From NCBI GenBank assembly GCA_016180645.1, contig JACPAV010000033.1, positions 31,843 through 95,842 of the forward strand: a stretch of 64,000 nucleotides of DNA, read 5' to 3'. The notes under the pieces were generated by a model. The model made no database searches. It had not been told where the DNA came from and saw only the letters and a program-made list of their open reading frames with translations. The position numbers were made by a program, and so were the translations under genes. Shown piece after piece: positions 1-64,000 of this stretch. Every line of letters starts with the position of its first letter. Within the stretch, counting starts at the first letter, position 1. Source of the stretch: Nitrospirota bacterium (GTDB taxonomy: Bacteria; JACPQY01).

Positions 1-906
1 TCCACCGGCGCGACCTTCACTCCGGAAATGATTGTTGTCCACGAAATGGTGCACGCGGTTACGGCCACCATCGGGGCCGGTCCGGGCGTCGGCGGCGATT
101 CGGATTGGGGGAATCACATACTCGCCAACTGGGTATCCGGGGAAGGCGGGATGCGCACGAAGGGCGACCCTGCGGGAACTTCGGCTGAGATGGCGGACGG
201 CATCTACGACTGGGCCGGCTCCTCGTCGGACTACACGCAGAACGCACTCATCGGGCAGTTTCTCGCCAAGGATCTGGGAGCCGAGCGGTTCGAAAGGATC
301 ATCCGGTACGTTCAGGCCGTGGGCGCGGGGGCCACGCTCTGGCGGGACGCCGTTCTCAGCTCAGTCTCCGACACATACGCCGGGTCCGCTGCTCTCCAGA
401 CCGCCGTCCAAGCCTACGCCACGGACTACATCAACAACCAACTCTACAACCGGCTGGAGCAGGTGGGCATGGGCTGGACGTCCGATTTCGACGGCGGCAC
501 GCCGGGGACGGTCATCCAGTCTGTCTACAGCCCCACCGCCGATCGGATCGTGGAGTTCAACATACCCTACGCCACCGCGGGAGCGATCAACTACCTCGCC
601 CTCGTGGATGGATCCACTTCAGATCTCGCGCAGCTCTCACTGGCGACGGTGGACGAAGCGCTGGAATCGGTGGCGTTCGAACGCGGACAACTCGGAGCCC
701 AGATGGGGATGCTTCAGGAAGCCGCCCGCGCGTTGGAGAACGAACAGACAACGCTGACCTCGGCCCTGTCGAGTCTCGCCGACGTGGATACGGCGGACGA
801 GATCACGGAGTTCACCCGGAGGTCCCTGCTCACACAGTCCTCCACCGCGTTCCTGGCCCAGGCACAGAACCTGGACCGGGAAATCGTTCTGGGGTTGTTG
901 ACCTAG
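1..906 (+). CDS. Flagellinolysin: flagellin with embedded zinc metalloprotease domain, 5' end missing
   Basis: The frame is open from base 1, so the N-terminal flagellin part lies outside the window. Counting from the Met at base 28, a zinc-protease motif HEMVH is at residues 5-9 and a candidate third ligand, Glu39, follows about 30 residues later in a Trp-rich stretch, as in gluzincins. The last ~85 residues match the flagellin C-terminal helix domain: an 'ALESVAFERGQLGAQMG' segment, a 'DTADEITEFTRRSLLTQSS' segment and an 'AFLAQAQ' ending with a Leu-rich tail. Flagellins carrying a protease in the hypervariable region are known as flagellinolysins, which make the filament surface proteolytic. 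No other flagellar gene is visible. The stop overlaps the stop of the convergent thiolase gene by two bases. A plain secreted protease is unlikely given the clear flagellin C-terminus. Confidence 0.85.
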   Translation, partial: STGATFTPEMIVVHEMVHAVTATIGAGPGVGGDSDWGNHILANWVSGEGGMRTKGDPAGTSAEMADGIYDWAGSSSDYTQNALIGQFLAKDLGAERFERIIRYVQAVGAGATLWRDAVLSSVSDTYAGSAALQTAVQAYATDYINNQLYNRLEQVGMGWTSDFDGGTPGTVIQSVYSPTADRIVEFNIPYATAGAINYLALVDGSTSDLAQLSLATVDEALESVAFERGQLGAQMGMLQEAARALENEQTTLTSALSSLADVDTADEITEFTRRSLLTQSSTAFLAQAQNLDREIVLGLLT

Positions 907-2066
907 TTCTGCCCGAGGACGACGACGCAGGAAACCGCGCCGGGGCCGCCCACGTTGTGTGCGAGGGCATAGGGACGGCCGTTGTTCACTTGATTCTTGG
1001 CTGCGCGCCCCTGGAGTTGGCGGGTGGCCTCCACGATCATTCGGACGCCGCTCGCGCCGATGGGATGTCCGAACGATTTCAGACCGCCGCTGGCGTTCAC
1101 CGGGATGTCGCCGTCGAGCGCCGTCCGCCCCTCTTCAATCAATCGCCAACCCTCCCCCTTTTTCGCGAATCCGAGATCCTCGTAGTTCGAGATCTCGGTC
1201 CAAGTGAAGCAATCATGCACTTCGGCGCAACGGATCTCCTTCGCCGGCTCCTTGATCCCCGCCTGCTCGTAGGCCTGCTGGGCGGCGAGTTGGGTGGCTT
1301 TGAATCCGAGATAGTCGAATTGGGAATCGTTGTAGGGGCGACCGCTGGTTACGGCGAGGCCGACGCCTTTGAGAAGCACGTAGTCCTTGCGGAACTGCTT
1401 GGCCATGTCCGCCCGGCAGATGATCGCTGCCGCGGCGCCGTCCGTCGTCGGACAGCAATCGAACAATCCGAAAGGCGAGGCGATCAATGGGGCTTTCATG
1501 ACCTGATCCAAGGTGACTTCCATCTGGAAATGTGCCTTGGGATGGAGCGAGCCGTTGTGGTGGTTCTTCACGGCCACTTTGGCGAGGGTCTCCTTCTTCA
1601 CGCCGAACGTGTGCATGTACCGGTTGGCTGCAAGGGCGAAAATGCCGGGAGCGGTATTGCCGCGTCCGAGCAGGGGGTGGCCGTAGTCGCGCGCGATGCC
1701 GCGTCCGCCGCGGTCCTTCATTTTCTCCGCGCCGAGCGCGAGGACAACGTCGTACATGCCGGAGGCTACGGCAAAGGCGGCATTCCGAAACGCTTCCATG
1801 CCGGTGGCGCAGAAATTCTCGACGCGTGTGATGGGGATATTGTAAAGGCGCAAGGGGTCGGCGAGGCTCACGCCGGCCTTTCCGCCGTGCGCTCCCGGGT
1901 TGTACGTTCCAATCCAGGCCGCCTGGATACGATCCGGCTCAATCCCCGCTTCCGCGATCGCCTCGAAACCGGCCTCCACGACGAGTTCGTCAAACCCGGC
2001 GTCGAACCGATCGCCGAACTTGCAACACCCCGTTCCGATCACGGCGACCTTGTCGGTAATACTCAT
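903..2066 (-). CDS. Thiolase (SCP-x/archaeal acetyl-CoA C-acyltransferase type)
   Basis: A 387-residue thiolase that should catalyse CoA-dependent cleavage (or the reverse condensation) of 3-oxoacyl-CoA in the cytoplasm. The nucleophilic Cys lies in ENFCATGMEA near residue 86. The second catalytic region reads EVHDCFTWTE, and the C-terminal GGLKSFGHPIGASG holds the catalytic His of the SCP-x-like subgroup, which has no C-terminal Cys in CxG form. It is last in a three-gene minus-strand operon, 17 bases after the HMGCS-like/DUF35 fusion. Thiolases of this subgroup often work in a complex with a DUF35 OB-fold protein, which fits the neighbour. The substrate is unknown: a fatty-acid, steroid side-chain or aromatic-derived acyl-CoA is possible. 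Confidence 0.88.
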   Translation of the reverse strand: MSITDKVAVIGTGCCKFGDRFDAGFDELVVEAGFEAIAEAGIEPDRIQAAWIGTYNPGAHGGKAGVSLADPLRLYNIPITRVENFCATGMEAFRNAAFAVASGMYDVVLALGAEKMKDRGGRGIARDYGHPLLGRGNTAPGIFALAANRYMHTFGVKKETLAKVAVKNHHNGSLHPKAHFQMEVTLDQVMKAPLIASPFGLFDCCPTTDGAAAAIICRADMAKQFRKDYVLLKGVGLAVTSGRPYNDSQFDYLGFKATQLAAQQAYEQAGIKEPAKEIRCAEVHDCFTWTEISNYEDLGFAKKGEGWRLIEEGRTALDGDIPVNASGGLKSFGHPIGASGVRMIVEATRQLQGRAAKNQVNNGRPYALAHNVGGPGAVSCVVVLGQN

Positions 2067-2083
2067 CTTCTACCTCCCGTCGA

Positions 2084-3502
2084 TCACGCTCGCGCGGGTC
2101 GGGCTTTCCAGAAGTAGTTCCGGAAGCCGCCGCCATCGTGGAACCAGCGCAGCGACATCTCCACCGGCATTCCAATTTCGAACTTGTCGGCATCGCAATC
2201 GGTCGCTTGGGTGTATACGCGTCCGCCACCCTCCAAGTCGACAACGGCCATCAATTGGGGAGACAGGGTGCCTTCGAAGAGATAATCCTTGGTCATGGTG
2301 AAAACCTTCCCCCGGCGGGAAAGCCGCTTTTCCTCCATTTGATCCTTGGTCCGACATCCCTGGCAGACGCGTGCTTGAGGGAAGTGAACGAAACCGCATT
2401 TCTTGCAACGGCTCCCGTGGAGTTGAAGGTTTTGCGCGTGTTCCTTCTGCGCCAGCACGTTCGTGACATTCGGCGCGGGAATGCTCGGCCCGAGGATCCC
2501 CTGGACTTTCAGGTATTCCTCGTAGTTTTTCATCTCGCGCCGAAAGCCGAGGATCTTTTCCAGGTCCAACTTCTTCTTGAGGTCGTTGATCCTATCCGTC
2601 GTGCGCAGCAGAAGGATGTCGCATCCATCTCCGTAGCCGACCATGGCGTAGCGCTGATCGGGTTTAGACTTGGCCAGCGCGGCGGCGAGTCCCAAAAAGA
2701 TATGCGGGGTTCCCGTGAAGCCGGTCTTGTCCGCAAATACCTCCTGATACTGCCGGGCAGGATCGAGCCCGAGGCTCTTCGCGAATCCTTGCCCCGTCTT
2801 GGCATTCGCCGCCGGCAGAATGATCCCGTCCAAGTCGGCTGCCTTGAAGCCGTCGGCTTTGGAGAGTGCTCCAAAGGCCTGCTTGAGAACGCGCCCCATG
2901 CCGTACTGCTGGCCGAACCGTGTCTCGTCACCCGCGATGAATTCGTCCGATTCCTTTCGCCACTCGTCCAGGAAATCATCGGTCCAGGTGGAGACCTTCT
3001 CGATTTCGACGGCGATATTCTCGTTGGAGATCAGGAATGCCGCCGCCGCATCACCCGAGGTGGATTCCTGCGGAGTTTCCGGCTCGGTGGGACGCCTGTC
3101 CGCGGCCACCACGAGGATCGATTCGGCCGATCCGGCGAGAATCGCGTTGCGCGCGCCGCGGAGAGCGCTTGTTCCTCCGCGCAGACTCCCCGCGAAATCA
3201 ATCGTGTCCATTTGGGCGGGAAGGTCGCACGCGGCGGCGATCACACTCGCCGCCTGCTTCTGGAGATACGGGGAGGTCGTGGAGGCGAAGTAGAGGCCGT
3301 CGATCGACTTGCGCGTAGGCTCGCCCAAGGCGGCCAAAGCCGCTTCGGCGCCGAGCGTCAGCGCGTCCTCGTCAAAATTGGCGACCGCCTTCTCGCCGCC
3401 GCCGCTCTTCCCACCCCAAGCGCGGGCGATCTCCTCCCGCTTCAGCCGGAAGGCTGGGACGTAGACGCCGATATCCGAAATGCCGACCGGAGTGGACGCC
3501 AC
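2084..3502 (-). CDS. HMG-CoA synthase-like thiolase-fold domain fused to a DUF35 zinc-ribbon/OB-fold domain
   Basis: Residues 1 to about 340 resemble the HMG-CoA synthase/KAS III half of the thiolase superfamily (start ISDIGVYVPAFRL; TSGDAAAAFLI in the middle). Residues from about 365 are a DUF35 domain: a zinc ribbon with CKKC and CQGC pairs, then an OB-fold (FTMTKDYLFEGTLSPQLMAVVDLEG). In archaea the thiolase, HMGCS and DUF35 proteins form one acetoacetyl-CoA/HMG-CoA channelling complex; here two of the three are fused and the third is the next gene. The loop expected to hold the catalytic Cys reads AGSLRGGT (residues 104-111) with no Cys, so normal HMG-CoA synthesis is doubtful. It may act as a partner or a retro-aldolase, as with thiolase-like/DUF35 pairs in steroid side-chain breakdown. 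The ATG is 3 bases after the SDR stop. Confidence 0.82.
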   Translation of the reverse strand: MASTPVGISDIGVYVPAFRLKREEIARAWGGKSGGGEKAVANFDEDALTLGAEAALAALGEPTRKSIDGLYFASTTSPYLQKQAASVIAAACDLPAQMDTIDFAGSLRGGTSALRGARNAILAGSAESILVVAADRRPTEPETPQESTSGDAAAAFLISNENIAVEIEKVSTWTDDFLDEWRKESDEFIAGDETRFGQQYGMGRVLKQAFGALSKADGFKAADLDGIILPAANAKTGQGFAKSLGLDPARQYQEVFADKTGFTGTPHIFLGLAAALAKSKPDQRYAMVGYGDGCDILLLRTTDRINDLKKKLDLEKILGFRREMKNYEEYLKVQGILGPSIPAPNVTNVLAQKEHAQNLQLHGSRCKKCGFVHFPQARVCQGCRTKDQMEEKRLSRRGKVFTMTKDYLFEGTLSPQLMAVVDLEGGGRVYTQATDCDADKFEIGMPVEMSLRWFHDGGGFRNYFWKARPARA

Positions 3503-3505
3503 TCG

Positions 3506-4351
3506 CTACTCCATCATGATCTTCTTGATGTTCTGCTGGATTTCCGGGGCTGACCAGATACCGGAATCCTTCCGGACACCGTTGGACACGGCCATCTTGT
3601 ATTCGAACAGATGCCGACCCTGAGTGCCGAAGATTTTTCCGGTGATATCGGCGGAGAGATCCGACGCGAGAAAAAGAACGATGGGCGTAATGTGTTGGGG
3701 GCCGAGCTCCTCCTCGCTGACGCCCTGGAACATCGCGAGGTCCGATGTCATCCGGGTGAGGGCGGCGGGGGCGATCGCATTCACGGTGATGGCGTATTTC
3801 ATTCCTTCCATCGAAACGGTGCGGGTGAACCCGTAAATGCCGGCCTTGGCCGAGCTGTAGTTGGCCTGGCCGAAGTTCCCCATCAAACCCGATACCGAAG
3901 TGGTGTTAATGATGCGGCCGCCCTTGCCGTTTTCCTTCATCCACGTAAATACGGGCTGGGTGACGCAGAACGTGCCCTTGAGGTGGACGGCGATGACAGC
4001 GTCCCATTCGGCTTCGCTCATTTTCGCCAGCGATTTGTCACGCAGGATGCCCGCGTTGTTGACCAAGATGTCGACCTTCCCGAATGCGCTCAACGCCGAC
4101 TTGAGAATGTTTTGACCGCCCTCCACCGTGGCCACGTTGTCGTAGCTGGGCGCGGCCGCCCCGCCGGCTTTCTTGATTTCATCGACCACCGTATCGGCCG
4201 CCATCTTCCCGCCGCCGCCGCCGGATCGGTCGCCACCGAGGTCGTTCACAACAACCTTGGCACCCTCTTTCGCAAACGCCAGGCAGTGGCTCCGGCCGAT
4301 GCCGTTCGCTCCGCCCGTGATAATTGCTACTTTTCCGTCGAGTAGTCCCAT
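3506..4351 (-). CDS. SDR-family 3-hydroxyacyl-CoA dehydrogenase (MFE-2-like)
   Basis: A 281-residue short-chain dehydrogenase with a TGGANGIGR cofactor loop at residues 12-20, an NNAGILRDKS segment, and the catalytic Ser/Tyr/Lys in TTSVSG...NYSSAKAG. The NDLGGDRSGGGGG stretch after beta-2 is typical of the (3R)-hydroxyacyl-CoA dehydrogenase part of peroxisomal multifunctional enzyme 2. It probably oxidises a 3-hydroxyacyl-CoA with NAD, making the 3-oxo thioester that the downstream thiolase would cleave. It is the first gene of the three-gene operon, and a palindromic repeat lies 15-113 bases upstream of its ATG, where promoter signals would be expected. The exact substrate cannot be read from sequence. 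Confidence 0.85.
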   Translation of the reverse strand: MGLLDGKVAIITGGANGIGRSHCLAFAKEGAKVVVNDLGGDRSGGGGGKMAADTVVDEIKKAGGAAAPSYDNVATVEGGQNILKSALSAFGKVDILVNNAGILRDKSLAKMSEAEWDAVIAVHLKGTFCVTQPVFTWMKENGKGGRIINTTSVSGLMGNFGQANYSSAKAGIYGFTRTVSMEGMKYAITVNAIAPAALTRMTSDLAMFQGVSEEELGPQHITPIVLFLASDLSADITGKIFGTQGRHLFEYKMAVSNGVRKDSGIWSAPEIQQNIKKIMME

Positions 4352-4365
4352 GGGAAACCTCCTTC

Positions 4366-4464
4366 TAAGAGCCTCTGACAGAATGCCGATTCGTAGGGGA
4401 GCATCTTCAGATGCTCCCTCTTGTCGGGAGGGTCTGAAGACCCTCCCCTACGCATTCTGTTAGA
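4366..4464. repeat. Nested-palindrome repeat, copy 1 (about 99 bp)
   Basis: Starts TAAGAGCCTCTGACAGAATG and ends in CATTCTGTTAGAC, which are imperfect inverted ends. Inside are two perfect hairpins, GGGAGCATCTTCAGATGCTCCC-like (positions 4399-4418) and a GGGAGGGTCTGAAGACCCTCCC-like one (4436-4457). This copy lies in the opposite orientation to the other four and directly precedes the SDR gene. Confidence 0.9.
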
Positions 4465-4790
4465 CAGGTTGTGCGGATTGGTCCTCCCTTATGTGGGGCG
4501 CTCGGCCCTTGCTTCAGTATCCTGCACACGCGGGGGAGCATAGGACAGGAACGGGAGGGAGGTCAAGAGGAACATAACGCATTGCGTCGAACCCGCCGTG
4601 GGCGTGAGGCGGTTGACCGTCGCCCCGTCGCGCCGCGTATGGCGTGGCTTCACGGGCTCGCCCCAGTTGGCTGCAATGTCTATTGTCAAGTACGTCCCCG
4701 AAAAACCGTTCCATACCGCACCGTAGCCGATGGACACCGCGCAAGAAGCGCCCCCCGCCGCGCGGAGATCACATCCCGCCGCACCGGCCG
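4465..4790. other. Spacer without a convincing gene
   Basis: About 325 bases between the 5' side of the acyl-CoA operon and the 3' end of the receiver-like gene. An 82-codon minus frame (4489-4737) has no signal, no ribosome binding site and no family resemblance I can recognise. No clear promoter or terminator was found by eye, although the operon promoter should lie here or inside the repeat. Confidence 0.5.
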
Positions 4791-6683
4791 CTACTTGAGA
4801 AGGAGAGGAAACTCCTGGAGAAGCTCGAAATCGCCCTCAGGTGGAGCGGCCAACAGTTGCACCCGGAGATCGGCCCCGAGGTCCGCCTTGCGAAGTCCCC
4901 GTGGGCAGAAGAGATCGAGGCGGTGGAGGGCGAAGGGCCCCGGCGCCTTGTCCGGAGGCGAAAGATCCACGGTCTCCCAAGGCTGGCCGCCCTTCAGAAA
5001 CGTCGCACGGTAGCGAAGATCAGAAGGGAGGATTCTGCCGAGCGATCTGACGCCGATGGCAAGTGAAATGTACGCGAAACCTCCCTGGTCCACCTTGCGG
5101 GCTCGCTCACCCGGCTGGGCCTGAGCTGAAATGGCTTTTCGGCCGGTGTTCGGCGTCCATACGAACCCCCGCTCGCCGCCTTCGGTCTCCACGTCCAGCC
5201 ATTCCCCCGCTTCCTTGCTGATTCGAAGCAGAACGCCGGGACCCAGCTCTTCCACAAGATCGTGCTCAATCCCCGGGCCGGACCGCAGCCGGGTCTTGCT
5301 GGTCGTGACGGCCATGCCCTTGGGGAGGCCGAGCGGCGTTTCGGTTGCCAGATCGCTCCACGCGGGTTCAGGTGGTTTCGGGGGGGGGGCGGCCTCACCG
5401 ATGGCGGGAGCGGGCTCCGAGACGCGGGGGAGCGCTTGGATATCGGGTGCGACCGTTCTGGGAAGGGTGTCTGCCAAGCGGTCGAAACTGCTCTGAACGG
5501 CCGCGAACTGCTGTTGGAGTTGATCCACTTGTTTCTGCGTCGTGACGCTTCGCCGTTCCCATTGAGCGTTCTCGACGGCGAAATAGGAAAGACCGGCCAC
5601 GGAGATCGCCAATACGGCCGAGGTCGCAAGCGACTTCGGTGAGATCCGGGTGGACACGAAAGGAATGTTTTTTTCCTCCGGTTTGCCCGCTCCCTTGGCG
5701 GCAGGTAGAGCGTCGGCTTGCTGGCGGGCTTTCAGGGTTTCGATTTCGCTTTCCAGGGCGAGTTTCACCTTGACCATCGGCTCAAGCTCCCGGTTGCGGC
5801 GTCGAAGTTTGGAAACCTCCTCCTGAAGGTCGTCGATCTCCTGCTTGAGTTCGAGAATCTCGCTCGCGTCCCGCTGGACGGAGGGCGGCGCCGTGAGTGG
5901 TTCTGGGGGAATGACGCTGGGTGGCGGTTGAGCCGTGGTGACCGGTTCCTGAACGGCTTCGATGGTCAACGGCGGCGCCACCACCGCGGGAACCGGCCCC
6001 GATGGGGGCAACGTCGCTCTTGGCGCAGGGGCTTCGGCCTCATCATCCTCCTTCCACCAGAAAGTGAATTTTCCCTCCTCTTGGGCCATCGTGAAAGGCT
6101 CGGGCGGTGGAGGAGCGGTGCGCATGGTTTCATCCCAGACGGGCGCGGAGGGCTTCGATGGGGTGGCCGCGGCGCGCGGGGTCCCGGCCGGAGCCGGGGA
6201 TGTTTCCGCGGAAAGGTCGTCGGAAGGCGGAGGGATGATCATGGGCGCCGGGCTCTCGGATGAGCCCATTCCTCCCTCGCGGAAATTGACCCGCAGGTTG
6301 CGGTGCATGAGCGCTTTTCGGGCCACGTCGCGAATCTGGTACTCCTCCACGGGTGTGGACAGGTAGTCAAAGGCACCGATCTTGAGGGCCTCCCACTTCG
6401 TGTCCTGGCTGGGGGATTCGGTTAGAACGATAATTTCAGACAGGGGCGCCGACTGCTTGATGTCCCGCAAAACCTGCAATCCGGTCGAGTCTTCCAGCTT
6501 GAGCCCGGTGATGATGATTTCATATTCCTGCCGGCCCAGTTCGCGCAACGCTTCCTGCCGGCCGGCGGCAGGCCGGAGGGCAAACCCGTCCTTCAAGAGG
6601 GCTTTTCCTATGTTGGCCCACATGGGGCCACCCTCTTCTATCAGGAGGATTGAACGTTGCGTGCCCTTCCGTTCTGTCGCCAT
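4791..6683 (-). CDS. Degenerate receiver domain, coiled coil, TM segment and SH3b protein
   Basis: A 630-residue protein. Residues 11-125 fold like a CheY receiver (ILLIEEGGP, IIVLTESPS, GAFDYLSTPV). However, the phospho-acceptor Asp position is Gly60 (IIITGLKLEDSTGLQVL) and the conserved Lys is Thr110, so phosphorylation is unlikely. A Pro/Ala-rich linker follows to about 265, then a charged coiled coil (about 270-320), a single TM segment (SLATSAVLAISVAGLSYFAV, near 352-371), another short coiled coil, a bacterial SH3 domain (about 455-515, TSKTRLRSGPGIEHDLVEEL) and a C-terminal domain I do not recognise. The topology implies a cytoplasmic pseudo-receiver linked to a periplasmic, possibly wall-binding, SH3 part. 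No kinase is nearby. Confidence 0.8.
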   Translation of the reverse strand: MATERKGTQRSILLIEEGGPMWANIGKALLKDGFALRPAAGRQEALRELGRQEYEIIITGLKLEDSTGLQVLRDIKQSAPLSEIIVLTESPSQDTKWEALKIGAFDYLSTPVEEYQIRDVARKALMHRNLRVNFREGGMGSSESPAPMIIPPPSDDLSAETSPAPAGTPRAAATPSKPSAPVWDETMRTAPPPPEPFTMAQEEGKFTFWWKEDDEAEAPAPRATLPPSGPVPAVVAPPLTIEAVQEPVTTAQPPPSVIPPEPLTAPPSVQRDASEILELKQEIDDLQEEVSKLRRRNRELEPMVKVKLALESEIETLKARQQADALPAAKGAGKPEEKNIPFVSTRISPKSLATSAVLAISVAGLSYFAVENAQWERRSVTTQKQVDQLQQQFAAVQSSFDRLADTLPRTVAPDIQALPRVSEPAPAIGEAAPPPKPPEPAWSDLATETPLGLPKGMAVTTSKTRLRSGPGIEHDLVEELGPGVLLRISKEAGEWLDVETEGGERGFVWTPNTGRKAISAQAQPGERARKVDQGGFAYISLAIGVRSLGRILPSDLRYRATFLKGGQPWETVDLSPPDKAPGPFALHRLDLFCPRGLRKADLGADLRVQLLAAPPEGDFELLQEFPLLLK

Positions 6684-6732
6684 TTACAGGTCTGTTTTTG
6701 CGAGGCCCATTTTAGGCGAAGCATTTGAAAAG

Positions 6733-7185
6733 TCAAGAAGATTCGGGTGATTTTTGAATCCATCCTGCTTTGGCCAGGAACCAGAGGGCAACCAGCGTGA
6801 CTGCCAGTGATATTCCGTATACCACGGAGGAGGACATGTGTTTGAGGAAAAAGAATCCTCGTTCCGCGCTGGGGAGGGGAAGACCGAGCAGGATGGCGGC
6901 AATCGCGAGCGCCCGAAGTCCGACGAAAACGGAAAGGAGGCGTGCGAACCAGCGATGACCCTTGAACAGGAGATATGGAAACAGGAGCGTGATGAGGAGC
7001 CCGACGGTGAGGAAGAAGGCTGCGTACACCTTCGAAAGGCCCGGCGGGAGACCGTGGCTCACGATCTTTTGGAGGGCGAATCCCTCGTAGAGGAGACCGT
7101 AGACCAAATAGGCGATTGCGGCTTGCGTGAAGGGCTTCCGCAGGTCCATGGCGCCATGGTACGCCGTGTGGCGACGCGACGCCAT
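6733..7185 (-). CDS. Small polytopic membrane protein, unknown function
   Basis: About 150 residues with four predicted membrane segments (AAIAYLVYGLLYEGFAL, VYAAFFLTVGLLITLLFPYLL, LLSVFVGLRALAIAAILLGL, VVYGISLAVTLVALWFLA). I recognise no family. An internal ATG at base 7149 (MDLRKPF) is an equally plausible start, since neither start has a strong ribosome binding site. It is in the same direction as the receiver-like gene and 49 bases upstream of it, so the two may be co-transcribed. Confidence 0.65.
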   Translation of the reverse strand: MASRRHTAYHGAMDLRKPFTQAAIAYLVYGLLYEGFALQKIVSHGLPPGLSKVYAAFFLTVGLLITLLFPYLLFKGHRWFARLLSVFVGLRALAIAAILLGLPLPSAERGFFFLKHMSSSVVYGISLAVTLVALWFLAKAGWIQKSPESS

Positions 7186-7230
7186 GGAGCGTTTTGACTT
7201 GGTGGATGCGCTTCGGTACGGTGATTCAGT

Positions 7231-7332
7231 GCGTCCAACAGAATGCGTAGGGGAGGGTCTTCAGACCCTCCCGACAAGAGGGAGCATCTGAAGATGCTCC
7301 CCTACGAATCGGCATTCTGTTAGAGGCTCTTA
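7231..7332. repeat. Nested-palindrome repeat, copy 2 (about 102 bp)
   Basis: Begins GCGTCCAACAGAATGCGTAG and ends GGCATTCTGTTAGAGGCTCT. Contains the GGGAGGGTCT/AGACCCTCCC hairpin and the GGGAGCATCT/AGATGCTCCC hairpin. Its right end is only 2 bases from the ATG of the family B polymerase, so any promoter and ribosome binding site for that gene must be inside or before the element. Confidence 0.92.
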
Positions 7333-7334
7333 TT

Positions 7335-9590
7335 ATGCCCGAGTCGACGACCGAGGGCTGGAAATCGAATCCCCTTCTTTTCGGCCACGACCCTACGCCC
7401 GGCATTGTGGCGGTCGAAATCGAACACGGCGCCGAGCGGGTTCGAGTTTTCCGGCGGGAGGCCGGGAGGTCAGGTACCGAATCCATTCCCTTCGAGCCGT
7501 TCATTCTCCTTCGCGACAAGGATCTGCTGGCGGGCTACAAAGGCGAAACCCGATCGGAGAAGTTGACGGGAAGTCACCCCCTCGCATGGCGGATTACGCT
7601 CCCCAACGGGTTGGCGCTCGAAAACCTGCGGAAGCACCTCCAGAAAAAAACGGACCGCGTCCCCTCCGCGCTCGACGCGCCCTACCTCTACATCTCCGAT
7701 ATGGTCCAGCAGTATCTTCTCGCCTCGGGCCGGACCCAGTTCAAGGGAATGGGCTTCGGCGATCTCGTTCGCATGCAGATCGACATCGAAACCTGGTGCG
7801 CCCCCGGCTACGAATTTCCGAACGCGAAGCGGGAGTCGGACCGGATGATCTCCATCGCGCTGTCCGATACCACGGGTTGGGAGCACGTTCTCTTCGGAAA
7901 AGACATGAAGGAATCGGAGATGATCGAGCAACTCAACACGCTCATTCGGGAGCGGAACCCGGATGTGATCGAAGGCCACAATCTCTTCCGATTCGATCTG
8001 GAATACATTCAGACCCGCGCGAAACGATACGGCGTGAAGCTCCTGTGGGGGCGGGGAGGGGAGCCGATGGAGAGCCACCCCTCCCGGATGCAAATCGGCG
8101 AGCGGTCGATCACCTACACCAAGTTCGAGATCTTCGGACGGCACACGGTGGACACGTTCATTCTCGTTCAGCACTACGACATCGCCACACGGGAGTTGGA
8201 GAGCCTGGGGCTCAAGGAGGTGGCCGTCCACTTCGGGATCGCCTCCAAGGATCGGATCTATCTCCCCGCCGACCAGATCAATTCGGCATACGAGAAGGAT
8301 CCCGAAAAACTGCGTGAATACAACCTGGACGACGTGCGGGAGACGCGGATGCTGAGCGACATCCTTCTTCCAAGTTACTTCGTACAGGCGCAGATCTTTC
8401 CGATCGGATTCCAAAGTACGATGCTTCGAGGAAACGCCGTGAAGATCGATTCGCTTTTCCTCCGCGAGTATCTCCATCGCGGCCATTCCCTTCCGTTGGC
8501 AAGTCCCGCGTCGCCCATCCAGGGGGGCTACACGGACATCCTTTTTCACGGCATTGCGAAGAACGTTCTCCATTGTGACATTACGTCACTGTACCCGTCG
8601 GTCATGCTGGTGCACCGGTGCTTTCCGAAGAGCGACGAACTGGGCGTCTTTCCCAACTTGCTCGAAGACCTGCGCGCCTTCCGGATTCGGGCCAAGGAGC
8701 AGGTGAAAGCGGCGCAAGATCCCCAGGAGCGGAACTTCGCCAACGCACTCCAATCGACCTTCAAAATTCTCATCAATTCGTTCTATGGCTATCTCGGTTT
8801 CGACATGGCCCATTTCAACGACTATGAACAGGCCAATCGCGTTACGCAGATCGGACGCGATACGATCCAGGCCATCATGAAGGCACTCGAAGCGGAGGGC
8901 TGCCGGGTGATCGAAGTGGATACGGACGGAATTTACTTCATGCCGTCAAGTCCGCTCCCGGAGAGGGACGAAGCGGCCCTGATGGGCCGGGTCACGGCGA
9001 ACCTGCCGGAAGGGATACACCTGGAATTGGATGGTCGATTCCCCGCGATGCTCAGTTACAAGATGAAAAACTACGCGCTTCTAAAGGCGAAGGGCGAGCT
9101 CCTGATCAAAGGCTCCGGTCTCAAGTCGAGGGGACTGGAGCGTTTTCAGCGCCAGTGGATGGAGGAGATGTTCCTCCTTCTCCTGCATGGTCGCCGGGAC
9201 GCGGTGGAGAAGCTCTACCGGGATTTCCGCGATCGCATCGAGCGTCACGAATTCCCGGTCAAGCTCTTTATGAAAACCGAGACGCTTCAGGAATCACCCC
9301 AGAGCTACCAGGAGAAGGTAAGGGCCAAGAAACGGAACGTCGCGGCTTCGTACGAGCTGGCGTTGCGGTCCACCAAGAACTATCAGGCGGGCGATCAAGT
9401 GTCGTACTACGTGACGGGAACCTCGCGGAAGGTTAAAGTACATCAGGCGTGCAAGCTCGCCGCCGAATGGGATCCGAAGAATCCCGACGAAAATGCCGAT
9501 TACTATCTGTCCAAGCTGGAGGAATTGCATGAGAAGTTCAGGCCCTACATCGAGGCCGAACCGGGCCAGGCTGTCGCCGTGGATGAGTAG
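7335..9590 (+). CDS. Family B DNA polymerase with DEDDy 3'-5' exonuclease
   Basis: A 751-residue replicative/repair-type polymerase. The exonuclease domain shows ExoI D150-I-E152, ExoII HNLFRFDLE with Asp221, and ExoIII YNLDDVRET (Tyr329, Asp332/333). The polymerase domain shows motif A DITSLYPS with Asp415, motif B around ILINSFYGYLGF and motif C VDTDGIYF with Asp529 and Asp531. All catalytic carboxylates are present, so it should be an active proofreading enzyme. It is close in size to E. coli Pol II, but a pol II orthologue cannot be asserted. The ATG follows repeat copy 2 directly. It is followed 9 bases later by tldD, with no functional link evident. Confidence 0.92.
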   Translation: MPESTTEGWKSNPLLFGHDPTPGIVAVEIEHGAERVRVFRREAGRSGTESIPFEPFILLRDKDLLAGYKGETRSEKLTGSHPLAWRITLPNGLALENLRKHLQKKTDRVPSALDAPYLYISDMVQQYLLASGRTQFKGMGFGDLVRMQIDIETWCAPGYEFPNAKRESDRMISIALSDTTGWEHVLFGKDMKESEMIEQLNTLIRERNPDVIEGHNLFRFDLEYIQTRAKRYGVKLLWGRGGEPMESHPSRMQIGERSITYTKFEIFGRHTVDTFILVQHYDIATRELESLGLKEVAVHFGIASKDRIYLPADQINSAYEKDPEKLREYNLDDVRETRMLSDILLPSYFVQAQIFPIGFQSTMLRGNAVKIDSLFLREYLHRGHSLPLASPASPIQGGYTDILFHGIAKNVLHCDITSLYPSVMLVHRCFPKSDELGVFPNLLEDLRAFRIRAKEQVKAAQDPQERNFANALQSTFKILINSFYGYLGFDMAHFNDYEQANRVTQIGRDTIQAIMKALEAEGCRVIEVDTDGIYFMPSSPLPERDEAALMGRVTANLPEGIHLELDGRFPAMLSYKMKNYALLKAKGELLIKGSGLKSRGLERFQRQWMEEMFLLLLHGRRDAVEKLYRDFRDRIERHEFPVKLFMKTETLQESPQSYQEKVRAKKRNVAASYELALRSTKNYQAGDQVSYYVTGTSRKVKVHQACKLAAEWDPKNPDENADYYLSKLEELHEKFRPYIEAEPGQAVAVDE

Positions 9591-9599
9591 GCTTGCAGC

Positions 9600-11186
9600 A
9601 TGACATCGGTCACAACCGATCACATTCGCAAGGTCAAGGGAACGGTTAGGGAAGGGGTCCGCGTTTTTGGCCGCCGAAAACCGGGATTCGAATACGCGGA
9701 TGTCCGCTTGGAAATCGAAGAGAGCCGCTGGGGAATGAGCGAGTGCGGCGAGCCTCGAATGGCCGAGCAGGACGTGGAGATCAGCCTCGGTGTGAGAGTC
9801 CTTGCCCGAGGCTCCGCAGCGCCCGATTCCCCGGTTGCTCCCGGCTATTACGGAATGCGCTTGGGACCGGGCGACGTAGGGCGGATCTCAAGAGTCTTGA
9901 AGCCCGCATTGAGCCACGCGTACGAACGGGCGCGTGCGGGGGCCAAGGCCAAGGAGGCGTCAAAGGCATCGTTCGGTCCGTTGGGCGACTCCCTTTGGTC
10001 TTGCGAACTCGCAAAGGCCCCGGTGGCCGAGGCGGTCATCCCCGCGAGGTTCAAACACGACCCGCGAAAAGTGCCGCTGAAGGAAGTTTTGGAGACGGCT
10101 CGGGACGCGGCGGCAGGGGCCATGGCGAAGGGGAAGGCGGTGAAATATGCGTATTCCGCTGCCATGATCGCGCTGCGCCGCCAGCTTTTCGTGAATTCGG
10201 CCGGTTCCTGCGTCGATCAGTCGTGGGCCTTGGCGGAAGGGGATGCGTACGTTGTGGCGGAAAAGGACGGCGTCACGCAGGAGTCCTACGATACTCTGGG
10301 ATCGAATGTGGGGTGGGAGCTTCTTTCCGACGGGATGAAGACGGATTACGAACGCTTCCCCCGATTCAAAGATTTCATGGGCGTTCTCGCCGATGATGTG
10401 GTTCAACTCTGCTCGGCGCCGCGGCTCCCGGTGTCGGAAAAGCCGGTGGTGGTGGTGACGGACCCTCACTACAACACGCTGCTTGTGCACGAGATCGTCG
10501 GTCATCCGGTGGAACTGGACCGCGCGCTCAAGATGGAGACGGCGTACGCGGGGCGGACATGGCTGTTCGGCTCGGCGAAGGACAATCTCCTCGGCCGGCG
10601 CATCGCGTCCGAAAAACTTTCGGCCTATTCCGACCCCTCGTTGCCCGGCTACGGCTATTACGCCTACGATGACGAAGGCGTACCGGGGGGGAAAGTCATG
10701 CACGTGGAGAACGGAATTTTCCGTGGTTTCATGAACAGTCTGCAGACCTCGGCGATGCTGCGTGGCGCCGGACTGGTCTCGACGCCCAACGGCCACTACA
10801 AGGCGACTTCCGCGCCGATGGTCCCGCTCATCCGGATGTCGACGACCGTCTTCGCACCCGGTCAGGACGATCCAAAGTCCATCCTCGGCGACGTGGAGCA
10901 CGGCTACTATCTCGTCGGGCACAAGATCCCGTCGATCTCGGAGTCGCGTGAAAACTTTCGGATCTCAGCGCGGAAAGTCTACGAAATCCGCAACGGCAAG
11001 ATCGGACAACTTTACCGGGATGGTGGAATGTTCTCTGATAGCCGCGAGTTCTTCATGAACGTCGACGCCGTGGGCAATGACTTCCGTATTTATCCCGTTC
11101 CCAACTGCGGCAAGGGCCAGCCGATGCAGACGAAACGCCTGGGGAATGGCGGTCCCACCCTCCGCTCCCGCGCCCGGCTGATTTAA
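9600..11186 (+). CDS. tldD: TldD/PmbA-family metalloprotease
   Basis: A 528-residue member of the TldD/PmbA family (peptidase U62). The zinc motif HEIVGH is at residues 297-302, followed by ELDRALKMETAYAGRTWLF and the typical C-terminal strands (RGFMNSLQTS, SISESRENFRISARKVYEI, PVPNCGKGQPMQTKRLGNGG). TldD carries the HExxxH motif while its partner PmbA/TldE does not. The pair degrades unfolded or modified peptides in the cytosol. No PmbA partner is encoded next to it, which is unusual but occurs when the two genes are unlinked. The stop codon overlaps the stop of the convergent gene at 11183. Confidence 0.88.
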   Translation: MTSVTTDHIRKVKGTVREGVRVFGRRKPGFEYADVRLEIEESRWGMSECGEPRMAEQDVEISLGVRVLARGSAAPDSPVAPGYYGMRLGPGDVGRISRVLKPALSHAYERARAGAKAKEASKASFGPLGDSLWSCELAKAPVAEAVIPARFKHDPRKVPLKEVLETARDAAAGAMAKGKAVKYAYSAAMIALRRQLFVNSAGSCVDQSWALAEGDAYVVAEKDGVTQESYDTLGSNVGWELLSDGMKTDYERFPRFKDFMGVLADDVVQLCSAPRLPVSEKPVVVVTDPHYNTLLVHEIVGHPVELDRALKMETAYAGRTWLFGSAKDNLLGRRIASEKLSAYSDPSLPGYGYYAYDDEGVPGGKVMHVENGIFRGFMNSLQTSAMLRGAGLVSTPNGHYKATSAPMVPLIRMSTTVFAPGQDDPKSILGDVEHGYYLVGHKIPSISESRENFRISARKVYEIRNGKIGQLYRDGGMFSDSREFFMNVDAVGNDFRIYPVPNCGKGQPMQTKRLGNGGPTLRSRARLI

Positions 11187-11761
11187 CGCTCCTTCCGACC
11201 ACGCTCCAGTTCTTTTCGCTTCCGGTCGTTATACCGGCGGGCCGCTCGCGGTGCATCGACAAGATCGTATACAAAGAGGGCGAACCACCCAATGCCTGCA
11301 AACGCGGCAATCGTGCCCAGCGATTTGTCATCGGCAATAAGTGCCGCTGGGGCCACAGCGACCATCGTTCCAAATAGCCCGAGGCGAAGCCCTGAGAAAA
11401 CAAGCGCGTGGCGGTATTCCTTGGCATAGATATGTCCCGCGCTTGGGGTAACCGCTATCGACAAGGCCATGGGTGGGATAGAGTAGTAATTCCATCCGTC
11501 ATGCTTGAAAAAAAGTCTGTCATTGAGTGCTGCAATCCCCCAGAATCCGAGAATGGATCCCACCGCCAATCCGCCAGCCAGGTAGGGGCTTTTGGGTTCG
11601 AACTTTTGCCTGGGCGAGGGCTTAAGATCCGAATTATTTGCGGAAGAAATCCAAGCGTTGTGCTCGATGTCGATCGGTGAATCTTGGGCGCCCGCAGGTC
11701 GAACAAGGCAAGCGGCAAAAAGAAACGTCATGCCCATGGCTCCCCACTTCACGTCGGTCAT
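11183..11761 (-). CDS. Exported membrane protein with signal peptide, unknown function
   Basis: About 192 residues from the ATG at base 11761; a TTG five codons upstream is less likely. The N-terminus has a hydrophobic signal (MTFLFAACLVRPAGAQ) that could be cut by signal peptidase I after AGA or lipidated at the Cys of LFAAC. Two or three further hydrophobic segments follow (LAGGLAVGSILGFWGIAAL, LFGTMVAVAPAALIA, TIAAFAGIGWFALFVYDLVD). The PSAGHIYAKEYRHALVF segment and the ending DAPRAARRYN resemble a small conserved membrane protein type with a 'PGxGqxY' motif, found in outer-membrane-rich bacteria. The function is unknown. Confidence 0.6.
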   Translation of the reverse strand: MTDVKWGAMGMTFLFAACLVRPAGAQDSPIDIEHNAWISSANNSDLKPSPRQKFEPKSPYLAGGLAVGSILGFWGIAALNDRLFFKHDGWNYYSIPPMALSIAVTPSAGHIYAKEYRHALVFSGLRLGLFGTMVAVAPAALIADDKSLGTIAAFAGIGWFALFVYDLVDAPRAARRYNDRKRKELERGRKER

Positions 11762-11863
11762 GCTACCAGTTGACAAGAGGGGGCGTCAAAGACTATTAAG
11801 GCGGGGGCGTAAGAGCAGGAAAAAGCCGTTCGGAGCCCGCAACTAATCCAGAAGGAGTGATTC

Positions 11864-14305
11864 ATGGTAAAACCACGCATCGCCGCCATCGTTCGAACCC
11901 TAGCGGCCATTCTCGCCGTCATGCTGCTGCCCGTTCTCCCCGCCCTCGCGGGCGAGGCCGATCTCAAACTTCCGCCTCTCGACTCCGTCAGTTTCAATGT
12001 CCTCGGAACCAGCGTATCGGGAATGTCGTTGCTTTATCTCGGCCTCGTCATTTGTGTCATCGGCGCGATCTTCGGCGTGATCCAGTACAAGCAGACGAAG
12101 GCCCTTCCCGTGCACAAGGCGATGGGCGACGTGTCGAACATGATCTGGGAAACCTGCAAAACGTACCTTACGCAGCAGGGTAAGTTCCTTGCGATTCTGT
12201 GGGCGCTGATCGCACTCTGCATGGGCTATTACTTCGTCGGCCTTCAAGGGGCGCCCATCGGCAATCTCGTGGTCATCCTGGCTTGCTCCGTTCTCGGCAT
12301 CCTCGGGTCGTACGGCGTGGCGTGGTTCGGCATTCGGATCAATACGGTTGCAAACTCCCGTACGGCGTTCGCCTCCCTCTATAAGAAACCACTCGATGTC
12401 CTCGCGATCCCGCTGCAATCCGGAATGAGTGTTGGGCTGCTTCTCGTCAGCGTCGAACTTTTCTTCATGATCTGCATTCTGTCATTCCTGCCCCAGGAAT
12501 TGGCGGGACCGTGCTTCATCGGATTCGCCATCGGCGAATCGCTCGGCGCGAGCGTCCTCCGCATCTGCGGCGGCATTTTCACCAAGATCGCGGACATCGG
12601 ATCGGACCTTATGAAAATCGTTTTCCACCTGCCGGAAGATGATCCGAAGAATCCCGGAGTAATCGCCGACTGCACGGGCGACAACGCGGGCGACAGCGTC
12701 GGCCCCACCGCGGACGGATTCGAAACCTACGGTGTCACCGGTGTGGCGCTCATCGCTTTTCTCGCGCTCGCCCTGGTCGGCAAGCCGGAAATCTGCGGCC
12801 AGCTCATCGTGTGGATCTTTGTCATGCGCATCCTGATGATCCTGACCTCGCTCGTGTCCTACTTTGCGAACAATGCCGTGAATCGCGCGCTCTTGGGCGA
12901 CAAGAAGGAAATCGATTTCGAAGTGCCGCTCACCCGGCTGGTGTGGCTCACCTCCGCGATCTCGATCGCTGTCACGTTTATCGCCAGCTACCTCTTGCTG
13001 GGTGACTACGGCGATCTCTGGTGGGTGCTTGCGGTCATCATCTCCTGCGGCACGGCGGCCGGCGCGCTGATTCCGGAATTCACCAAGATCTTTACAAGTA
13101 CAAACTCGGGACACGTCCGCGAGGTCGTCAACTCCGCGCGCCAGGGAGGCGCATCGCTCAACATTCTGTCCGGACTCGTCGCCGGGAATTTCTCGGCTTT
13201 CTGGGAAGGACTGCTGATCCTGATTCTCATGCTGATCGCGTATCTGGTCTCGCAACAGCCCTCGCTCCTCGCGATCATGCCGGCCGAATATAGCTTCGCC
13301 GCGCCGATCTTCGCCTTCGGCCTCGTGGCCTTCGGGTTCCTGGGCATGGGGCCGGTGACAATCGCAGTCGACAGCTACGGCCCGGTGACGGACAACGCGC
13401 AATCCGTTTACGAACTCTCGATGATCGAGAAGATTCCCGGCGTAAAGCAGGAGATCAAAAAGGAGTTCGGAATCGAGGCCAGCTTGGAACATGCGAAGGA
13501 TCTTCTCGAAAAAGGGGATGGCGCGGGCAATACGTTCAAAGCCACGGCCAAGCCGGTCCTCATCGGTACGGCCGTCGTCGGCGCCACCACCATGGTCTTC
13601 GGCATCATCCTCCTTCTCGAACACATGTTCGGGAACGCAGCGCTCCGATTGAGTCTCGTGCAGGGTGAGGTCATCCTCGGACTCCTCATGGGCGGCGCGG
13701 TCATCTACTGGTTCACCGGCGCCTCGATGCAGGCGGTGGTGACGGGTTCCTACCGGGCGGTCGTGTACATCAAGGAGAACATCAAGCTTGATGCCACGAA
13801 AGCCTCTATTGCGGACAGCAAGAAAGTTGTGGAGATTTGCACGATCTACGCGCAAAAAGGCATGATCAATATTTTCATCGTCATCTTCTGCATGACCTTG
13901 GCTTTGGCGTTCTTCAACCCCTACTTCTTCATCGGTTACCTTGTCGCCATGGCATTCTTCGGCCTCTTCCAGGCGATCTTCATGGCCAACGCGGGCGGCG
14001 CATGGGACAACGCCAAGAAGGTTGTGGAGGTGGATCTGAAACAAAAGAACACGCCGCTGCATGAGGCGACCGTGGTCGGCGATACCGTGGGTGATCCGTT
14101 CAAGGATACTTCGTCCGTCGCGCTGAACCCGGTCATCAAGTTCACCACTCTCTTCGGTCTGCTTGCGGTCGAGATCGCGGTGACGATGCAATCGCAGAAC
14201 CTGAAATGGGCCATTGGCTCGGTCTTTTTCCTCGTGGCGCTCGTGTTCGTTTATCGGTCGTTCTACGGCATGCGCATTCCGGAGGAAGCCAAGGCCGCCA
14301 AGTAA
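11864..14305 (+). CDS. hppA: Membrane-bound proton-pumping inorganic pyrophosphatase
   Basis: An 813-residue protein of about 16 membrane segments that couples pyrophosphate hydrolysis to ion pumping. The substrate-site signatures are present: DCTGDNAGDSVGPTADGFE near residues 267-285 and DTVGDPFKDTSSVALNP near the C-terminus. Lys559 in GNTFKAT occupies the position that separates K+-independent (Lys) from K+-dependent (Ala) enzymes, which points to a K+-independent H+-pumping type. A signal-like N-terminus (VRTLAAILAVMLLPVLPALA) precedes the first helix. The start is supported by GAAGGAG 7 bases before the ATG. It is longer than plant-type enzymes of about 760 residues, mostly through loop extensions. 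Confidence 0.95.
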   Translation: MVKPRIAAIVRTLAAILAVMLLPVLPALAGEADLKLPPLDSVSFNVLGTSVSGMSLLYLGLVICVIGAIFGVIQYKQTKALPVHKAMGDVSNMIWETCKTYLTQQGKFLAILWALIALCMGYYFVGLQGAPIGNLVVILACSVLGILGSYGVAWFGIRINTVANSRTAFASLYKKPLDVLAIPLQSGMSVGLLLVSVELFFMICILSFLPQELAGPCFIGFAIGESLGASVLRICGGIFTKIADIGSDLMKIVFHLPEDDPKNPGVIADCTGDNAGDSVGPTADGFETYGVTGVALIAFLALALVGKPEICGQLIVWIFVMRILMILTSLVSYFANNAVNRALLGDKKEIDFEVPLTRLVWLTSAISIAVTFIASYLLLGDYGDLWWVLAVIISCGTAAGALIPEFTKIFTSTNSGHVREVVNSARQGGASLNILSGLVAGNFSAFWEGLLILILMLIAYLVSQQPSLLAIMPAEYSFAAPIFAFGLVAFGFLGMGPVTIAVDSYGPVTDNAQSVYELSMIEKIPGVKQEIKKEFGIEASLEHAKDLLEKGDGAGNTFKATAKPVLIGTAVVGATTMVFGIILLLEHMFGNAALRLSLVQGEVILGLLMGGAVIYWFTGASMQAVVTGSYRAVVYIKENIKLDATKASIADSKKVVEICTIYAQKGMINIFIVIFCMTLALAFFNPYFFIGYLVAMAFFGLFQAIFMANAGGAWDNAKKVVEVDLKQKNTPLHEATVVGDTVGDPFKDTSSVALNPVIKFTTLFGLLAVEIAVTMQSQNLKWAIGSVFFLVALVFVYRSFYGMRIPEEAKAAK

Positions 14306-14309
14306 CTCC

Positions 14310-15011
14310 TTGCTCCCCGCAGCCAATCGCCTCATCTTCCCGGCCACGCGCTGGCTGACGTTCGACTGCTACGGAACGCTCATCGACTGGAAGTCAGGCA
14401 TCCAGGGGGCGTTCCGGCGGTTTCTCGCCCGAAAGGACCGCGAGACCGATCTCGACGAACTGTTCCGGAAATGGGAGCGCATCCAATTCGGACTTCTGAG
14501 GCCCTATCGGCCCTACCGCGATGTCATGAAAGAGAGTTTTGCGAAAGTCATGCGCGGACTTCGCTTGAAGCCAAGTTCGCGAGACGCGAATGATTTCGTG
14601 GTCTCACTGAAGACTTGGGAGCCGTTCCCGGACGTCCGCCCCGCCCTGGAGCGACTCAAGAATCGCTATCTGATCGCGCTGGTGACGAACATGGACGACG
14701 ACCTGGTGAAACTGACTCAAAAGCGATTGGGGGTTTTCTTCAACGTCGTCGTCACGGCCGAGCAGGTGCAATGCTACAAGCCCAACCCCAAGCACTTCAA
14801 GAAGCTGCTGGAGGCGACGACGACACCACCCGAAGAGATGATCCACTGTGCCTTCGGAACGAAATACGATCTGTTTCCTGCCCACCGACTGGGGTTCAAG
14901 ACCGCCTTGATCGAGCGTGGGCCGGTCCCCAGGACGTCCGTCGTCCCCGACTACCGATTTGCCAACCTGACCGAAATGGCCGACCTCTTCCTCGCCCAGT
15001 TCAGGGCGTAG
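14310..15011 (+). CDS. HAD-superfamily hydrolase (2-haloacid dehalogenase-like)
   Basis: About 234 residues from a TTG 4 bases after the hppA stop. No ATG or GTG lies between that stop and the first catalytic motif, so the start is inferred. The nucleophile motif FDCYGTLIDW has Asp19, motif II is VTNMDD, and the Lys motif is CYKPNPKHF. The cap region and the DCYGTLIDW wording match the L-2-haloacid dehalogenase/phosphatase group. The final acidic motif is weak (AFGTKYDLFPAHRLG replaces the usual Asp pair), so catalytic type is uncertain. Close spacing suggests translational coupling to hppA. Confidence 0.78.
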   Translation: MLPAANRLIFPATRWLTFDCYGTLIDWKSGIQGAFRRFLARKDRETDLDELFRKWERIQFGLLRPYRPYRDVMKESFAKVMRGLRLKPSSRDANDFVVSLKTWEPFPDVRPALERLKNRYLIALVTNMDDDLVKLTQKRLGVFFNVVVTAEQVQCYKPNPKHFKKLLEATTTPPEEMIHCAFGTKYDLFPAHRLGFKTALIERGPVPRTSVVPDYRFANLTEMADLFLAQFRA

Positions 15012-15020
15012 GAAATAACA

Positions 15021-15062
15021 GTGACAGTATACTTAATTTATAGAAATAGAGTATACTGTCAC
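15021..15062. repeat. Perfect 12-bp inverted repeat, AT-rich, between convergent genes
   Basis: GTGACAGTATAC at 15021-15032 and its exact complement GTATACTGTCAC at 15051-15062 flank an 18-base AT-rich loop. It lies between the stops of the HAD gene and the cytochrome gene. There is no U-run on either strand, so a REP-type palindrome is as likely as a terminator. Confidence 0.75.
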
Positions 15063-15079
15063 CGAAAATCACAGGCTTG

Positions 15080-16033
15080 TCAGGGGATCGGCTCCAGGGC
15101 GTGGAGAGTGACGTACAGGGCTTCCAGTTCCATGTCCTCCAGTTGCCCCATCGCGCGCCAGGGCATGGTGTCTTTCATCACTTGGCCATCGGGCGTGACG
15201 CCGGTCCGCATGGCCTTGAAAAAATCCTCTTTGGACCAGCGGGGCATGATGAGCGTCAGATTCGGCGCCGGAGGATTCGGAGGAGGAGCGCGGCCATCCA
15301 ATTTCGGTCCGTGACACCCATCGCAACTGACGAAATCCAACACGTATTTTCCGTACTCTGGCGTCACGGCCCTCGGAGGCGCGGCCCGTTCCACGGCCGG
15401 CGCGGGGTCGATGGGCATGAGCCCGGCGCCGATGAAGAGCGCAAGGAGGAGCGTGGGGCGGTAGGCTGGGGTCTCATTCTGGACGCTCTGGGCCGACCTC
15501 AGATAAGCGACTAGGCATTCGGTGTCCTCGTCGCTCAACAGTCGCGAACCGAGCATCGACATCACCGTGCTGCGGCCTTCGCGATTCACGCCTGTGCGAA
15601 TCACCCGAAAAAGCTCGGCGTCGGTCCAGTCCTGAATCGTGCCACCGGGAGTGACGTTGGGTGGGTAGACGTCGCCCAGCGGAAGTCCGGCGTCATCCGA
15701 CAGGCTCCGGCCGCCGCTCAAGGGAAGGCCGCCGTTGGTCGCATGGCATGCCGCGCAGAGGGAGGCGGCGATCATCTGCCCGCGAGCGACCCGCCCGGGT
15801 GTAATTTCAATCGGTCGGATCGCGGGGAGCGGGCTGTGGCGGGCGTAGAGCTTATAAGTGCCTCTGGCGCCCACGACGACCAGGCAACCCATGAGCAGGG
15901 TGAAAATCCCCGCGAGGGCGACTCCCGGCCATTTGAGCCAAGCTCGATGCGCGAGCCAAGCCCGACGCGCCAGCCAACCGAAAAGGACGGCGAGAGCCGC
16001 GACGATGATCAGTGAAATAATCAGTGTTGCCAT
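15080..16033 (-). CDS. Membrane-anchored diheme cytochrome c
   Basis: About 317 residues from the ATG at 16033. Two N-terminal membrane segments (TLIISLIIVAALAVLFGWLA and GVALAGIFTLLMGCLVVVGA) are followed by two class I cytochrome domains with CAACH and CDGCH haem motifs, and possible distal Met ligands later in each domain (MSMLGSRLL; MPWRAMGQLED). A short Pro-rich, partly hydrophobic linker joins the domains. It is probably a periplasmic electron carrier. No oxidase or dehydrogenase gene is adjacent, so its partner is unknown. Confidence 0.82.
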   Translation of the reverse strand: MATLIISLIIVAALAVLFGWLARRAWLAHRAWLKWPGVALAGIFTLLMGCLVVVGARGTYKLYARHSPLPAIRPIEITPGRVARGQMIAASLCAACHATNGGLPLSGGRSLSDDAGLPLGDVYPPNVTPGGTIQDWTDAELFRVIRTGVNREGRSTVMSMLGSRLLSDEDTECLVAYLRSAQSVQNETPAYRPTLLLALFIGAGLMPIDPAPAVERAAPPRAVTPEYGKYVLDFVSCDGCHGPKLDGRAPPPNPPAPNLTLIMPRWSKEDFFKAMRTGVTPDGQVMKDTMPWRAMGQLEDMELEALYVTLHALEPIP

Positions 16034-16085
16034 GGGCAAAATATACTGAGGGGACGCACAGTCTGCTTGACCGTTTTGATGGTCG

Positions 16086-17027
16086 CTACTCGGCGGGGAG
16101 GGGTTCCGGGGAGAGACGGCCTTTCACCACGGGAATATGTAGTTCGGCCGAGAAGGGTAGGCGGGCTTGCCTTTCGGCGGCCTCCGGATAGAGCCAAGGC
16201 TCGGGAGGTGTTTCGTACACATCAAAGAACCGGTCGTCGCGCCACGCATAGGGTCCAGGCATCATCCATCCGATGGCAAAGCGGTGCCAGAAATCCTCCA
16301 ACTCCTCCACCCTCCCAAAGAAGCTCACTACCGCATCCGTTCCGCCCGGCAGGTCCTGAACGGCCACTTGGTCATTGCCTTCAAATTCCGGCTCTACGGT
16401 GATGCCGGCATCGTAGCGGACGCGAGCCGAATCCGTGAGAACGGAGGGGTTTTCATAGTGCAGGGAGACCATCCTTCCCGCCGCCTTCGCCCAGCCTTGA
16501 TCGCGGGCCAGGCGAAGCAACCGCGGCCAGATCGTTCCGGCCCCCAGAGTCGGGCCGACGAATCGAATGAAGGCCACCCGCCATGAAGGACGCTCGACGA
16601 GCCGAACAGGAAGGTTGACCGCCCGTCTTTGAAAGTCTTCGGCAGCGCCTCGCCGGCACTCCCGGTAGGCTTGCGGCGATTTCCCGTAGGTTCGGTGGAA
16701 GGCTCGCGTGAAACCCTCATGACTGTCGAAGCCGCAAGACAGGGCGATGTCCAGCACCGGATCGCGGGTGAACGTCAGAAACATCGCCGCCCGTTCGAGA
16801 CGCAACCTCCGAATGTAGCGCGCGAGGGGCTCCCCGAGGGCTCGGCGCAATCGGGCGCGGAAGTGAACGACCGATAGCTCGGCGACTTCAGCCAGGTCGG
16901 CAGTTTCGATTTCTTCATGGATGTGTCTTTCGATGTGGACAAGCGTGCGGGTGAGTGTGGAATCGGCCAGTACGATGTCTCGCTTCCCGGCGCGTCGGTT
17001 TCTCCGAAACTTGATCCCTCCGGCCAC
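16086..17027 (-). CDS. AraC-type regulator with GyrI-like effector domain
   Basis: 313 residues starting with GTG. Two helix-turn-helix units occupy roughly residues 25-125 (LAEVAELSVVHFRARLRRAL and DIALSCGFDSHEGFTRAFHR, then YGKSPQAYR, the classic AraC ending). Residues about 140-310 form a GyrI/SbmC-like ligand-binding domain (VRLVERPSWRVAFIRFVGP; WHRFAIGWMM; FFDVYETPPEP). Such Rob/BmrR-like regulators sense amphipathic compounds. Its targets are not obvious; it is separated from the cytochrome gene by about 50 bases in the same direction. Confidence 0.85.
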   Translation of the reverse strand: MAGGIKFRRNRRAGKRDIVLADSTLTRTLVHIERHIHEEIETADLAEVAELSVVHFRARLRRALGEPLARYIRRLRLERAAMFLTFTRDPVLDIALSCGFDSHEGFTRAFHRTYGKSPQAYRECRRGAAEDFQRRAVNLPVRLVERPSWRVAFIRFVGPTLGAGTIWPRLLRLARDQGWAKAAGRMVSLHYENPSVLTDSARVRYDAGITVEPEFEGNDQVAVQDLPGGTDAVVSFFGRVEELEDFWHRFAIGWMMPGPYAWRDDRFFDVYETPPEPWLYPEAAERQARLPFSAELHIPVVKGRLSPEPLPAE

Positions 17028-17074
17028 CCTGGGAGCTTAGCCGAACGGCCCTGCGATTCAACGTCGGACGAGGA

Positions 17075-17602
17075 TCATCTTGTGGTGTGTCGCACTCGCC
17101 TCGGTATCGCGGGCTTCCTGCCCGCCGAAATCGTCGCGAGTACGGCCGGCATCACGCCGGACCGCATCGCCTCGTACAGCACGATGCCGGCGGCGGTGGA
17201 GAGGTTGAGAGATCGTGCGGAAGGCCGAATGGGGATCCGATAGAAACGGTTGCGGAATTGCCGGTGGAGCGCGGACGGCAGCCCTTTTGATTCGCTTCCG
17301 AAAATCAGGAAGCTGTCGCGCTCGTACGGGGCGTTCCAAAATAGGGGCTTCGCTTTGGCGGAGAAGAACAGGAGCGAAGCATCGGTGGGCAGGGCACGGA
17401 GAAAGGCGTCGAAGTCTTTGTGATGCTGCCATCTGAGATTCGGCCAGTAGTCGAGCCCCGCGCGGCGGATTTCCTTCGATTCAATCCTGAAACCCAGCTT
17501 GCCGACAAGATGGAGCGTTGCGCCAACGGCAACGCACGTCCGCCCGATGTTTCCCGTGTTCCAGGGAATCTCGGGGTTGAGGAGAACGACGTTTAGGGGC
17601 AC
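17075..17602 (-). CDS. trmL: tRNA (cytidine/uridine-34 2'-O)-methyltransferase TrmL, with repeat-encoded C-terminus
   Basis: A SPOUT methyltransferase that methylates the wobble ribose of tRNA-Leu. It opens with VVLLNPEIPWNTGNIGRTC and shows the knot motifs LIFGSESKGLP and IPIRPSARSLNLSTAAGIVLYEA. Family members usually end shortly after the LYEA segment; here about 28 extra residues (RSGVMPAVLATISAGRKPAI and on) are encoded by a dispersed palindromic repeat also found near 59.45 kb. The start is GTG. A REP hairpin separates it from the upstream NuoB-NuoD gene. Confidence 0.9.
   Translation of the reverse strand: MPLNVVLLNPEIPWNTGNIGRTCVAVGATLHLVGKLGFRIESKEIRRAGLDYWPNLRWQHHKDFDAFLRALPTDASLLFFSAKAKPLFWNAPYERDSFLIFGSESKGLPSALHRQFRNRFYRIPIRPSARSLNLSTAAGIVLYEAMRSGVMPAVLATISAGRKPAIPRRVRHTTR
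17105..17164. repeat. Dispersed repeat B, copy 1, inside the trmL 3' end
   Basis: About 50 of 60 bases match 59428-59487 in the same orientation. Core hairpin CCGGCATCACGCCGG at 17146-17160. It encodes the C-terminal extension of TrmL. Confidence 0.75.
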
Positions 17603-17617
17603 GGCCGTTGAGAAATT

Positions 17618-17642
17618 CCCGCAGGCTAAAGCCTGCGCCTAC
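17618..17642. repeat. REP-type hairpin, family C copy 1
   Basis: GCAGGCTAAAGCCTGC palindrome followed by GCCTAC, between nuoBD and trmL. A relative (GCGGGCTAAAGCCCGC, then GGCTAC) is at 39565-39587. Confidence 0.7.
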
Positions 17643-17661
17643 CCATGACCTGCTTGGAGAC

Positions 17662-19383
17662 CTATCGGTCGATCTCGCCCAAGACGATGTCGAGCGAGCC
17701 GATGCAGGTGATCACGTCCGAGAGCAACCGGCCCTCCACCATCTTGGGAAGAATTTGGAGATTGATATAGGAAGGAGAACGAATGCGGAGCCTGTAGGGA
17801 ATGGCGCCGCCACTCCCGATGATCCCGAAACCGAGCTCACCCTTCGGATTCTCGATGCCGTGGTAGACCTCGATGCCCTCGGGACCGTGGTAGCCCTCCG
17901 AGGCGATCTTGAAATGGTGGATGAGCGCTTCCATTTCGGCGTACACACGGTCCCGCTTGGGAAGCGTCACGTTCGGGATGTCCGCCATGTACTCGCCTTG
18001 CGGTAGTTTCTCCAGACACTGACGGACGATCTGGAGGCTCTGTCGCATCTCCTCGACGCGGACGAGATAGCGCGAAAAGGCGTCCCCCTCGTAGGCGATC
18101 GGGACTTCGAAATCGAGATCGTTGTAGACCAGGTACGGTTTGGCTCGCCGCAGGTCGTACGGAACCCCAGAGCCTCGGAGGTTCGGCCCGGTCAGGCTGT
18201 AGGCCACGGCTTCCTCCTTGGAGATCACGCCCACATCGCGGGCGCGCTCCAGGAAGACTTTGTTTCCGGTGACCAGCCGGTCCAGCTCGTCGATCTTCGC
18301 AGGAAACTCGGCCAAGAATTTCCGGATCAAGGCCTCGGCTTCGGGCGTGAGGTCGCGCTCCACGCCGCCCGCCCTCGTGTAACTTGTGGTCATGCGGGTG
18401 CCGGTGATCTTCTCGAAAATGGTGTACAGCTCTTCACGATCGCGAAACGTCAGGAAGAAGACCGAAAGAGCTCCGAGATCGAGCAGGTGGGTTCCGATGC
18501 CGAGCAGATGGGCCGAAATCCGCGCGAGCTCGCAGCAGATTGTCCGGATGTACTGGGCCCGCGGCGGAGCCTCGACGCCCAGCAGTTTCTCCACGGCGAG
18601 GATGTACGCCACGTTGTTGGATAGAGGCGCCAGATAGTCAAGCCGGTCGGTGTAGGTGACGAACTGGGTGTGTGTTCGGTTTTCGGCCAACTTTTCGAAT
18701 CCTCGATGGAGGTAGCCCAGATCCGGAATGCACCGGAGCACGCGCTCGCCATCGAGTTCGAGAATGAGTCGAAGCACGCCGTGAGTCGCCGGATGGGAGG
18801 GCCCCATGTTCAGGATCATGATGTTGTCGCCTTCCCTCGGCTCGATCTGCCGAAGGCCGGGAAGCGGCACTTTGATGGATTCGTCTTTGGGCGGCAGTTT
18901 CTCCACGAGACCCTGCCCGTTGCTCTTGGACACTTTGTCCTGAATTTTCTGGATGGCGTAGATGAGGCCTTCCGGTCGGGGAGGGCACCCCGGAACGTAG
19001 ATGTCCACCGGGACGACTTTGTCGAGTCCCTGCACCACCGGATAGCTGTCGAACATCCCGCCCGTGCAGAGGCAGGTGCCCATGGCCACCACCCACTTCG
19101 GCTCGGGCATTTGTTCGTAGAGTTGGCGGACGGCGTTGGCCATCTTGTAGGTGAGAGTGCCGGCCACGATCATGAGGTCCGATTGGCGGGGGGAGAAGCG
19201 CAGGACTTCGGCGCCAAAACGCGAGACGTCAAATTTGGGCGCGAGCATGCCCATCATTTCGATGGCGCAGCAGGAAATGCCGATAGGGAGCGGCCAGAGG
19301 GAGTTCTTTCGGCCCCAGTTCCGCACTTCATCCAATCGAGTGAGGATGACTTCCGAGGGCTGGCCGGTCATTACTTCAGGCAT
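17662..19383 (-). CDS. NADH-quinone oxidoreductase subunits B and D fused, without the C (30 kDa) domain
   Basis: A 573-residue fusion. Residues 1 to about 165 are NuoB: Cys38-Cys39 in [10 protein letters not shown], Cys104 in [14 protein letters not shown] and Cys133 in [10 protein letters not shown], the four ligands expected for cluster N2. After a linker of about 25 residues, residues about 190-573 are NuoD/49 kDa ([23 protein letters not shown], and the C-terminal end [13 protein letters not shown]). Fused NuoCD and NuoBCD are known, but here the NuoC domain is absent between B and D. No other nuo gene is in the window. Its ATG overlaps the stop of the NifU-type gene by 8 bases, so the two are probably translated together. 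Confidence 0.9.
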
Positions 19384-19621
19384 GATTCTCCGCTCTGGGT
19401 TCGAGATTCACCACGCGGGTGACCTCCGGGATGTTTTCCTTGATGCTCTTCTCGATGGCGTATTGCAGCGTCATCCCGATGCTGGGGCACACCGTACACG
19501 CGCCTTGAAGCCGTATTTTCACTACACCGCCTTCTTCCACGGCAACGAGTTCGACATCGCCGCCGTCCATCTGCAGCGCCGGTCGGATCTTTTCGATCGC
19601 TGCCTGCACTTTGTCGAGCAT
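19376..19621 (-). CDS. NifU C-terminal domain (Nfu-type) iron-sulfur scaffold
   Basis: An 81-residue protein consisting only of the Nfu domain: [20 protein letters not shown], the strand [12 protein letters not shown] and the cluster-binding CTVC motif. Such proteins carry [4Fe-4S] clusters to apo-enzymes. The start at base 19621 is chosen because GGAGAAGGAGG precedes it and it begins exactly where the domain begins; a longer frame upstream runs through repeats. The 8-base overlap with the NuoB-NuoD gene suggests that it supplies clusters to that fusion protein. Confidence 0.9.
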
Positions 19622-19910
19622 GGGGCCTCCTTCTCCCGCGGATGATGGGCACTTGCCGTTCCAGCGCCGCCCGTCCCTGGGACGGCTCTCCGTGGCGGCA
19701 AGTACCGCACCGTCCATGGCTGGAATCAGGACGACGGGACTCAGGCCCCCGGCAGAGGTTAGTCCCAAGCTCAAACCTCACTCGCCGTTGAAATGCCTCA
19801 CTATCCTGCTCGGCTTGGTGCGGCGAGTACCGCACCATCCATGGCTGGCACCCCTTGACGGCGGAATAAGGGCCTAACTTGATGCTATCAACTGGGTCGC
19901 CCATGTCAAC
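19622..19910. repeat. Gene-free stretch with two direct repeats
   Basis: About 290 bases with no convincing gene. A 28-base unit containing AGTACCGCAC and CCATGGCTGG occurs at 19696-19723 and again at 19821-19848 in the same orientation, with 26 of 28 bases identical. The promoter of the NifU/NuoBD operon should lie here. Confidence 0.7.
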
Positions 19911-20666
19911 CTACGGTCGGAGTGCGGATTTCAGGAAACCCGGTCGGTTGGAGATGATCCCTTTGCATCCGGCACGGAGTAGGGCCAGAGCTCGGTCGGG
20001 ATCGTCTACCGTGTAGGGCATCAAGAAATAGCTCGTGTCCGGCGCGGGCACCTTCTCGAAATTTTCATGGTAGGGGAGAACGATGTTGGCTCCGAGTGTT
20101 CGCGCCTTGGCGAAGGACCAATCCCAGTGATCATCCCCGGTGAGGACTCCGATCTCGCCGACCCAGCCCTTCGATCTTGCCAGGTCCAGAAACTTCGGTG
20201 AGAAGCAACTCAGGTAGAGGCGGAGGCGGGGCGCGTACGGCCGGACCGTCCGGAGGGTGGTTTCAACGAGGGGCTCGGGCTCCGGGGTTTCGGATTTCAT
20301 CTCAACGTCGACCACGGCACCGTCCGGCAGGATCGCGAGAACTTCGTCCAAAGTGGGGATCTTCTCTCCGGCGAAGGAGCGGTTGAAGCGGGATCCGGCG
20401 TCCAACGCCCGCAATTCCGCGAAGGTCATCGCGGTGAGCTTGCCCTCGCCGTTGGTGGTCCGCGATAGAAGTTCGTCGTGAAATACCATGAGGGCGCCAT
20501 CGCGGCTGAGTTGGACGTCCAGCTCCACGCCGTCGGCGCCGAGATCCATCGCGCGGCGGAAAGAGGGGATAGTGTTTTCCGGCGCTTCGAGCGGCGCGCC
20601 GCGGTGGCCGAGGATCAGGGGAAGTTCGCCCGGAGCGAGCCGGCGGATGAAAGATTCGGCGGGAAT
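19911..20666 (-). CDS. Glycerophosphodiester phosphodiesterase, non-canonical start
   Basis: A GDPD-family TIM barrel. The catalytic HRG lies in LGHRGAPLEAPENTIPSFRR, followed by GADGVELDVQLSRDGALMVF and HDELLSRTTNG with the metal-binding E-x-D. The first ATG in frame (base 20549) is downstream of the HRG motif, and no ATG, GTG or TTG lies between it and the metF stop. A 251-residue product would need the ATT at 20664-20666, 2 bases past the metF stop, or a CTG at 20618. The usual N-terminal signal is absent, so a cytoplasmic enzyme hydrolysing glycerophosphodiesters is expected. Start confidence is low; family confidence is high. Confidence 0.82.
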   Translation of the reverse strand: MPAESFIRRLAPGELPLILGHRGAPLEAPENTIPSFRRAMDLGADGVELDVQLSRDGALMVFHDELLSRTTNGEGKLTAMTFAELRALDAGSRFNRSFAGEKIPTLDEVLAILPDGAVVDVEMKSETPEPEPLVETTLRTVRPYAPRLRLYLSCFSPKFLDLARSKGWVGEIGVLTGDDHWDWSFAKARTLGANIVLPYHENFEKVPAPDTSYFLMPYTVDDPDRALALLRAGCKGIISNRPGFLKSALRP

Positions 20667-20668
20667 CG

Positions 20669-21538
20669 CTAACCGGCCTTTTCGAGAATTTGAAGAGCGG
20701 CCTTGGCGCTCGACAGCGTCATGAGGTGAACGCCCGGGCTGTCCTTTTTGAAGGCCCGGAAAAGTTCGGCCGCGAGCTTGACGCCCTCCTTCCTGGGATT
20801 GGGCGACTTCTCAAGGCGATCGATCGTGTCCTGGGGGAGCTCGACGCCGGGGACCATCTGTGCCGCGCGCCGCGCACCCTCCGCGGATTTCAGGTACAGA
20901 ATGCCGGGGAGGATAGCCGCATGATTGAGGTACGCCGCCTGCCGCCTGAAACTCTCGTATTGGGCCAGGCTGAAGATCGGCTGCGTCTGGATGAATTTCG
21001 CACCGGCGGCCAGCTTGCGTTCGAGTTTCTTGATGTGGGGCTCGATATTGCCGACCGAAATATTGAGCGCGGCCCCGGCGAAGAAGCCGGTCGCGCCGCG
21101 GAGCTCGTGGCCGGAGAGATCCTTCCCGGAATTGAGCGTCTCAATGGTCTTCAAGAGGCGGATCGAATTCATCTCGAACACGCCTTTCGCTTCCTTCTGG
21201 TCGCCGAACACGACGCCATCGCCCGTGAGGGCCAGAACGGTCTTGATCCCATGCGCCCAGAGACCCAGGAGGTCGGCTTGGAGGGCGATCCGGTTGCGGT
21301 CGCGGCAGGTCAGTTGACAGATCGGTTCCACCCCTCCGCGCAGCACTTCCAGGGCCGCCGCCCAAGAGCTCATCCGCATGACGGCGAGTTGACAGTCTGT
21401 CAAGTTCACGGCGTGGACGTGCCCGCGGACCATCTCGACCCTTTGGCGGAGGACGGAGAGGTCCGCCCCTTTCGGGGGGGCGAACTCCGCGGTAACCACG
21501 AATTCGCCGGATTTCAGGGCTTCCTGGAAGGGCAACAT
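20669..21538 (-). CDS. metF: Methylenetetrahydrofolate reductase family protein
   Basis: About 289 residues from the ATG at 21538 (MLPFQEALKSGEFVVTAEF). A start 19 codons upstream would run to the divergent SRPBCC gene and adds residues unlike the family. MetF hallmarks are AEFAPPKGAD, VNLTDCQLAVMRMSS, the folate/FAD region QLTCRDRNRIALQADLLG and FIQTQPIFSLAQYESFRRQ. It reduces 5,10-methylene-THF to 5-methyl-THF for methionine synthesis or C1 metabolism. It is divergent from the SRPBCC gene, with about 56 bases between them. Confidence 0.87.
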   Translation of the reverse strand: MLPFQEALKSGEFVVTAEFAPPKGADLSVLRQRVEMVRGHVHAVNLTDCQLAVMRMSSWAAALEVLRGGVEPICQLTCRDRNRIALQADLLGLWAHGIKTVLALTGDGVVFGDQKEAKGVFEMNSIRLLKTIETLNSGKDLSGHELRGATGFFAGAALNISVGNIEPHIKKLERKLAAGAKFIQTQPIFSLAQYESFRRQAAYLNHAAILPGILYLKSAEGARRAAQMVPGVELPQDTIDRLEKSPNPRKEGVKLAAELFRAFKKDSPGVHLMTLSSAKAALQILEKAG

Positions 21539-21594
21539 GCCGAAATGACTTTTCCTCCTGCGTCCGATCCTATATAATAGTACGACTGCTTTCA

Positions 21595-22053
21595 ATGATT
21601 GAACTTACGGGAGAATCCAAGAAAACGGTTGAGATCGATGCGGACCCGGAGGACGTTTTCGCCCTCCTCACGAACTACCCGAAATCCGCCAAACACCTGC
21701 CAGGGGTGCGGAAATTTTCGAAGGTCAAACCCGATGTCTATCGATGGGAGTTCGAACCGAAGGGTCCCGGCAAGTACGCCATTGAGGTGGCGTACGAGAC
21801 GAAGTTTTCAACGGTCAAGAACAAGGAGGTACGCTGGCAGAGCATCCCGGGCTCCGGGAATGCCGAGGTTGAGGGGTCGTTCACCCTCGAACCCAAGGGG
21901 AAAGGAACACTGCTGACGCTGGAGCTCAACGTCGAATCCCAGTTGGACATCACGCGCCTGCTGAAGCTGGTCGCCCAGAAGATGGCGCGGGCCGAGCTGG
22001 AGAAGACGGTGTCCTCCTACCTGAGCAACCTCAAGGACGCTCTTGAAGCCTGA
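21595..22053 (+). CDS. SRPBCC (START/polyketide cyclase-like) protein
   Basis: A 152-residue helix-grip fold protein: an N-terminal strand (KKTVEIDADPEDVFALLTNY), a curved central sheet and a long C-terminal helix (LLKLVAQKMARAELEKTVSS). Members bind lipids or other hydrophobic ligands in a cavity. No signal peptide and no catalytic motif are visible. It is followed by a secreted lytic transglycosylase about 120 bases on. Confidence 0.75.
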   Translation: MIELTGESKKTVEIDADPEDVFALLTNYPKSAKHLPGVRKFSKVKPDVYRWEFEPKGPGKYAIEVAYETKFSTVKNKEVRWQSIPGSGNAEVEGSFTLEPKGKGTLLTLELNVESQLDITRLLKLVAQKMARAELEKTVSSYLSNLKDALEA

Positions 22054-22176
22054 GTCCTCCACCCATCCCGGAACAGAGGTCCCCCGGCTGAATCGCATGC
22101 GGCGCGGAATTCGCGCGGGCGGCGAATCTATCGGCCGCCGCCTTGAGCAGGCCCGGTGGGTTGGAGGTGGACCCTT

Positions 22177-22965
22177 GTGGCCGGATTGCCTTCGATCCTG
22201 AAGAGGCCCCGGGCCTTTCTCCTCGGGCTTGTGCCGCTCGTCGCGGTCGTATCCCTCGCGCAAGCAGATTCGCCTTTGAAATATCAACTTCTCGGATACC
22301 CGGCGGAGGAGGCCGTCCTCCTGGCCAACCACTCGGACCTCTACTACTTGGACCGCTATTTTGAGCTGAATCGGAACCGGCCCACGATGCTCCTTCGAGG
22401 GTTGGGGCATCCGCGTTTTGCGCCTTCGCTTCAGATCTACGGCATGCTTCTTCAGGTCCGCGGTGATGACGATGCGCAGAAGATCGTATCCGCGATCCTC
22501 AACTACATTTCGACGCTCCCGCAGCCGGGAAAGACCTACGCTTCGATCCGGACCTATTCGGAGCGGGTGGATCAGTTCGGGGAAGACATCCGCGACTGCA
22601 ACCGGGCGCACGGACTTCCGGTCACGCTCATCAAGGCGATTATCATCCAGGAGTCCACCGGGAATCCGATCGACGTTTCACGCGCGGGCGCCATGGGGCT
22701 GATGCAGCTCATGCCGGAGACGGCCCGCAAGATGGGGGTGCGGAATCCCTTCAATCCCAGGGAGAACATCTGCGGCGGCATCCGGTATTTCAAGGAAATG
22801 CTGGACCGGTTCAATTGGGATGTCACGCTGGCCCTCGCCGCGTACAACGCGGGCCCGGAAAAGGTGGTGGCCTACAACGGAGTTCCGCCGTATCGTGAGA
22901 CGCAGGGATACGTGCGCTCGGTGAAGTGGATCAAGAACTATCTGGATGCGTATGCGAGGAACTAG
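22177..22965 (+). CDS. Secreted lytic transglycosylase (SLT/goose-lysozyme-like fold)
   Basis: About 262 residues from a GTG with GGAGGT 9 bases upstream; another GTG 7 codons earlier lacks such a site. A signal peptide (RAFLLGLVPLVAVVSLAQAD) is followed by a helical region and a C-terminal SLT domain. Its catalytic Glu lies in IIIQESTGNPIDVSRAGAMG, followed by LMQLMPETARKMGV, NICGGIRYFKEML and ALAAYNAGPEKV. It cleaves peptidoglycan glycan strands in the periplasm. It is immediately followed by the beta-propeller gene, one base after its stop. Confidence 0.92.
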   Translation: MAGLPSILKRPRAFLLGLVPLVAVVSLAQADSPLKYQLLGYPAEEAVLLANHSDLYYLDRYFELNRNRPTMLLRGLGHPRFAPSLQIYGMLLQVRGDDDAQKIVSAILNYISTLPQPGKTYASIRTYSERVDQFGEDIRDCNRAHGLPVTLIKAIIIQESTGNPIDVSRAGAMGLMQLMPETARKMGVRNPFNPRENICGGIRYFKEMLDRFNWDVTLALAAYNAGPEKVVAYNGVPPYRETQGYVRSVKWIKNYLDAYARN

Positions 22966-22966
22966 A

Positions 22967-24028
22967 ATGGCGATCAGCTTTCAGCGGTCAGCGGTCAGCT
23001 TTGGGGTCGGACTGGTGGCGCTGCTGCTTCTTGGGGGCGTCGAAGCCAACGCTCAACTGTTGGATCCGCCGGAGGGGAAGGTCCACTGGAGGCAGGAAGC
23101 GGCAAGCGGACCGCCGCTCTCCGATGTAACACAGATCATCGCGGCAGAGGATTTGGCCGAGCCGAAATGGGCGCCGGGCATGCGGTACATCGGAGTGACG
23201 CGGAAGAACCGCCGGGGCCTGTGGGTGATCCGGCTGACCGACGGCAAAGTTCTCCGGATTTCGCCGGCGTACGGATCGGGTCGGGACTACGCCTTTTCCT
23301 TTGACGGCACGAAAATCATCTTCAACATCCGCGAGCCCAAGGACATGGCCGCCCTACACGATGGACCGCCGCATTGGACGTTCATGATCGTGGATCTGGA
23401 CAAGGAGAGGATCGACTACCGCGGACCGGTGGAAAAGGGCTTCCTTCATCTCTCCTGGTTTCGTCCCACCGAGTTCCAGACCGTGGTGAGGTACGATCGC
23501 ACGCTCGAGGTACGCCACTACATGTCATCCGATCGCGTTCCGGCCTTCGAAAAAGGGCGAATGCAGCGGTGGGGTGTGGTGGGTGTGACGGAGGCCGCGG
23601 GCACGCTTTGGAAAATGCGGGCCGACCACACGCGGCGCGGATACCGATTCGAACTTCCTCCCGATCTCTTGAATCCCAATCTTTCCCACAACCAGCGCGT
23701 CATCGCGGCTCAGAGCGATGAAGGTCGCGCCTACCTGATCGGTACGGCCACAGACTTCGTGGTGGATTTGGGCGAAGGGCAAAACGTCCGTTGGGGATGG
23801 TGGTATGACAAGGCCGTTTTCGAGCGGGTGCAGAAGGCCGGGGATGAGGTGGTTTCCTCGGAAATCATCCTGGCGGATCTGAAAAAATTGAAATCGTACA
23901 ATCTGACCCAGACGCCGGGAGTCATCGAGCGATATCCGGATCTATCGTTGAATCAGAAGTGGGTGACCTACGTGTCGCCGGAAGGCCTGTTTGTGGGCCG
24001 TGTTCCCCCTCTGGAGGGAAAGAAATAG
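22967..24028 (+). CDS. Secreted TolB-like beta-propeller protein
   Basis: About 353 residues. The ATG at 22967 follows the transglycosylase stop by 1 base. The N-terminus (SFQRSAVSF) is encoded by a small dispersed repeat, so the native signal may have been remodelled; the hydrophobic core GVGLVALLLLGGVEANAQ still looks like a working signal peptide. The body has propeller-type blades (RYIGVTRKNRRGLWVIRLTD, YAFSFDGTKIIFNIREPKD, LSLNQKWVTYVSPEGLFVGR) as in TolB or protein-S-layer propellers. The partner and role are unknown; it may be coupled to the following OmpA-like gene, 17 bases downstream. Confidence 0.75.
   Translation: MAISFQRSAVSFGVGLVALLLLGGVEANAQLLDPPEGKVHWRQEAASGPPLSDVTQIIAAEDLAEPKWAPGMRYIGVTRKNRRGLWVIRLTDGKVLRISPAYGSGRDYAFSFDGTKIIFNIREPKDMAALHDGPPHWTFMIVDLDKERIDYRGPVEKGFLHLSWFRPTEFQTVVRYDRTLEVRHYMSSDRVPAFEKGRMQRWGVVGVTEAAGTLWKMRADHTRRGYRFELPPDLLNPNLSHNQRVIAAQSDEGRAYLIGTATDFVVDLGEGQNVRWGWWYDKAVFERVQKAGDEVVSSEIILADLKKLKSYNLTQTPGVIERYPDLSLNQKWVTYVSPEGLFVGRVPPLEGKK
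22972..23002. repeat. Short dispersed repeat (CAGCGGTCAGC type) inside a signal sequence
   Basis: Tandem TCAGCTTTCAGCGGTCAGCG-type units. The same unit family is at 46429-46461 and, inverted, at 46532-46565. Confidence 0.75.
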
Positions 24029-24045
24029 AAGACCGGCAGAACGCA

Positions 24046-26319
24046 ATGCCCCCATTTCGTCGTCTAACTTTCATTGTTGCCATCCTCTTGGCGCTGCCGT
24101 TGGAGACGGCCTTCGCCCAGAAGGAGTTCATTTCCCGAACCTTCCGCAAGCGGGGCAAAGAGACGCCGCTCCTGGGGCCGACGCTCATCGGTCAAACGGG
24201 ACTCTACGATGTTTATTCCGCCGACCGCTTTCCCAAAGGGGGCGTGGGGGTAAGCCTCTTCTCGACCTATTTCAAGCAGGACCAATTTCTATCTCCGACC
24301 ATCAACCACGCCAAGCAGGATGCCTTTCTCTCCTTCACGGTAGCCCCGTTTGAGACAACGGAGCAGCTCGGCATGGAATCCGGCTTCGAATTCTCCCTCA
24401 TGGGGAAGGTCACCTCCGATCGCGTGAAGGACACGCAGGTCAACGAGAGCCGCCAGGTTCAGGCCGCGGGCGACGTCGCGGTGGGATTCAAGTACTCGCT
24501 CAACCCCTGGGGGCCGCTCTACACCGGTATCAACGCATTCGGGTTTTTTCTGACGGGAGAGGAATCCGGTTCCTACGATGGGTCTGCCACCGGCGGCGCG
24601 GGGAGGGCGCTCATCACGCTCGACTTTGCCGAGGGGAAATCCGAGGAATCGATCGGTTTCCGGGTGCACCTGAACGGGGGCTATGCAATGGATCGGAGCG
24701 AGAACCTGCTGGCGAAGCGCAAGTTTCCCGTTCCGATGTCCGAGCGTTTCGCCCTGGGCGTGAACGGGGAGGACCAGTATCTGGCCGGCGCGGGGTTCGA
24801 GGTCATCCGCACTCCTGTGGCGTTCGTGGCGGAGGGGTCGCTGTCGTACGACACGGATTCCACGATCCTCGACGATGACGAACAGCCCTTCAAGATCCAA
24901 TTCCGGAACAACCCGCTCTACTTGACCCCGGGACTGCGACTGCTGCCGTTCGAGAACCTTGTGATTGACCTGGCTGTGCGGCTCGGCCAGCTCACGGAGC
25001 CGATTGCCTTCACAGAGGAGCGATCGGAAAAACTGGTGCCCGACCTCACCTATGTTTTCGGCATGAGCTACACGGACCTACCGAAGCGGGCTCGCGTGAA
25101 ACGTGTCGTCAAGAAACTCGCCCAAATCCGAGGGATCGTGACGGATGAGGCGACGCAGGCGCCCGTAGGAGGCGCCGTCATCAGCTTCGTGGATCCGCCG
25201 GACATACCGGCCGTGGCCAGCGATCCCGAGAAGGGGACGTACCTCGTGCAGAACCTCAAGCCGGGGGCCTACAGCATGAAGATCGAGCGGCCCGGGTACC
25301 ACCCGCAGAACGCCGAGGCGGAGATCAAAGCCACTGAAACGGTTGAACTCAACATTCAGATCGCGAAGATTCCCGACATTGTCCTGGGTACGCTCGAAGG
25401 GCGCGTGGAAGATCCGAACGGGAATCCGCTCGTGGCGGTCATCACCGTGGATCGGGACCGGGGGCGAACGGGGACGAGTCCGGCCACAGGCCAGTTCTCA
25501 ATCGCGCTTGAGGAAGGCGATCACTCGGTCATGGCCGAGAGCCAGGGGTTCAAACCTTACGTGAAAGACGTTGCGATTCAGACCGACAAGCCGACCCAGA
25601 TCCTCATTGTCCTTGAGCCCAGGGAGAAAGTCCGCGTCACCCAGGACAAGATCGTCATCTATGAAAAGGTTAATTTCCGCACCGGGGCGGCGGACATTCT
25701 GCCTGTGTCGTATTCCATCCTGGATGCCGTGGTGGACGTCATGAAGAAGTATCCGCAGTTCCGCGTGCGCGTGGAAGGGCACACGGACAACGTGGGCGGC
25801 CGGAAACGGAATATTGAGCTCTCGCAGGATCGAGCGGAGGCCGTGACGAAGTACTTGGAGTCCAAGGGTGTGGATGAATCGCGCTTGGAAGCAAAGGGGT
25901 ATGCGGATACGGTTCCCCTCGCCGACAACGAATCGGCGGAAGGGCGGAGCAAGAATCGCCGAGTGGAGTTTACGATTCTCGCCGGTCAATCCGCCCCGCC
26001 CGATTCCCGGCCTGCCGCCCCGGCAGCGCCTCCAACGACGCCCGCGCCGGGCGCCCCTTCTCCCGCGCCCACGCCATCGGCAACTCCGGCGGGCCCGGCG
26101 GCTCCATCAGGTCCGCTTGTGGAAATCGTAGATAAGAAACCCGTGGAGGCATTCTCTGTTCCGGGCGGACCGCTCACCGGCGGAAGTGTCGTCGGAACGG
26201 TGAAGCCGAAATCGAAAGTGCCGCTACTCGATCAGAAAGGTGACTGGCTCAAGGTGCGACTGCCCAACGGCCAGGAGGGCTGGATCAACAAGCGTTCGAC
26301 GCGCCCGCTCGTCAGGTAG
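24046..26319 (+). CDS. OmpA-family outer-membrane protein with carboxypeptidase-regulatory-like repeats and SH3 tail
   Basis: 757 residues from the ATG that opens the signal peptide (RRLTFIVAILLALPLETAFA). Residues about 30-340 are beta-rich and barrel-like. Two carboxypeptidase-regulatory-like domains follow (about 350-540: IRGIVTDEATQAPVGGAVIS and LEGRVEDPNGNPLVAVITVD). An OmpA C-terminal peptidoglycan-binding domain comes next (about 550-660: VRVEGHTDNVGG, LSQDRAEAVTKYLESKGV, NRRVEFTIL). After a Pro/Ala-rich linker, a bacterial SH3 domain ends the protein (LLDQKGDWLKVRLPNGQEGW). It should link the outer membrane to the wall. A final SH3 after an OmpA domain is uncommon. Confidence 0.87.
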   Translation: MPPFRRLTFIVAILLALPLETAFAQKEFISRTFRKRGKETPLLGPTLIGQTGLYDVYSADRFPKGGVGVSLFSTYFKQDQFLSPTINHAKQDAFLSFTVAPFETTEQLGMESGFEFSLMGKVTSDRVKDTQVNESRQVQAAGDVAVGFKYSLNPWGPLYTGINAFGFFLTGEESGSYDGSATGGAGRALITLDFAEGKSEESIGFRVHLNGGYAMDRSENLLAKRKFPVPMSERFALGVNGEDQYLAGAGFEVIRTPVAFVAEGSLSYDTDSTILDDDEQPFKIQFRNNPLYLTPGLRLLPFENLVIDLAVRLGQLTEPIAFTEERSEKLVPDLTYVFGMSYTDLPKRARVKRVVKKLAQIRGIVTDEATQAPVGGAVISFVDPPDIPAVASDPEKGTYLVQNLKPGAYSMKIERPGYHPQNAEAEIKATETVELNIQIAKIPDIVLGTLEGRVEDPNGNPLVAVITVDRDRGRTGTSPATGQFSIALEEGDHSVMAESQGFKPYVKDVAIQTDKPTQILIVLEPREKVRVTQDKIVIYEKVNFRTGAADILPVSYSILDAVVDVMKKYPQFRVRVEGHTDNVGGRKRNIELSQDRAEAVTKYLESKGVDESRLEAKGYADTVPLADNESAEGRSKNRRVEFTILAGQSAPPDSRPAAPAAPPTTPAPGAPSPAPTPSATPAGPAAPSGPLVEIVDKKPVEAFSVPGGPLTGGSVVGTVKPKSKVPLLDQKGDWLKVRLPNGQEGWINKRSTRPLVR

Positions 26320-26582
26320 AAGTATACTTCCTAGTCGTCAAGAACAAGTTACAAGTAGCTGTAATCAGACAAATATCAATTCGTGCCATAGTACATATTG
26401 GTAAGTGTATATACTTATAAGTATTTGTAGTTTATTGGAATATTAGCATTGCATTGTTGTGTATATTATATATACATCATGCGTGTTCGATCGGCCGAAA
26501 GATCAATATGCGCATGGTATATAATGTAATTATAGATAATTACAGGCTTGGCGCGTGTTGATGTGGCATCCGCATTGCATTT
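26320..26582. other. AT-rich intergenic block upstream of lipase
   Basis: About 260 bases of strikingly AT-rich DNA in a GC-rich window, with many TATA-like runs (TGTATATACTTATAAGTATT, TGTATATTATATATACATCA, TATATAATGTAATTATAGAT). A 12-base palindrome GAAGTATACTTC sits at 26319-26330. No reading frame is evident. It probably holds the lipase promoter, though no single -35/-10 pair stands out. Confidence 0.7.
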
Positions 26583-27554
26583 ATGTTCTTCATGAACATG
26601 AAGAGCTGGACGAAGGCAATCGGAATCGCGATGATGGCGGTGTCTCTCATGAACGCTTCGGAAGGCAGTTGCGGAGGCGGAACGACTCCGACCCCGACTC
26701 AGCCCAAGAATAAGTATCCGATCGTTTTCGTCCACGGCTTCGGCGGCTTCGATTTCCTCGCGGGTATTCCGTATTTCTACGGCGTCGAGAATCTTCTGAA
26801 GGCGCAGGGCTATCAGGTATTCATGACCGAAGAGAGTTCGTTCAACAGCGTTGAAGTTCGCGCGAAGCAGCTTTCCACGCAGGTCGAGAAGATCCTGGCG
26901 ATCACGGGCGCCAAGAAAGTGCATCTGGTCGGACACAGCATGGGCGGGTTGGACATCCGGTACGCCGCCACGCTGCTTCTGGGGAAGGACAAAGTGGCGT
27001 CGGTGACGAGCATCGCAGCCCCCCACCACGGGACCAAGATCGCCGACCTCGCCTGGGAGGCCGTCCGATTTGGAAAATACACTCCGGTCCTCAACGCGTT
27101 CATCAGCAGCATCGGTGGAACAATCACGAACGGCCGGATCGATCTTCCGCAGGACGTGGTGACGGCGCTCTGGAACCTGACAAGCGACTTCACCGACGGC
27201 GGCGGCACCAACACCGGCGCCGCATTCAACGAGATTGTGAAAGACCTGCCCGGCGTGCCGTACTTTTCCTACGCGGGCGTGACGACGTTTCATTTGACCC
27301 TCGACCCCGCCGATATTCTCCTGGCAGGTACGTCAGTGATTTTCCTGCCGGAAAAGAGCGACGGGATGGTGGAGCAATCTTCGACCCACTGGGGCACGGT
27401 GGTGAGCGACAAGTTGCCGGCGAATCACTTGGACGAGACCAACCACCTGCTCGGCGACTCCGGCGAGTTCGATGCGGCGGGCTTCTACACGTCCCTCGCA
27501 AGCAAGCTGGCCACGACCGAAGCGTCCTTCTCCACGCTCATCGCTTCGAAGTAG
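26583..27554 (+). CDS. Secreted triacylglycerol lipase, family I type
   Basis: A 323-residue alpha/beta hydrolase. After a hydrophobic N-terminus with a possible lipobox ending in Cys-Gly-Gly-Gly, the oxyanion segment PIVFVHGFGGFDFLAGIPYF and the nucleophile elbow GHSMGG (Ser119) match Pseudomonas/Burkholderia family I lipases, including the characteristic GIPYFYGVENLL wording. The Asp is probably in EKSDGMVEQSS and the His in LDETNHLLG. Family I.1/I.2 lipases usually need a Lif foldase, and none is encoded nearby. The gene is preceded by an AT-rich block and followed by repeat copy 3. Confidence 0.9.
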   Translation: MFFMNMKSWTKAIGIAMMAVSLMNASEGSCGGGTTPTPTQPKNKYPIVFVHGFGGFDFLAGIPYFYGVENLLKAQGYQVFMTEESSFNSVEVRAKQLSTQVEKILAITGAKKVHLVGHSMGGLDIRYAATLLLGKDKVASVTSIAAPHHGTKIADLAWEAVRFGKYTPVLNAFISSIGGTITNGRIDLPQDVVTALWNLTSDFTDGGGTNTGAAFNEIVKDLPGVPYFSYAGVTTFHLTLDPADILLAGTSVIFLPEKSDGMVEQSSTHWGTVVSDKLPANHLDETNHLLGDSGEFDAAGFYTSLASKLATTEASFSTLIASK

Positions 27555-27609
27555 GTTTCGAGGTCGAAACCGAGAGCAGCTATCGAGGCTTGGCCTCTAT
27601 GGGAACTTA

Positions 27610-27731
27610 GAGCCTCTAGCAGAATGCGTAGGGGAGGGTCTTCAGACCCTCCCGACAAGAGGGAGCAACCAAGAGGGAGCACCTGAAGGTGCTCCCCTAC
27701 GAGGAGGCAAGGACAAGAGTAGAGGCTCTTA
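27610..27731. repeat. Nested-palindrome repeat, copy 3 (about 122 bp)
   Basis: Begins AGAGCCTCTAGCAGAATGCG and ends TAGAGGCTCTTA. Hairpins GGGAGGGTCT/AGACCCTCCC and GGGAGCACCT/AGGTGCTCCC are present; the third hairpin is missing. The terminal TTA is the stop codon (TAA on the minus strand) of the desaturase gene. Confidence 0.92.
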
Positions 27732-28760
27732 CGCCGGGACGGGAACGGGGAGTACGGCGACCCATTGATCGTAGGCCCGCTGCATCCGGTCCATGAACTC
27801 CGAAACGACCTTCTCGCAATGGGGCTGCATTTCGGATTGGAGCTTGAAATAGCCTCGCTCGAGATTGCGCATGCCTTCGGCGAGGTGTCCGGCGAGTCGA
27901 ATCCGTTTTTCGGGAAGGCTGAGCTTGGAATCCCCGGCGAGATGATGAAGCGTTTCAGTCCATAGCTGAAGCGTACTCTCCATCCGGCCGATCCATCGGA
28001 CGGACTTGATTTCCGCGTAGCTTCGATCCCGGACGTAGATGGCGCCCGCCAGCCCCGCTTTGCGGAGAGCGTGGACGGCCGTCCAACCGAGATCGAATTC
28101 CCACCAGTGTTCCGAGAATCGGGCCGACCGGGGGTAGCGGTGATGATTGTTGTGCAGCTCCTCACCCCCGGCCACGATTGCCCAAGGCCAGAGGTTGCGG
28201 CTGGCGTCGTCCGTGGGGTGATTGCGATAGCCGAAGTAATGCCCCACGCCGTTGATCAGGCTGTTGCCGAGGAAGGGATGCCAGAGAATTTGGATCAGCC
28301 ACGCGATGAGACCGGGGAGCCACCCGAAAACCGCGCAGCAGATCGCGAGGAGAAGCAGGACGCCAACGATATTAAGAGGGGTGTAGATTCTTTTTTCGAT
28401 CCAATCTTCCGGTGTTCCGCGGCCATATTTCTCGAGGACCTCCGGATCGCGGCTGGCGCGGCGGTAGTAGACCACGCCTCTCAAGAAAATGTTCCAGAAC
28501 CCTTCCACCTTGGGGGAATGAGGATCGCCCTCGCGATCGACAAACGCGTGGTGCTTGCGGTGAACGGCGACCCACTCCTTCGTCACCATTCCCGTCGTGA
28601 GCCAGATCCAGAAGCGCATGAAATGAGCGGCGGCCGGATGGAGGTCCAAGGACCGGTGCGCCATGCACCGATGAAGAAAAACCGTTGCCGAAATGTTATT
28701 GAGCTGAGCGGAAATCAGCGCAGAAACGATCGCGGCCGTCCAATGGTCGCCGTTGAACAT
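27729..28760 (-). CDS. Acyl-CoA/acyl-lipid delta-9-type fatty acid desaturase
   Basis: A 343-residue membrane di-iron desaturase with the three histidine boxes HRCMAH (30-35), HRKHH (67-71) and HNNHH (203-207), and extra conserved His at GVGHYFGYRNHP. Hydrophobic stretches at about 130-165 fit the family's membrane hairpins. It introduces a double bond into membrane acyl chains using O2 and a reductase partner not seen here. The C-terminal ~80 residues form a soluble helical tail. Its stop codon lies in the end of repeat copy 3. It is convergent with the lipase. Confidence 0.9.
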   Translation of the reverse strand: MFNGDHWTAAIVSALISAQLNNISATVFLHRCMAHRSLDLHPAAAHFMRFWIWLTTGMVTKEWVAVHRKHHAFVDREGDPHSPKVEGFWNIFLRGVVYYRRASRDPEVLEKYGRGTPEDWIEKRIYTPLNIVGVLLLLAICCAVFGWLPGLIAWLIQILWHPFLGNSLINGVGHYFGYRNHPTDDASRNLWPWAIVAGGEELHNNHHRYPRSARFSEHWWEFDLGWTAVHALRKAGLAGAIYVRDRSYAEIKSVRWIGRMESTLQLWTETLHHLAGDSKLSLPEKRIRLAGHLAEGMRNLERGYFKLQSEMQPHCEKVVSEFMDRMQRAYDQWVAVLPVPVPA

Positions 28761-28788
28761 CTAGGAGTCATCCTACCCCATTCAGCCA

Positions 28789-29494
28789 ATGTGGACAAGG
28801 GCAGTCCACTTGCGCCGATCCGAGGATAGGGATGCTTCGTTGATTGTCGCCGGGACGGCTTGGGGCTTTTGGCAGGGCATCGGTTCGAGCGTGGCGGCCG
28901 ACGCGAAGAATCGTCAGATTGCCGGGGCGAGCTTCGTGGGTACATCGACCGCCGGTTTGATTTCGATGGGCGCGGCCCTCAGGCTGGATGTACCGCCGAT
29001 GAAAACGGCGCTTGCCGTGAGCGGTGGATTTTGGGGGGGCGTGGATTCCGTTTTGGGGCGGAATCGCGGGGGAACTGTCTTCGCGTCGAATTACGACGCT
29101 ATGCCTCGCGGGAAGTGACATCGGCTTAGTGGGTGCTTCGTTGGCGATGGCCGGCAGCGAAAGATCGGTGCGGGGGCTTCAAATCATGAATGTTGGGGGC
29201 TTGTCGGGCGCTGCGTTGGGAAGCGTAGTTGCGGGAATCGCCACTGTCCGGGCGAAGCCGGTGGCGGCCGCGACATCCATTGGAAGCGGAGCGGGATTGT
29301 TCATCGGCGCGATTGTGGCCGGCGCCACCGAGGGGCAAGGTAGGGATTCTGACGACGGGAGAATCGAGTTTTGGCGACGGAGGGGCCATTCGCTCTGGAA
29401 CCACGTGGGCTATTTCCCGGTCTATGAGCCGGATTGGAATGGATCCGGCCGGCCGATGCTTGGCTTCAGCGCGTTCGCCAGTATGGGGAAGTAG
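28789..29494 (+). pseudogene. Gly-rich hydrophobic protein interrupted by a frameshift at a G7 run
   Basis: Two overlapping plus-strand frames look like one protein. The first (28789-29118) contains GTAWGFWQGIGSS and SGGFWGG; the second (from about 29024 to 29494) continues with GGAWIPFWGGIAGEL, LVGASLAMAGSE and SGAGLFIGAIVAGAT. The join coincides with a run of seven G at 29033-29039, and a one-base change there would give one continuous glycine-zipper-like membrane protein of about 235 residues. It could be a true frameshift, a phase-variable tract or an assembly error. The N-terminus lacks a clear signal and may also be incomplete. I do not recognise the family. Confidence 0.55.
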
Positions 29495-29563
29495 CCGTTT
29501 GCCATCGGTTCCGCGCCACCTGCCGCCTGGCGAAGCACCCAGTCGGATTCCGCTGATTTAGGT

Positions 29564-29732
29564 ATTGAGAGCGTCTAACAGAATGCGAAGGGGAGGGTCT
29601 TCAGACCCTCCCGACAGGAGGGAGCAACCAAGAGGGAGCACCTGAAGGTGCTCCCCTACGAGGAGGCAAGGACAGGAGGGAGCATCTGAAGATGCTCCCC
29701 TACGAATCGGCATTCCGTTAGACGCTCTCAAT
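29564..29732. repeat. Nested-palindrome repeat, copy 4 (169 bp, complete form)
   Basis: The best-preserved copy. Terminal inverted repeats of 23 bases (29564-29586, starting ATTGAGAGCGTCTAACAGAA, against 29710-29732) match at 22 of 23 positions. Inside are three successive hairpins: GGGAGGGTCT/AGACCCTCCC, GGGAGCACCT/AGGTGCTCCC and GGGAGCATCT/AGATGCTCCC. It lies between the frameshifted gene and the 3' end of rhlE. Confidence 0.95.
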
Positions 29733-29764
29733 GCCACGCCTGACCTTCGGCCTACTCGTACGAC

Positions 29765-31096
29765 CTATCTGTGGCGGCGGCGCGCGCGGAACCTGGACCG
29801 CCCGAAACGGCCATGGAACCCGCCGCCGGGGCTTTTCCCCGGCTCAGGCTGTCGCGGGTGGCTTGGCGCGTGGGACGGCTGCGCCGCGTGGAGGGGCTTC
29901 CCGCCGGGGTGACCGGGGGCGCGCCTAGGTGGGTGCGTTGGATGGGCCGCGCGCGCGGGGGCGGCGGACTGCTTGGCGGAATAATCGAACCCCTCGATCT
30001 TTCGGCGCTCGAGGCGTGCGCCCAGCGCTCGCTCGATGTCGCGCACCATGGACTCGTCCTGATGGGTCACCAGCGTGAAGGCATCGCCGGTCTTTGCGGC
30101 GCGGCCCGTGCGACCGATGCGGTGGGTGTAGGCATCGGTCGTGTCGGGAACGTCGAAATTGATCACGTGCGTAATCTGGGAGATGTCGATGCCGCGCGAG
30201 GCGATGTCGGTGGCGACGAGGATATTGTAGCGACCCTCCCGGAAGCCATCGAGCGCGGCCTTTCGCCGGTTCTGCGAGAGATTACCCTGCAAGCAGGCAA
30301 CCTCCCGGCCCTTGTCCTGAAGATTCCTTGCCAGACGCTTGGCGCGGTGCTTGGTGCGAGTGAAAACCAGCACGGACGACCCGGCGGTCTGCTCCAGCAG
30401 CCTCGCCAGCAGCGCGGGCTTCAGGTGCTCGACCACCGGGTAAAGGGCGTGGGAAACCGTCGCCAGTGGCACGGTATGGTCGACTTGGACGGTGACCGGT
30501 TGGCGGAGGATCTCGTGCGCGAGCCGGCGGATGTCGTCCGGCATCGTGGCCGAGAAGAGCAACGTCTGCCGATTGGCCGGGAGTTGCTTGAGGATTCGGC
30601 GGATGTCGGGCAGGAAGCCCATGTCAAACATGCGGTCGGCTTCATCGATCACGAGGACATCCAGGTGCGATGGCTTGAAGGCACCGTGCTGCATATGGTC
30701 GAGCAGGCGCCCCGGGCAGGCCACGACGATTTCGACGCCGTTCCCGAGGCCGGTGACCTGGGGGCCGGCGCCGACCCCGCCGTACACCGTCAGGCTGCGC
30801 AGTCCCGTCTGCCGGCCGAGCTCGCGAAAAACATCCGCGATCTGGTCGGCCAGCTCGCGCGTTGGCGCGAGGATCAGCGCCCGGGTGACGCCGCGCGGGC
30901 CCGTAAGCAGGTGCTGAAGTATGGGGAGGGCGAAGGCCGCGGTCTTTCCGGTCCCCGTCTGCGCCAGGCCCATGACGTCGCGGCCCTGGAGGATGGGTGC
31001 GATGGATTGCAGCTGGATGGGCGTCGGTTTGGAATAGCCCAGCGCGCGGATGCCCGCAACGATCCTGGGATCGAAGTCAAAAGAAGAGAAGCTCAT
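29765..31096 (-). CDS. rhlE: DEAD-box RNA helicase, RhlE type
   Basis: A 443-residue ATP-dependent RNA helicase with all core motifs: Q motif (GYSKPTPIQLQSI), AQTGTGKT, PTRELADQIA, DEADRMFDMGF, SATMP, ATDIASRGIDI and HRIGRTGR. After the helicase core (ending about residue 370) comes a basic, His/Pro/Gly-rich tail ending in GRSRFRARRRHR, as often found in RhlE-type proteins for RNA binding. It acts in ribosome assembly or RNA turnover. It is divergent from the GT4 gene. Confidence 0.92.
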   Translation of the reverse strand: MSFSSFDFDPRIVAGIRALGYSKPTPIQLQSIAPILQGRDVMGLAQTGTGKTAAFALPILQHLLTGPRGVTRALILAPTRELADQIADVFRELGRQTGLRSLTVYGGVGAGPQVTGLGNGVEIVVACPGRLLDHMQHGAFKPSHLDVLVIDEADRMFDMGFLPDIRRILKQLPANRQTLLFSATMPDDIRRLAHEILRQPVTVQVDHTVPLATVSHALYPVVEHLKPALLARLLEQTAGSSVLVFTRTKHRAKRLARNLQDKGREVACLQGNLSQNRRKAALDGFREGRYNILVATDIASRGIDISQITHVINFDVPDTTDAYTHRIGRTGRAAKTGDAFTLVTHQDESMVRDIERALGARLERRKIEGFDYSAKQSAAPARAAHPTHPPRRAPGHPGGKPLHAAQPSHAPSHPRQPEPGKSPGGGFHGRFGRSRFRARRRHR

Positions 31097-31399
31097 GGTG
31101 TCACCCTTTCTATCTGTACGCGACCGGGAATTCCCGCATCAGCGAGCAAACGGCTTGTCCACGATGGGACTTGTCGGCGGCCTTGCAGAGGTGGGAGCGC
31201 CCTCGGCCGCTGTCTATTGTCTAACACATTCGGAGGCGGCCAACCCAACGTCGGCATGGCCATCCGCTAACCGTCATAGTATTATTTTGGAAACTTCTCA
31301 AACGAAGCGCTGATGGAGTACACTGTCCGGGCTCATGATTCACTGCGGCCCAGATCCTGACGATGTCATGATTGATGGCAGATATACATCTTTGACCTT
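31097..31399. other. Divergent intergenic region, rhlE / GT4
   Basis: About 300 bases upstream of two divergent genes. It must hold both promoters. I see no confident -35/-10 pair, no repeat and no reading frame worth calling. Confidence 0.5.
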
Positions 31400-33682
31400 A
31401 TGAAGCCCCGTTCCGAAATCCGCACGATCGCCTTTGTAGGGAACTACCTGCCCCGGCTCTGCGGTATCGCCACCTTCACAACGGATTTGTGCACGTCCGT
31501 GACGGCCCAGTTCCCGAAGGTACAGTGCTTCGCCGTGCCCGTGAACGACATCGAGGGGGGCTACGACTACCCCCACGATGTCCGTTTTGAAATTGAGGAG
31601 CAGAACTTGGCCTCGTATCGGCGGGCGGCGGATTTTTTGGGTATCAGCGACGTGGATGTGCTTTGTGTCCAACATGAGTACGGTATTTACGGAGGACCGG
31701 CGGGCGGGTACCTTCTAGCGCTCCTGCGCGAAGTGGATCTGCCTATCGTCACCACGCTCCACACCGTGCTCAAAGGACCCAACGCCGATCAAAAACGGGT
31801 GATGCAGGAACTGATCCAGCTCTCCACCCGCGTGGTGGTGATGTCCCATAAGGCGGAGGAATTCCTGAAGGGAGTTTACCATGCCCCCGCCGCCAAAATA
31901 GACATGATTCCCCACGGCATTCCCGAGACCTCTTTTGTGGATTCCGCTTTCTACAAGGATCTCTTCGGCGTGGAAGGCAAGCAGGTTCTCTTGACGTTCG
32001 GTCTGCTTTCTCCCAACAAGGGAATTGAGAACATGCTTAACGCCCTTCCCAAGATCGTGGCGGAACGCCCCGACGTGGTTTACATCATCTTGGGAGCCAC
32101 CCATCCGCACCTTTTGCGGGAGACGGGCGAGTCCTACCGCCTGGGCCTGGAATTGCTGGCCGAAAAGAACGGCGTCAAGAAGAATGTGATCTTTTACAAC
32201 CGCTTCGTGGATTTGGCCGAGCTCAAGGAGTTCATCGGCGCTGCGGACATCTACGTCACCCCCTATTTGGACGAAACCCAGATCGTGTCCGGGACTCTGG
32301 CCTATTGTTTCGGCGCGGGCAAGGCGGTGGTGTCCACTCCCTATTGGTACGCACGGGAGCTCTTGGCTGATCATCGGGGGGTATTGGTGCCCTTCAACGA
32401 TCCGGGCGCCATCGCCCGGGAGGTGGTGGGGCTTTTGTCGGACGATACCCGGCGCAACGCCCTGCGCAAGAACGCATACAAAATGGGGCGGGAGATGGTG
32501 TGGGGCAACGTGGCCTGTTCCTACATGCAGGTTTTTGAGAAGGCCCGGAATGAACGGGCCGGCTTGACCCGAAAGCTTTTCACGGTGAAGACGCTGGACA
32601 AGCAGCTCACAGGGCTGCCCGAAATGAAGTTGGACCACCTCTACCGGATGACCGACTCCACCGGCCTCTTTCAGCACGCCATCGCGGCGGTGCCGAACTT
32701 CCACACCGGGTACTGTACCGACGATAATGCCCGCGCCCTGATTTTGACGGTTCTTCTGGAGGAGTTGGGGATGGATTCCTCCCGTCTCTTGGACGCCGCC
32801 ACCACCTACGCTGCCTTCCTGCAATACGCCTTCGACCCGAAGCTGAAGCGTTTTCGGAACATCATGGGATTCAACCGGTCATGGAAGGATGAAACCATAT
32901 CCGAGGACTGTTGCGGCCGCGCGCTGGCGGCCCTGGGAACCTGCGTGGGCCGATCAAGAAACTCCGGCTTTCAAGTCCTGGCGGGACAGGTCTTCGCACA
33001 GGCGCTCTCTCCTGTGACGGGATTCAGCTCGCCCCGGGCTTGGGCGATGGCCTTGATCGGCGCCCACGAATACCTGCGACGATTTAACGGAGACCGGCAG
33101 GTCAGCCAGCTCCGGGACGCCCTCACCGACCTTCTGATGGGTCTCTACCATCGCACCGCCACCCCCGAGTGGCCTTGGTTCGAGGACTCGGTGACTTATA
33201 TGAACGCCGGGCTTCCCCACGCGCTGATTTTGAGCGGAAGGGAAACCTCCCGTGCCGACGTGCTCGAGATGGGCCTGAATACCCTGCGCTGGCTCACCAA
33301 GATCCAGACCTCCGAAGGGGGCTATCTGCGGCCCATCGGCTCCAACGGTTTTTATAAACGCGGTGGCGAGCGGGCGAATTTCGACCAGCAACCCATCGAG
33401 GCTCAGGCCATGGTGTCCGCCTGTTTGGAGGCTTACCGATGCACCTCGGATGACTATTGGTTCAGCCAGGCGCGCCGCGCCTTCGACTGGTTCTTGGGAC
33501 GCAACGACTTGGGCCTTTTCCTCTACGACCCCAATACGGGCGGATGCCGGGACGGGCTCCACGTGGACCGCGTGAACCAGAACCAGGGGGCCGAATCCAC
33601 CCTGGCGTTCCTCGTTTCTCTGGCGGAGATGCAGCGGGTGCACAACGAACTGGCCGCCTTCAAGAACTCGCCGCCCTCTTGA
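31400..33682 (+). CDS. GT4-family glycosyltransferase with C-terminal alpha-helical toroid domain
   Basis: 760 residues. Residues 1 to about 400 are a GT-B glycosyltransferase (VGNYLPRLCGIATFTTDL, a nucleotide-sugar site with LTFGLLSPNKGIENMLNALP and LAYCFGAGKAVVSTPYWYARELLAD). Residues about 420-750 form an (alpha/alpha)-type barrel like those in glycan-processing proteins (TGYCTDDNARALILTVLLEE, SEDCCGRALAALGTC, FDQQPIEAQAMVSACLEAYR, NQNQGAESTLAFLVSLAEM). The stop TGA is directly followed by the ATG of a GH130 gene. GT4-GH130 pairs of this type recur in diverse bacteria and suggest synthesis and phosphorolysis of a mannoside, but the acceptor is unknown. Confidence 0.85.
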   Translation: MKPRSEIRTIAFVGNYLPRLCGIATFTTDLCTSVTAQFPKVQCFAVPVNDIEGGYDYPHDVRFEIEEQNLASYRRAADFLGISDVDVLCVQHEYGIYGGPAGGYLLALLREVDLPIVTTLHTVLKGPNADQKRVMQELIQLSTRVVVMSHKAEEFLKGVYHAPAAKIDMIPHGIPETSFVDSAFYKDLFGVEGKQVLLTFGLLSPNKGIENMLNALPKIVAERPDVVYIILGATHPHLLRETGESYRLGLELLAEKNGVKKNVIFYNRFVDLAELKEFIGAADIYVTPYLDETQIVSGTLAYCFGAGKAVVSTPYWYARELLADHRGVLVPFNDPGAIAREVVGLLSDDTRRNALRKNAYKMGREMVWGNVACSYMQVFEKARNERAGLTRKLFTVKTLDKQLTGLPEMKLDHLYRMTDSTGLFQHAIAAVPNFHTGYCTDDNARALILTVLLEELGMDSSRLLDAATTYAAFLQYAFDPKLKRFRNIMGFNRSWKDETISEDCCGRALAALGTCVGRSRNSGFQVLAGQVFAQALSPVTGFSSPRAWAMALIGAHEYLRRFNGDRQVSQLRDALTDLLMGLYHRTATPEWPWFEDSVTYMNAGLPHALILSGRETSRADVLEMGLNTLRWLTKIQTSEGGYLRPIGSNGFYKRGGERANFDQQPIEAQAMVSACLEAYRCTSDDYWFSQARRAFDWFLGRNDLGLFLYDPNTGGCRDGLHVDRVNQNQGAESTLAFLVSLAEMQRVHNELAAFKNSPPS

Positions 33683-35161
33683 ATGAAACGGTCCTCCCTC
33701 AAACAAACACCCATCCACATCCGCCGGACGGAGATCCGGTTGGCCCCGGACCAAAACCGGGTAGTCCTGCGGCCTCTGGGGTTCGCCTCCGATGAGGAAT
33801 ACGTCAGGATCATCCGTCGGGCGCAGGCGCTTCCGGAGCAGGATGTCCAGCGCGTTCTTGATCGGGTCCTGCAGGAGTTTTCCTCCCGCCATCGGTGGCT
33901 GATCAAGCGCCTCTTGGCGAGGTTTCACCACCTGGAACATTTCCTGCCCCCGGGAGGCGACATCTCGGAAGCGCGAAAACTGCTGATCGGCTCCTACTTC
34001 ATGTTTGAATATTCGGCCGAGTCCGCGGCGCTCTTCAACCCATCCATCCTTCACCATCCCGACCAATCGGGGCTGCCCAAGGGAAGTCTGCGCTTCCTTC
34101 TGAGCCTTCGGTCGACGGGGGAGGGTCACGTATCTTCCATTTCTTTCCGCAGCGGCGTTATTGACGCGCACAACGGCATTTCCGTGGACCCGGCATCGCG
34201 TTTCTTGACCGAGCCCGAGCTCATTGAGAACCCGGCTTATCACAAAGTTCTCTTTGGGCGGAAGATCGCGGAAATGGGCTTGGCCGGCGAATGGGCGGAA
34301 CGCGTGATGGGCCGCCTGGGAGACTTTTTCACCCTCAAAGAACTCAAGCATGGCCTCAAGGAGGTGCTTCAAGAAACGGCCCCCGGCCAAAAAATCGGGG
34401 ACGACAACACCGCCAAAGGCCTGTGGCTTTTGGCGCAGTCCAACTACGACATTCGGTTTCCGCCGGACCAGGAGCTCTCCGAAAGGATCATTTTTCCCGT
34501 CACTCCCATTCAAAGCAACGGCATCGAGGACGTGCGTCTGACGGCGCATCGAGCCGAAGGGGGAAACACGGTTTATTACGCCACCTATACCGCCTACGAC
34601 GGCCGCAACGTGCTTCCCCAGCTCTTTGAAACGGAGGATTTCCTGCACTTCAAGTTCGCCACGCTCAACGGCCCCGGGGTGCAGAACAAAGGGATGGCCC
34701 TCTTCCCGCGCAAGATCAAAGGCCTCTTCGCCATGCTCTCGCGCCAGGACGGCGAGAATGTTTTCCTGATGTATTCCGACAACGTGCATTTTTGGAACGA
34801 GTCTCAGCTCATCCTCTCACCCGCTCACCCCTGGGAATTCGTGAAGATGGGCAACTGCGGGTCTCCCATCGAGACGGAGGCGGGCTGGTTGGTGCTGAGC
34901 CACGGGGTTGGGCCCATGCGGAAGTACTGTCTCGGCGCTTTCTTGCTGGACCGGAATGATCCTTCCAAGGTGATCGGCCGGCTGCGGAAGCCCTTGATGT
35001 CCCCCGAAGGGACCGAACGGGAGGGGTACGTTCCCAATGTCCTCTATACCTGCGGAGCGCTTGTGCGCGGCGATCAGCTTATCCTGCCCTACGGCATGTC
35101 GGACCGCGTGACCGGATTCGCCATCATTCCCATGGATGAAATCATGGCCCCCATGGCTTGA
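33683..35161 (+). CDS. Glycoside hydrolase family 130 protein (mannoside phosphorylase-like)
   Basis: A 492-residue five-bladed propeller enzyme of the GH130 type. The N-terminal ~180 residues form an extension (RWLIKRLLARFHHLEHF, then FNPSILHHPDQ). The catalytic core follows (NGIEDVRLTAHRAEGGNTVY, TYTAYDGRNVLPQLFETEDF, NKGMALFPRKIKGLFAMLSR, and near the end GYVPNVLYTCGALVRGDQLI). Family members cleave beta-mannosyl bonds using phosphate, or hydrolyse them. The gene starts on the base after the GT4 stop, so the two products very likely act together, for instance on an intracellular or surface mannan. Confidence 0.87.
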   Translation: MKRSSLKQTPIHIRRTEIRLAPDQNRVVLRPLGFASDEEYVRIIRRAQALPEQDVQRVLDRVLQEFSSRHRWLIKRLLARFHHLEHFLPPGGDISEARKLLIGSYFMFEYSAESAALFNPSILHHPDQSGLPKGSLRFLLSLRSTGEGHVSSISFRSGVIDAHNGISVDPASRFLTEPELIENPAYHKVLFGRKIAEMGLAGEWAERVMGRLGDFFTLKELKHGLKEVLQETAPGQKIGDDNTAKGLWLLAQSNYDIRFPPDQELSERIIFPVTPIQSNGIEDVRLTAHRAEGGNTVYYATYTAYDGRNVLPQLFETEDFLHFKFATLNGPGVQNKGMALFPRKIKGLFAMLSRQDGENVFLMYSDNVHFWNESQLILSPAHPWEFVKMGNCGSPIETEAGWLVLSHGVGPMRKYCLGAFLLDRNDPSKVIGRLRKPLMSPEGTEREGYVPNVLYTCGALVRGDQLILPYGMSDRVTGFAIIPMDEIMAPMA

Positions 35162-35214
35162 AGGGCAGTCCCGATGACTCATAGGGGATTTCGAGAGAAG
35201 CAAGGGCGCCAGGC

Positions 35215-35742
35215 ATGATTCCGGACCCGCTTGAAAGGGAACGGAATACCATCGGGCGAGCCCATCTCACGGAGGTGAATGGAACATCCATCTCGTGGGG
35301 TGAGATGGGAAAGGGCGACTCGCTGATTCTCCTTCACGGCATTTAGGACTCCCATCGAACGTGGCGAAGGTGCGCGCCCCTTCTCGCCCGGCATTTCCGA
35401 GTCCTGATGCCCGATCTGGCGGGCCACGGCTATTCCGGCAGGCCGGACGCCCCGTACACGCTTTCATGGCACGCCCGCATCCTCATCCAGTGGATGCGTA
35501 AGCTGAGCATGCCACGGGCGCACGTGGCAGGGCATTCCTACGGCGGGGGCGTGGCCCAATGGATGCTTTTGGAGGACCGGAAACGCGTGCGCCGCCTGGC
35601 GCTTGTCTGCTCGGGAGGGCTTGGTCGGGAGGTGGCGGTCGGGATGCGCCTCGCCTCGTTTCCGTTATTCGGTCCTCTTACTCGCTCCGGTGCTGATGAA
35701 ATTCGGCTCGCGCATGTGCCATGGGGTCAAGTCTTGACTTGA
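35215..35742 (+). pseudogene. Alpha/beta hydrolase, broken by an in-frame amber and a repeat-truncated 3' end
   Basis: Translation from 35215 gives a hydrolase N-terminus ending SLILLHGI, then TAG at 35344-35346, and continues in the same frame as DSHRTWRR...LMPDLAGHGYSGRPD...VAGHSYGGGVAQW (nucleophile Ser in GHSYGG). The frame then ends at a TGA (35740-35742) at the edge of a perfect inverted repeat, after about 175 codons, far short of the ~270 expected, and the Asp and His of the triad are gone. Both lesions mark it as decayed. It follows the GT4-GH130 pair by 53 bases. Confidence 0.82.
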
Positions 35743-35795
35743 TACTTCTCAGGTTCGCCGATGAAGCAAGTTGTGCCAAGTCAAGACTTGACCCC
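35723..35795. repeat. Perfect 19-bp inverted repeat supplying stops to two genes
   Basis: GGGGTCAAGTCTTGACTTG at 35723-35741 and its exact complement at 35777-35795. The left end holds the stop of the truncated hydrolase (35740-35742); the right arm encodes the last residues (Gly-Val-Lys-Ser) and stop of the lipoprotein gene on the minus strand. No transposase is nearby. Confidence 0.92.
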
Positions 35796-38700
35796 TTGCC
35801 CTTGCCCCCGGCGAGAAAGGAAGAAGGCGAGGAGCAAGACGGAGGGGAGGAGGGTGCTCCAGGGGTCGGTGGGAGAGCCGGGGAGGACGGCGCAGCCGCA
35901 GGTCATGCCGGCTTCGGAGGAGTCGGACTTGTACTCGACGGTGAAATGGTACTGGGTGAATTCCTTATTGTCCGCTTCATCGGTGGCGCGGACGAGGAGG
36001 TCATGCGCGCTGCCTTGTTCGAGCCCGCTCAGTTCTACGAGGCCGTCCTGCGGCAGGGCTTGATACGCGGCCCCGTCGAGGCTCCATTCCGCATTGATGT
36101 CGCTCCGTTCGGATACATAGTCTGTGACATGGGCGGTGAGGCGGACGAGGTCTTTCCCTGGATAGGCGGGGCCGATGACGCGGATGACGGGGGGTTGGGA
36201 ATCGACTGCATATTTCAGGACGGCCGGTGTGGAGTCGATGTTGCGATCGGTGTCGATTCCCTGGACTTCCAAGGTGTGCCGACCTTCGATCTGCGGACCG
36301 AGGTGGAGGTCGGGATCAGCGGAGAAGATCTGCCAGGGCATGTCGTCGACGCGCCAGGTGTATTTGGCCGACGTGTCCCGATCGTCTTCATAGAGCACAT
36401 AGACGACGCCGCCCGCCGGGGAGATGCCGTTGGCCACGGTCTGCTTGGGGTCGAGGTTGATGAATTCCTGGGCGGGGCCGCTTTTTGAGAGGGCGATGAA
36501 GGTTTTCGGCGCGGCGGGGCTGTCGGCCACGGTGGAGCCGGCGCCCATGCGGGCCGGGGCGAAGAGGGCGAATCCGCCGCCGCTGCTCTCCGGGGAGCAG
36601 GTGGTGAGGCAATCGCCCTTGGACAGGGCATCTCCCGAGAACATCGACTCTCCGAGTCCGGCCGAGCAGACTTTGTCTCCGGCGAAGCAGTCGGTCGTGC
36701 AGTGGAAGTCCGTGCGCCCATCCGTGCACGTGCCGTCTTTGGCCTCGCACCCTTCGCAGGACTTGTTGCCACAACAGGGTGGGGCGCCGCAGTCTGAGCA
36801 GCCGCAGTTCGTGGCGGTTCCCGTGCACTCGCCCTTTTCATTGGCGGTGTAGACCTTCGAGCCGCACTCCGTGTATTTCTCGCCCTGACCCATCTGGCAA
36901 ATTCCGTCGCCGCATTTGCAGTCTTCGCTGGGTCCGTACCACTTGGCCTCTTCGCCGGGCGCACAGTACTGGCTGTTGCGCGTGGCGCAGTCGTCAGGGC
37001 AGTTCAGCTCCGTTTCGCCGATGTTGAGTTGGCACGTGCCGTCATCGTTGCATACGTCGGAGGGGATGAGGTCCGTTCCGAGCAGGCCGATGATGTCGAA
37101 CTGTTTGAAACGGGCGTAGACGGTAAAGTAGTCTTTGGCGCCGTTGCCATCGGCGTCTGAGCCCTCGGTGCCTTCGTTTTTCGTCATCGGTTCCGGCCCC
37201 ATGTGGAGGAACTTGAACTTGATGCCGGGGATGGAGAACTTTGTCTTCACGTCCGCGTAGAGGGACATTTCGAGCATTTCGCCGAGGAGTTCGGCGATGC
37301 CGCTCGTGAGGCGTTTGCCGCTGTCCGTCAGCGTCTTCCCGGGCTCCACATCGAGATACTGGATGCTGTCGACGTCCAGCTTGGAATCGAAGTAGAGCGA
37401 GATGCAGGCGTCATCGTCGTCCGTGAGGTCGTTGTCGTCGAGCCCGAGGCAGGCGACGCCATCTTTGAAATCGGACTTGGCGCATTTGGCGCAGTCGGCG
37501 ATTTCGCCGTACTCGTTGTCCGCGCAGCCGTATTCGAATCCGATCGGGCAGCAGGTGGGGGAGTTGGCGGAGTCGGTGCAATCCTTGCCGCTGACGGTCT
37601 TTGAGGGCGTGCAGGCCGGATCGGAGTTGGAGCTGTCGAAATCCGAGTTCGGGCAGAAGCCTTCGCCGGTGAAGTAATCCACGGAGACTTGGTATGCCAT
37701 TCGGGTCCGCAGGGACATGAGCCGTTGCTCGGTGCCGTCCAGGTTTTTCAGGATGAAGTCGACGTCGAAGTTGGGGAGGGAGAATTCGAAATCGGTCCGG
37801 CAATCCTGGGGGCAACTGTCTTTCGTTTCGTTCGAGTTGCACACGAAGTCGGGGCAGGTTCCGGCGGTGGTGGAGGTTTTCCAGCGGGGGTTGCCGATCT
37901 TGACATCCGGTGTGCCTCTCGGGATGGTGCGGAGGATGACGGGCTGGCTGGCTCCGCCTTCGGTCTGGAAATTCTTGAAGGCCGGGAAGAGCGTTTCGAG
38001 CGAGCCGAGAGTGAAGGCGAAGGAGGCCGGGTTCGCGATGCTGGTGATATCGAAGCCGTCGAGGAGGCTCGACGCTTCGGTGGAAGAGGTCGAACCGTCC
38101 GTGGATTCGGGCGCGGCCGGCGGGGGGATCTGCATGCAGAAGCTGCCGGAGACGTAGAGTTGGTAGAAGATCCAGCGGAGGAGTTCCTGCGAGATGCCGA
38201 AAGCCATGTGGTAATTGGTGCCGTTGAATTTTCGGTATTCGAATTTCACCGCCGTGGCCGTCTGGGGGTTGGGCGGGCTGGTCTTATCGATGGACTCGAA
38301 GCACTCGGAGCTCTTGAGTTGGGAGAGATCCGTGGTGATCGGCTTCATGCCGAAGTCGAATGGCAGGAGGAAGCCGTTGTTGTCGATGTCCAAGTGGGGA
38401 TAGAAGGCCATGCCGACGAGCGAATTGCCGCCGCCCTGGACGCCGTAGTAGCGCGCGGAGTTGGGGTTGCACTCGGCCGTACACCATTTGGGATCTTCCG
38501 CACCGCCGCAGGTGGGATCGCCCGTAGCAGGAATCGTGCCTTGCGGGATGGCCGTGGGTTGGACCCAACTGGTCATGAGGGCCATGACGTCGATGGGGAG
38601 GGAGCCTTCGAGCATGCCTTTGACTTGATCCATGAGGGGGCCCGCCAGTTGACCGATGAACAGGCCCTTGAAGGCGTTGATGAGTGCGCTCAGGAGGAAA

Positions 38701-39647
38701 GTGCAAATCTCTTTGATGATGGGGACTCCGCACAGGCCGCCCAATTCCAGCGTGATCTTGCCCGCGTCGATGCCGCTGTTATCGAGGCCCTTGGTTGTAT
38801 CCACCCCCAGGTCGATGCTGAGAATGCTCGGATAGGGAGAGAGGTCGGTGCGCTTCACCGGGTCGAGCTTCAGGTACAGGGTGAGGTATTCGATCGTGGC
38901 CCTCCCGCGCTCGAAGCCGAACCCGTCTATCTTGAGCTCGGCGATCATATTGTCGATACGGATATTGATATTCATCGTGTCGTTTGCCGTGTCAATGGGC
39001 AGAGTGGGTGTCATCGAGGAGTAGTCCATGATCTTCCCCATGCAGAATTGCGTGTCGGACGGATTGCAGACGCAATTAGCGTCTCCTGTGCTGTTGGCCG
39101 GGCAGGTGTGGCCGTTCTGGTCCGGGTAGGTGTCCTTCAGCCAGATCTTGACTCCGAGCATATCCGCCACGGGGTCCGTGGGCATGCTTGTGTTGATGAT
39201 CCACTTGATGAGGTCGGATTTCATGAGGTCCAAGATTTGAACCTTGATTTTTTCGAAGCCCGTGTCCGTATCGGCGCCGGAGGGATCGGCGGTGAGCCTG
39301 AACGGGATCGCTTCCGTGTTGAGGAACGGAGCGGGGTTGCAGGTGGCCGGATCGTGTCCGAACTTATCGGCGCAGGCGCCGCCTTTGGTCGGATGGGGAA
39401 TCGGCGAGAGCGGGATTTTGGTGTCTTCATCAACGAAGGACTTTCCCGACTTGGGGGGGAGTGCGGCGCCGCAGCCTCCGCAGCCGGCGCCCTCGGAGCA
39501 GGCGGCGAGCGCGAGCATGGCGAGGATGAAGGCGCCTTGGGCGATTCGTTTGGGGGTGAGAAAGCGCGGGCTAAAGCCCGCGGCTACCGAGGTCTCCACG
39601 AACGTCCTGATCGTCCTTTCTTCGCCTGTTGCTTTGTCACTTGTCAC
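35781..39647 (-). CDS. Large Cys-rich lipoprotein with C-terminal Cys/TM/Arg-Arg sorting tail
   Basis: 1288 residues from a GTG start. The N-terminus (FILAMLALAACSEGAGCGGCG) has a lipobox at Leu-Ala-Ala-Cys, but the first ~30 residues before it are partly encoded by a REP hairpin. The long beta-rich body includes an EF-hand-like DIDNNGF and, after about 600, Cys-rich repeats of the form CNDDGTCQLNIGETELNCPD and CGDGICQMGQGEKYTECG. Near the C-terminus a Y_Y_Y/Ig-like domain (TWRVDDMPWQIF...EGRHTLEVQGIDTD) precedes the tail CGCAVLPG, a TM segment (STLLPSVLLLAFFL) and SRRG, a MYXO-CTERM-like signal. It is last in the four-gene operon. The function is unknown; surface display is inferred. Confidence 0.78.
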   Translation of the reverse strand: MTSDKATGEERTIRTFVETSVAAGFSPRFLTPKRIAQGAFILAMLALAACSEGAGCGGCGAALPPKSGKSFVDEDTKIPLSPIPHPTKGGACADKFGHDPATCNPAPFLNTEAIPFRLTADPSGADTDTGFEKIKVQILDLMKSDLIKWIINTSMPTDPVADMLGVKIWLKDTYPDQNGHTCPANSTGDANCVCNPSDTQFCMGKIMDYSSMTPTLPIDTANDTMNINIRIDNMIAELKIDGFGFERGRATIEYLTLYLKLDPVKRTDLSPYPSILSIDLGVDTTKGLDNSGIDAGKITLELGGLCGVPIIKEICTFLLSALINAFKGLFIGQLAGPLMDQVKGMLEGSLPIDVMALMTSWVQPTAIPQGTIPATGDPTCGGAEDPKWCTAECNPNSARYYGVQGGGNSLVGMAFYPHLDIDNNGFLLPFDFGMKPITTDLSQLKSSECFESIDKTSPPNPQTATAVKFEYRKFNGTNYHMAFGISQELLRWIFYQLYVSGSFCMQIPPPAAPESTDGSTSSTEASSLLDGFDITSIANPASFAFTLGSLETLFPAFKNFQTEGGASQPVILRTIPRGTPDVKIGNPRWKTSTTAGTCPDFVCNSNETKDSCPQDCRTDFEFSLPNFDVDFILKNLDGTEQRLMSLRTRMAYQVSVDYFTGEGFCPNSDFDSSNSDPACTPSKTVSGKDCTDSANSPTCCPIGFEYGCADNEYGEIADCAKCAKSDFKDGVACLGLDDNDLTDDDDACISLYFDSKLDVDSIQYLDVEPGKTLTDSGKRLTSGIAELLGEMLEMSLYADVKTKFSIPGIKFKFLHMGPEPMTKNEGTEGSDADGNGAKDYFTVYARFKQFDIIGLLGTDLIPSDVCNDDGTCQLNIGETELNCPDDCATRNSQYCAPGEEAKWYGPSEDCKCGDGICQMGQGEKYTECGSKVYTANEKGECTGTATNCGCSDCGAPPCCGNKSCEGCEAKDGTCTDGRTDFHCTTDCFAGDKVCSAGLGESMFSGDALSKGDCLTTCSPESSGGGFALFAPARMGAGSTVADSPAAPKTFIALSKSGPAQEFINLDPKQTVANGISPAGGVVYVLYEDDRDTSAKYTWRVDDMPWQIFSADPDLHLGPQIEGRHTLEVQGIDTDRNIDSTPAVLKYAVDSQPPVIRVIGPAYPGKDLVRLTAHVTDYVSERSDINAEWSLDGAAYQALPQDGLVELSGLEQGSAHDLLVRATDEADNKEFTQYHFTVEYKSDSSEAGMTCGCAVLPGSPTDPWSTLLPSVLLLAFFLSRRGQGQGVKS
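39565..39587. repeat. REP-type hairpin, family C copy 2
   Basis: GCGGGCTAAAGCCCGC palindrome followed by GGCTAC. It lies inside the 5' end of the large lipoprotein gene and encodes residues around VAAGFSPRF. Confidence 0.7.
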
Positions 39648-39655
39648 ATGTCACC

Positions 39656-41284
39656 TCAGAAGACGTCGGTTACGAAGGGGTTGAGGAGCCGGAGGAGGAG
39701 GCGCCGTTGGAGGCTTGTATCCGGCAACTGATCGAAACCTTCGTAGGCGATTCCGATGACCCAGCCTTCGAGGGCGGATTCGGAGTATGTGAACGAGGCC
39801 ATGGAGGACCACAGGCCGACGATTTTGGGGGTATCCAGCGACTGGATGGCCCACGAGAACGCCTCGGCGGCTCCCGGGTCGGCGACTTGGACGGCCAGTT
39901 TGAGGTCTCCGGTGGCGCCATCCCGGTAGGAGATGAGCGGACGCTGGTTGGGTCCCATGGCGATGGTGCTCTCGAGACCGGTTCCCGGATCGATGCCGTC
40001 TTCCACGATCTGGCCGACCCATTCTTCGAGGAGAACTTCGCCTTCCGACTGGCTGAATTCGGTGAGGTTTTCTTCGCTGACCAGCACGAGATTCGCGGGC
40101 CGGCCATCTCCAATGGGAGCCACTTCCTCCCTGACTTGCAATGTTCCGCGGTCGAAGTTCTTGATGCGGCGGAAGCGCGGGTACCACCGTTTCAGGTTCG
40201 CATCGTAGACGATGTATTTCAGATCGCCGGCGAGCGCATCGGTGTAGCTGATGTGGAGGCGGCCGCGGTGATCCACGGTCACGGAGGCCCATCGGCCGAC
40301 GTCGCTTGGCGTGCCGTCGCCCGGACTTTGGGGGCCGGCTTGGAGATCGTCAAGGGTCGTGATTTCCCATTCGCCGCCCACCACGGGTTTTTGGGCGAGT
40401 TTGAGATCGCCGTTGGGCTGACCGCCGCCCTCGCGGTTGGGATCGTAGTAGACGATGTACACGGTGTCCGGCTGGTGTTCGGCATCGGCTGCCGAGATGG
40501 CGATGGAGGTTTTGCTCGGATCATCGCCGCGGGCGAGTTGGTTGGGATCGAGGAGGACTCCGGCGACAGGCGGTTTGTCGCCATCCACCGCGGGATCCCA
40601 TTCGCCGCCTTCCTCGGGCCGTTGCCGGTCCCACCGGAGGTACTTTACCGCCCCTTTCCGGGTGGGGTCGAACGAGACATAGGCGGCATGGATGCTGCCC
40701 GATTCGTCCAGCACGGCGGAGATCCACTGGCCGACGTTTCGTGATTCGGAGTCGAGGGTCACGATCTTGTGTTCCCAGACGCCGTCTTTCCGCTTGGTGG
40801 AGCCCCAGGCATATTTGATCTGCTTGTTGTCGTCGTCGTAGTACACGATGTGGGGTCGGCCGGTTGGGTCCACGTTGAGGGCGTTCCATTTTCCCATGCC
40901 ATCGCCCTCTTTGTGGGTTCCCTTGTCTACGGGCTGGCCCTTGACGGTCCGTTTCTGGCCGGTGGGAAGTCCGAACTGGTCCACCTCGTCGAATTCGACG
41001 GTGGGGATCCACTTGCCCGCGCCTTCGGCCGTCTTGGCGAAGTAGATGTATTTGAGCCCCTTCTCCTTGAGATCGTAGTAGGTGAGATGGGGCATGCCGC
41101 GCACGTCGAACTTGAGGGAGGCGCCGATGCCGGCGTCCGAGGAGTCATCGACGACGATGGAAGGGACGGGCAGCGGGCGGACGGAGTCGTGGCTGCCGGC
41201 GCGGCCGCACGCGGCGATACACGCCGCCGAGGCGGCGAGCATCGCCGCATTTGAGATTTGAGATTTGAAATTTGAAATTTTCAT
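39656..41284 (-). CDS. Lipoprotein with propeller-like repeats, paralogue of the preceding operon gene
   Basis: 542 residues. The ATG (41282-41284) overlaps the upstream stop by one base. The first 12 codons come from a small AATTTCAAATTTC-type repeat; a second Met at residue 15 begins a normal lipoprotein signal (LAASAACIAACGRAG). The body has recurring blades of the pattern HxxYYDxxxKxLKY (HLTYYDLKEKGLKYIYF, HIVYYDDDNKQIKYAW, LISYRDGATGDLKLAVQ) typical of BNR/propeller-like folds. It shares RWYPRFRRIKNFD and EEWVGQIVEDG segments with the 41284-42885 product, so the two are tandem duplicates. There is no C-terminal sorting tail. The role is unknown. Confidence 0.82.
   Translation of the reverse strand: MKISNFKSQISNAAMLAASAACIAACGRAGSHDSVRPLPVPSIVVDDSSDAGIGASLKFDVRGMPHLTYYDLKEKGLKYIYFAKTAEGAGKWIPTVEFDEVDQFGLPTGQKRTVKGQPVDKGTHKEGDGMGKWNALNVDPTGRPHIVYYDDDNKQIKYAWGSTKRKDGVWEHKIVTLDSESRNVGQWISAVLDESGSIHAAYVSFDPTRKGAVKYLRWDRQRPEEGGEWDPAVDGDKPPVAGVLLDPNQLARGDDPSKTSIAISAADAEHQPDTVYIVYYDPNREGGGQPNGDLKLAQKPVVGGEWEITTLDDLQAGPQSPGDGTPSDVGRWASVTVDHRGRLHISYTDALAGDLKYIVYDANLKRWYPRFRRIKNFDRGTLQVREEVAPIGDGRPANLVLVSEENLTEFSQSEGEVLLEEWVGQIVEDGIDPGTGLESTIAMGPNQRPLISYRDGATGDLKLAVQVADPGAAEAFSWAIQSLDTPKIVGLWSSMASFTYSESALEGWVIGIAYEGFDQLPDTSLQRRLLLRLLNPFVTDVF
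41249..41284. repeat. AT-rich dispersed repeat forming a start region
   Basis: Tandem ATTTGAGATTTGAGATTTG / AAATTTGAAATTTTCAT units. On the minus strand it supplies the ATG and first codons (MKISNFKSQISN) of the lipoprotein gene. Confidence 0.8.
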
Positions 41285-42885
41285 CAGGTGCCCAGCTTCT
41301 CGAAGTATCGGAAGAGCAGGGTATGTTTCCGACTGCCCGTTTCGAGGATCTCGTAGCCTTGGTAGGCAATTCCCACTTTGAAATCTTCGGGCGTTTTTCC
41401 AGGGATCGTGCGGAGCGAGGACCAGATGCCCACGGTTTTCACATTGTCCAGTGGAACGGTGGCCCAGGCGTGTCCGGTGGGCGAGGGTGTGAGTGAATCC
41501 TGGAAGGCGATCTTGAGATCGCCCGTGGTGCCATCGCGGTAGGACAGGATCGCGCGGTTGAAGGGATCCAGCGTCATGGCTGCGCCCACCCCCGTGCCTG
41601 CTCCGGAGCCGTTGTCCACGATCTCGCCGGCCCATTCTTCGAGAACGGTCGTGCCTGTGCCGGACACATCGCTCATCGGCAGTTCGCTGACTACGCGGAT
41701 GTCCGGTGTGCCGTCTTCCTTCGGCGGGAGTTCCACCTGGAGCTGGTTCTTCCCGACGTCGAAGTTCTTTACCCGCCTGTAGCGCGGGTACCACAGGCTG
41801 GTGGAGGGGTTGTACAAGATCTGTTTGAGGTCTTTGTTCGTCTCGTCGGCATACGCGATGTGGAGGATGCCTTTCGAGTCGATCTCGGCGGCGGTCCACG
41901 TGCCGACGTTGTCTTGGTGCGTATCTCCGCCCACGGTCTTGTCCGTGCTGCCCGGTACTTTGCTCGGCGGCAGATCGTCCAGGATTTGTACGGCAAACGG
42001 CGATCCGGAGGGCGCCGAGATGTTTCGACGGGCGAGTCGGAGGTCGCCGTCCGAGGATGAATAGTAGACGACAAAGACATCCTGTTTGGAGAGGGCGATG
42101 GCGGTGCGCGAACCCTCGGCGGTGGCGAGCGGTTTCCCTACGGGCTCCGTGCCGGGAAAGTTTCCGAGGTCGACCAGATCGATGGTCTCGATTCGGGGCC
42201 GGTCTTTCTGCGATTCCTCGTCCCACGAGCGGTTCCATCGGAGGTACTTCACTTTTTTGAACTGGCCGTCCGTGTAGGCCACATGGATGTTCTGGGGGGT
42301 TGCGTCGTCCATCGCGGCCGTGAGCCATCTGCCGACGATTGCGCCTTCGGAGTCCAGGAAGACTTTCTTGAAGACCCAGGAGCCGTCGCCCGCTTGGCCG
42401 ATGGCCCAGGCGTACTTGAGCTGGCGGGTGTCCCCGTCGTAGTAGACGATGTGGGGCCGATCTTCTCGGTCCAGCACGAGCCAGTTCCAATAGCCCACGC
42501 CTTTCCCGGAGCGCGGACCCATGTCCACGATTTGCCCGCGGATGATCGTCAGATCGTTCTCCAGTTTTCCGCAGTCCTTGTAGTTCGGCTCGGCCGTTTT
42601 GACTTGAGGCTGCCAGTTGAACCGGCCCGGCTCCACTTGGACGCCTTCGATGTATTTCAGGGCCTTGCAGCCGGCGTCGTAGTAGCTGATGTGGGCGTTT
42701 TTCTTGGAGTCGAATTTGAGGGAGGGGGCGATGCCTGCGTCCGAGGTGTTGTCGATCACGGAGCCCGGTGTGAAGGGAATGCGGAAACTGTCCTCGCCGC
42801 CGGAGCGGCCGCAGGCGGCAGCGAAGGCTGCCGCCGTGATGAGTGATGAGTAATGTGTGAAGCGACGGATCATGCCAAGAGCCAT
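41284..42885 (-). CDS. Lipoprotein with propeller-like repeats
   Basis: 533 residues; start supported by GGGAGG about 9 bases upstream. The signal peptide ends in a lipobox (AAFAAACGRSG). Blades repeat through the protein: HISYYDAGCKALKYIE, HIVYYDGDTRQLKYAW, HVAYTDGQFKKVKYLRW, HIAYADETNKDLKQILY and ILSYRDGTTGDLKIAFQ. It has the same layout as the next gene, including LWYPRYRRVKNFD and VLEEWAGEIVDNG. It is second in the operon, between the two very large lipoproteins. No enzymatic motif is visible, and binding of a surface ligand is only a guess. Confidence 0.82.
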   Translation of the reverse strand: MALGMIRRFTHYSSLITAAAFAAACGRSGGEDSFRIPFTPGSVIDNTSDAGIAPSLKFDSKKNAHISYYDAGCKALKYIEGVQVEPGRFNWQPQVKTAEPNYKDCGKLENDLTIIRGQIVDMGPRSGKGVGYWNWLVLDREDRPHIVYYDGDTRQLKYAWAIGQAGDGSWVFKKVFLDSEGAIVGRWLTAAMDDATPQNIHVAYTDGQFKKVKYLRWNRSWDEESQKDRPRIETIDLVDLGNFPGTEPVGKPLATAEGSRTAIALSKQDVFVVYYSSSDGDLRLARRNISAPSGSPFAVQILDDLPPSKVPGSTDKTVGGDTHQDNVGTWTAAEIDSKGILHIAYADETNKDLKQILYNPSTSLWYPRYRRVKNFDVGKNQLQVELPPKEDGTPDIRVVSELPMSDVSGTGTTVLEEWAGEIVDNGSGAGTGVGAAMTLDPFNRAILSYRDGTTGDLKIAFQDSLTPSPTGHAWATVPLDNVKTVGIWSSLRTIPGKTPEDFKVGIAYQGYEILETGSRKHTLLFRYFEKLGT

Positions 42886-42905
42886 CAGAGTGCCCTCCCG
42901 CTCAT

Positions 42906-42970
42906 GCTTCGACGGCGCTCAGCACGAGCGGAAAAAAGCCGTTCGCCCTTGGCCTGTCGAAGGGTGAACG
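42906..42970. repeat. Imperfect inverted repeat (TTCGAC...GTCGAA type)
   Basis: GCTTCGACGGCGCTCAGCAC... (42906-42931) faces CCGTTCGCCCTTGGCCTGTC... (42939-42963) with an A/G-rich loop. It lies between two genes of the lipoprotein operon. Short relatives of the AAAAGCCGTTCG loop part occur near 11822. Confidence 0.65.
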
Positions 42971-42990
42971 CGGCGTTGGCCCTCCAAAGC

Positions 42991-45900
42991 CTACCAACCA
43001 AGTTTCCTCCGAGAGAGCCAGAGGAGGGGTGCGATCAGGAGAAGGACGGCAGAGCCCATGGGCGCTGATGATCCGAAGGGGATGGACGCGCAGGCGCCTC
43101 CGCCCCCTGGCGCGTCTTCCTGCACGCGGAACGGGTGGGAGATTTCGCTGACGTTTTCCGCGTCGTCCTTGGCGCGCAGCTTCAGCTCATGGTCGCCGAG
43201 GGCGAGATCACGGAACTTGAGATCGCGCCGATCGGAGAACTCGCTCCAGGCATTCCGATCCAGACTGTAGGAGACCAGAATCTTCTCTTCCGGCGTCTGG
43301 ACATCGTTGACGGATACGGTGAACTTGGGACTTTCCCGCACGATCGTATTCTGGGTGCCCAGGAGGCGGATGTCCGGTCCCGCGGAGTCGACGCGGAAGT
43401 AGAGTGTGGCGGGCGAGGCATCGACGATGTTGTCCGCCGAGCGCGACTTGATTTCCAGGCGGTGGAGACCTTCGTACAGGCCGGGGAGCATGGCGTAGCG
43501 GTCGCCCGTGTAGATGTGCCACGGGCCGAAATCGAGCTTCCACGAGAAATCCTTGGCGCCGTTCTCACCCGCGAAATCGAGGACGGAGTCGAACGTGGTG
43601 ATTCCCGCTTTCTTGGTTTCCAAGGCGTTCAGGACCAGCCGATCGCCGAAACGCCCGTCGGTGAGTTGGACGAAGGTGTCCGGCTCGAGGGCCGCGTAGT
43701 CGGGAATCGGTTGTTGGCGCGCTGGAGCGGCGCTGGGGCAGGTCGGATTCGGGAGTGTGGCGCAGACGGTGTCGCCGGAGGGCGGCTTCGCGCAGTACTT
43801 GGCGCGAACCGTGCTGCACGTGCCGGCCTGCGGGCAGAGGCTGCAGAGCTGGGCGAGAATCGGCTTGCACATGCCGTCCATGGCCTTCGCGGGATCGGCT
43901 TCGCAGAGAAAGCCCGTCACGAGATTCCAGAGGTCCTTCGGTCCGATGATGTCCGGGTCCGTGTCGGCGTCGTTCTCGCTGTCCAGCAGGTTGAGGCCGA
44001 TGCCGAGGTAGTCGCCTTTGTCCTGGTCGTCCGCCACGGTGTTGCCCCGATCGTCCGTGATGGGGAAGGGATCTTTATCATCGCCCATCGGATCGATGAT
44101 GAGGTCGAACATCGGGAGCGTCATGCCCAGGAGTTCGTTGGGGTTCACTTCGATCTCTCCCACGAGACCCGCCACGACGCCGATGAGGAGGCCGAAGAGA
44201 TCGGAGACAAACTGGTGGGGCGGTTTTTTGGCTTTGTCGAACACTTCCGTGTTGAAGGTGAACGCCTTGATGTCCGGGGCGTTCTCGATGCCGATGCCGA
44301 GGACCATCGTCCAGCTCGGGTTTCCCTGACTGTCCTTGATGGGTTGCCCCTGATCGTTCTTCACTTTGCGGGTTACGTCGATGCCGACGCCGAGATCCAT
44401 TCCGAGGTCGACTTCGGCGGCCGTCTGGTAATTCTTGGCGCGGTCCACGTCTACTTGGATTCCGAATCCCAGATGGGGGATGCGGGCGAGGATGTCCGAT
44501 TGGATTTCTTTCCCGTTGGCGCTGAGGATCTTGCCGCCGATCAACAGCGTCGGAGTGTCTTCAAGCTGAACGTAGCGGCCGTCTTTCGGATCGACGAGTT
44601 TTGGAGCGATGCTGAACTTCACTTCGGCGTTGGGGAAGGCCTTGGACAGGTCGCCCCAGAGGAACCCGATCTTGTCCGTGTTGAAGAAGTCCGCCGGGTT
44701 GATGCCCCCCAGGCTGCTGGAGTCGCTGCCGAGGGATCCCATCAGGGTCGAAACGAGAGCCGCATCGATCCCGATGCAGGCCACGCCGGAGGTGAGCGCG
44801 TTGTACATGACGGCGCTGAGGACGTCTTGGTGGAGACCGATGCCGAGCATCTGGTTGGAGAAGATGAGCGGTGTGATCTCGGTGATGATGGGAGCGGCGG
44901 AGGGCGGCCGCAGGACGCAGTTGAACTCCTTCGGATAGTCGAGCCCGATGCCCAGACCGCCCTTGAGCTCGACGCCGCCCTTCTCGGTTTTGGGATCGCA
45001 GAATCCGGAGTTCTTCCCGTTGCAATCCGCGAGGAAATCGAAGTTGAAGCCGAGGTTGAGCGTGATGCACCCTTTGGTGAGAGGGTGTTCGATGCCGCCG
45101 GAGGCCGAGCAGGTGGAGGCGGTGGACGTGGTGGACGAGCTGCCGCCGAGGCCGGGAATGAGGCTGCTGCCGCTGCCGCCCGTGAGGCCGGCCAGGAGGC
45201 TGGAGGCATCCATGATCGGCGTGGGCCCGAAGTACTTGGCCACGGCCTTGTCGAACTCGTTGGTGAGTTCCAGCTTGAGGTTCAGCTCGAGGAAGGGCAG
45301 GAGGCTGGCGAACTTCTTCGAGAGGGCATCGGGGTTGCTCGGAAGCTCCAGTTTAATGTTGAAGCCGGTCCCCATTTTCACGTACGGGAGTTCCAAGGCG
45401 AGGCTGGTGCCGGGGTTGAGCGGCCGGAGCGGTTCGCCGTTTGCGTCGGCGGATACGGGATCTCCGCCGAGGGGACGGAGGGCAAGCGAGAGAGTGAGAT
45501 TGGGGATGTTGCCCTTGGCGTTAACCGTGACGAATTTGGCCGGATCGGCGACGTATTGGCTTGGATCGGTCGGATCGGGTTTGGGGCCTCCGCCTTCCTG
45601 GACGGCGCAATCCGCCTCACCGGTGCGCGTGGGGGCGCGGAACTTGAAGTCGGCCGACATGGGGGCGAGGTCCACCACCACGGCGAGGGCCTTCTTGTCC
45701 ATGTCCGGCTTGAAGCCGAGTTCGCGCACGGTGTAGTCGAGGGACTTGCCGTCGTTGTCGAGATCTTCGATGTAGAGCGCAAGGCACATGTCCGGGATGA
45801 AGGGATCGAGGCCGAATTTGAATTCGAAGAGCGCATCCCCGCTGCCGCCGAGAAGATCCGTCACCAGGCCGGCGAGGATGTTCTTGGTCATGTTCAGTTC

Positions 45901-46209
45901 GGCGTCCTTGTTGGCGGGGTTGGAGTAGTTGCAGCGGTCTTCCTTGCCGAGGAGGCAGTTCAGGGTTCGGTTGAGGTAATCGAGGAGGGTGTTGTCGATG
46001 CGCAGGTCGAAGGAGTTGCAGAGGTCGCACTTGCCGTCCGCGTCCACGTCGAAGGAGGGGATTTTGACGGTGAGCGGTTTGGCCGGCGCGGTGCTTGAGC
46101 TTGAACTCGATCCGAGGCAGGAGCTGTTGCAACTGCTCCCTCCGGACGAACACGCGAAAACGGCGAGAAATGCGGCGAGAAGAACGCCTAGTCTGAACTT
46201 GTGTCTCAT
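42991..46209 (-). CDS. Large lipoprotein with C-terminal Cys/TM/Arg-Arg tail, first gene of operon
   Basis: 1072 residues from the ATG at 46209, supported by GGAGGG 5 bases upstream; longer starts are not. A lipobox (LAAFLAVFACSSGG) opens the protein, then a Ser-rich spacer, an EF-hand-like DVDADGKCDLC and long beta-rich stretches with Gly/Ser-rich loops (LLAGLTGGSGSSLIPGLGGS). The C-terminal Y_Y_Y/Ig-like part (SWKLDFGPWHIYT...GLHRLEIKSRSAD; VSYSLDRNAWSEF) aligns with that of the 35781-39647 protein. It ends with GGGGACASIPFG, a TM segment (MGSAVLLLIAPLLWL) and SRRK, a MYXO-CTERM-like signal. The two giants are divergent paralogues. The function is unknown. Confidence 0.8.
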   Translation of the reverse strand: MRHKFRLGVLLAAFLAVFACSSGGSSCNSSCLGSSSSSSTAPAKPLTVKIPSFDVDADGKCDLCNSFDLRIDNTLLDYLNRTLNCLLGKEDRCNYSNPANKDAELNMTKNILAGLVTDLLGGSGDALFEFKFGLDPFIPDMCLALYIEDLDNDGKSLDYTVRELGFKPDMDKKALAVVVDLAPMSADFKFRAPTRTGEADCAVQEGGGPKPDPTDPSQYVADPAKFVTVNAKGNIPNLTLSLALRPLGGDPVSADANGEPLRPLNPGTSLALELPYVKMGTGFNIKLELPSNPDALSKKFASLLPFLELNLKLELTNEFDKAVAKYFGPTPIMDASSLLAGLTGGSGSSLIPGLGGSSSTTSTASTCSASGGIEHPLTKGCITLNLGFNFDFLADCNGKNSGFCDPKTEKGGVELKGGLGIGLDYPKEFNCVLRPPSAAPIITEITPLIFSNQMLGIGLHQDVLSAVMYNALTSGVACIGIDAALVSTLMGSLGSDSSSLGGINPADFFNTDKIGFLWGDLSKAFPNAEVKFSIAPKLVDPKDGRYVQLEDTPTLLIGGKILSANGKEIQSDILARIPHLGFGIQVDVDRAKNYQTAAEVDLGMDLGVGIDVTRKVKNDQGQPIKDSQGNPSWTMVLGIGIENAPDIKAFTFNTEVFDKAKKPPHQFVSDLFGLLIGVVAGLVGEIEVNPNELLGMTLPMFDLIIDPMGDDKDPFPITDDRGNTVADDQDKGDYLGIGLNLLDSENDADTDPDIIGPKDLWNLVTGFLCEADPAKAMDGMCKPILAQLCSLCPQAGTCSTVRAKYCAKPPSGDTVCATLPNPTCPSAAPARQQPIPDYAALEPDTFVQLTDGRFGDRLVLNALETKKAGITTFDSVLDFAGENGAKDFSWKLDFGPWHIYTGDRYAMLPGLYEGLHRLEIKSRSADNIVDASPATLYFRVDSAGPDIRLLGTQNTIVRESPKFTVSVNDVQTPEEKILVSYSLDRNAWSEFSDRRDLKFRDLALGDHELKLRAKDDAENVSEISHPFRVQEDAPGGGGACASIPFGSSAPMGSAVLLLIAPLLWLSRRKLGW

Positions 46210-46228
46210 TGATCCCTCCATCTGGGCA

Positions 46229-46257
46229 AACGTATCAGTATCATGATTACCTGTCAA
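46229..46257 (-). promoter_or_regulatory. Candidate promoter of the lipoprotein operon
   Basis: On the minus strand a perfect -35 TTGACA (46252-46257) is followed after 17 bases by TACGTT (46229-46234), a weak -10. It lies 20 bases upstream of the chosen ATG of the first lipoprotein. Confidence 0.45.
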
Positions 46258-46570
46258 CCGATATTAACCCTGCAAGGTGATGGCCAAAGCCTTGGGAAAC
46301 AGGTTGCAATCCATTGAAATCAATAGATTGTTCAAGTATCGATGCGGGCTGTCGGAAATTGGGGACAAAAGGGACCGGCATCGGGTAATTAGTTCTTTTC
46401 CCAACGTGTCGTCGCGTTGGGATTGAATAGCTGTCAGCGGTCAGCTTTCAGCGGTCAGCTTCCGGAAGGATTGGTCACTGGGTACGGACAGGACGTTTAG
46501 GAATGGGCCTTGATTCTGATGCGTTTCTGGTGAGCTGACAGCTGAATGCTGATCGCTCAGTGCTGGAAGC
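46258..46570. repeat. Gene-free region with an inverted pair of CAGCGGTCAGC repeats
   Basis: Two repeat blocks, AGCTGTCAGCGGTCAGCTTT at 46429-46461 and its degenerate complement at 46532-46565, face each other around about 70 bases, giving a unit of roughly 137 bp. The first block is the same sequence found in the signal region at 22972-23002. A 7-bp stem CCCAACG/CGTTGGG is at 46400-46421. No gene is evident. Confidence 0.65.
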
Positions 46571-47074
46571 CTATTTTGGGGACATCTGCTCACGGACTTC
46601 TTGGAGGAGGTCCTCGGTGATCAGGGTGACTCCTCGCTGCCGGGCGACTCGTTCGATTTCCTGCTGGACCATAGGGCGTATGAAGAGAGGGATTCTCTCA
46701 AGGCGGAGTTCGGCATCGGTAGTCCACGCGAGGGAAGGGCGAGGCTCCACCGAGGGCTTTTTTGCCTCGTCGGCTGCAAGCATTTGCGGAAAAGGACACC
46801 CTGCGCCTGTGCTCGGTGCGACGTTCGACGTTCGACGTTCGACACTCGTTTCGAGGGACTGGCGGGTCATTTCGAGAGGCTGGGCCGGGGCGTCGCGCCC
46901 CCCAACCTTGACACCCAGTGCGTTTACCATCTGGGTTTCACCGGGATTCGTCACCATGGAGAATCGGTGGCCGCACTGGGGGCAGGAGAATGTTATACCG
47001 AGCGATCCATCGGAGATCTTCTCCTGCTCCGCATAGGTCATGAACGTTTCACAGGATCGACAAACGAATTTCAC
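46571..47074 (-). CDS. Zinc-ribbon protein with PCP_red-type C-terminal domain
   Basis: 167 residues. The N-terminus is a zinc ribbon (CRSC and CPQCGH pairs within the first ~40 residues). The C-terminal ~50 residues (AELRLERIPLFIRPMVQQEI, then ERVARQRGVTLITEDLL) match the small PCP_red domain known from the light-independent protochlorophyllide reductase B subunit but also found in iron-sulfur proteins of non-phototrophs. The middle segment SVERRTSNV is encoded by a tandem CGACGTTCGACGTT repeat (46819-46846). There is no chlorophyll gene here. The Mrp ATPase gene lies upstream on the same strand, consistent with an iron-sulfur link, which is inference. Confidence 0.75.
   Translation of the reverse strand: MKFVCRSCETFMTYAEQEKISDGSLGITFSCPQCGHRFSMVTNPGETQMVNALGVKVGGRDAPAQPLEMTRQSLETSVERRTSNVAPSTGAGCPFPQMLAADEAKKPSVEPRPSLAWTTDAELRLERIPLFIRPMVQQEIERVARQRGVTLITEDLLQEVREQMSPK
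46819..46846. repeat. Short tandem repeat (CGACGTT)n inside a coding sequence
   Basis: Three to four tandem CGACGTT units. They encode the linker between the zinc ribbon and the PCP_red domain. Confidence 0.8.
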
Positions 47075-47099
47075 GGCGGTCCTCCCTTCGTCAGCCTTA

Positions 47100-47261
47100 G
47101 TGCGTCTAACAGAATGCGTAGGGGAGTGTCTTCAGACCCTCCCAACAAGAGGGAGCAACCAAGAGGGAGCACCTGTAGGTGCTCCCCTACGAGGAGGCAA
47201 GGACAAGAGGGAGCATCTGAAGATGCTCCCCTACGAATCGGCAATCTGTTAGCGGCTCTTA
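47100..47261. repeat. Nested-palindrome repeat, copy 5 (about 161 bp)
   Basis: Begins GTGCGTCTAACAGAATGCGT and ends ATCTGTTAGCGGCTCTTA. It contains all three hairpins; the first arm is slightly mutated (GGGAGTGTCT against AGACCCTCCC). Its last bases TTA (47259-47261) form the stop codon of the Mrp-type ATPase on the minus strand. Confidence 0.92.
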
Positions 47262-48200
47262 TGATGCTTGGGACCCTTCCAGAAGTCCCGCAAGTTTGGC
47301 GGCGATCTCACTGAACGGCGCGGGAATCTTCCCATGCTCCGGCCCGGCGCCCACGGCCGGATCGAAGGGGACGGCGGCGAGAAGGGGGATTCCCAGCTCA
47401 CCGGCGATGTTTTCCAGGCGCTCTGCGCTCAGGTTCCCGCCCTCGAAGATATTCTCGACGTGGCCGCAGTGGGAGCAGGTTTTTCCCGCCATGTTGACTA
47501 CTAGTCCAAGCGGCCGGATGCCGGAATCCCGCGCGTAGGCCACGGATCGGCGCACCACGTCCAATGCGATCGCGGAGGGGGTGGTCACCATGACCGCGCC
47601 GTCCAGATCCGGAATGAAACTCATGAGGGCGGGCGGCTTGTCCGCGGCGGCGCCCGGGGGCAGATCGGCCAGCCACCAATCCAGTTCGCCCCATAGGATG
47701 TCCGCCAGCAGTTCCCGGAGGACCGTGTATTCCAGGGTGCCGAGCCAGACGGGACTCAGCTCCATGGGTCCGTTCCACCGGGTAGGCGAGCCATGCTTCA
47801 GGAGAAAATCGAGCGAGGCGATTTTCATGCCCAGAGGTCCCTCGATCGGTGTCGCGCCATCGGCCCGAAAGGCTAGGGACCGGCCATTCAAGCCGAGCAG
47901 CTTGGGGAGGCACGGGCCGTTGAAATCGACGTCCAGCACTCCTACCCGATTTCCCAGGGCGGCCAGGGCCGTGGCGAGGTGCGCGGTGACGGTGCTCTTC
48001 CCGACGCCGCCTTTGCCGCTCATGACGAGGATTTTTCGTTTGATTCCGGCCATTCGAGCATGCACCGCGGAGGTCTGTTCGTGAATTTGGGAGGCGATTT
48101 TCGCATCGTCCGCAAATCTAATATTTTTGAGAATGGTTTTCAGGTCGCCGCTCACGAGGGGGATGCTAGAAGATTCCCCCTTGCGGGTCAATGGATCCAT
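47259..48200 (-). CDS. Mrp/NBP35-family P-loop ATPase
   Basis: About 313 residues from the ATG at 48200; the frame is open further but would overlap the divergent gene at 48280. A deviant Walker A (SGKGGVGKST) follows KILVM, then DVDFNGPCLPKLLG, a Walker B-like WWLADLPPGAAADKP and the C-terminal Cys pair CSHCGH, all hallmarks of iron-sulfur cluster carrier ATPases (ApbC/Mrp). An N-terminal helical segment of ~50 residues precedes the P-loop. It would transfer [4Fe-4S] clusters in the cytosol. The stop codon is provided by repeat copy 5. Confidence 0.87.
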   Translation of the reverse strand: MDPLTRKGESSSIPLVSGDLKTILKNIRFADDAKIASQIHEQTSAVHARMAGIKRKILVMSGKGGVGKSTVTAHLATALAALGNRVGVLDVDFNGPCLPKLLGLNGRSLAFRADGATPIEGPLGMKIASLDFLLKHGSPTRWNGPMELSPVWLGTLEYTVLRELLADILWGELDWWLADLPPGAAADKPPALMSFIPDLDGAVMVTTPSAIALDVVRRSVAYARDSGIRPLGLVVNMAGKTCSHCGHVENIFEGGNLSAERLENIAGELGIPLLAAVPFDPAVGAGPEHGKIPAPFSEIAAKLAGLLEGSQAS

Positions 48201-48279
48201 CCCACGGCCTGGGAGGGCCGTTTGACATCGGAAGGGTGAGCGGGGAAGATGCCTGGAACGGTCGCGAAACGAATCCAAG

Positions 48280-48702
48280 ATGAGAGCCATCTGTTTATTG
48301 ATTGTCGCGGGCGTGCTCGCGGCTGCGGGCGCGCAGGACCCTTTGAAGGTGTCCTTGGAAAAGCTTGTGCGCTCGCCGGAAGAGTTCGTGTCGATCCCTC
48401 TGGTCGAGGTGGAGGGCGTTCTCAAGAACGCGGGCCAATCCTATTTCAAGGGGGCGCGTTTTGAGATACGCGATGGAGGGTCGGCCCTCGAAGTGGCGCC
48501 GTGGCTTCCCCTCGAAGTGGCGCCGCCGAGGCCGGGTTCGGATACTCCAAGACGAACGGTGATGTCGGACTTCCTCAGCAAGAGGGTGCGTCTCCAGGGC
48601 CGGATTGTGCCGGCGGGCTCGGAAGGGGCGAAGGACAAGAAGGAAACGCATCGATTTTCAGTCGAGCGCGCCGAAGTGATTTCCCCGGAGAGGCTGAAGT
48701 GA
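48280..48702 (+). CDS. Small exported protein, unknown function
   Basis: 140 residues with a short signal peptide (AICLLIVAGVLAAAGAQD). The mature part is beta-rich with an OB-fold-like pattern (SIPLVEVEGVLKNAGQSYFK; DFLSKRVRLQGRIV). A small tandem duplication gives LEVAPWLPLEVAP. The stop overlaps the GTG of the M6 protease by 3 bases, so the two are probably translated together. No family is recognised with confidence. Confidence 0.65.
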   Translation: MRAICLLIVAGVLAAAGAQDPLKVSLEKLVRSPEEFVSIPLVEVEGVLKNAGQSYFKGARFEIRDGGSALEVAPWLPLEVAPPRPGSDTPRRTVMSDFLSKRVRLQGRIVPAGSEGAKDKKETHRFSVERAEVISPERLK

Positions 48703-50573
48703 TCTTGAACCCGCGAACGCCGATTGCCGCGCTTCTCATCGGGTGTTTGGGTTGTGGGGGTGGGGACGAATCGCAAACCCGCCAGTACGCCGCTCCCTCG
48801 GACCCCGCCTCATGCCCGTCCGTGGCCGCCGAGAAGAAAGTTCTCGCTCGATCCCGTCTTGCCCCCTATCCCCGGCCGATTTCGTGCGCCTTCCGGCCGC
48901 GTCCGTCCCTGCTCGATCCCCTTACGGGTCGATTCTTGCACACGGGCCGAGCGGTGCCCCAGCTCGGAATGCCGAATGTGAGCCGGCGCGATTTCACGCT
49001 CCCGGAACGCCCCGAGCCCCGACAAATCGTGACACCCCGCCCGGCGATTCGGGACGTGCGCCCCCCCGGCGAGATTCGCGTTCTGATTCTCTTGGTGGAT
49101 TTCAACGACAACCCCCACGATTCGGGCATCCCCGTGTCGAAAATCGAGGACACCTTCGTCGGCTCGATCTCCACCGGTAGCATGCGGGAATACTATGAGG
49201 AAGTTTCCTACGGGAAACTGAAACTTTCCGGTCAGGCTTTCGGCTGGCGCTTCATCACCACGTCATCATCGAGCAAGTGCGGGAGCACGCCGATCTATTC
49301 CTGTTACGTGAACGAATCCTGCGGCGAGGGATCGGGATTGTGTCCCTCCGAGCCGAACTCCCTAACCCTTGCCCGGGACGCCGTGAAGGAGTTCGATTCG
49401 ACCGTGAACTTTTCACAGTTCGACGGGAACGGGGACGGGTTTGTGGATGCGCTCATGGTGGTCCATCCGGGGCTGGGGGGCGAGGAGTCGAGCCTCAAGC
49501 GCGACCTGTGGTCCTCCATGACCATGCTCTCGAACTCCCCGGTGGTGGACGGGGTGCGCGTGCGGGATTTCATCGTTGTTCCCGAGCGGAGCTGCACCGG
49601 GCCGGCGCGCGATCCGTGCTCCCAAAAAGGATCGGTGAACATCGGTGTCATCGCGCACGAGTTCGGTCACATCCTCCAATTGCCGGATCTGTACGACACG
49701 GGTCGCGGCTCCAGCGACGGCGTCGGCATTTACAGCATCATGGGCACCGGCGCGTACGGTCCCGACAATGAATCCCCCTTCAAACCGACACATTTCCTGG
49801 CCTGGGAGAAGGCGCTCCTCGGATGGCTCACACCGCGCACCTTGGCGAAGGATGATTGCGATGCCCGGCTCATGCCCGTTGAAACCAACGAGGACGCGAT
49901 CCGGATCGATGCGAATGGGCCGGATGATTCCCAATATTTCCTTCTTGAAAACCGGCAGCCGGTGGGATTTGACAGTCGAATGTCAGGGAAAGGGCTGCTG
50001 ATCACCCACATCGATGAAAAGGTTTGCGAGGCGGGATTTGACGACAACACGGTGAACGCCGATCCGAAACACAAGTGCGTGGACGTGGAAGAGGCCCACG
50101 GGGGGACCCAGCAGTTGGACGCGGACGAACGGGAGCACAATCAGGGGACCGCGGAGGATTTCTTTCCGGGTCCGAAGGGCACGAAGACGGAGTTTAAGCG
50201 CGACAGTGACCCTTCCTCGGCGCCGTACATCGACGGGCTCCGGAAGGATTCCGGGGCGAATGTGGCTTTGACGAACATTCGGCTGGACGGATCCGATGTC
50301 CGCCTCTGCGCTTCGGGCGCGGCCGCCGGTTGCCCCGCCGCGTCCGAAACGGACATCTCCACCGCGCCCGAGACCGCCATCGGAAAAGGGACGGAGTCGA
50401 CGAACAGCACGGGGGCTGGATCGGGCGCCTCCACGCCGGTGTCCAAGCCGGCGTCGGAGCCGGCGTGGGGGTGTACGGCATATTCGTTTTCCTCGTCCGG
50501 CACAGGCGGGCTATTCGACCTTCTCGCCCCGCTCGCGGCGTGGCTCTTCCTGCGTCGCCGCCGTTCCGGTTGA
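48699..50573 (+). CDS. M6-family secreted metalloprotease with C-terminal Cys/TM/Arg tail
   Basis: 624 residues from a GTG overlapping the upstream stop. The N-terminus (IAALLIGCLGCGGG) looks like a lipoprotein signal. The peptidase region carries EIRVLILLVDFNDNPH, SMREYYEEVSYGKL and the zinc motif HEFGH (320-324) followed by ILQLPDLYDT, as in immune-inhibitor-A-type M6 proteases. A Ser/Thr/Pro linker then leads to WGCTAYSFSSSG, a hydrophobic stretch (LFDLLAPLAAWLFL) and RRRRSG, a MYXO-CTERM-like tail also present on two neighbours. It should be a surface or released protease. The small upstream exported protein might be an accessory factor or inhibitor (inference). Confidence 0.87.
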   Translation: MILNPRTPIAALLIGCLGCGGGDESQTRQYAAPSDPASCPSVAAEKKVLARSRLAPYPRPISCAFRPRPSLLDPLTGRFLHTGRAVPQLGMPNVSRRDFTLPERPEPRQIVTPRPAIRDVRPPGEIRVLILLVDFNDNPHDSGIPVSKIEDTFVGSISTGSMREYYEEVSYGKLKLSGQAFGWRFITTSSSSKCGSTPIYSCYVNESCGEGSGLCPSEPNSLTLARDAVKEFDSTVNFSQFDGNGDGFVDALMVVHPGLGGEESSLKRDLWSSMTMLSNSPVVDGVRVRDFIVVPERSCTGPARDPCSQKGSVNIGVIAHEFGHILQLPDLYDTGRGSSDGVGIYSIMGTGAYGPDNESPFKPTHFLAWEKALLGWLTPRTLAKDDCDARLMPVETNEDAIRIDANGPDDSQYFLLENRQPVGFDSRMSGKGLLITHIDEKVCEAGFDDNTVNADPKHKCVDVEEAHGGTQQLDADEREHNQGTAEDFFPGPKGTKTEFKRDSDPSSAPYIDGLRKDSGANVALTNIRLDGSDVRLCASGAAAGCPAASETDISTAPETAIGKGTESTNSTGAGSGASTPVSKPASEPAWGCTAYSFSSSGTGGLFDLLAPLAAWLFLRRRRSG

Positions 50574-50724
50574 CCCCGCACCTATCCCGGCAAATACTTT
50601 TCCCCGGTTGGATCGAGGTGACACCCCGATGCTTTCAGATCGCCAGACCCGAACCCGCTGCCGCCGAGCGAGAGGATAGGTGCGGGGTTGACTCTTCCCC
50701 CTTGCCCGTGATACTCGCACGCGC

Positions 50725-51537
50725 ATGAAAGCCATGCCGAAGCACGGACGCTTCGTCCCCCTTCGCCGGCCGGGTCGACCGTCCTGGTCGCTTCCGGCAC
50801 GGCCTGCACTTCCTGTGCGCCGCCTGTGCGCGGCGACGCTTCTGACGCTGTTTCTCCCGGTCGCGTCGGTTCGGGCGGACAATGTCGGCGCGCCCGCCGG
50901 GGTCCTCGGGCGCCACAAAGTCGGCTTTTCGGTCAATTCCGGCGTTTTTCAGCGGGATGTGGAATTCAAGGAGGGATTAAGCCAGGCGGGAGCGGCCAAC
51001 GAGGACAAGGCCGTTTTGACCTCCATCCGCCCCATCGTGCTCAAAGCCCAGGGGAACATTCTCGATTGGCTCAACCCCTACGCCCTCTTCGGCATCGCCG
51101 ATCTGCGTCTGGACGAAAACAACTACGAAGGGACGATGAAGCCCTATGTCGGGGGGGGGGCGGTTTTCCGGGTGGTCGATTCCCTCGAGGCGGGACCCGA
51201 CATCAGTTTCCAATTGCACTCGGCCTACACGTACAGCAACGCGTACATCTCAAGCGAAAATGAGAGTTTCGATCTGAATTACTGGGAGGTCCAGGCGGCG
51301 CTCATCCTCCACAAGCGCATCAGCAATTTCATTCCGTTCATGGGGATCGCCTACTCGGACACGTTTTTGTCGGAGCTGTCCGGCAACAACGCGAAACTTG
51401 ATTACGGCGCGCGTACCGTGCCGGTGGGATTGTTCGCGGGTCTCGACTATTTCATCACACCGAACGTGTACATTCACTCGGAGCTGCACAATTTTGTGGA
51501 AGATGCCATAATCGTAGGCCTTGGTTTCGACCTCTAG
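50725..51537 (+). CDS. Outer-membrane beta-barrel protein
   Basis: 270 residues. A long basic N-terminus precedes the signal (RRLCAATLLTLFLPVASVRA), so translation may start later. The mature part has alternating-hydrophobicity strands (HKVGFSVNSGVFQRDVEF, YALFGIADLRLDENNYEG, YGARTVPVGLFAGLDYFITP) and ends with IIVGLGFDL, a C-terminal barrel strand. Probable role: a small porin-like or adhesin barrel. It is 3 bases upstream of the transaldolase gene, without obvious functional link. Confidence 0.75.
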   Translation: MKAMPKHGRFVPLRRPGRPSWSLPARPALPVRRLCAATLLTLFLPVASVRADNVGAPAGVLGRHKVGFSVNSGVFQRDVEFKEGLSQAGAANEDKAVLTSIRPIVLKAQGNILDWLNPYALFGIADLRLDENNYEGTMKPYVGGGAVFRVVDSLEAGPDISFQLHSAYTYSNAYISSENESFDLNYWEVQAALILHKRISNFIPFMGIAYSDTFLSELSGNNAKLDYGARTVPVGLFAGLDYFITPNVYIHSELHNFVEDAIIVGLGFDL

Positions 51538-51540
51538 ACG

Positions 51541-52191
51541 ATGAAAATATTTTTGGACAGCGCGAACATTGAAGAGATCCGCCAGGTGAACGACTGGGGC
51601 ATCCTGGACGGACTCACGACCAACCCGTCCCTCATCGCCAAGGAGAAGCGCGACTTTCACGACGTGGTGAAGGACATCTGCGCGATTGTGAAGGGGCCGG
51701 TGAGTTTGGAAGTCGTGGCGACGGAAGCCGACAAGATGGTGGCCGAGGGAAAGAAGCTGGCCAAGATCGCCGACAATGTGGTCGTCAAAGTGCCGATGAT
51801 TCCGGAAGGCCTCAAGGCGATCCGCCGACTATCGGGAGAAGGGATCCGAATCAACACGACCCTCATCTTCACGCTCCCCCAGGCGCTCCTGGCCTCAAAG
51901 GCCGGTGCCTCCTTCGTCAGCCCCTTCATCGGCCGGCTGGACGACATCGCGCAAAACGGTGTGGAGTTGATCCGGCAGATCGTCACCGTATTCAAGAACT
52001 ACGGCATCCGGACGGAGATTCTCGCCGCCAGCCTGCGTCACCCTCTTCACGTCATCGATGTGGCCCTCGCCGGCGCTCATTGTTCAACGATCCCCTTCAA
52101 AGTGATCGAGCAACTGATGAAACACCCCCTGACCGACGCGGGGCTCAAGAGGTTTTTGGACGATTGGAACAAGTCCGGGCTGAAATTTTGA
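51541..52191 (+). CDS. Transaldolase / fructose-6-phosphate aldolase (TalC type)
   Basis: 216 residues, the size of the short (subfamily 3/5) transaldolases. Motifs: [26 protein letters not shown], the Schiff-base Lys in [29 protein letters not shown] and a C-terminal helical end ([10 protein letters not shown]). It interconverts sugar phosphates in the pentose phosphate pathway; a fructose-6-phosphate aldolase activity cannot be excluded by sequence alone. Confidence 0.92.
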
Positions 52192-52199
52192 GTCGAACG

Positions 52200-53030
52200 A
52201 TGCTGAGATCGCATGATCCTTCCACTCATCGTCCCCGCAGCGAAGCGGATGGGACGAACGGCCGTCAGTCGGCGTTCGACCGGTTCCGCGTCCACGTCGA
52301 AGGATTCATCTACCTCCTGGAAGATTTCACCTGGATCCTGCTCCTCGGTCCGCTTGAAGACGCGTTGGACTCCCATCCGCCGCTTTCAGGAGATCGCGTC
52401 GGCCACCCCATCGTGGCGGTGCACGGTTTCGGCCAGACGATGCACGTCTACCATAAGATGCGCCGATACATGAAAACGCACGGGCGGGAGTTTCACCTGT
52501 TCAACTACTTCACGCCGGAATCGATCAAGAAAACAGTCGGCAAGCTGGATCGATACGTGGATCGCGTGCTGGAGAAGACCGGGGCCGAGAAGGTGGACCT
52601 CATCGGCCATAGCCTGGGCGGTTTGGTGGTGCGGTATTACGTGCAGGCCGGCGGAGGGAGCCGGAAAGTTTCCACGTGCATAACCCTGGGAGCGCCCCAC
52701 GATGGGACGCGGATCTCTCCCTACCTGCCGGTGATCCGGAGCATGGCCGAGATGAGCCGGACGCTTCGGGAAAGCCGCTTCTGCCGGGAACTCAACGCGA
52801 TGGAGAAGCCGGCCGGCGTGCGCTTCATCAATATCTACTCTCCGAACGACTTCTTCGTCCGATCGAAGGGGCGGGGTTCCTGGGAGGAGGCCGACCGGAA
52901 TGTCGGTGTGGATTTCGTGGGCCACCTCGGGATGATCATGGACTATCGGTTCTTCGACGTCCTGCTCAGGGAACTTCGGCCGGCGCAGCAGGCGGGAAAT
53001 GTAATCTCCATGCAGGATCGGCATCGCTGA
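52200..53030 (+). CDS. Lipase-type alpha/beta hydrolase
   Basis: About 276 residues from the ATG 8 bases after the transaldolase stop; a longer frame overlaps that gene and is rejected. The oxyanion region HPIVAVHGFGQTMHVYH and the nucleophile elbow GHSLGGLVVRYYV are of triacylglycerol-lipase type, with TLGAPHDGTRISP after it. The Asp is probably in YSPNDFFV and the His in VGHLGM. No signal peptide is seen, so it may be cytoplasmic or membrane-associated via the hydrophobic FIYLLEDFTWILLLG. It differs from the family I lipase at 26.6 kb. Confidence 0.83.
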   Translation: MLRSHDPSTHRPRSEADGTNGRQSAFDRFRVHVEGFIYLLEDFTWILLLGPLEDALDSHPPLSGDRVGHPIVAVHGFGQTMHVYHKMRRYMKTHGREFHLFNYFTPESIKKTVGKLDRYVDRVLEKTGAEKVDLIGHSLGGLVVRYYVQAGGGSRKVSTCITLGAPHDGTRISPYLPVIRSMAEMSRTLRESRFCRELNAMEKPAGVRFINIYSPNDFFVRSKGRGSWEEADRNVGVDFVGHLGMIMDYRFFDVLLRELRPAQQAGNVISMQDRHR

Positions 53031-53046
53031 TACGAGAGGGAGAGGA

Positions 53047-53712
53047 ATGGCGAAACAAACGGCGGCGAAATCCAAGTCGAAAACCGGATCCAAGGCGAAA
53101 CAAATCATCATGGATGATTTCGACCGGGAGCTGAATGAAAGTTTCAAGTACCTCGAAGGAAAGCTGGGGGACGTGTTCGGCGGGCCGCTGGGTAGGATCG
53201 TGCGAAAGGTGGCCGATGAGCTGTTCGGGTGGTTCGTCAAGATGGGCGGGACGGAGAGGGGGCGCCGTTCATTCGAAATGATTCTCGACGAAGCGCAGAG
53301 ATTCAACGGGAAGAACGTGGACGATATTATTGAAAAGTCCATGGAGGCCTATCTGAAACTGAATGAGCTTTTCCTCCGGGCCGATCGAAATCACGAGTCT
53401 CTGGATAAACTGAAGGCGCTCCTTCACGAAGAGTATGAGGCGCGCCTGAAAATCTACGGACCCCTCATGGGCGCCACCGCCGATTCGTATGGAGAGTTGG
53501 TGCGAAAGACGTTCCCGGATCGGAAAGTCCTGGACAAGCTCATGAAAGATCAGTTTGATGCGACGGAGAAAGTCTTGGACCTTATCGCGAATGAGAACGG
53601 CCTCATGAGGATTCCGACTCTTGTCCGCAAGCCGGTGCTGAAGGTGGTTCGCTCGTCCTACGCCTTGATGCGCGAACGTATCGAAAAAGGCACCGACAAG
53701 ATCTACTCATGA
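53047..53712 (+). CDS. Helical protein of unknown function
   Basis: 221 residues, mostly alpha-helical, with a Lys/Ala/Ser-rich N-terminus (AKQTAAKSKSKTGSKAKQ) like that of some phasin or DNA-binding proteins. No catalytic motif, signal or membrane segment is visible. The start has an AGAGGGAGAGGA site just upstream. It sits between the lipase and PpiD-like genes. I do not recognise the family. Confidence 0.7.
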   Translation: MAKQTAAKSKSKTGSKAKQIIMDDFDRELNESFKYLEGKLGDVFGGPLGRIVRKVADELFGWFVKMGGTERGRRSFEMILDEAQRFNGKNVDDIIEKSMEAYLKLNELFLRADRNHESLDKLKALLHEEYEARLKIYGPLMGATADSYGELVRKTFPDRKVLDKLMKDQFDATEKVLDLIANENGLMRIPTLVRKPVLKVVRSSYALMRERIEKGTDKIYS

Positions 53713-53749
53713 ACCGCCTCTCGTCTCCCGCCTCCCCCCTCTCGGACCC

Positions 53750-55183
53750 ATGCTGACCCTCATCCGGCGCAAGCGGTTCCGACGATACGTCAAGATCGTG
53801 TTCGGCGTCGTCGCGTTCGTGTTCATCATCGGATTTGCGCTCGACGTGTCGAACGTGGGCCAGCAGCAGGACGCGCTCGTGGCCGCGAAAGTGAACGGGG
53901 AGGTCATCAGCACACTCGAAATTTCGCGGATCTACCGCGACCAGGTTCGCGACCGATATTCCGAGTTGACACCGGAGCAGCGAAAGCAGCTCAACCTGCC
54001 GAAACAGGTTCTGGACGATGTGATCGAGAGCCGGCTGATCCTCGCCGAGGTGCCGGAACTCGGCTTCAAGGTCGGCGGGGAGCAACTCAGGGAGAACATC
54101 CAAGGCCGTCCGTATTTTCAGGAGAAGGGCCAGTTCAGTATGGAGCGCTACCGGCGGATTCTCCAGCAGGCGGGAACCAATCCGGCGCAGTTCGAAGCCT
54201 CCGAACGCGACTCCATCTCGTTGGAAGCGGTCCAAAACCTGCTCTCTGCCCTCACCTATGTGCCTGCGGCCGCGGTGGATCGCGCCTCGCTCATGAAAAA
54301 TATTCAGGCCAACGTCGAAGTATTGGAAATCGATCCGGATGAGGTGGCCAAGACCCTGAAGCCCGGGGCCGCCGACCTCCAGGCCCATTTCGAATCGCAC
54401 AAGGATTCCTACAAGACGGATGAGAAACGGAAAGTCGAGTTTGTCGAGTTTCCCGATCAGTCGGCCGTGCAAAAAGCGGCTGAGGCGTTGGGCGAGTCCA
54501 AGGATCTGGCCAAGAGGGCGGGCGAGATGAAATGGGAGCTAAAGCGAACCTCTTGGCTGACGCGCCACGGGACGGTGGACGGGATTTCGGATGCGGAGAA
54601 TTTTCTGGCGCAAGCGTTCCTCCTGGGGGCGGGCGAGATCGGTCCACCGCTCAATACGGGCGGGAAATACTTCCTAATCCGCGTGGCCGAAATCGAGGCG
54701 CCCCGCCCGGCGGCGTTCGAAGAGGTGAAGGAGCGGGTCCGCGCGGATTGGCTGAAGGACAAATCGGGTGAGGCCGCGCGCCTCAAGGCGGAGACCCTTC
54801 TGGCGAAGGCCCGGGGCGCGAAGAATTTGAAGTCGCTGAAGATAGCCGGGGCACCTGTCTCCTTCGAGACCGGCCTTTTTTCCGCGGAGACTCCGTCCAT
54901 TTCAAGAATCGGAGACTCGAAGGATTTCAAGGTAGCCGTTTTCGGGTTGTCGCCCGAGAAGAGATGGCCGGACAAACCGGTTCAAGTCGGGCGGAAGTGG
55001 TACGTCCTGCGGCTCGTGGAACTCAAGCTGCCCACAAAGGACGATTGGGTGAAGGACAGGACCGAGGCCCAAGACGATCTCTCTCGATTGAAACGTTTCG
55101 AACTCCTCCGCCACTGGCGTCAGACGCTCAAAGACAAATCCAAAATCAAGATCAACGAAGACGCGCTGAAAACACTTTCCTGA
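53750..55183 (+). CDS. PpiD/SurA-like periplasmic chaperone anchored by one TM segment
   Basis: 477 residues. One N-terminal TM segment (VKIVFGVVAFVFIIGFALDV) precedes a SurA-type helical chaperone region (VNGEVISTLEISRIYRDQVRDRYSEL; LDDVIESRLILAEVPELGFK), with parvulin-like PPIase segments further on (SWLTRHGTVDGIS, LGAGEIGPPLNTGGKYFLIR). The parvulin part is degenerate, so chaperone rather than isomerase activity is likely. It helps outer-membrane and secreted proteins fold. Confidence 0.82.
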   Translation: MLTLIRRKRFRRYVKIVFGVVAFVFIIGFALDVSNVGQQQDALVAAKVNGEVISTLEISRIYRDQVRDRYSELTPEQRKQLNLPKQVLDDVIESRLILAEVPELGFKVGGEQLRENIQGRPYFQEKGQFSMERYRRILQQAGTNPAQFEASERDSISLEAVQNLLSALTYVPAAAVDRASLMKNIQANVEVLEIDPDEVAKTLKPGAADLQAHFESHKDSYKTDEKRKVEFVEFPDQSAVQKAAEALGESKDLAKRAGEMKWELKRTSWLTRHGTVDGISDAENFLAQAFLLGAGEIGPPLNTGGKYFLIRVAEIEAPRPAAFEEVKERVRADWLKDKSGEAARLKAETLLAKARGAKNLKSLKIAGAPVSFETGLFSAETPSISRIGDSKDFKVAVFGLSPEKRWPDKPVQVGRKWYVLRLVELKLPTKDDWVKDRTEAQDDLSRLKRFELLRHWRQTLKDKSKIKINEDALKTLS

Positions 55184-55322
55184 GTCGGCCCGCGTCTCCG
55201 CGGAGGGGGATTCCACCCGATACGATCAAGTCATCCGCGAAGGCATCGCCTTATGTGGACAACAGCGGTCTTGATTTGACTGGCCTCCTTATGATACGAG
55301 ATCGCTCCATGGAGGTAAGCAT

Positions 55323-55829
55323 ATGAAACACGTTTTTGCAGCAGTCCTTTTCCTCATGATCGCTGGTCCAGCGCTGGCGAGTGGTGGGGAACACGCAAAA
55401 GATGAAGACGCGATTAGGGCGGCGTGGGCCGGACACGTCGCCGGGATGAACAAGCATGACGCGAAGGCCGCGGCGGCGTTCATGTCCGAGGATGGGGATC
55501 TCATGGACCCCATGGGCAAAATGGCCCGGGGTCGCGTCGAGATTGAGATGTTGCTGGCGGAGCATTTTCAGTCCGACATGATGAAGAACGGCACCGGCGA
55601 GCTGACCGTCACGAACGTGATGTTCATCAAGCCGGACGTCGCGGTGGTCGATGGCGATGCGACGATGTCCGGGATGACGGGTCCGGAAGGGAAGCCGATG
55701 CCGCCCATGAAACACCACGCCACCGGTGTAATGGTCAAGAAATCAGGGAAGTGGTGGGCACAGGCCATTCGAGTCATGATGCCGCCCCCGCCGCCGGTCC
55801 CTGCCGGTCAGGCTCCGGCCAAGAAGTAG
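55323..55829 (+). CDS. Exported SgcJ/EcaC/NTF2-like protein
   Basis: 168 residues. ATGGAGGT lies upstream as ribosome binding site. A signal peptide (VFAAVLFLMIAGPALASGG) precedes a SnoaL/DUF4440-type cone fold (DAIRAAWAGHVAGMNKHDAK, AFMSEDGDLMDPMGKMARGR) and a Met/Pro/Ala-rich tail. Such proteins bind small ligands; no enzymatic residues can be assigned. It is followed by a clear terminator. Confidence 0.75.
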   Translation: MKHVFAAVLFLMIAGPALASGGEHAKDEDAIRAAWAGHVAGMNKHDAKAAAAFMSEDGDLMDPMGKMARGRVEIEMLLAEHFQSDMMKNGTGELTVTNVMFIKPDVAVVDGDATMSGMTGPEGKPMPPMKHHATGVMVKKSGKWWAQAIRVMMPPPPPVPAGQAPAKK

Positions 55830-55853
55830 CCCAGCCGAAAACCAAACCAATCG

Positions 55854-55889
55854 AAGCCCTTCCGGTCCGCCCGGGAGGGCTTTTGTTTT
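55854..55889 (+). terminator. Rho-independent terminator
   Basis: AAGCCCTTCC and GGGAGGGCTT form a stem with a short GC-rich loop, followed by TTTTGTTTT. It ends the transcript of the NTF2-like gene. Confidence 0.85.
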
Positions 55890-55920
55890 GGAGTGCTCGA
55901 CACCGTTGATATCCTTCATC

Positions 55921-56529
55921 CTAACCGCGGAGCATCGTGGCTGCGATGTACATTCCTGCGTTGACGGCGGTGTGGGTAATGAGGGCGGGCCAGAGGCTTC
56001 CCGAGCGGTTTTTCAGCCAACCCCAGAAGAATCCGGCAGCCAGTGGTGCAAGGACGCTGGGAAGCGCCCCTGCCCATCCGACGTAGGCCGCGTAGAGCGG
56101 GTAGTGCATCAGGGCAAAGCATGCCGAGGTACGAATGAGACCTGTTTTCGGCTGGAGAAACCCGCGCCAGTAGTATTCCTCGGCGAACGGGTTTACCAGA
56201 ATCCAGTACACGCCGAACAGTCCCCATGGCTCCGTCGAGAGAAATGCCTGCATGTCTGCCGGTGGCTGGAACCCTCGGGATCGTAATAGGAAGCCGGCTA
56301 CCAGAAACGCGAGAAGGATCAGCGCCGAAGTCGCCAGGGTCAGGATGATCCATCGTGCGGTGGGCATGGAAGCGAGTCCTGCCTCCCGCATCGAAATCCG
56401 GGGAATGCCGATGCAGCCCACGTGATCCGCGATCAGCGTTGGCCACACCATCCCTCCGCTTGCCAAAGAGGCGACCAGTACCACCACGGGCGGCCACAGC
56501 GAAAGAGTCAGGATCGCCATTCCGGGCAT
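55921..56529 (-). CDS. CPBP-family intramembrane metalloprotease
   Basis: 202 residues, about five to six membrane segments. The catalytic CPBP/CaaX signature is complete: AEEYYWRGFLQ (motif 1), CFALMHYPLYAAY (motif 2, His) and ITHTAVNAGMYIA (motif 3, His). Members include CaaX proteases, bacteriocin-processing enzymes and the proposed myxosortases that process MYXO-CTERM tails. As three proteins with such tails are encoded 5-20 kb away, it is a candidate sorting protease (inference). It is convergent with the NTF2-like gene. Confidence 0.85.
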   Translation of the reverse strand: MPGMAILTLSLWPPVVVLVASLASGGMVWPTLIADHVGCIGIPRISMREAGLASMPTARWIILTLATSALILLAFLVAGFLLRSRGFQPPADMQAFLSTEPWGLFGVYWILVNPFAEEYYWRGFLQPKTGLIRTSACFALMHYPLYAAYVGWAGALPSVLAPLAAGFFWGWLKNRSGSLWPALITHTAVNAGMYIAATMLRG

Positions 56530-56612
56530 TTCGACGCGCAGTGTAGCGCATTACGGGTTGCTCTTGTGGGTCGGGAATCACCCTTGTAGAATTGCCTCTC
56601 GAAAGGATACGG

Positions 56613-57494
56613 TTGGCGACCTACCGGAGGAGCACCACACGCAAAGTGAGTAGTGAGTCTGAGTCATCTAGCGAAAGCGAGAGTCTTCATCCTGAAGGCT
56701 TTAGGGATGCCCTTGAATCGATCCGAAAGAGTGTCGTCTTTTTGGGGACGGGTTCGGCAGAGAAGAATTTCACGCCATGTGCGACCGGATTCCTGGTCGC
56801 TTCGATGGGAGTCTTGGTAGTCATAACGGCCAAACACGTAGTGCTCAAGGGCGGGACTGATGTAATCAACGATGATCTCTTGGTGGCCTTCCGACAGGTT
56901 GGAGGGGGCCTGGCTACTCGGAGCGTTCGAGAGATCAAGACCACTTTCAAGGACGAATTGGAGTGGGTGTTCCATCCCAGCGAAGATGTCGCGGCCATTC
57001 CATTCCTGCACCAGCCCGGCGTCGACGACCTCAAATCCATTCCTCAGGATTTTTGTTTGGAGAGCAAGAACCTCTGCGGACTTATGCAGGTGTTTTTCCC
57101 TGCCTACCAGCCTGGAGCATCTGAGATAGCAGGGATACGGCCCATCATGAGGGTCGGGCATATCAGCGATATTGGGCCAGGGCGGAAGTTTCTTCTGGAT
57201 GGGGCAGCCTTTCCTGGGAACAGCGGGTCGCCGGTATTCACTGCCCCGTCGCACATGAATCTTGTTTCAGGAATAGGTGGCCCTCGGTTGGTCGGCCTGA
57301 TTTCCGGTTATCTCACGTATCGAGATGTTGCCGTCAGTGAGCAGACTCAGATGCCGCGCGTGATGTTTGAGGAGAACACAGGACTTTCAGTATGCTGCAC
57401 GTATGACGCTATTGACGATGTTCTTACTGGGGAAGAGTTTCAAGTCATGCTCAAGCGACTGGCGCCTCTCAGGGGAGTAGAAACTTCCAAGTAG
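56613..57494 (+). CDS. Trypsin-like serine protease, cytoplasmic or unsignalled
   Basis: About 293 residues from a TTG preceded by AAAGGA; an upstream TTG at 56592 and later GTG codons are alternatives. The chymotrypsin-like triad is visible: His in ITAKHVV, Asp in SEDVAAIPF and Ser in FPGNSGSPVFTA. The N-terminus contains a Ser/Glu low-complexity stretch (SSESESSSESES) and no signal peptide. The substrate is unknown. It sits in a small accessory-looking stretch with a toxin-antitoxin pair. Confidence 0.78.
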   Translation: MATYRRSTTRKVSSESESSSESESLHPEGFRDALESIRKSVVFLGTGSAEKNFTPCATGFLVASMGVLVVITAKHVVLKGGTDVINDDLLVAFRQVGGGLATRSVREIKTTFKDELEWVFHPSEDVAAIPFLHQPGVDDLKSIPQDFCLESKNLCGLMQVFFPAYQPGASEIAGIRPIMRVGHISDIGPGRKFLLDGAAFPGNSGSPVFTAPSHMNLVSGIGGPRLVGLISGYLTYRDVAVSEQTQMPRVMFEENTGLSVCCTYDAIDDVLTGEEFQVMLKRLAPLRGVETSK

Positions 57495-57605
57495 GATTGA
57501 GCAAGTGCGGGGTCAGGTCTTTCATTGTCATATTTGTCTCTGGGATGGAAATGGTGCCTTTCGCCGGGAGTTGAATGTGGTCCTATTTGTGACTACAATA
57601 AGGGA

Positions 57606-57896
57606 ATGGCGATGATGGATCTATTGCGTGCCGAATACATCGGGGTGCGGACCCTCAAGACCCATCTCTCAAAATACCTGCGAGGTGATCGACCGGTTGT
57701 GGTGACGGAGCGTGGCCGACCCAAGCGTGTCATCCTTGGCTACAACGATGCCGTCGATCTTATCGAGATGATGGAAGAAGCTCGCGACAGCGAATGGACC
57801 GCCGAGGTTGAACGATCCCGCCGGGCATACCGCAAGGGCGGGGGAGTGCCTTTCCGGGGGGGCTCACTTCGCCGTCGAGTGGGTCTCGGGCGCTAG
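57606..57896 (+). CDS. Phd/YefM-type antitoxin
   Basis: 96 residues from the ATG at 57606. It has a typical 'prevent-host-death' N-terminus (GVRTLKTHLSKYLRGDRPVV, then TERGRPKRVILGY), which should bind its own promoter as a dimer, and a flexible basic C-terminus that would wrap the toxin. It is followed 24 bases later by the toxin gene. The upstream ~110 bases should contain the autoregulated promoter. Confidence 0.87.
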   Translation: MAMMDLLRAEYIGVRTLKTHLSKYLRGDRPVVVTERGRPKRVILGYNDAVDLIEMMEEARDSEWTAEVERSRRAYRKGGGVPFRGGSLRRRVGLGR

Positions 57897-57920
57897 CCGA
57901 CCTCTCCCTTACCTACGAGA

Positions 57921-58217
57921 ATGGGCCCCTACAGACTGGTCTACGCGGCTGATCGCAATCGACGGGCGATCGAGCGGTTCCTTTTGGGCATTCCCAGGAA
58001 CGAACGCGTGCTTCTTGTGGGCAAACTGGAATCCCTGGCGGTCAACCCTAAACCCGTGCAGTACAGAATGCTGAGGCCGCCCGTTCCGATCGAGGGATAC
58101 CTTGCGCCTCATCGACTGCGGGTCGGAGACTACCGGATTTTCTACGACATTGACGAGTCCGCGAAGACTGTCGTCTTGATCGGCATCCGTCGCAGGCACG
58201 AACACACCTACAGGTGA
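57921..58217 (+). CDS. RelE/ParE-family toxin
   Basis: 98 residues of the RelE fold: YRLVYAADRNRRAIERFLLG, LRPPVPIEGYLAPHRLRVGD, YRIFYDIDESAKTVVLIGIR and the basic ending RRRHEHTYR. Such toxins cleave mRNA on the ribosome or poison gyrase, and the C-terminal His/Tyr/Arg fits a RelE-type nuclease. It is held in check by the adjacent Phd-type antitoxin. Confidence 0.87.
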   Translation: MGPYRLVYAADRNRRAIERFLLGIPRNERVLLVGKLESLAVNPKPVQYRMLRPPVPIEGYLAPHRLRVGDYRIFYDIDESAKTVVLIGIRRRHEHTYR

Positions 58218-58288
58218 CCCGGCCGTTCTGAAGACGCGTGCTGAAGCCTGTGGCTGCCGGAAGGAAGGGAGGTGGACGGGGTGCGGGG

Positions 58289-59374
58289 CTACTTGATGCG
58301 GACGCGTTGGACGACGACGCGCTTCCGGGGCGGTTTCGCGACGCCCTTGGACTTCATCTCGGCCCACTGCTTTTTCGCGACGAGGATCTTTTCCAGCAGC
58401 GATTTCGGATAAACTTTGTCCGCCAGTTCGTCCCACACCGGCTGCGTCTTGTTTTTCAAAACCTGGAGGGCGGCCGGGTCCGGCTTCACGAGCTGGATGC
58501 CGTGCTTCAGCATCGCCTCCATGGAGCGCTCCTGGTCGGGCCGTTCAAGCTGGAAGAAGTAGTCCGAGAGTTCGGAGCTCGTATCAAGGAACACCTGCTG
58601 GAGGTCCGCCGGCATTTTGTTCCAGCTTGAATTGTTGATGAGGACGACGCCGGGATCGTAGTAGAGATTCATGTCGTAGACGTACTTCACCTGCGTGCTC
58701 CATTGCATTCCGACGGCGGCGAGTGGACTGGCCGTCACCACGTTCAGAAGCCCTGTTTGCAGCGAGGGAAGCACTTCGGGAACCGGCGTTTGAATCGGGC
58801 TTTCCACGCCGAGGGCCTTGAAGGTGGCCATGCCCACGGGTTCCGTGCTCCAGTTCCACACGCGTTGGCCGCGGAAGCCCTCCGGCAATTCGATTTTGTT
58901 CTTGGAGTAGGGCAGGTCGAACCCTTCCTCCACCAGGCCGATGAGCTTGAAGCCCTTCTTGTCCATCAGGGCGTCGATTTCGTTGAAGAGGGAAAGCATC
59001 ACGTAGTCGGCTTCGTCGTTGTCTTCGAGAAGGAAAGGGAGGCCGAACACGGTCAGCTCGTTGAGCGCGGAGAAGGTGCCCTTCATGGTGAAGCCGCCCA
59101 CGTCGAGTTGACCGATGCGGAGCTTCTTGATCATGTCCGGCTCATCGCCGACCACGCCGCCCATGAAAAGGATATTCTTGATCCGGCCCTTGCTCTTTTC
59201 TTCGAGACGCTTTTTCCACATCTCCATCGAATCCGTGTAGGCCGTGCCTTGGGGGGCAAGCGAGCCCCATCGGAGGGTGACTTCAGGTTTGGGAGCCTGA
59301 GCATGGGAGGGTGGAACCGAAGAGGCAAAGAGGGCGGCAAGGAGCAGGCAAAAAGGGATGCCTCGAATCAACAT
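58289..59374 (-). CDS. TRAP transporter solute-binding protein, DctP type
   Basis: 361 residues with a signal peptide (FCLLLAALFASSVPPSHAQA). DctP features: LRWGSLAPQGTAYTDSMEMW, VVGDEPDMIKKLRIGQLDVG and FRGQRVWNWSTEPVGMATF. It would bind a carboxylate or related solute in the periplasm. The membrane subunits DctQ and DctM are absent on both sides, so it is an orphan. It follows the iorAB-type gene on the same strand with a repeat between them. Confidence 0.88.
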   Translation of the reverse strand: MLIRGIPFCLLLAALFASSVPPSHAQAPKPEVTLRWGSLAPQGTAYTDSMEMWKKRLEEKSKGRIKNILFMGGVVGDEPDMIKKLRIGQLDVGGFTMKGTFSALNELTVFGLPFLLEDNDEADYVMLSLFNEIDALMDKKGFKLIGLVEEGFDLPYSKNKIELPEGFRGQRVWNWSTEPVGMATFKALGVESPIQTPVPEVLPSLQTGLLNVVTASPLAAVGMQWSTQVKYVYDMNLYYDPGVVLINNSSWNKMPADLQQVFLDTSSELSDYFFQLERPDQERSMEAMLKHGIQLVKPDPAALQVLKNKTQPVWDELADKVYPKSLLEKILVAKKQWAEMKSKGVAKPPRKRVVVQRVRIK

Positions 59375-59427
59375 TCGTGGAATGTAGTCCGAATTGGGTT
59401 TGCGGGCAAGCGTGTACTCTCTCCCTC

Positions 59428-59487
59428 ATCGCGGACATCCTCTCCGCCGGAAATGTCGAGAGTACGGCCGGCATCATGCCGGACCGA
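59428..59487. repeat. Dispersed repeat B, copy 2
   Basis: About 50 of 60 bases match 17105-17164. The core CCGGCATCATGCCGG is a perfect palindrome. It is intergenic, between the TRAP and IOR genes. Confidence 0.75.
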
Positions 59488-59505
59488 CCGGCGCGGGGGT
59501 CGCCG

Positions 59506-62500
59506 TCAGATGCCGGAGGCCTTCTTCATCTGGAGCCGACGGGCTTTCTCGAAGGCTTCGTCCATCCTGGCGTATCGAATTTCCCTGTAGCCGCGAACCT
59601 CTTCCGGGATTCGGAGCGCGGCCACGGCAGCGTCGTAGTCGGGAAAGGCCCCGACGAAAAATCCGCCTACCACGTGGTCGAGATACCATTGAGCAAACTG
59701 TTTTTCCCGTTCGTGCCAGCCGGGGAGCCAGCGCCGGAGAAAGCGCATGTGCCTCATGGCGCGAAGCATCCAGTCGCGCGCGTTCACGTTGAACTCGAAA
59801 TCGCGACCAAACACGGTGAAGCGGGGACGGTTGTAGTGGACGTACCGGACCCGATCGTGCAGGCCGAGCCCGAGCGCCGCGCGGTCCTTCTCGTATTTCT
59901 CGGGTCGGGTGAGTAGGTGGGCCACGTAGACTTCATCTTTGATCAGGAGGACGCGGAACAAATTCTCGATCACGGCGCGAGTGGCCGCCCATCCACGATC
60001 CGCGGAATCTTTTTCGGAGATCCGCACCACCGTGTGTACGAAGGTCCTTGCCGCATCCATTCCATCGAACTCCGTGAGGTCGGCCGTGTATCGGATGAAT
60101 TTGCGCCGGTCGGATTCCGCGAGCATGAGCCTCGGCAGCGTCTTGTCGATCAGCCGCCGGAACTCCTGCGATTCGCGCCAGCCCCGGGCGCGGGAGAAGA
60201 AGCTCCGTTCGATGGATCGGGCACGCTGTCCCACCCATTCCCGGAGTCCCACCGGCGCGGGGAGGGACTTCGTCTTGATCCCGTCCAGTGCGGCCGAGCG
60301 GCCGATCTTGAATGCGAGCCGGTTCTTTTCCGCCATCTCGTTGGAGAACGTTTCCCGGAGGGCTTCCGTCAGGTGCGCCTCCCGCAGCGGAAGAAGGCCG
60401 AGCTGGTAGGCGTATCCAAGCAAAATGACATTCGAAAAGAGTTTCGATCCCAGGTGTTCCTCCGCGAGAAGCGAGAGGTTGGCCCGAAGGAGGGTCTTCA
60501 CCGTCGACGCGAAAAGCCGGTCCCAATCCCCCGGAACGGCCTTGTCGCCGATCAGCATTTCGACGGTCAGCATCGGGTGGGTGTTCAACACCGCGGTGCT
60601 CTGCGGCCCCGCGTACCGGAGCCCCCGGGCGGCTTCGAGCGACTCCAGGCCGAGCAGAAGGTCCGCGCTGCCCTCCGGCACCACCGGTGAGTGAACTTGC
60701 TCGCGGCGGTCGAGCGTGAGGTGGGCTTCGACGCCGCCGTTTCGAATGGCGAGTCCTTTCTTCTCCATGAAATGGATCCGGAAACCGTCCTTCTCCGCGG
60801 CCCGCGCGAGGATCTGGACCATGAGTCCGACGCCCATGCCACCGACGCCGGCCGCGACCATCCGCCAGGGGAACGCGAACGTTTGGAGGGGCACCGGGGC
60901 GTCCCGAAGGAGGGGATCGGGAAGGGTCGGCGGTCCCTTCCTCTGGATGACGACCTTCTCGAACGAGGGACACGCCTTGATCTGGGTGCAGTAGGAGTCG
61001 GATACGCAGGTCGACTTGTCGATGGCCACTTTAGTGCCGTAGTCGGTATCCACGAATGTGAGGCCAGGGCAGGCCGTCGCCTGGGTGCAGGCCAGGCAGA
61101 ACTCGCAGACCTCCGGAACGATCTGAATGCGCTCTTCCACCGGCAGGTAGCCGTGACGGTGGATCACCTCGCGCTGCGCGGCGCGTTTGCGGTGGTGAAA
61201 GGTGATCCCGCACTCCTTGTCCGAGATGACCACGTGTGTGCCCGTCCGTCGGGTGAGCGAATCCAGAAGCGTCCGATAGGCCTCGCGGTTCGGCGAGTGC
61301 GCGCGATGCACGTCCACACCCGGGCCGAGGCTTTTCACGATCCGTTCGATCTCCTGGGGGGGGATCCGTTCGCCCATCACGTTCAAGTCGGAGGCGGCCG
61401 TGCCTTGATGGCCGGTCATGGCCGTGTTCTTGTTGTCGAGGATGATGTACGTGATGTTCTGTTTTTCCTTGATCGAGTTCGAGATGGCGAGGAGGCCGCT
61501 GTGGAAGAAAGTGGAGTCTCCCATGAGCACCACCTGGGGATTGCTCACGAACGGGTCGGCACCTGCACCGGCCGCGCCGCCGAGGCCCATGCCGGACATG
61601 TTGTGCATCGTTCTGAAGGGCGGGAGATAAGCCATCGAATAACAGCCGATGTCGCCATGAAACAAGAAAGGAGCTTCATCACCATGCTCGGTGGTGAGCG
61701 CGATCGGATTCTGTCTCCGATCGCCGAGGTCTTTCAGAACCGAGAGCGTCTCCCGGTGCGGACATCCGGGGCAAAACGTCGGCGAGCGGGGCGGAAGTCC
61801 CGTCGCCGCGGACGAACTGTTTCCATCGCGGCCTGAAATTCCCTGGAATGGCCTCCCTCCTTGCGGTGCGCGCGCTCCGGCTGAACCCCATGAATCCACT
61901 CGCGCTTTGCCTTTGATGTCGAAAGGCAGGGTGCCTCCGGAGGGGGGGCTGCTCTGGACGGATGCGGTGGGCAGCGCCTTTCCATTGGATCCGGCCATCG
62001 CGCGTATTCGCGGCTCGGCGGAGAGCGCTTGCGCGATCGTTCCGGACGAGAGGCCGCCGGCTTCCGCAAACCCATTCCCGAATTCGAACTGCTTGCCCCA
62101 GATATGCACCTCCGTGCGATCTCGAAGGAGGTGCCGAATTTGTGCCTCGATGAACGCGCCCTTCTCCTCCACCACGTAGATGTGGGAAAGCCCGTCGGCG
62201 AATTCCCGCAGAATCGTGGGCTCCATGGGATAGAGGAGGCCGAGCTTGAGGAGGCGCGGCTTCTCTTCAATCGCGAGCGAACGGAGCGCCTCGTGGAGAT
62301 AGAGCCAGCAGGCGCCGGAGGCCACGATCCCGAAGCTCGCTTCCTGCGTTTCGGGCACGATGTTGTCGATGCCCCTTCGCCGTGCCCAGGCGTGGAGCTT
62401 GTCCCGGCGGCCTCTCAGAATGTCCTCTTCATTCCGGTTTGAATTCGGCGGAATATTCACGCGGCGATCCAGACGGATCCGGTGGGTGTCGATGCTGCGC

Positions 62501-63108
62501 GGCGAACGGGTATCCGCGTGAGGCCGCCGGTTCGGATGAAGCGCCACGGTGGCCCCGCCTTCCGCCTGTGGCGTGGTGATCCAGTAGCCGGCGATCAATC
62601 CGGATTCGCGCGAACCTTCAAGCCCCAACGCAATCCAATCCTTCAGCTCTTGGAACGTGGACGGCGCGAGGATGGGTATCTGGAGATGGCGGAACAGCCA
62701 GCGCGAGTCGGCGCCGACCTGCGTGCTCGAGAGGGCCGGATCGTCGCCCACCACGACCATGGCGCCTGCATCGGGCGAGGTGCCCGCGTAATTCGCGATG
62801 GCCAGCGCATCCGCCGCTACGTGGAGGCCGACGCTTTTCATGAAGGCCACGGCCTCGGCTCCTGCGTCCTGCGCGCCGTTCAACATCGCGGCCGCTTGCG
62901 CCTCGTTGTTCGCTTGCGCCCCGCGGATGCCGTTCTTTTTCAGGAGCACCGACTGATCGGCGAGGATCGAGAAGATCTCGGCCACTGGCGAGCCGGGGTA
63001 ACCTGTGATGAGGCTTGCGCCGGCTTCGAGACAACCTTTGAAGAGAATCTCATTCCCATTGAGGAATCGTGTGCCGGATTCGGCGTCGTAGTGATCGCGC
63101 CTTGCCAT
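59506..63108 (-). CDS. Indolepyruvate:ferredoxin oxidoreductase, alpha and beta fused, with DUF6537-type tail
   Basis: About 1200 residues from the ATG one base after the regulator stop. Domain order: pyrimidine-binding PFOR domain (GASLITGYPGSPVAEIFSIL), TPP-binding domain with FCPGCPHRETLS, GDSTFFHSGLLAIS and LDNKNTAMTGHQG, a Cys-rich ferredoxin-like region (CEFCLACTQATACPG and on through CTQIKACPSF), a gamma domain (VAAGVGGMGVGLMVQILARA) and a C-terminal helical domain like that of long proteobacterial IORs. It decarboxylates aryl pyruvates from aromatic amino acids to acyl-CoA with ferredoxin. A ~70-residue low-complexity insert near 410-480 separates the PFOR and TPP parts. Confidence 0.9.
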   Translation of the reverse strand: MARRDHYDAESGTRFLNGNEILFKGCLEAGASLITGYPGSPVAEIFSILADQSVLLKKNGIRGAQANNEAQAAAMLNGAQDAGAEAVAFMKSVGLHVAADALAIANYAGTSPDAGAMVVVGDDPALSSTQVGADSRWLFRHLQIPILAPSTFQELKDWIALGLEGSRESGLIAGYWITTPQAEGGATVALHPNRRPHADTRSPRSIDTHRIRLDRRVNIPPNSNRNEEDILRGRRDKLHAWARRRGIDNIVPETQEASFGIVASGACWLYLHEALRSLAIEEKPRLLKLGLLYPMEPTILREFADGLSHIYVVEEKGAFIEAQIRHLLRDRTEVHIWGKQFEFGNGFAEAGGLSSGTIAQALSAEPRIRAMAGSNGKALPTASVQSSPPSGGTLPFDIKGKARVDSWGSAGARAPQGGRPFQGISGRDGNSSSAATGLPPRSPTFCPGCPHRETLSVLKDLGDRRQNPIALTTEHGDEAPFLFHGDIGCYSMAYLPPFRTMHNMSGMGLGGAAGAGADPFVSNPQVVLMGDSTFFHSGLLAISNSIKEKQNITYIILDNKNTAMTGHQGTAASDLNVMGERIPPQEIERIVKSLGPGVDVHRAHSPNREAYRTLLDSLTRRTGTHVVISDKECGITFHHRKRAAQREVIHRHGYLPVEERIQIVPEVCEFCLACTQATACPGLTFVDTDYGTKVAIDKSTCVSDSYCTQIKACPSFEKVVIQRKGPPTLPDPLLRDAPVPLQTFAFPWRMVAAGVGGMGVGLMVQILARAAEKDGFRIHFMEKKGLAIRNGGVEAHLTLDRREQVHSPVVPEGSADLLLGLESLEAARGLRYAGPQSTAVLNTHPMLTVEMLIGDKAVPGDWDRLFASTVKTLLRANLSLLAEEHLGSKLFSNVILLGYAYQLGLLPLREAHLTEALRETFSNEMAEKNRLAFKIGRSAALDGIKTKSLPAPVGLREWVGQRARSIERSFFSRARGWRESQEFRRLIDKTLPRLMLAESDRRKFIRYTADLTEFDGMDAARTFVHTVVRISEKDSADRGWAATRAVIENLFRVLLIKDEVYVAHLLTRPEKYEKDRAALGLGLHDRVRYVHYNRPRFTVFGRDFEFNVNARDWMLRAMRHMRFLRRWLPGWHEREKQFAQWYLDHVVGGFFVGAFPDYDAAVAALRIPEEVRGYREIRYARMDEAFEKARRLQMKKASGI

Positions 63109-63109
63109 T

Positions 63110-63754
63110 CTACCGTTTCTCCACCACGGTAACGACCGCCCGGGCCGAGCCGGGTCCGACCGATCGGAACCCATGAGGCCGGTTCGAGTCGAACATCAGC
63201 GCGTCGCCGGATCGCAAGACCACCGTTTGGTCCGGCGTGCTGAATTCGAGGCGTCCGTTGAGGACAAAAATGAACTCCTCCCCCTCGTGGTCGAAAAAGG
63301 AGACCTCCTCCTTTTCCTTCGGTTCGAATTCGACGAAGTACGGATCCATGATCTTGCGCGTCTTGAGGTGCCCCAGAGAGAAATATTGGTAGCCCACCGG
63401 ATGGCCATCTCTTGAGAGCCGCCGATTCACCGGGCGACGATCACGGGCGCGAACCACCGCGAGGGCGCCGGAAGCCTGCTCCTCGAAAAAACCGACCAAG
63501 GGGACCCCGAAGAACCGGCTGATCTTCAGGAGCGTGGGGATGGGGGGTACGACCTGTTCGTTCTCGATCAGGGATAGGAGGGCAGGAGAGAGCCCTGTGC
63601 CGCGCGCCACCGTCTTGAGGATGTATCCCTTGCTGCGTCTCAACCACCGGAGGCGCTGACCGATATGTAGATGGTGGACCTCCCGGGCCGGCCCGCTCTT
63701 AGCCGCGGTCCGCCCGTTGCCTCGCTCCTGTGACTGACCGTGCCCCTGCGCCAT
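63110..63754 (-). CDS. XRE/cupin transcriptional regulator
   Basis: 214 residues: an N-terminal HTH (IGQRLRWLRRSKGYILKTVA, then LSPALLSLIENEQVVPPIPT) and a C-terminal cupin (FVEFEPKEKEEVSFFDHEGE, EFIFVLNGRLEFSTPDQTVV). Regulators of this type sense amino acids, polyamines or their derivatives and often control the adjacent catabolic gene. One base separates it from the IOR gene, forming a two-gene operon. Its own promoter carries an inverted repeat that is a good candidate operator. Confidence 0.9.
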   Translation of the reverse strand: MAQGHGQSQERGNGRTAAKSGPAREVHHLHIGQRLRWLRRSKGYILKTVARGTGLSPALLSLIENEQVVPPIPTLLKISRFFGVPLVGFFEEQASGALAVVRARDRRPVNRRLSRDGHPVGYQYFSLGHLKTRKIMDPYFVEFEPKEKEEVSFFDHEGEEFIFVLNGRLEFSTPDQTVVLRSGDALMFDSNRPHGFRSVGPGSARAVVTVVEKR

Positions 63755-63797
63755 TTCAGTATGGTTAAATTATATTCGGCACTACTGAAACTGTCAA
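63754..63797 (-). promoter_or_regulatory. Consensus sigma-70 promoter with candidate operator
   Basis: On the minus strand TTGACA (63792-63797), a 17-base spacer and TATAAT (63769-63774), a perfect match to the vegetative consensus. Inverted 8-base arms TTTCAGTA (63754-63761) and TACTGAAA (63783-63790) flank the -10. Transcription would begin about 8 bases before the ATG, giving a very short leader. Confidence 0.85.
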
Positions 63798-64000
63798 GCG
63801 GATGGGGATCATTCAGACACCCTGCCCTCAATGGCCCCGACCACTCGCACTCCCCCCCCAGTCGCCCTCAAACTCCCTGATTCACATGATCCCCCGTAGC
63901 GGAGCCTTAACCTGAATCCGGCGTGAAGGTGAGTATATCACAGCTGGATTCCTTGCTTGGCGAGGGGCTAGTGCGTATTCTGAGGGGATGGGCCGTTTCT
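63798..64000. other. Right-edge region, no gene called
   Basis: About 200 bases upstream of the regulator promoter. A GAGGGG-ATG near 63985 may start a plus-strand gene, but too little is visible to claim it. Confidence 0.4.

Follow-up and report, generated by a model that had tools for sequence, protein, structure and literature searches.

The window analysed here, a stretch of 64,000 nucleotides from a Nitrospirota genome, carries on its minus strand four consecutive lipoprotein genes (A, B, C and D), which fall into two paralogous pairs, namely two giants (A and D) and, between them, two propeller-like proteins (B and C), as a sequence-only reading of the same DNA had proposed (Table 1). 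The frames are open over the lengths given in that reading, the genes are spaced by 105 bases (A-B), -1 base, i.e. a 1-base overlap (B-C), and 8 bases (C-D), and all four products combine an N-terminal signal with a lipobox Cys as in substrates of signal peptidase II, the lipobox-like motifs being read directly as VFAC, AAAC, IAAC and LAAC. The TTGACA that had been pointed to as a possible start of transcription is present at 46257-46252 (minus), but a consensus scan gives no promoter-like site there. Upstream of the operon, a PCP_red-domain protein and an iron-sulfur ATPase of the Mrp/NUBPL type are encoded at 46571-48425 (-). The neighbouring M6 metallopeptidase gene is divergent from the operon and not part of it; its product is, to judge from the tail, of the same sorting class as the operon giants, and an M6 metallopeptidase gene lies near the operon in the relative G001 (L092) too.

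Table 1. Positions in the window of the operon, its domains and the adjacent metallopeptidase gene
Feature	Position	Strand	Remarks
Gene A, giant lipoprotein, 1072 aa	42991..46209	-	lipobox VFAC; TULIP ~60-818; Ig pair 838-1034; Cys1040-TM-Arg tail
TULIP (BPI/LBP/CETP-type) region of A	43756..46032	-	strongest support for C-barrel (~450-710)
Ig/FnIII-like domain pair of A	43108..43698	-	VIA matches to FnIII pairs, residues 839-1033
C-terminal Cys-TM-Arg tail of A, MYXO-CTERM-like	42994..43092	-	ACASIPFGSSAPMGSAVLLLIAPLLWLSRRKLGW
Gene B, propeller-like lipoprotein, 533 aa	41284..42885	-	mature start CGRSG
Gene C, propeller-like lipoprotein, 542 aa	39656..41284	-	passes Pfam cut-off for BNR_4; mature start CGRAG
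Gene D, giant lipoprotein, up to 1288 aa	35781..39647	-	start uncertain
TULIP region of D, residues ~106-884	36996..39332	-	profile homology
C-terminal Cys-Gly-Cys-TM-Arg tail of D	35784..35903	-	TIGR03901 14.6 bits, below cut-off 20
M6 metallopeptidase, GC-TM-RRRR tail	48501..50573	+	PF05547 61.4 bits

The kinship of A and D had been placed in a common C-terminal Ig-like region, and BLAST indeed aligns only the last ~256 residues (27% identity, E 3e-19), a region in which members of the A family give weak matches to Big_13 and Y_Y_Y. Profile comparison shows that the relationship is not confined there, the D-type and A-type profiles matching at E 6.8e-51 with the Ig region included and still at 8.9e-22, over 248 columns, when the upstream TULIP region is taken alone; the TULIP profile finds D itself at E 1.3e-131, D being part of its training set. 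The 15 A-type rows group together (92/96) in a 30-sequence tree, with the A protein of the window beside those of L094 and L184 (98/95), and a second, weakly supported group holds the 12 D-type rows (58/29). Regarding the start of D, the annotated GTG at 39647 places ~33 residues ahead of the hydrophobic core. Of note, the palindrome GCGGGCTTTAGCCCGC (window 39566-39581) is present in 17 exact copies in the genome (0 for its reversed control), and one of these copies lies within the annotated 5' end of D, where it encodes part of the pre-core residues.

Scanned against Pfam and NCBIfam, the four proteins gave nothing usable except BNR_4 (PF15892) in C (33.1 bits, cut-off 27.3), and the nature of the large unassigned part of the giants emerged from weaker similarities. 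Their two-barrel likeness to BPI, LBP and CETP was written down from the sequence before any structure was computed. PF02886 (LBP_BPI_CETP_C) is the only Pfam family matched by more than one member of the A family, below threshold in each of two scans (E 0.067 and 0.048), the best score of 13.5 bits against a cut-off of 23 leaving these proteins outside the Pfam family as defined. When a profile of the TULIP region from 15 relatives was run against 177,635 PDB sequences, the top two matches were human BPI entries (E 0.011 and 0.012), the third being unrelated (E 0.86); BPI emerged once the alignment had been trimmed to this region, searches of the PDB with full-length alignments of A and D having given only noise and Ig-type matches.

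Structural models point the same way. The AlphaFold2 model of A from the window has a mean pLDDT of 52; with VIA its top rows are BPI (Z 12.4 and 11.2), CETP (9.8) and LBP (9.1) being matched as well, although the rmsd exceeds 20 A when the full span is superposed, and Foldseek with the whole model was swamped by Ig matches. The model of the orthologous region from L094 has a mean pLDDT of 51, mostly 60-86 in the C-barrel, and with Foldseek it retrieves BPI at rank 1 (E 5.7e-9) and LBP at ranks 2-3 (1.4e-6), no other family falling below 0.001 and the remainder of ranks 1-30 being mainly other TULIP proteins; VIA aligns it with BPI over 212 residues (Z 10.9, 6.0 A) and with LBP over 148 residues (Z 9.7, 3.8 A). 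That the C-terminal barrel of A adopts the TULIP fold is well supported by these models together with the profile. The Foldseek alignment covers both halves (637 columns), with a pLDDT below 55 in the N-half of the L094-region model; the N-terminal half of the TULIP region of A is likely, though tentatively, a second barrel, and D would be a TULIP protein by homology only.

The propeller-like proteins B and C are paralogous from end to end (38% identity, E 1.7e-98 by BLAST) and share repeated blades of the (H)IxYYDx...LKY type, B being without any Pfam match. A profile of the propellers, which had been proposed as a check, matched none of the PDB sequences. A mature start of Cys-Gly-Arg/Lys was found in 16 of 17 distinct propellers adjacent to TULIP genes (14 with CGR) vs. 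1 of 42 other lipoprotein-like ORFs at the same loci, in a count assembled by eye that left out near-duplicate loci as well as the Myxococcota-type propellers (L107, L112 and L187), which do not have the motif.

The pairing of giant and propeller recurs in about nine lineages. Within the family of the window, G001 repeats all four genes in identical order, at ~49-65% identity, but as it shares the wider neighbourhood as well (M6 peptidase, transaldolase and others), its match argues only weakly for a functional unit; both this genome and that of the window carry a second, paralogous locus with one propeller between two giants (A'-P-D'). Far from being scattered in relatives, the genes keep the A-P-P-D order outside the family, namely in family f21, with A-P-P-D in L094 (G168) and A-P-P-D-D in L184 (G306), and there the flanking genes differ from those of the window. 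A-P or A-P-P arrangements are found in L098, L100, L103 and L104, A-P pairs being present in families f15, f45 and f50, and in G248 (L187) A and P lie side by side as separate genes. Giant and propeller occupy one uninterrupted ORF in two Myxococcota records (L107 3527-7855 + and L112 6860-10930 +), in the order TULIP, Ig pair, MYXO-CTERM-like tail, second hydrophobic lipobox segment and propeller, an arrangement that would imply cleavage into two products; the records stem from MAGs and could reflect misassembly, although the two are divergent and show the same layout.

The propeller partner is not universal, since some A or D genes have no B/C-type neighbour. Giants without one occur in L108, G129, G265 and G092 and in Calescibacteriota, solitary D-type genes exist among the relatives, and in L102, L186 and L085 the giant is followed by another large lipoprotein instead of a propeller. 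The Calescibacteriota-type giants without propeller are those of L095-L097, L099 and L101, several of which adjoin pilin-like genes. Further lipoproteins of ~900-1080 residues come after the giant or propeller in L102 (5045-7912), L104 (2652-5888), L100 (14986-18051) and L186 (3160-5862); among such related large lipoproteins, PKD domains are present in L100 and L186, and LVIVD propeller repeats in L100.

At their C-terminus, A and D as well as all 15 of the 15 A-type proteins in the set end in a tripartite tail of Cys, TM helix and Arg, laid out in the A type (15/15) as Gly/Ala-Cys, a short polar stretch, the TM helix and basic residues. The TIGR03901 (MYXO-CTERM) model does not match the tail of A, and that of D stays below its cut-off; these tails are best called MYXO-CTERM-like, as they may work in the manner of MYXO-CTERM without being assigned to TIGR03901. 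D-type proteins share the tail except for four from second loci (D'), which stop 4-6 residues past the Cys, without a TM helix. These are L078 6744-10073 (-), L080 5087-8218 (-), L087 4974-8159 (+) and L088 6035-9223 (-), with ends GCETLP, GCVQVP, GCTQVPY and GCAASEH, i.e. the near-terminal Cys is kept and the sorting helix gone. Readthrough of the stop codons of D-type genes in the second locus was considered and rejected, as translation beyond them yields either unrelated sequence or the gene that follows.

In Myxococcus, the myxosortase MrtX is required for cutting and surface anchoring of the MYXO-CTERM protein TraA (PMC11980579). The genome of the window encodes a protease of this family (L151 1132-1827, Mrt_core 133.2 bits, cut-off 100) and the type II secretin GspD. 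An Rce1-like (CPBP) intramembrane protease gene lies ~9.7 kb from the operon, at 55921-56529 (-); with 26 bits to Mrt_core its product was rejected as cognate sortase, the L151 protein being the better candidate. Across 386 genomes, Mrt_core at its curated cut-off is found in 10 of the 16 with tailed TULIP genes, as judged by eye, vs. 12 of the 370 without (p 2e-10), and at 85 bits, a threshold picked after the scores had been seen, in 13/16 vs. 12/370 (p 5e-15). The association holds between families (8/9 vs. 11/249, p 1.5e-9), this family count being the only control for shared ancestry. The three tailed genomes without an Mrt_core match (G001, G190 and G265) are 80-86% complete.

Taken together, we are somewhat inclined to see in the operon an envelope-anchored complex for the binding or transfer of lipids. 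The giants A and D would be Sec-exported TULIP proteins of the BPI type, in whose barrels the acyl chains of an amphipathic lipid would lie, a cargo that we infer along with a direction of transfer, and whose Ig pair would serve as a stalk. A myxosortase-family protease would process the Cys-TM-Arg tail, leaving the protein lipid-anchored, and the giants would reach the outer surface, probably through the type II secretion system. The propeller lipoproteins B and C may dock to the giants, holding them in position or contributing to the choice of cargo. A more specific version is advanced tentatively, and with doubt outweighing confidence: diderm bacteria would have a cell-surface machine dedicated to lipid transfer, in which paired, myxosortase-sorted BPI-like TULIP carriers would be docked on propeller lipoproteins and which, in some Myxococcota, would arise from one ORF that encodes the giant with its MYXO-CTERM-like tail and then a second signal with the propeller, the product needing to be cut in two.

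Alternatively, the C-terminal TM helix could stay uncut, so that A and D would remain inner-membrane proteins and convey lipids through the periplasm in the manner of bridge-like lipid carriers, with the N-terminal lipid, in the clade of the window, tying them to the outer membrane as well. Both proteins do join an N-terminal lipobox to a C-terminal TM helix, and lipid binding by TULIP barrels is known from other systems (PMC6791001). This periplasmic route nevertheless appears unlikely, as the tail coincides with myxosortase-family proteases, which cut such tails in Myxococcus (PMC11980579), as several A-type proteins outside the clade of the window (e.g. in L102 and L094) have no N-terminal lipobox, and as the four D' paralogs have no TM helix.

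The sequence-only reading had favoured a surface complex for adhesion, predation or polymer binding, in which the TULIP region would be a mere protein scaffold. Ig pairs and propellers are frequent in adhesins, and the operon combines both with surface-type tails. What stands of that proposal is a conserved, undescribed-looking unit of envelope proteins that is not a chance neighbourhood; the three suggested functions have found no specific support. No adhesion or polymer-binding domain was recognised by Pfam or NCBIfam in the four proteins, and the large unassigned part of the giants has turned out to be of the BPI-type TULIP fold, in a superfamily whose members generally bind lipids. This fold speaks for lipid binding or transfer instead and makes the adhesive role quite improbable.

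Since BPI and LBP are the closest solved structures, the giants might also be antagonistic proteins that bind to the outer membranes of diderm competitors and perturb them. This is very unlikely, given that they are cell-anchored rather than released, that no immunity gene was recognised beside the operon, and that a shared fold alone shows no function. Finally, independent members of expanded families that are neighbours by chance, to which the paralogous second locus, the solitary giants (Calescibacteriota, L108 and G129) and the solitary D-type genes could lend themselves, are a reading already largely refuted and barely credible in view of the A-P-P-D order kept outside the family, the repeated A-P pairs, the two in-frame fusions and the shared Cys-Gly-Arg/Lys start.

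Returning to the lipid-binding or transfer complex, its parts can be set against known systems. As the earlier reading had surmised, no description of the four-gene unit was found in a literature search, most subscription journals lying outside its scope. With BPI/LBP/CETP (PF01273/PF02886), the giants share the C-barrel fold, the L[TN]T[DET]xFgxxlP motif and apparently two tandem barrels; they differ in being bacterial, far larger, with long insertions, an Ig stalk and the Cys-TM-Arg tail, and in scoring below the Pfam cut-off. The TULIP fold is already known in bacteria from DUF4403, YceB, DUF2140, DUF2993 and P47/OrfX2, among the bacterial families known in 2019 according to Levine (PMC6791001), where DUF4403 is described as a full-length BPI-like pseudodimer. 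Unlike the giants, these proteins come with neither propeller partners nor a sortable tail in the parts of PMC6791001 drawn on here. The Pfam families of known bacterial TULIPs matched neither the TULIP regions of 15 A-type proteins, scanned at E up to 10, nor 9 proteins of the D type, scanned at E up to 5, in searches where the HMMER filters limit weak matches.

As for sorting, the likeness to the MYXO-CTERM/myxosortase system (PMC11980579) lies in the Cys, the TM helix and the Arg-rich end, together with an Mrt_core protease and a type II secretin in the genome; the difference is that the tails of the giants do not reach the TIGR03901 cut-off and are found beyond Myxococcota. Likewise, C resembles the BNR_4 propellers by its score above cut-off and by the repeated blade motif, but B has no match to this or any other Pfam family, neither has a relative among PDB sequences, and both are coupled to TULIP genes and have the conserved CGR mature start.

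The movement of lipids beyond the outer membrane of diderm bacteria is still largely an open question, for which this unit provides a concrete candidate. Besides, the unit extends the TULIP superfamily by a bacterial branch, and it suggests that myxosortase-like sorting of large substrates takes place outside Myxococcota.
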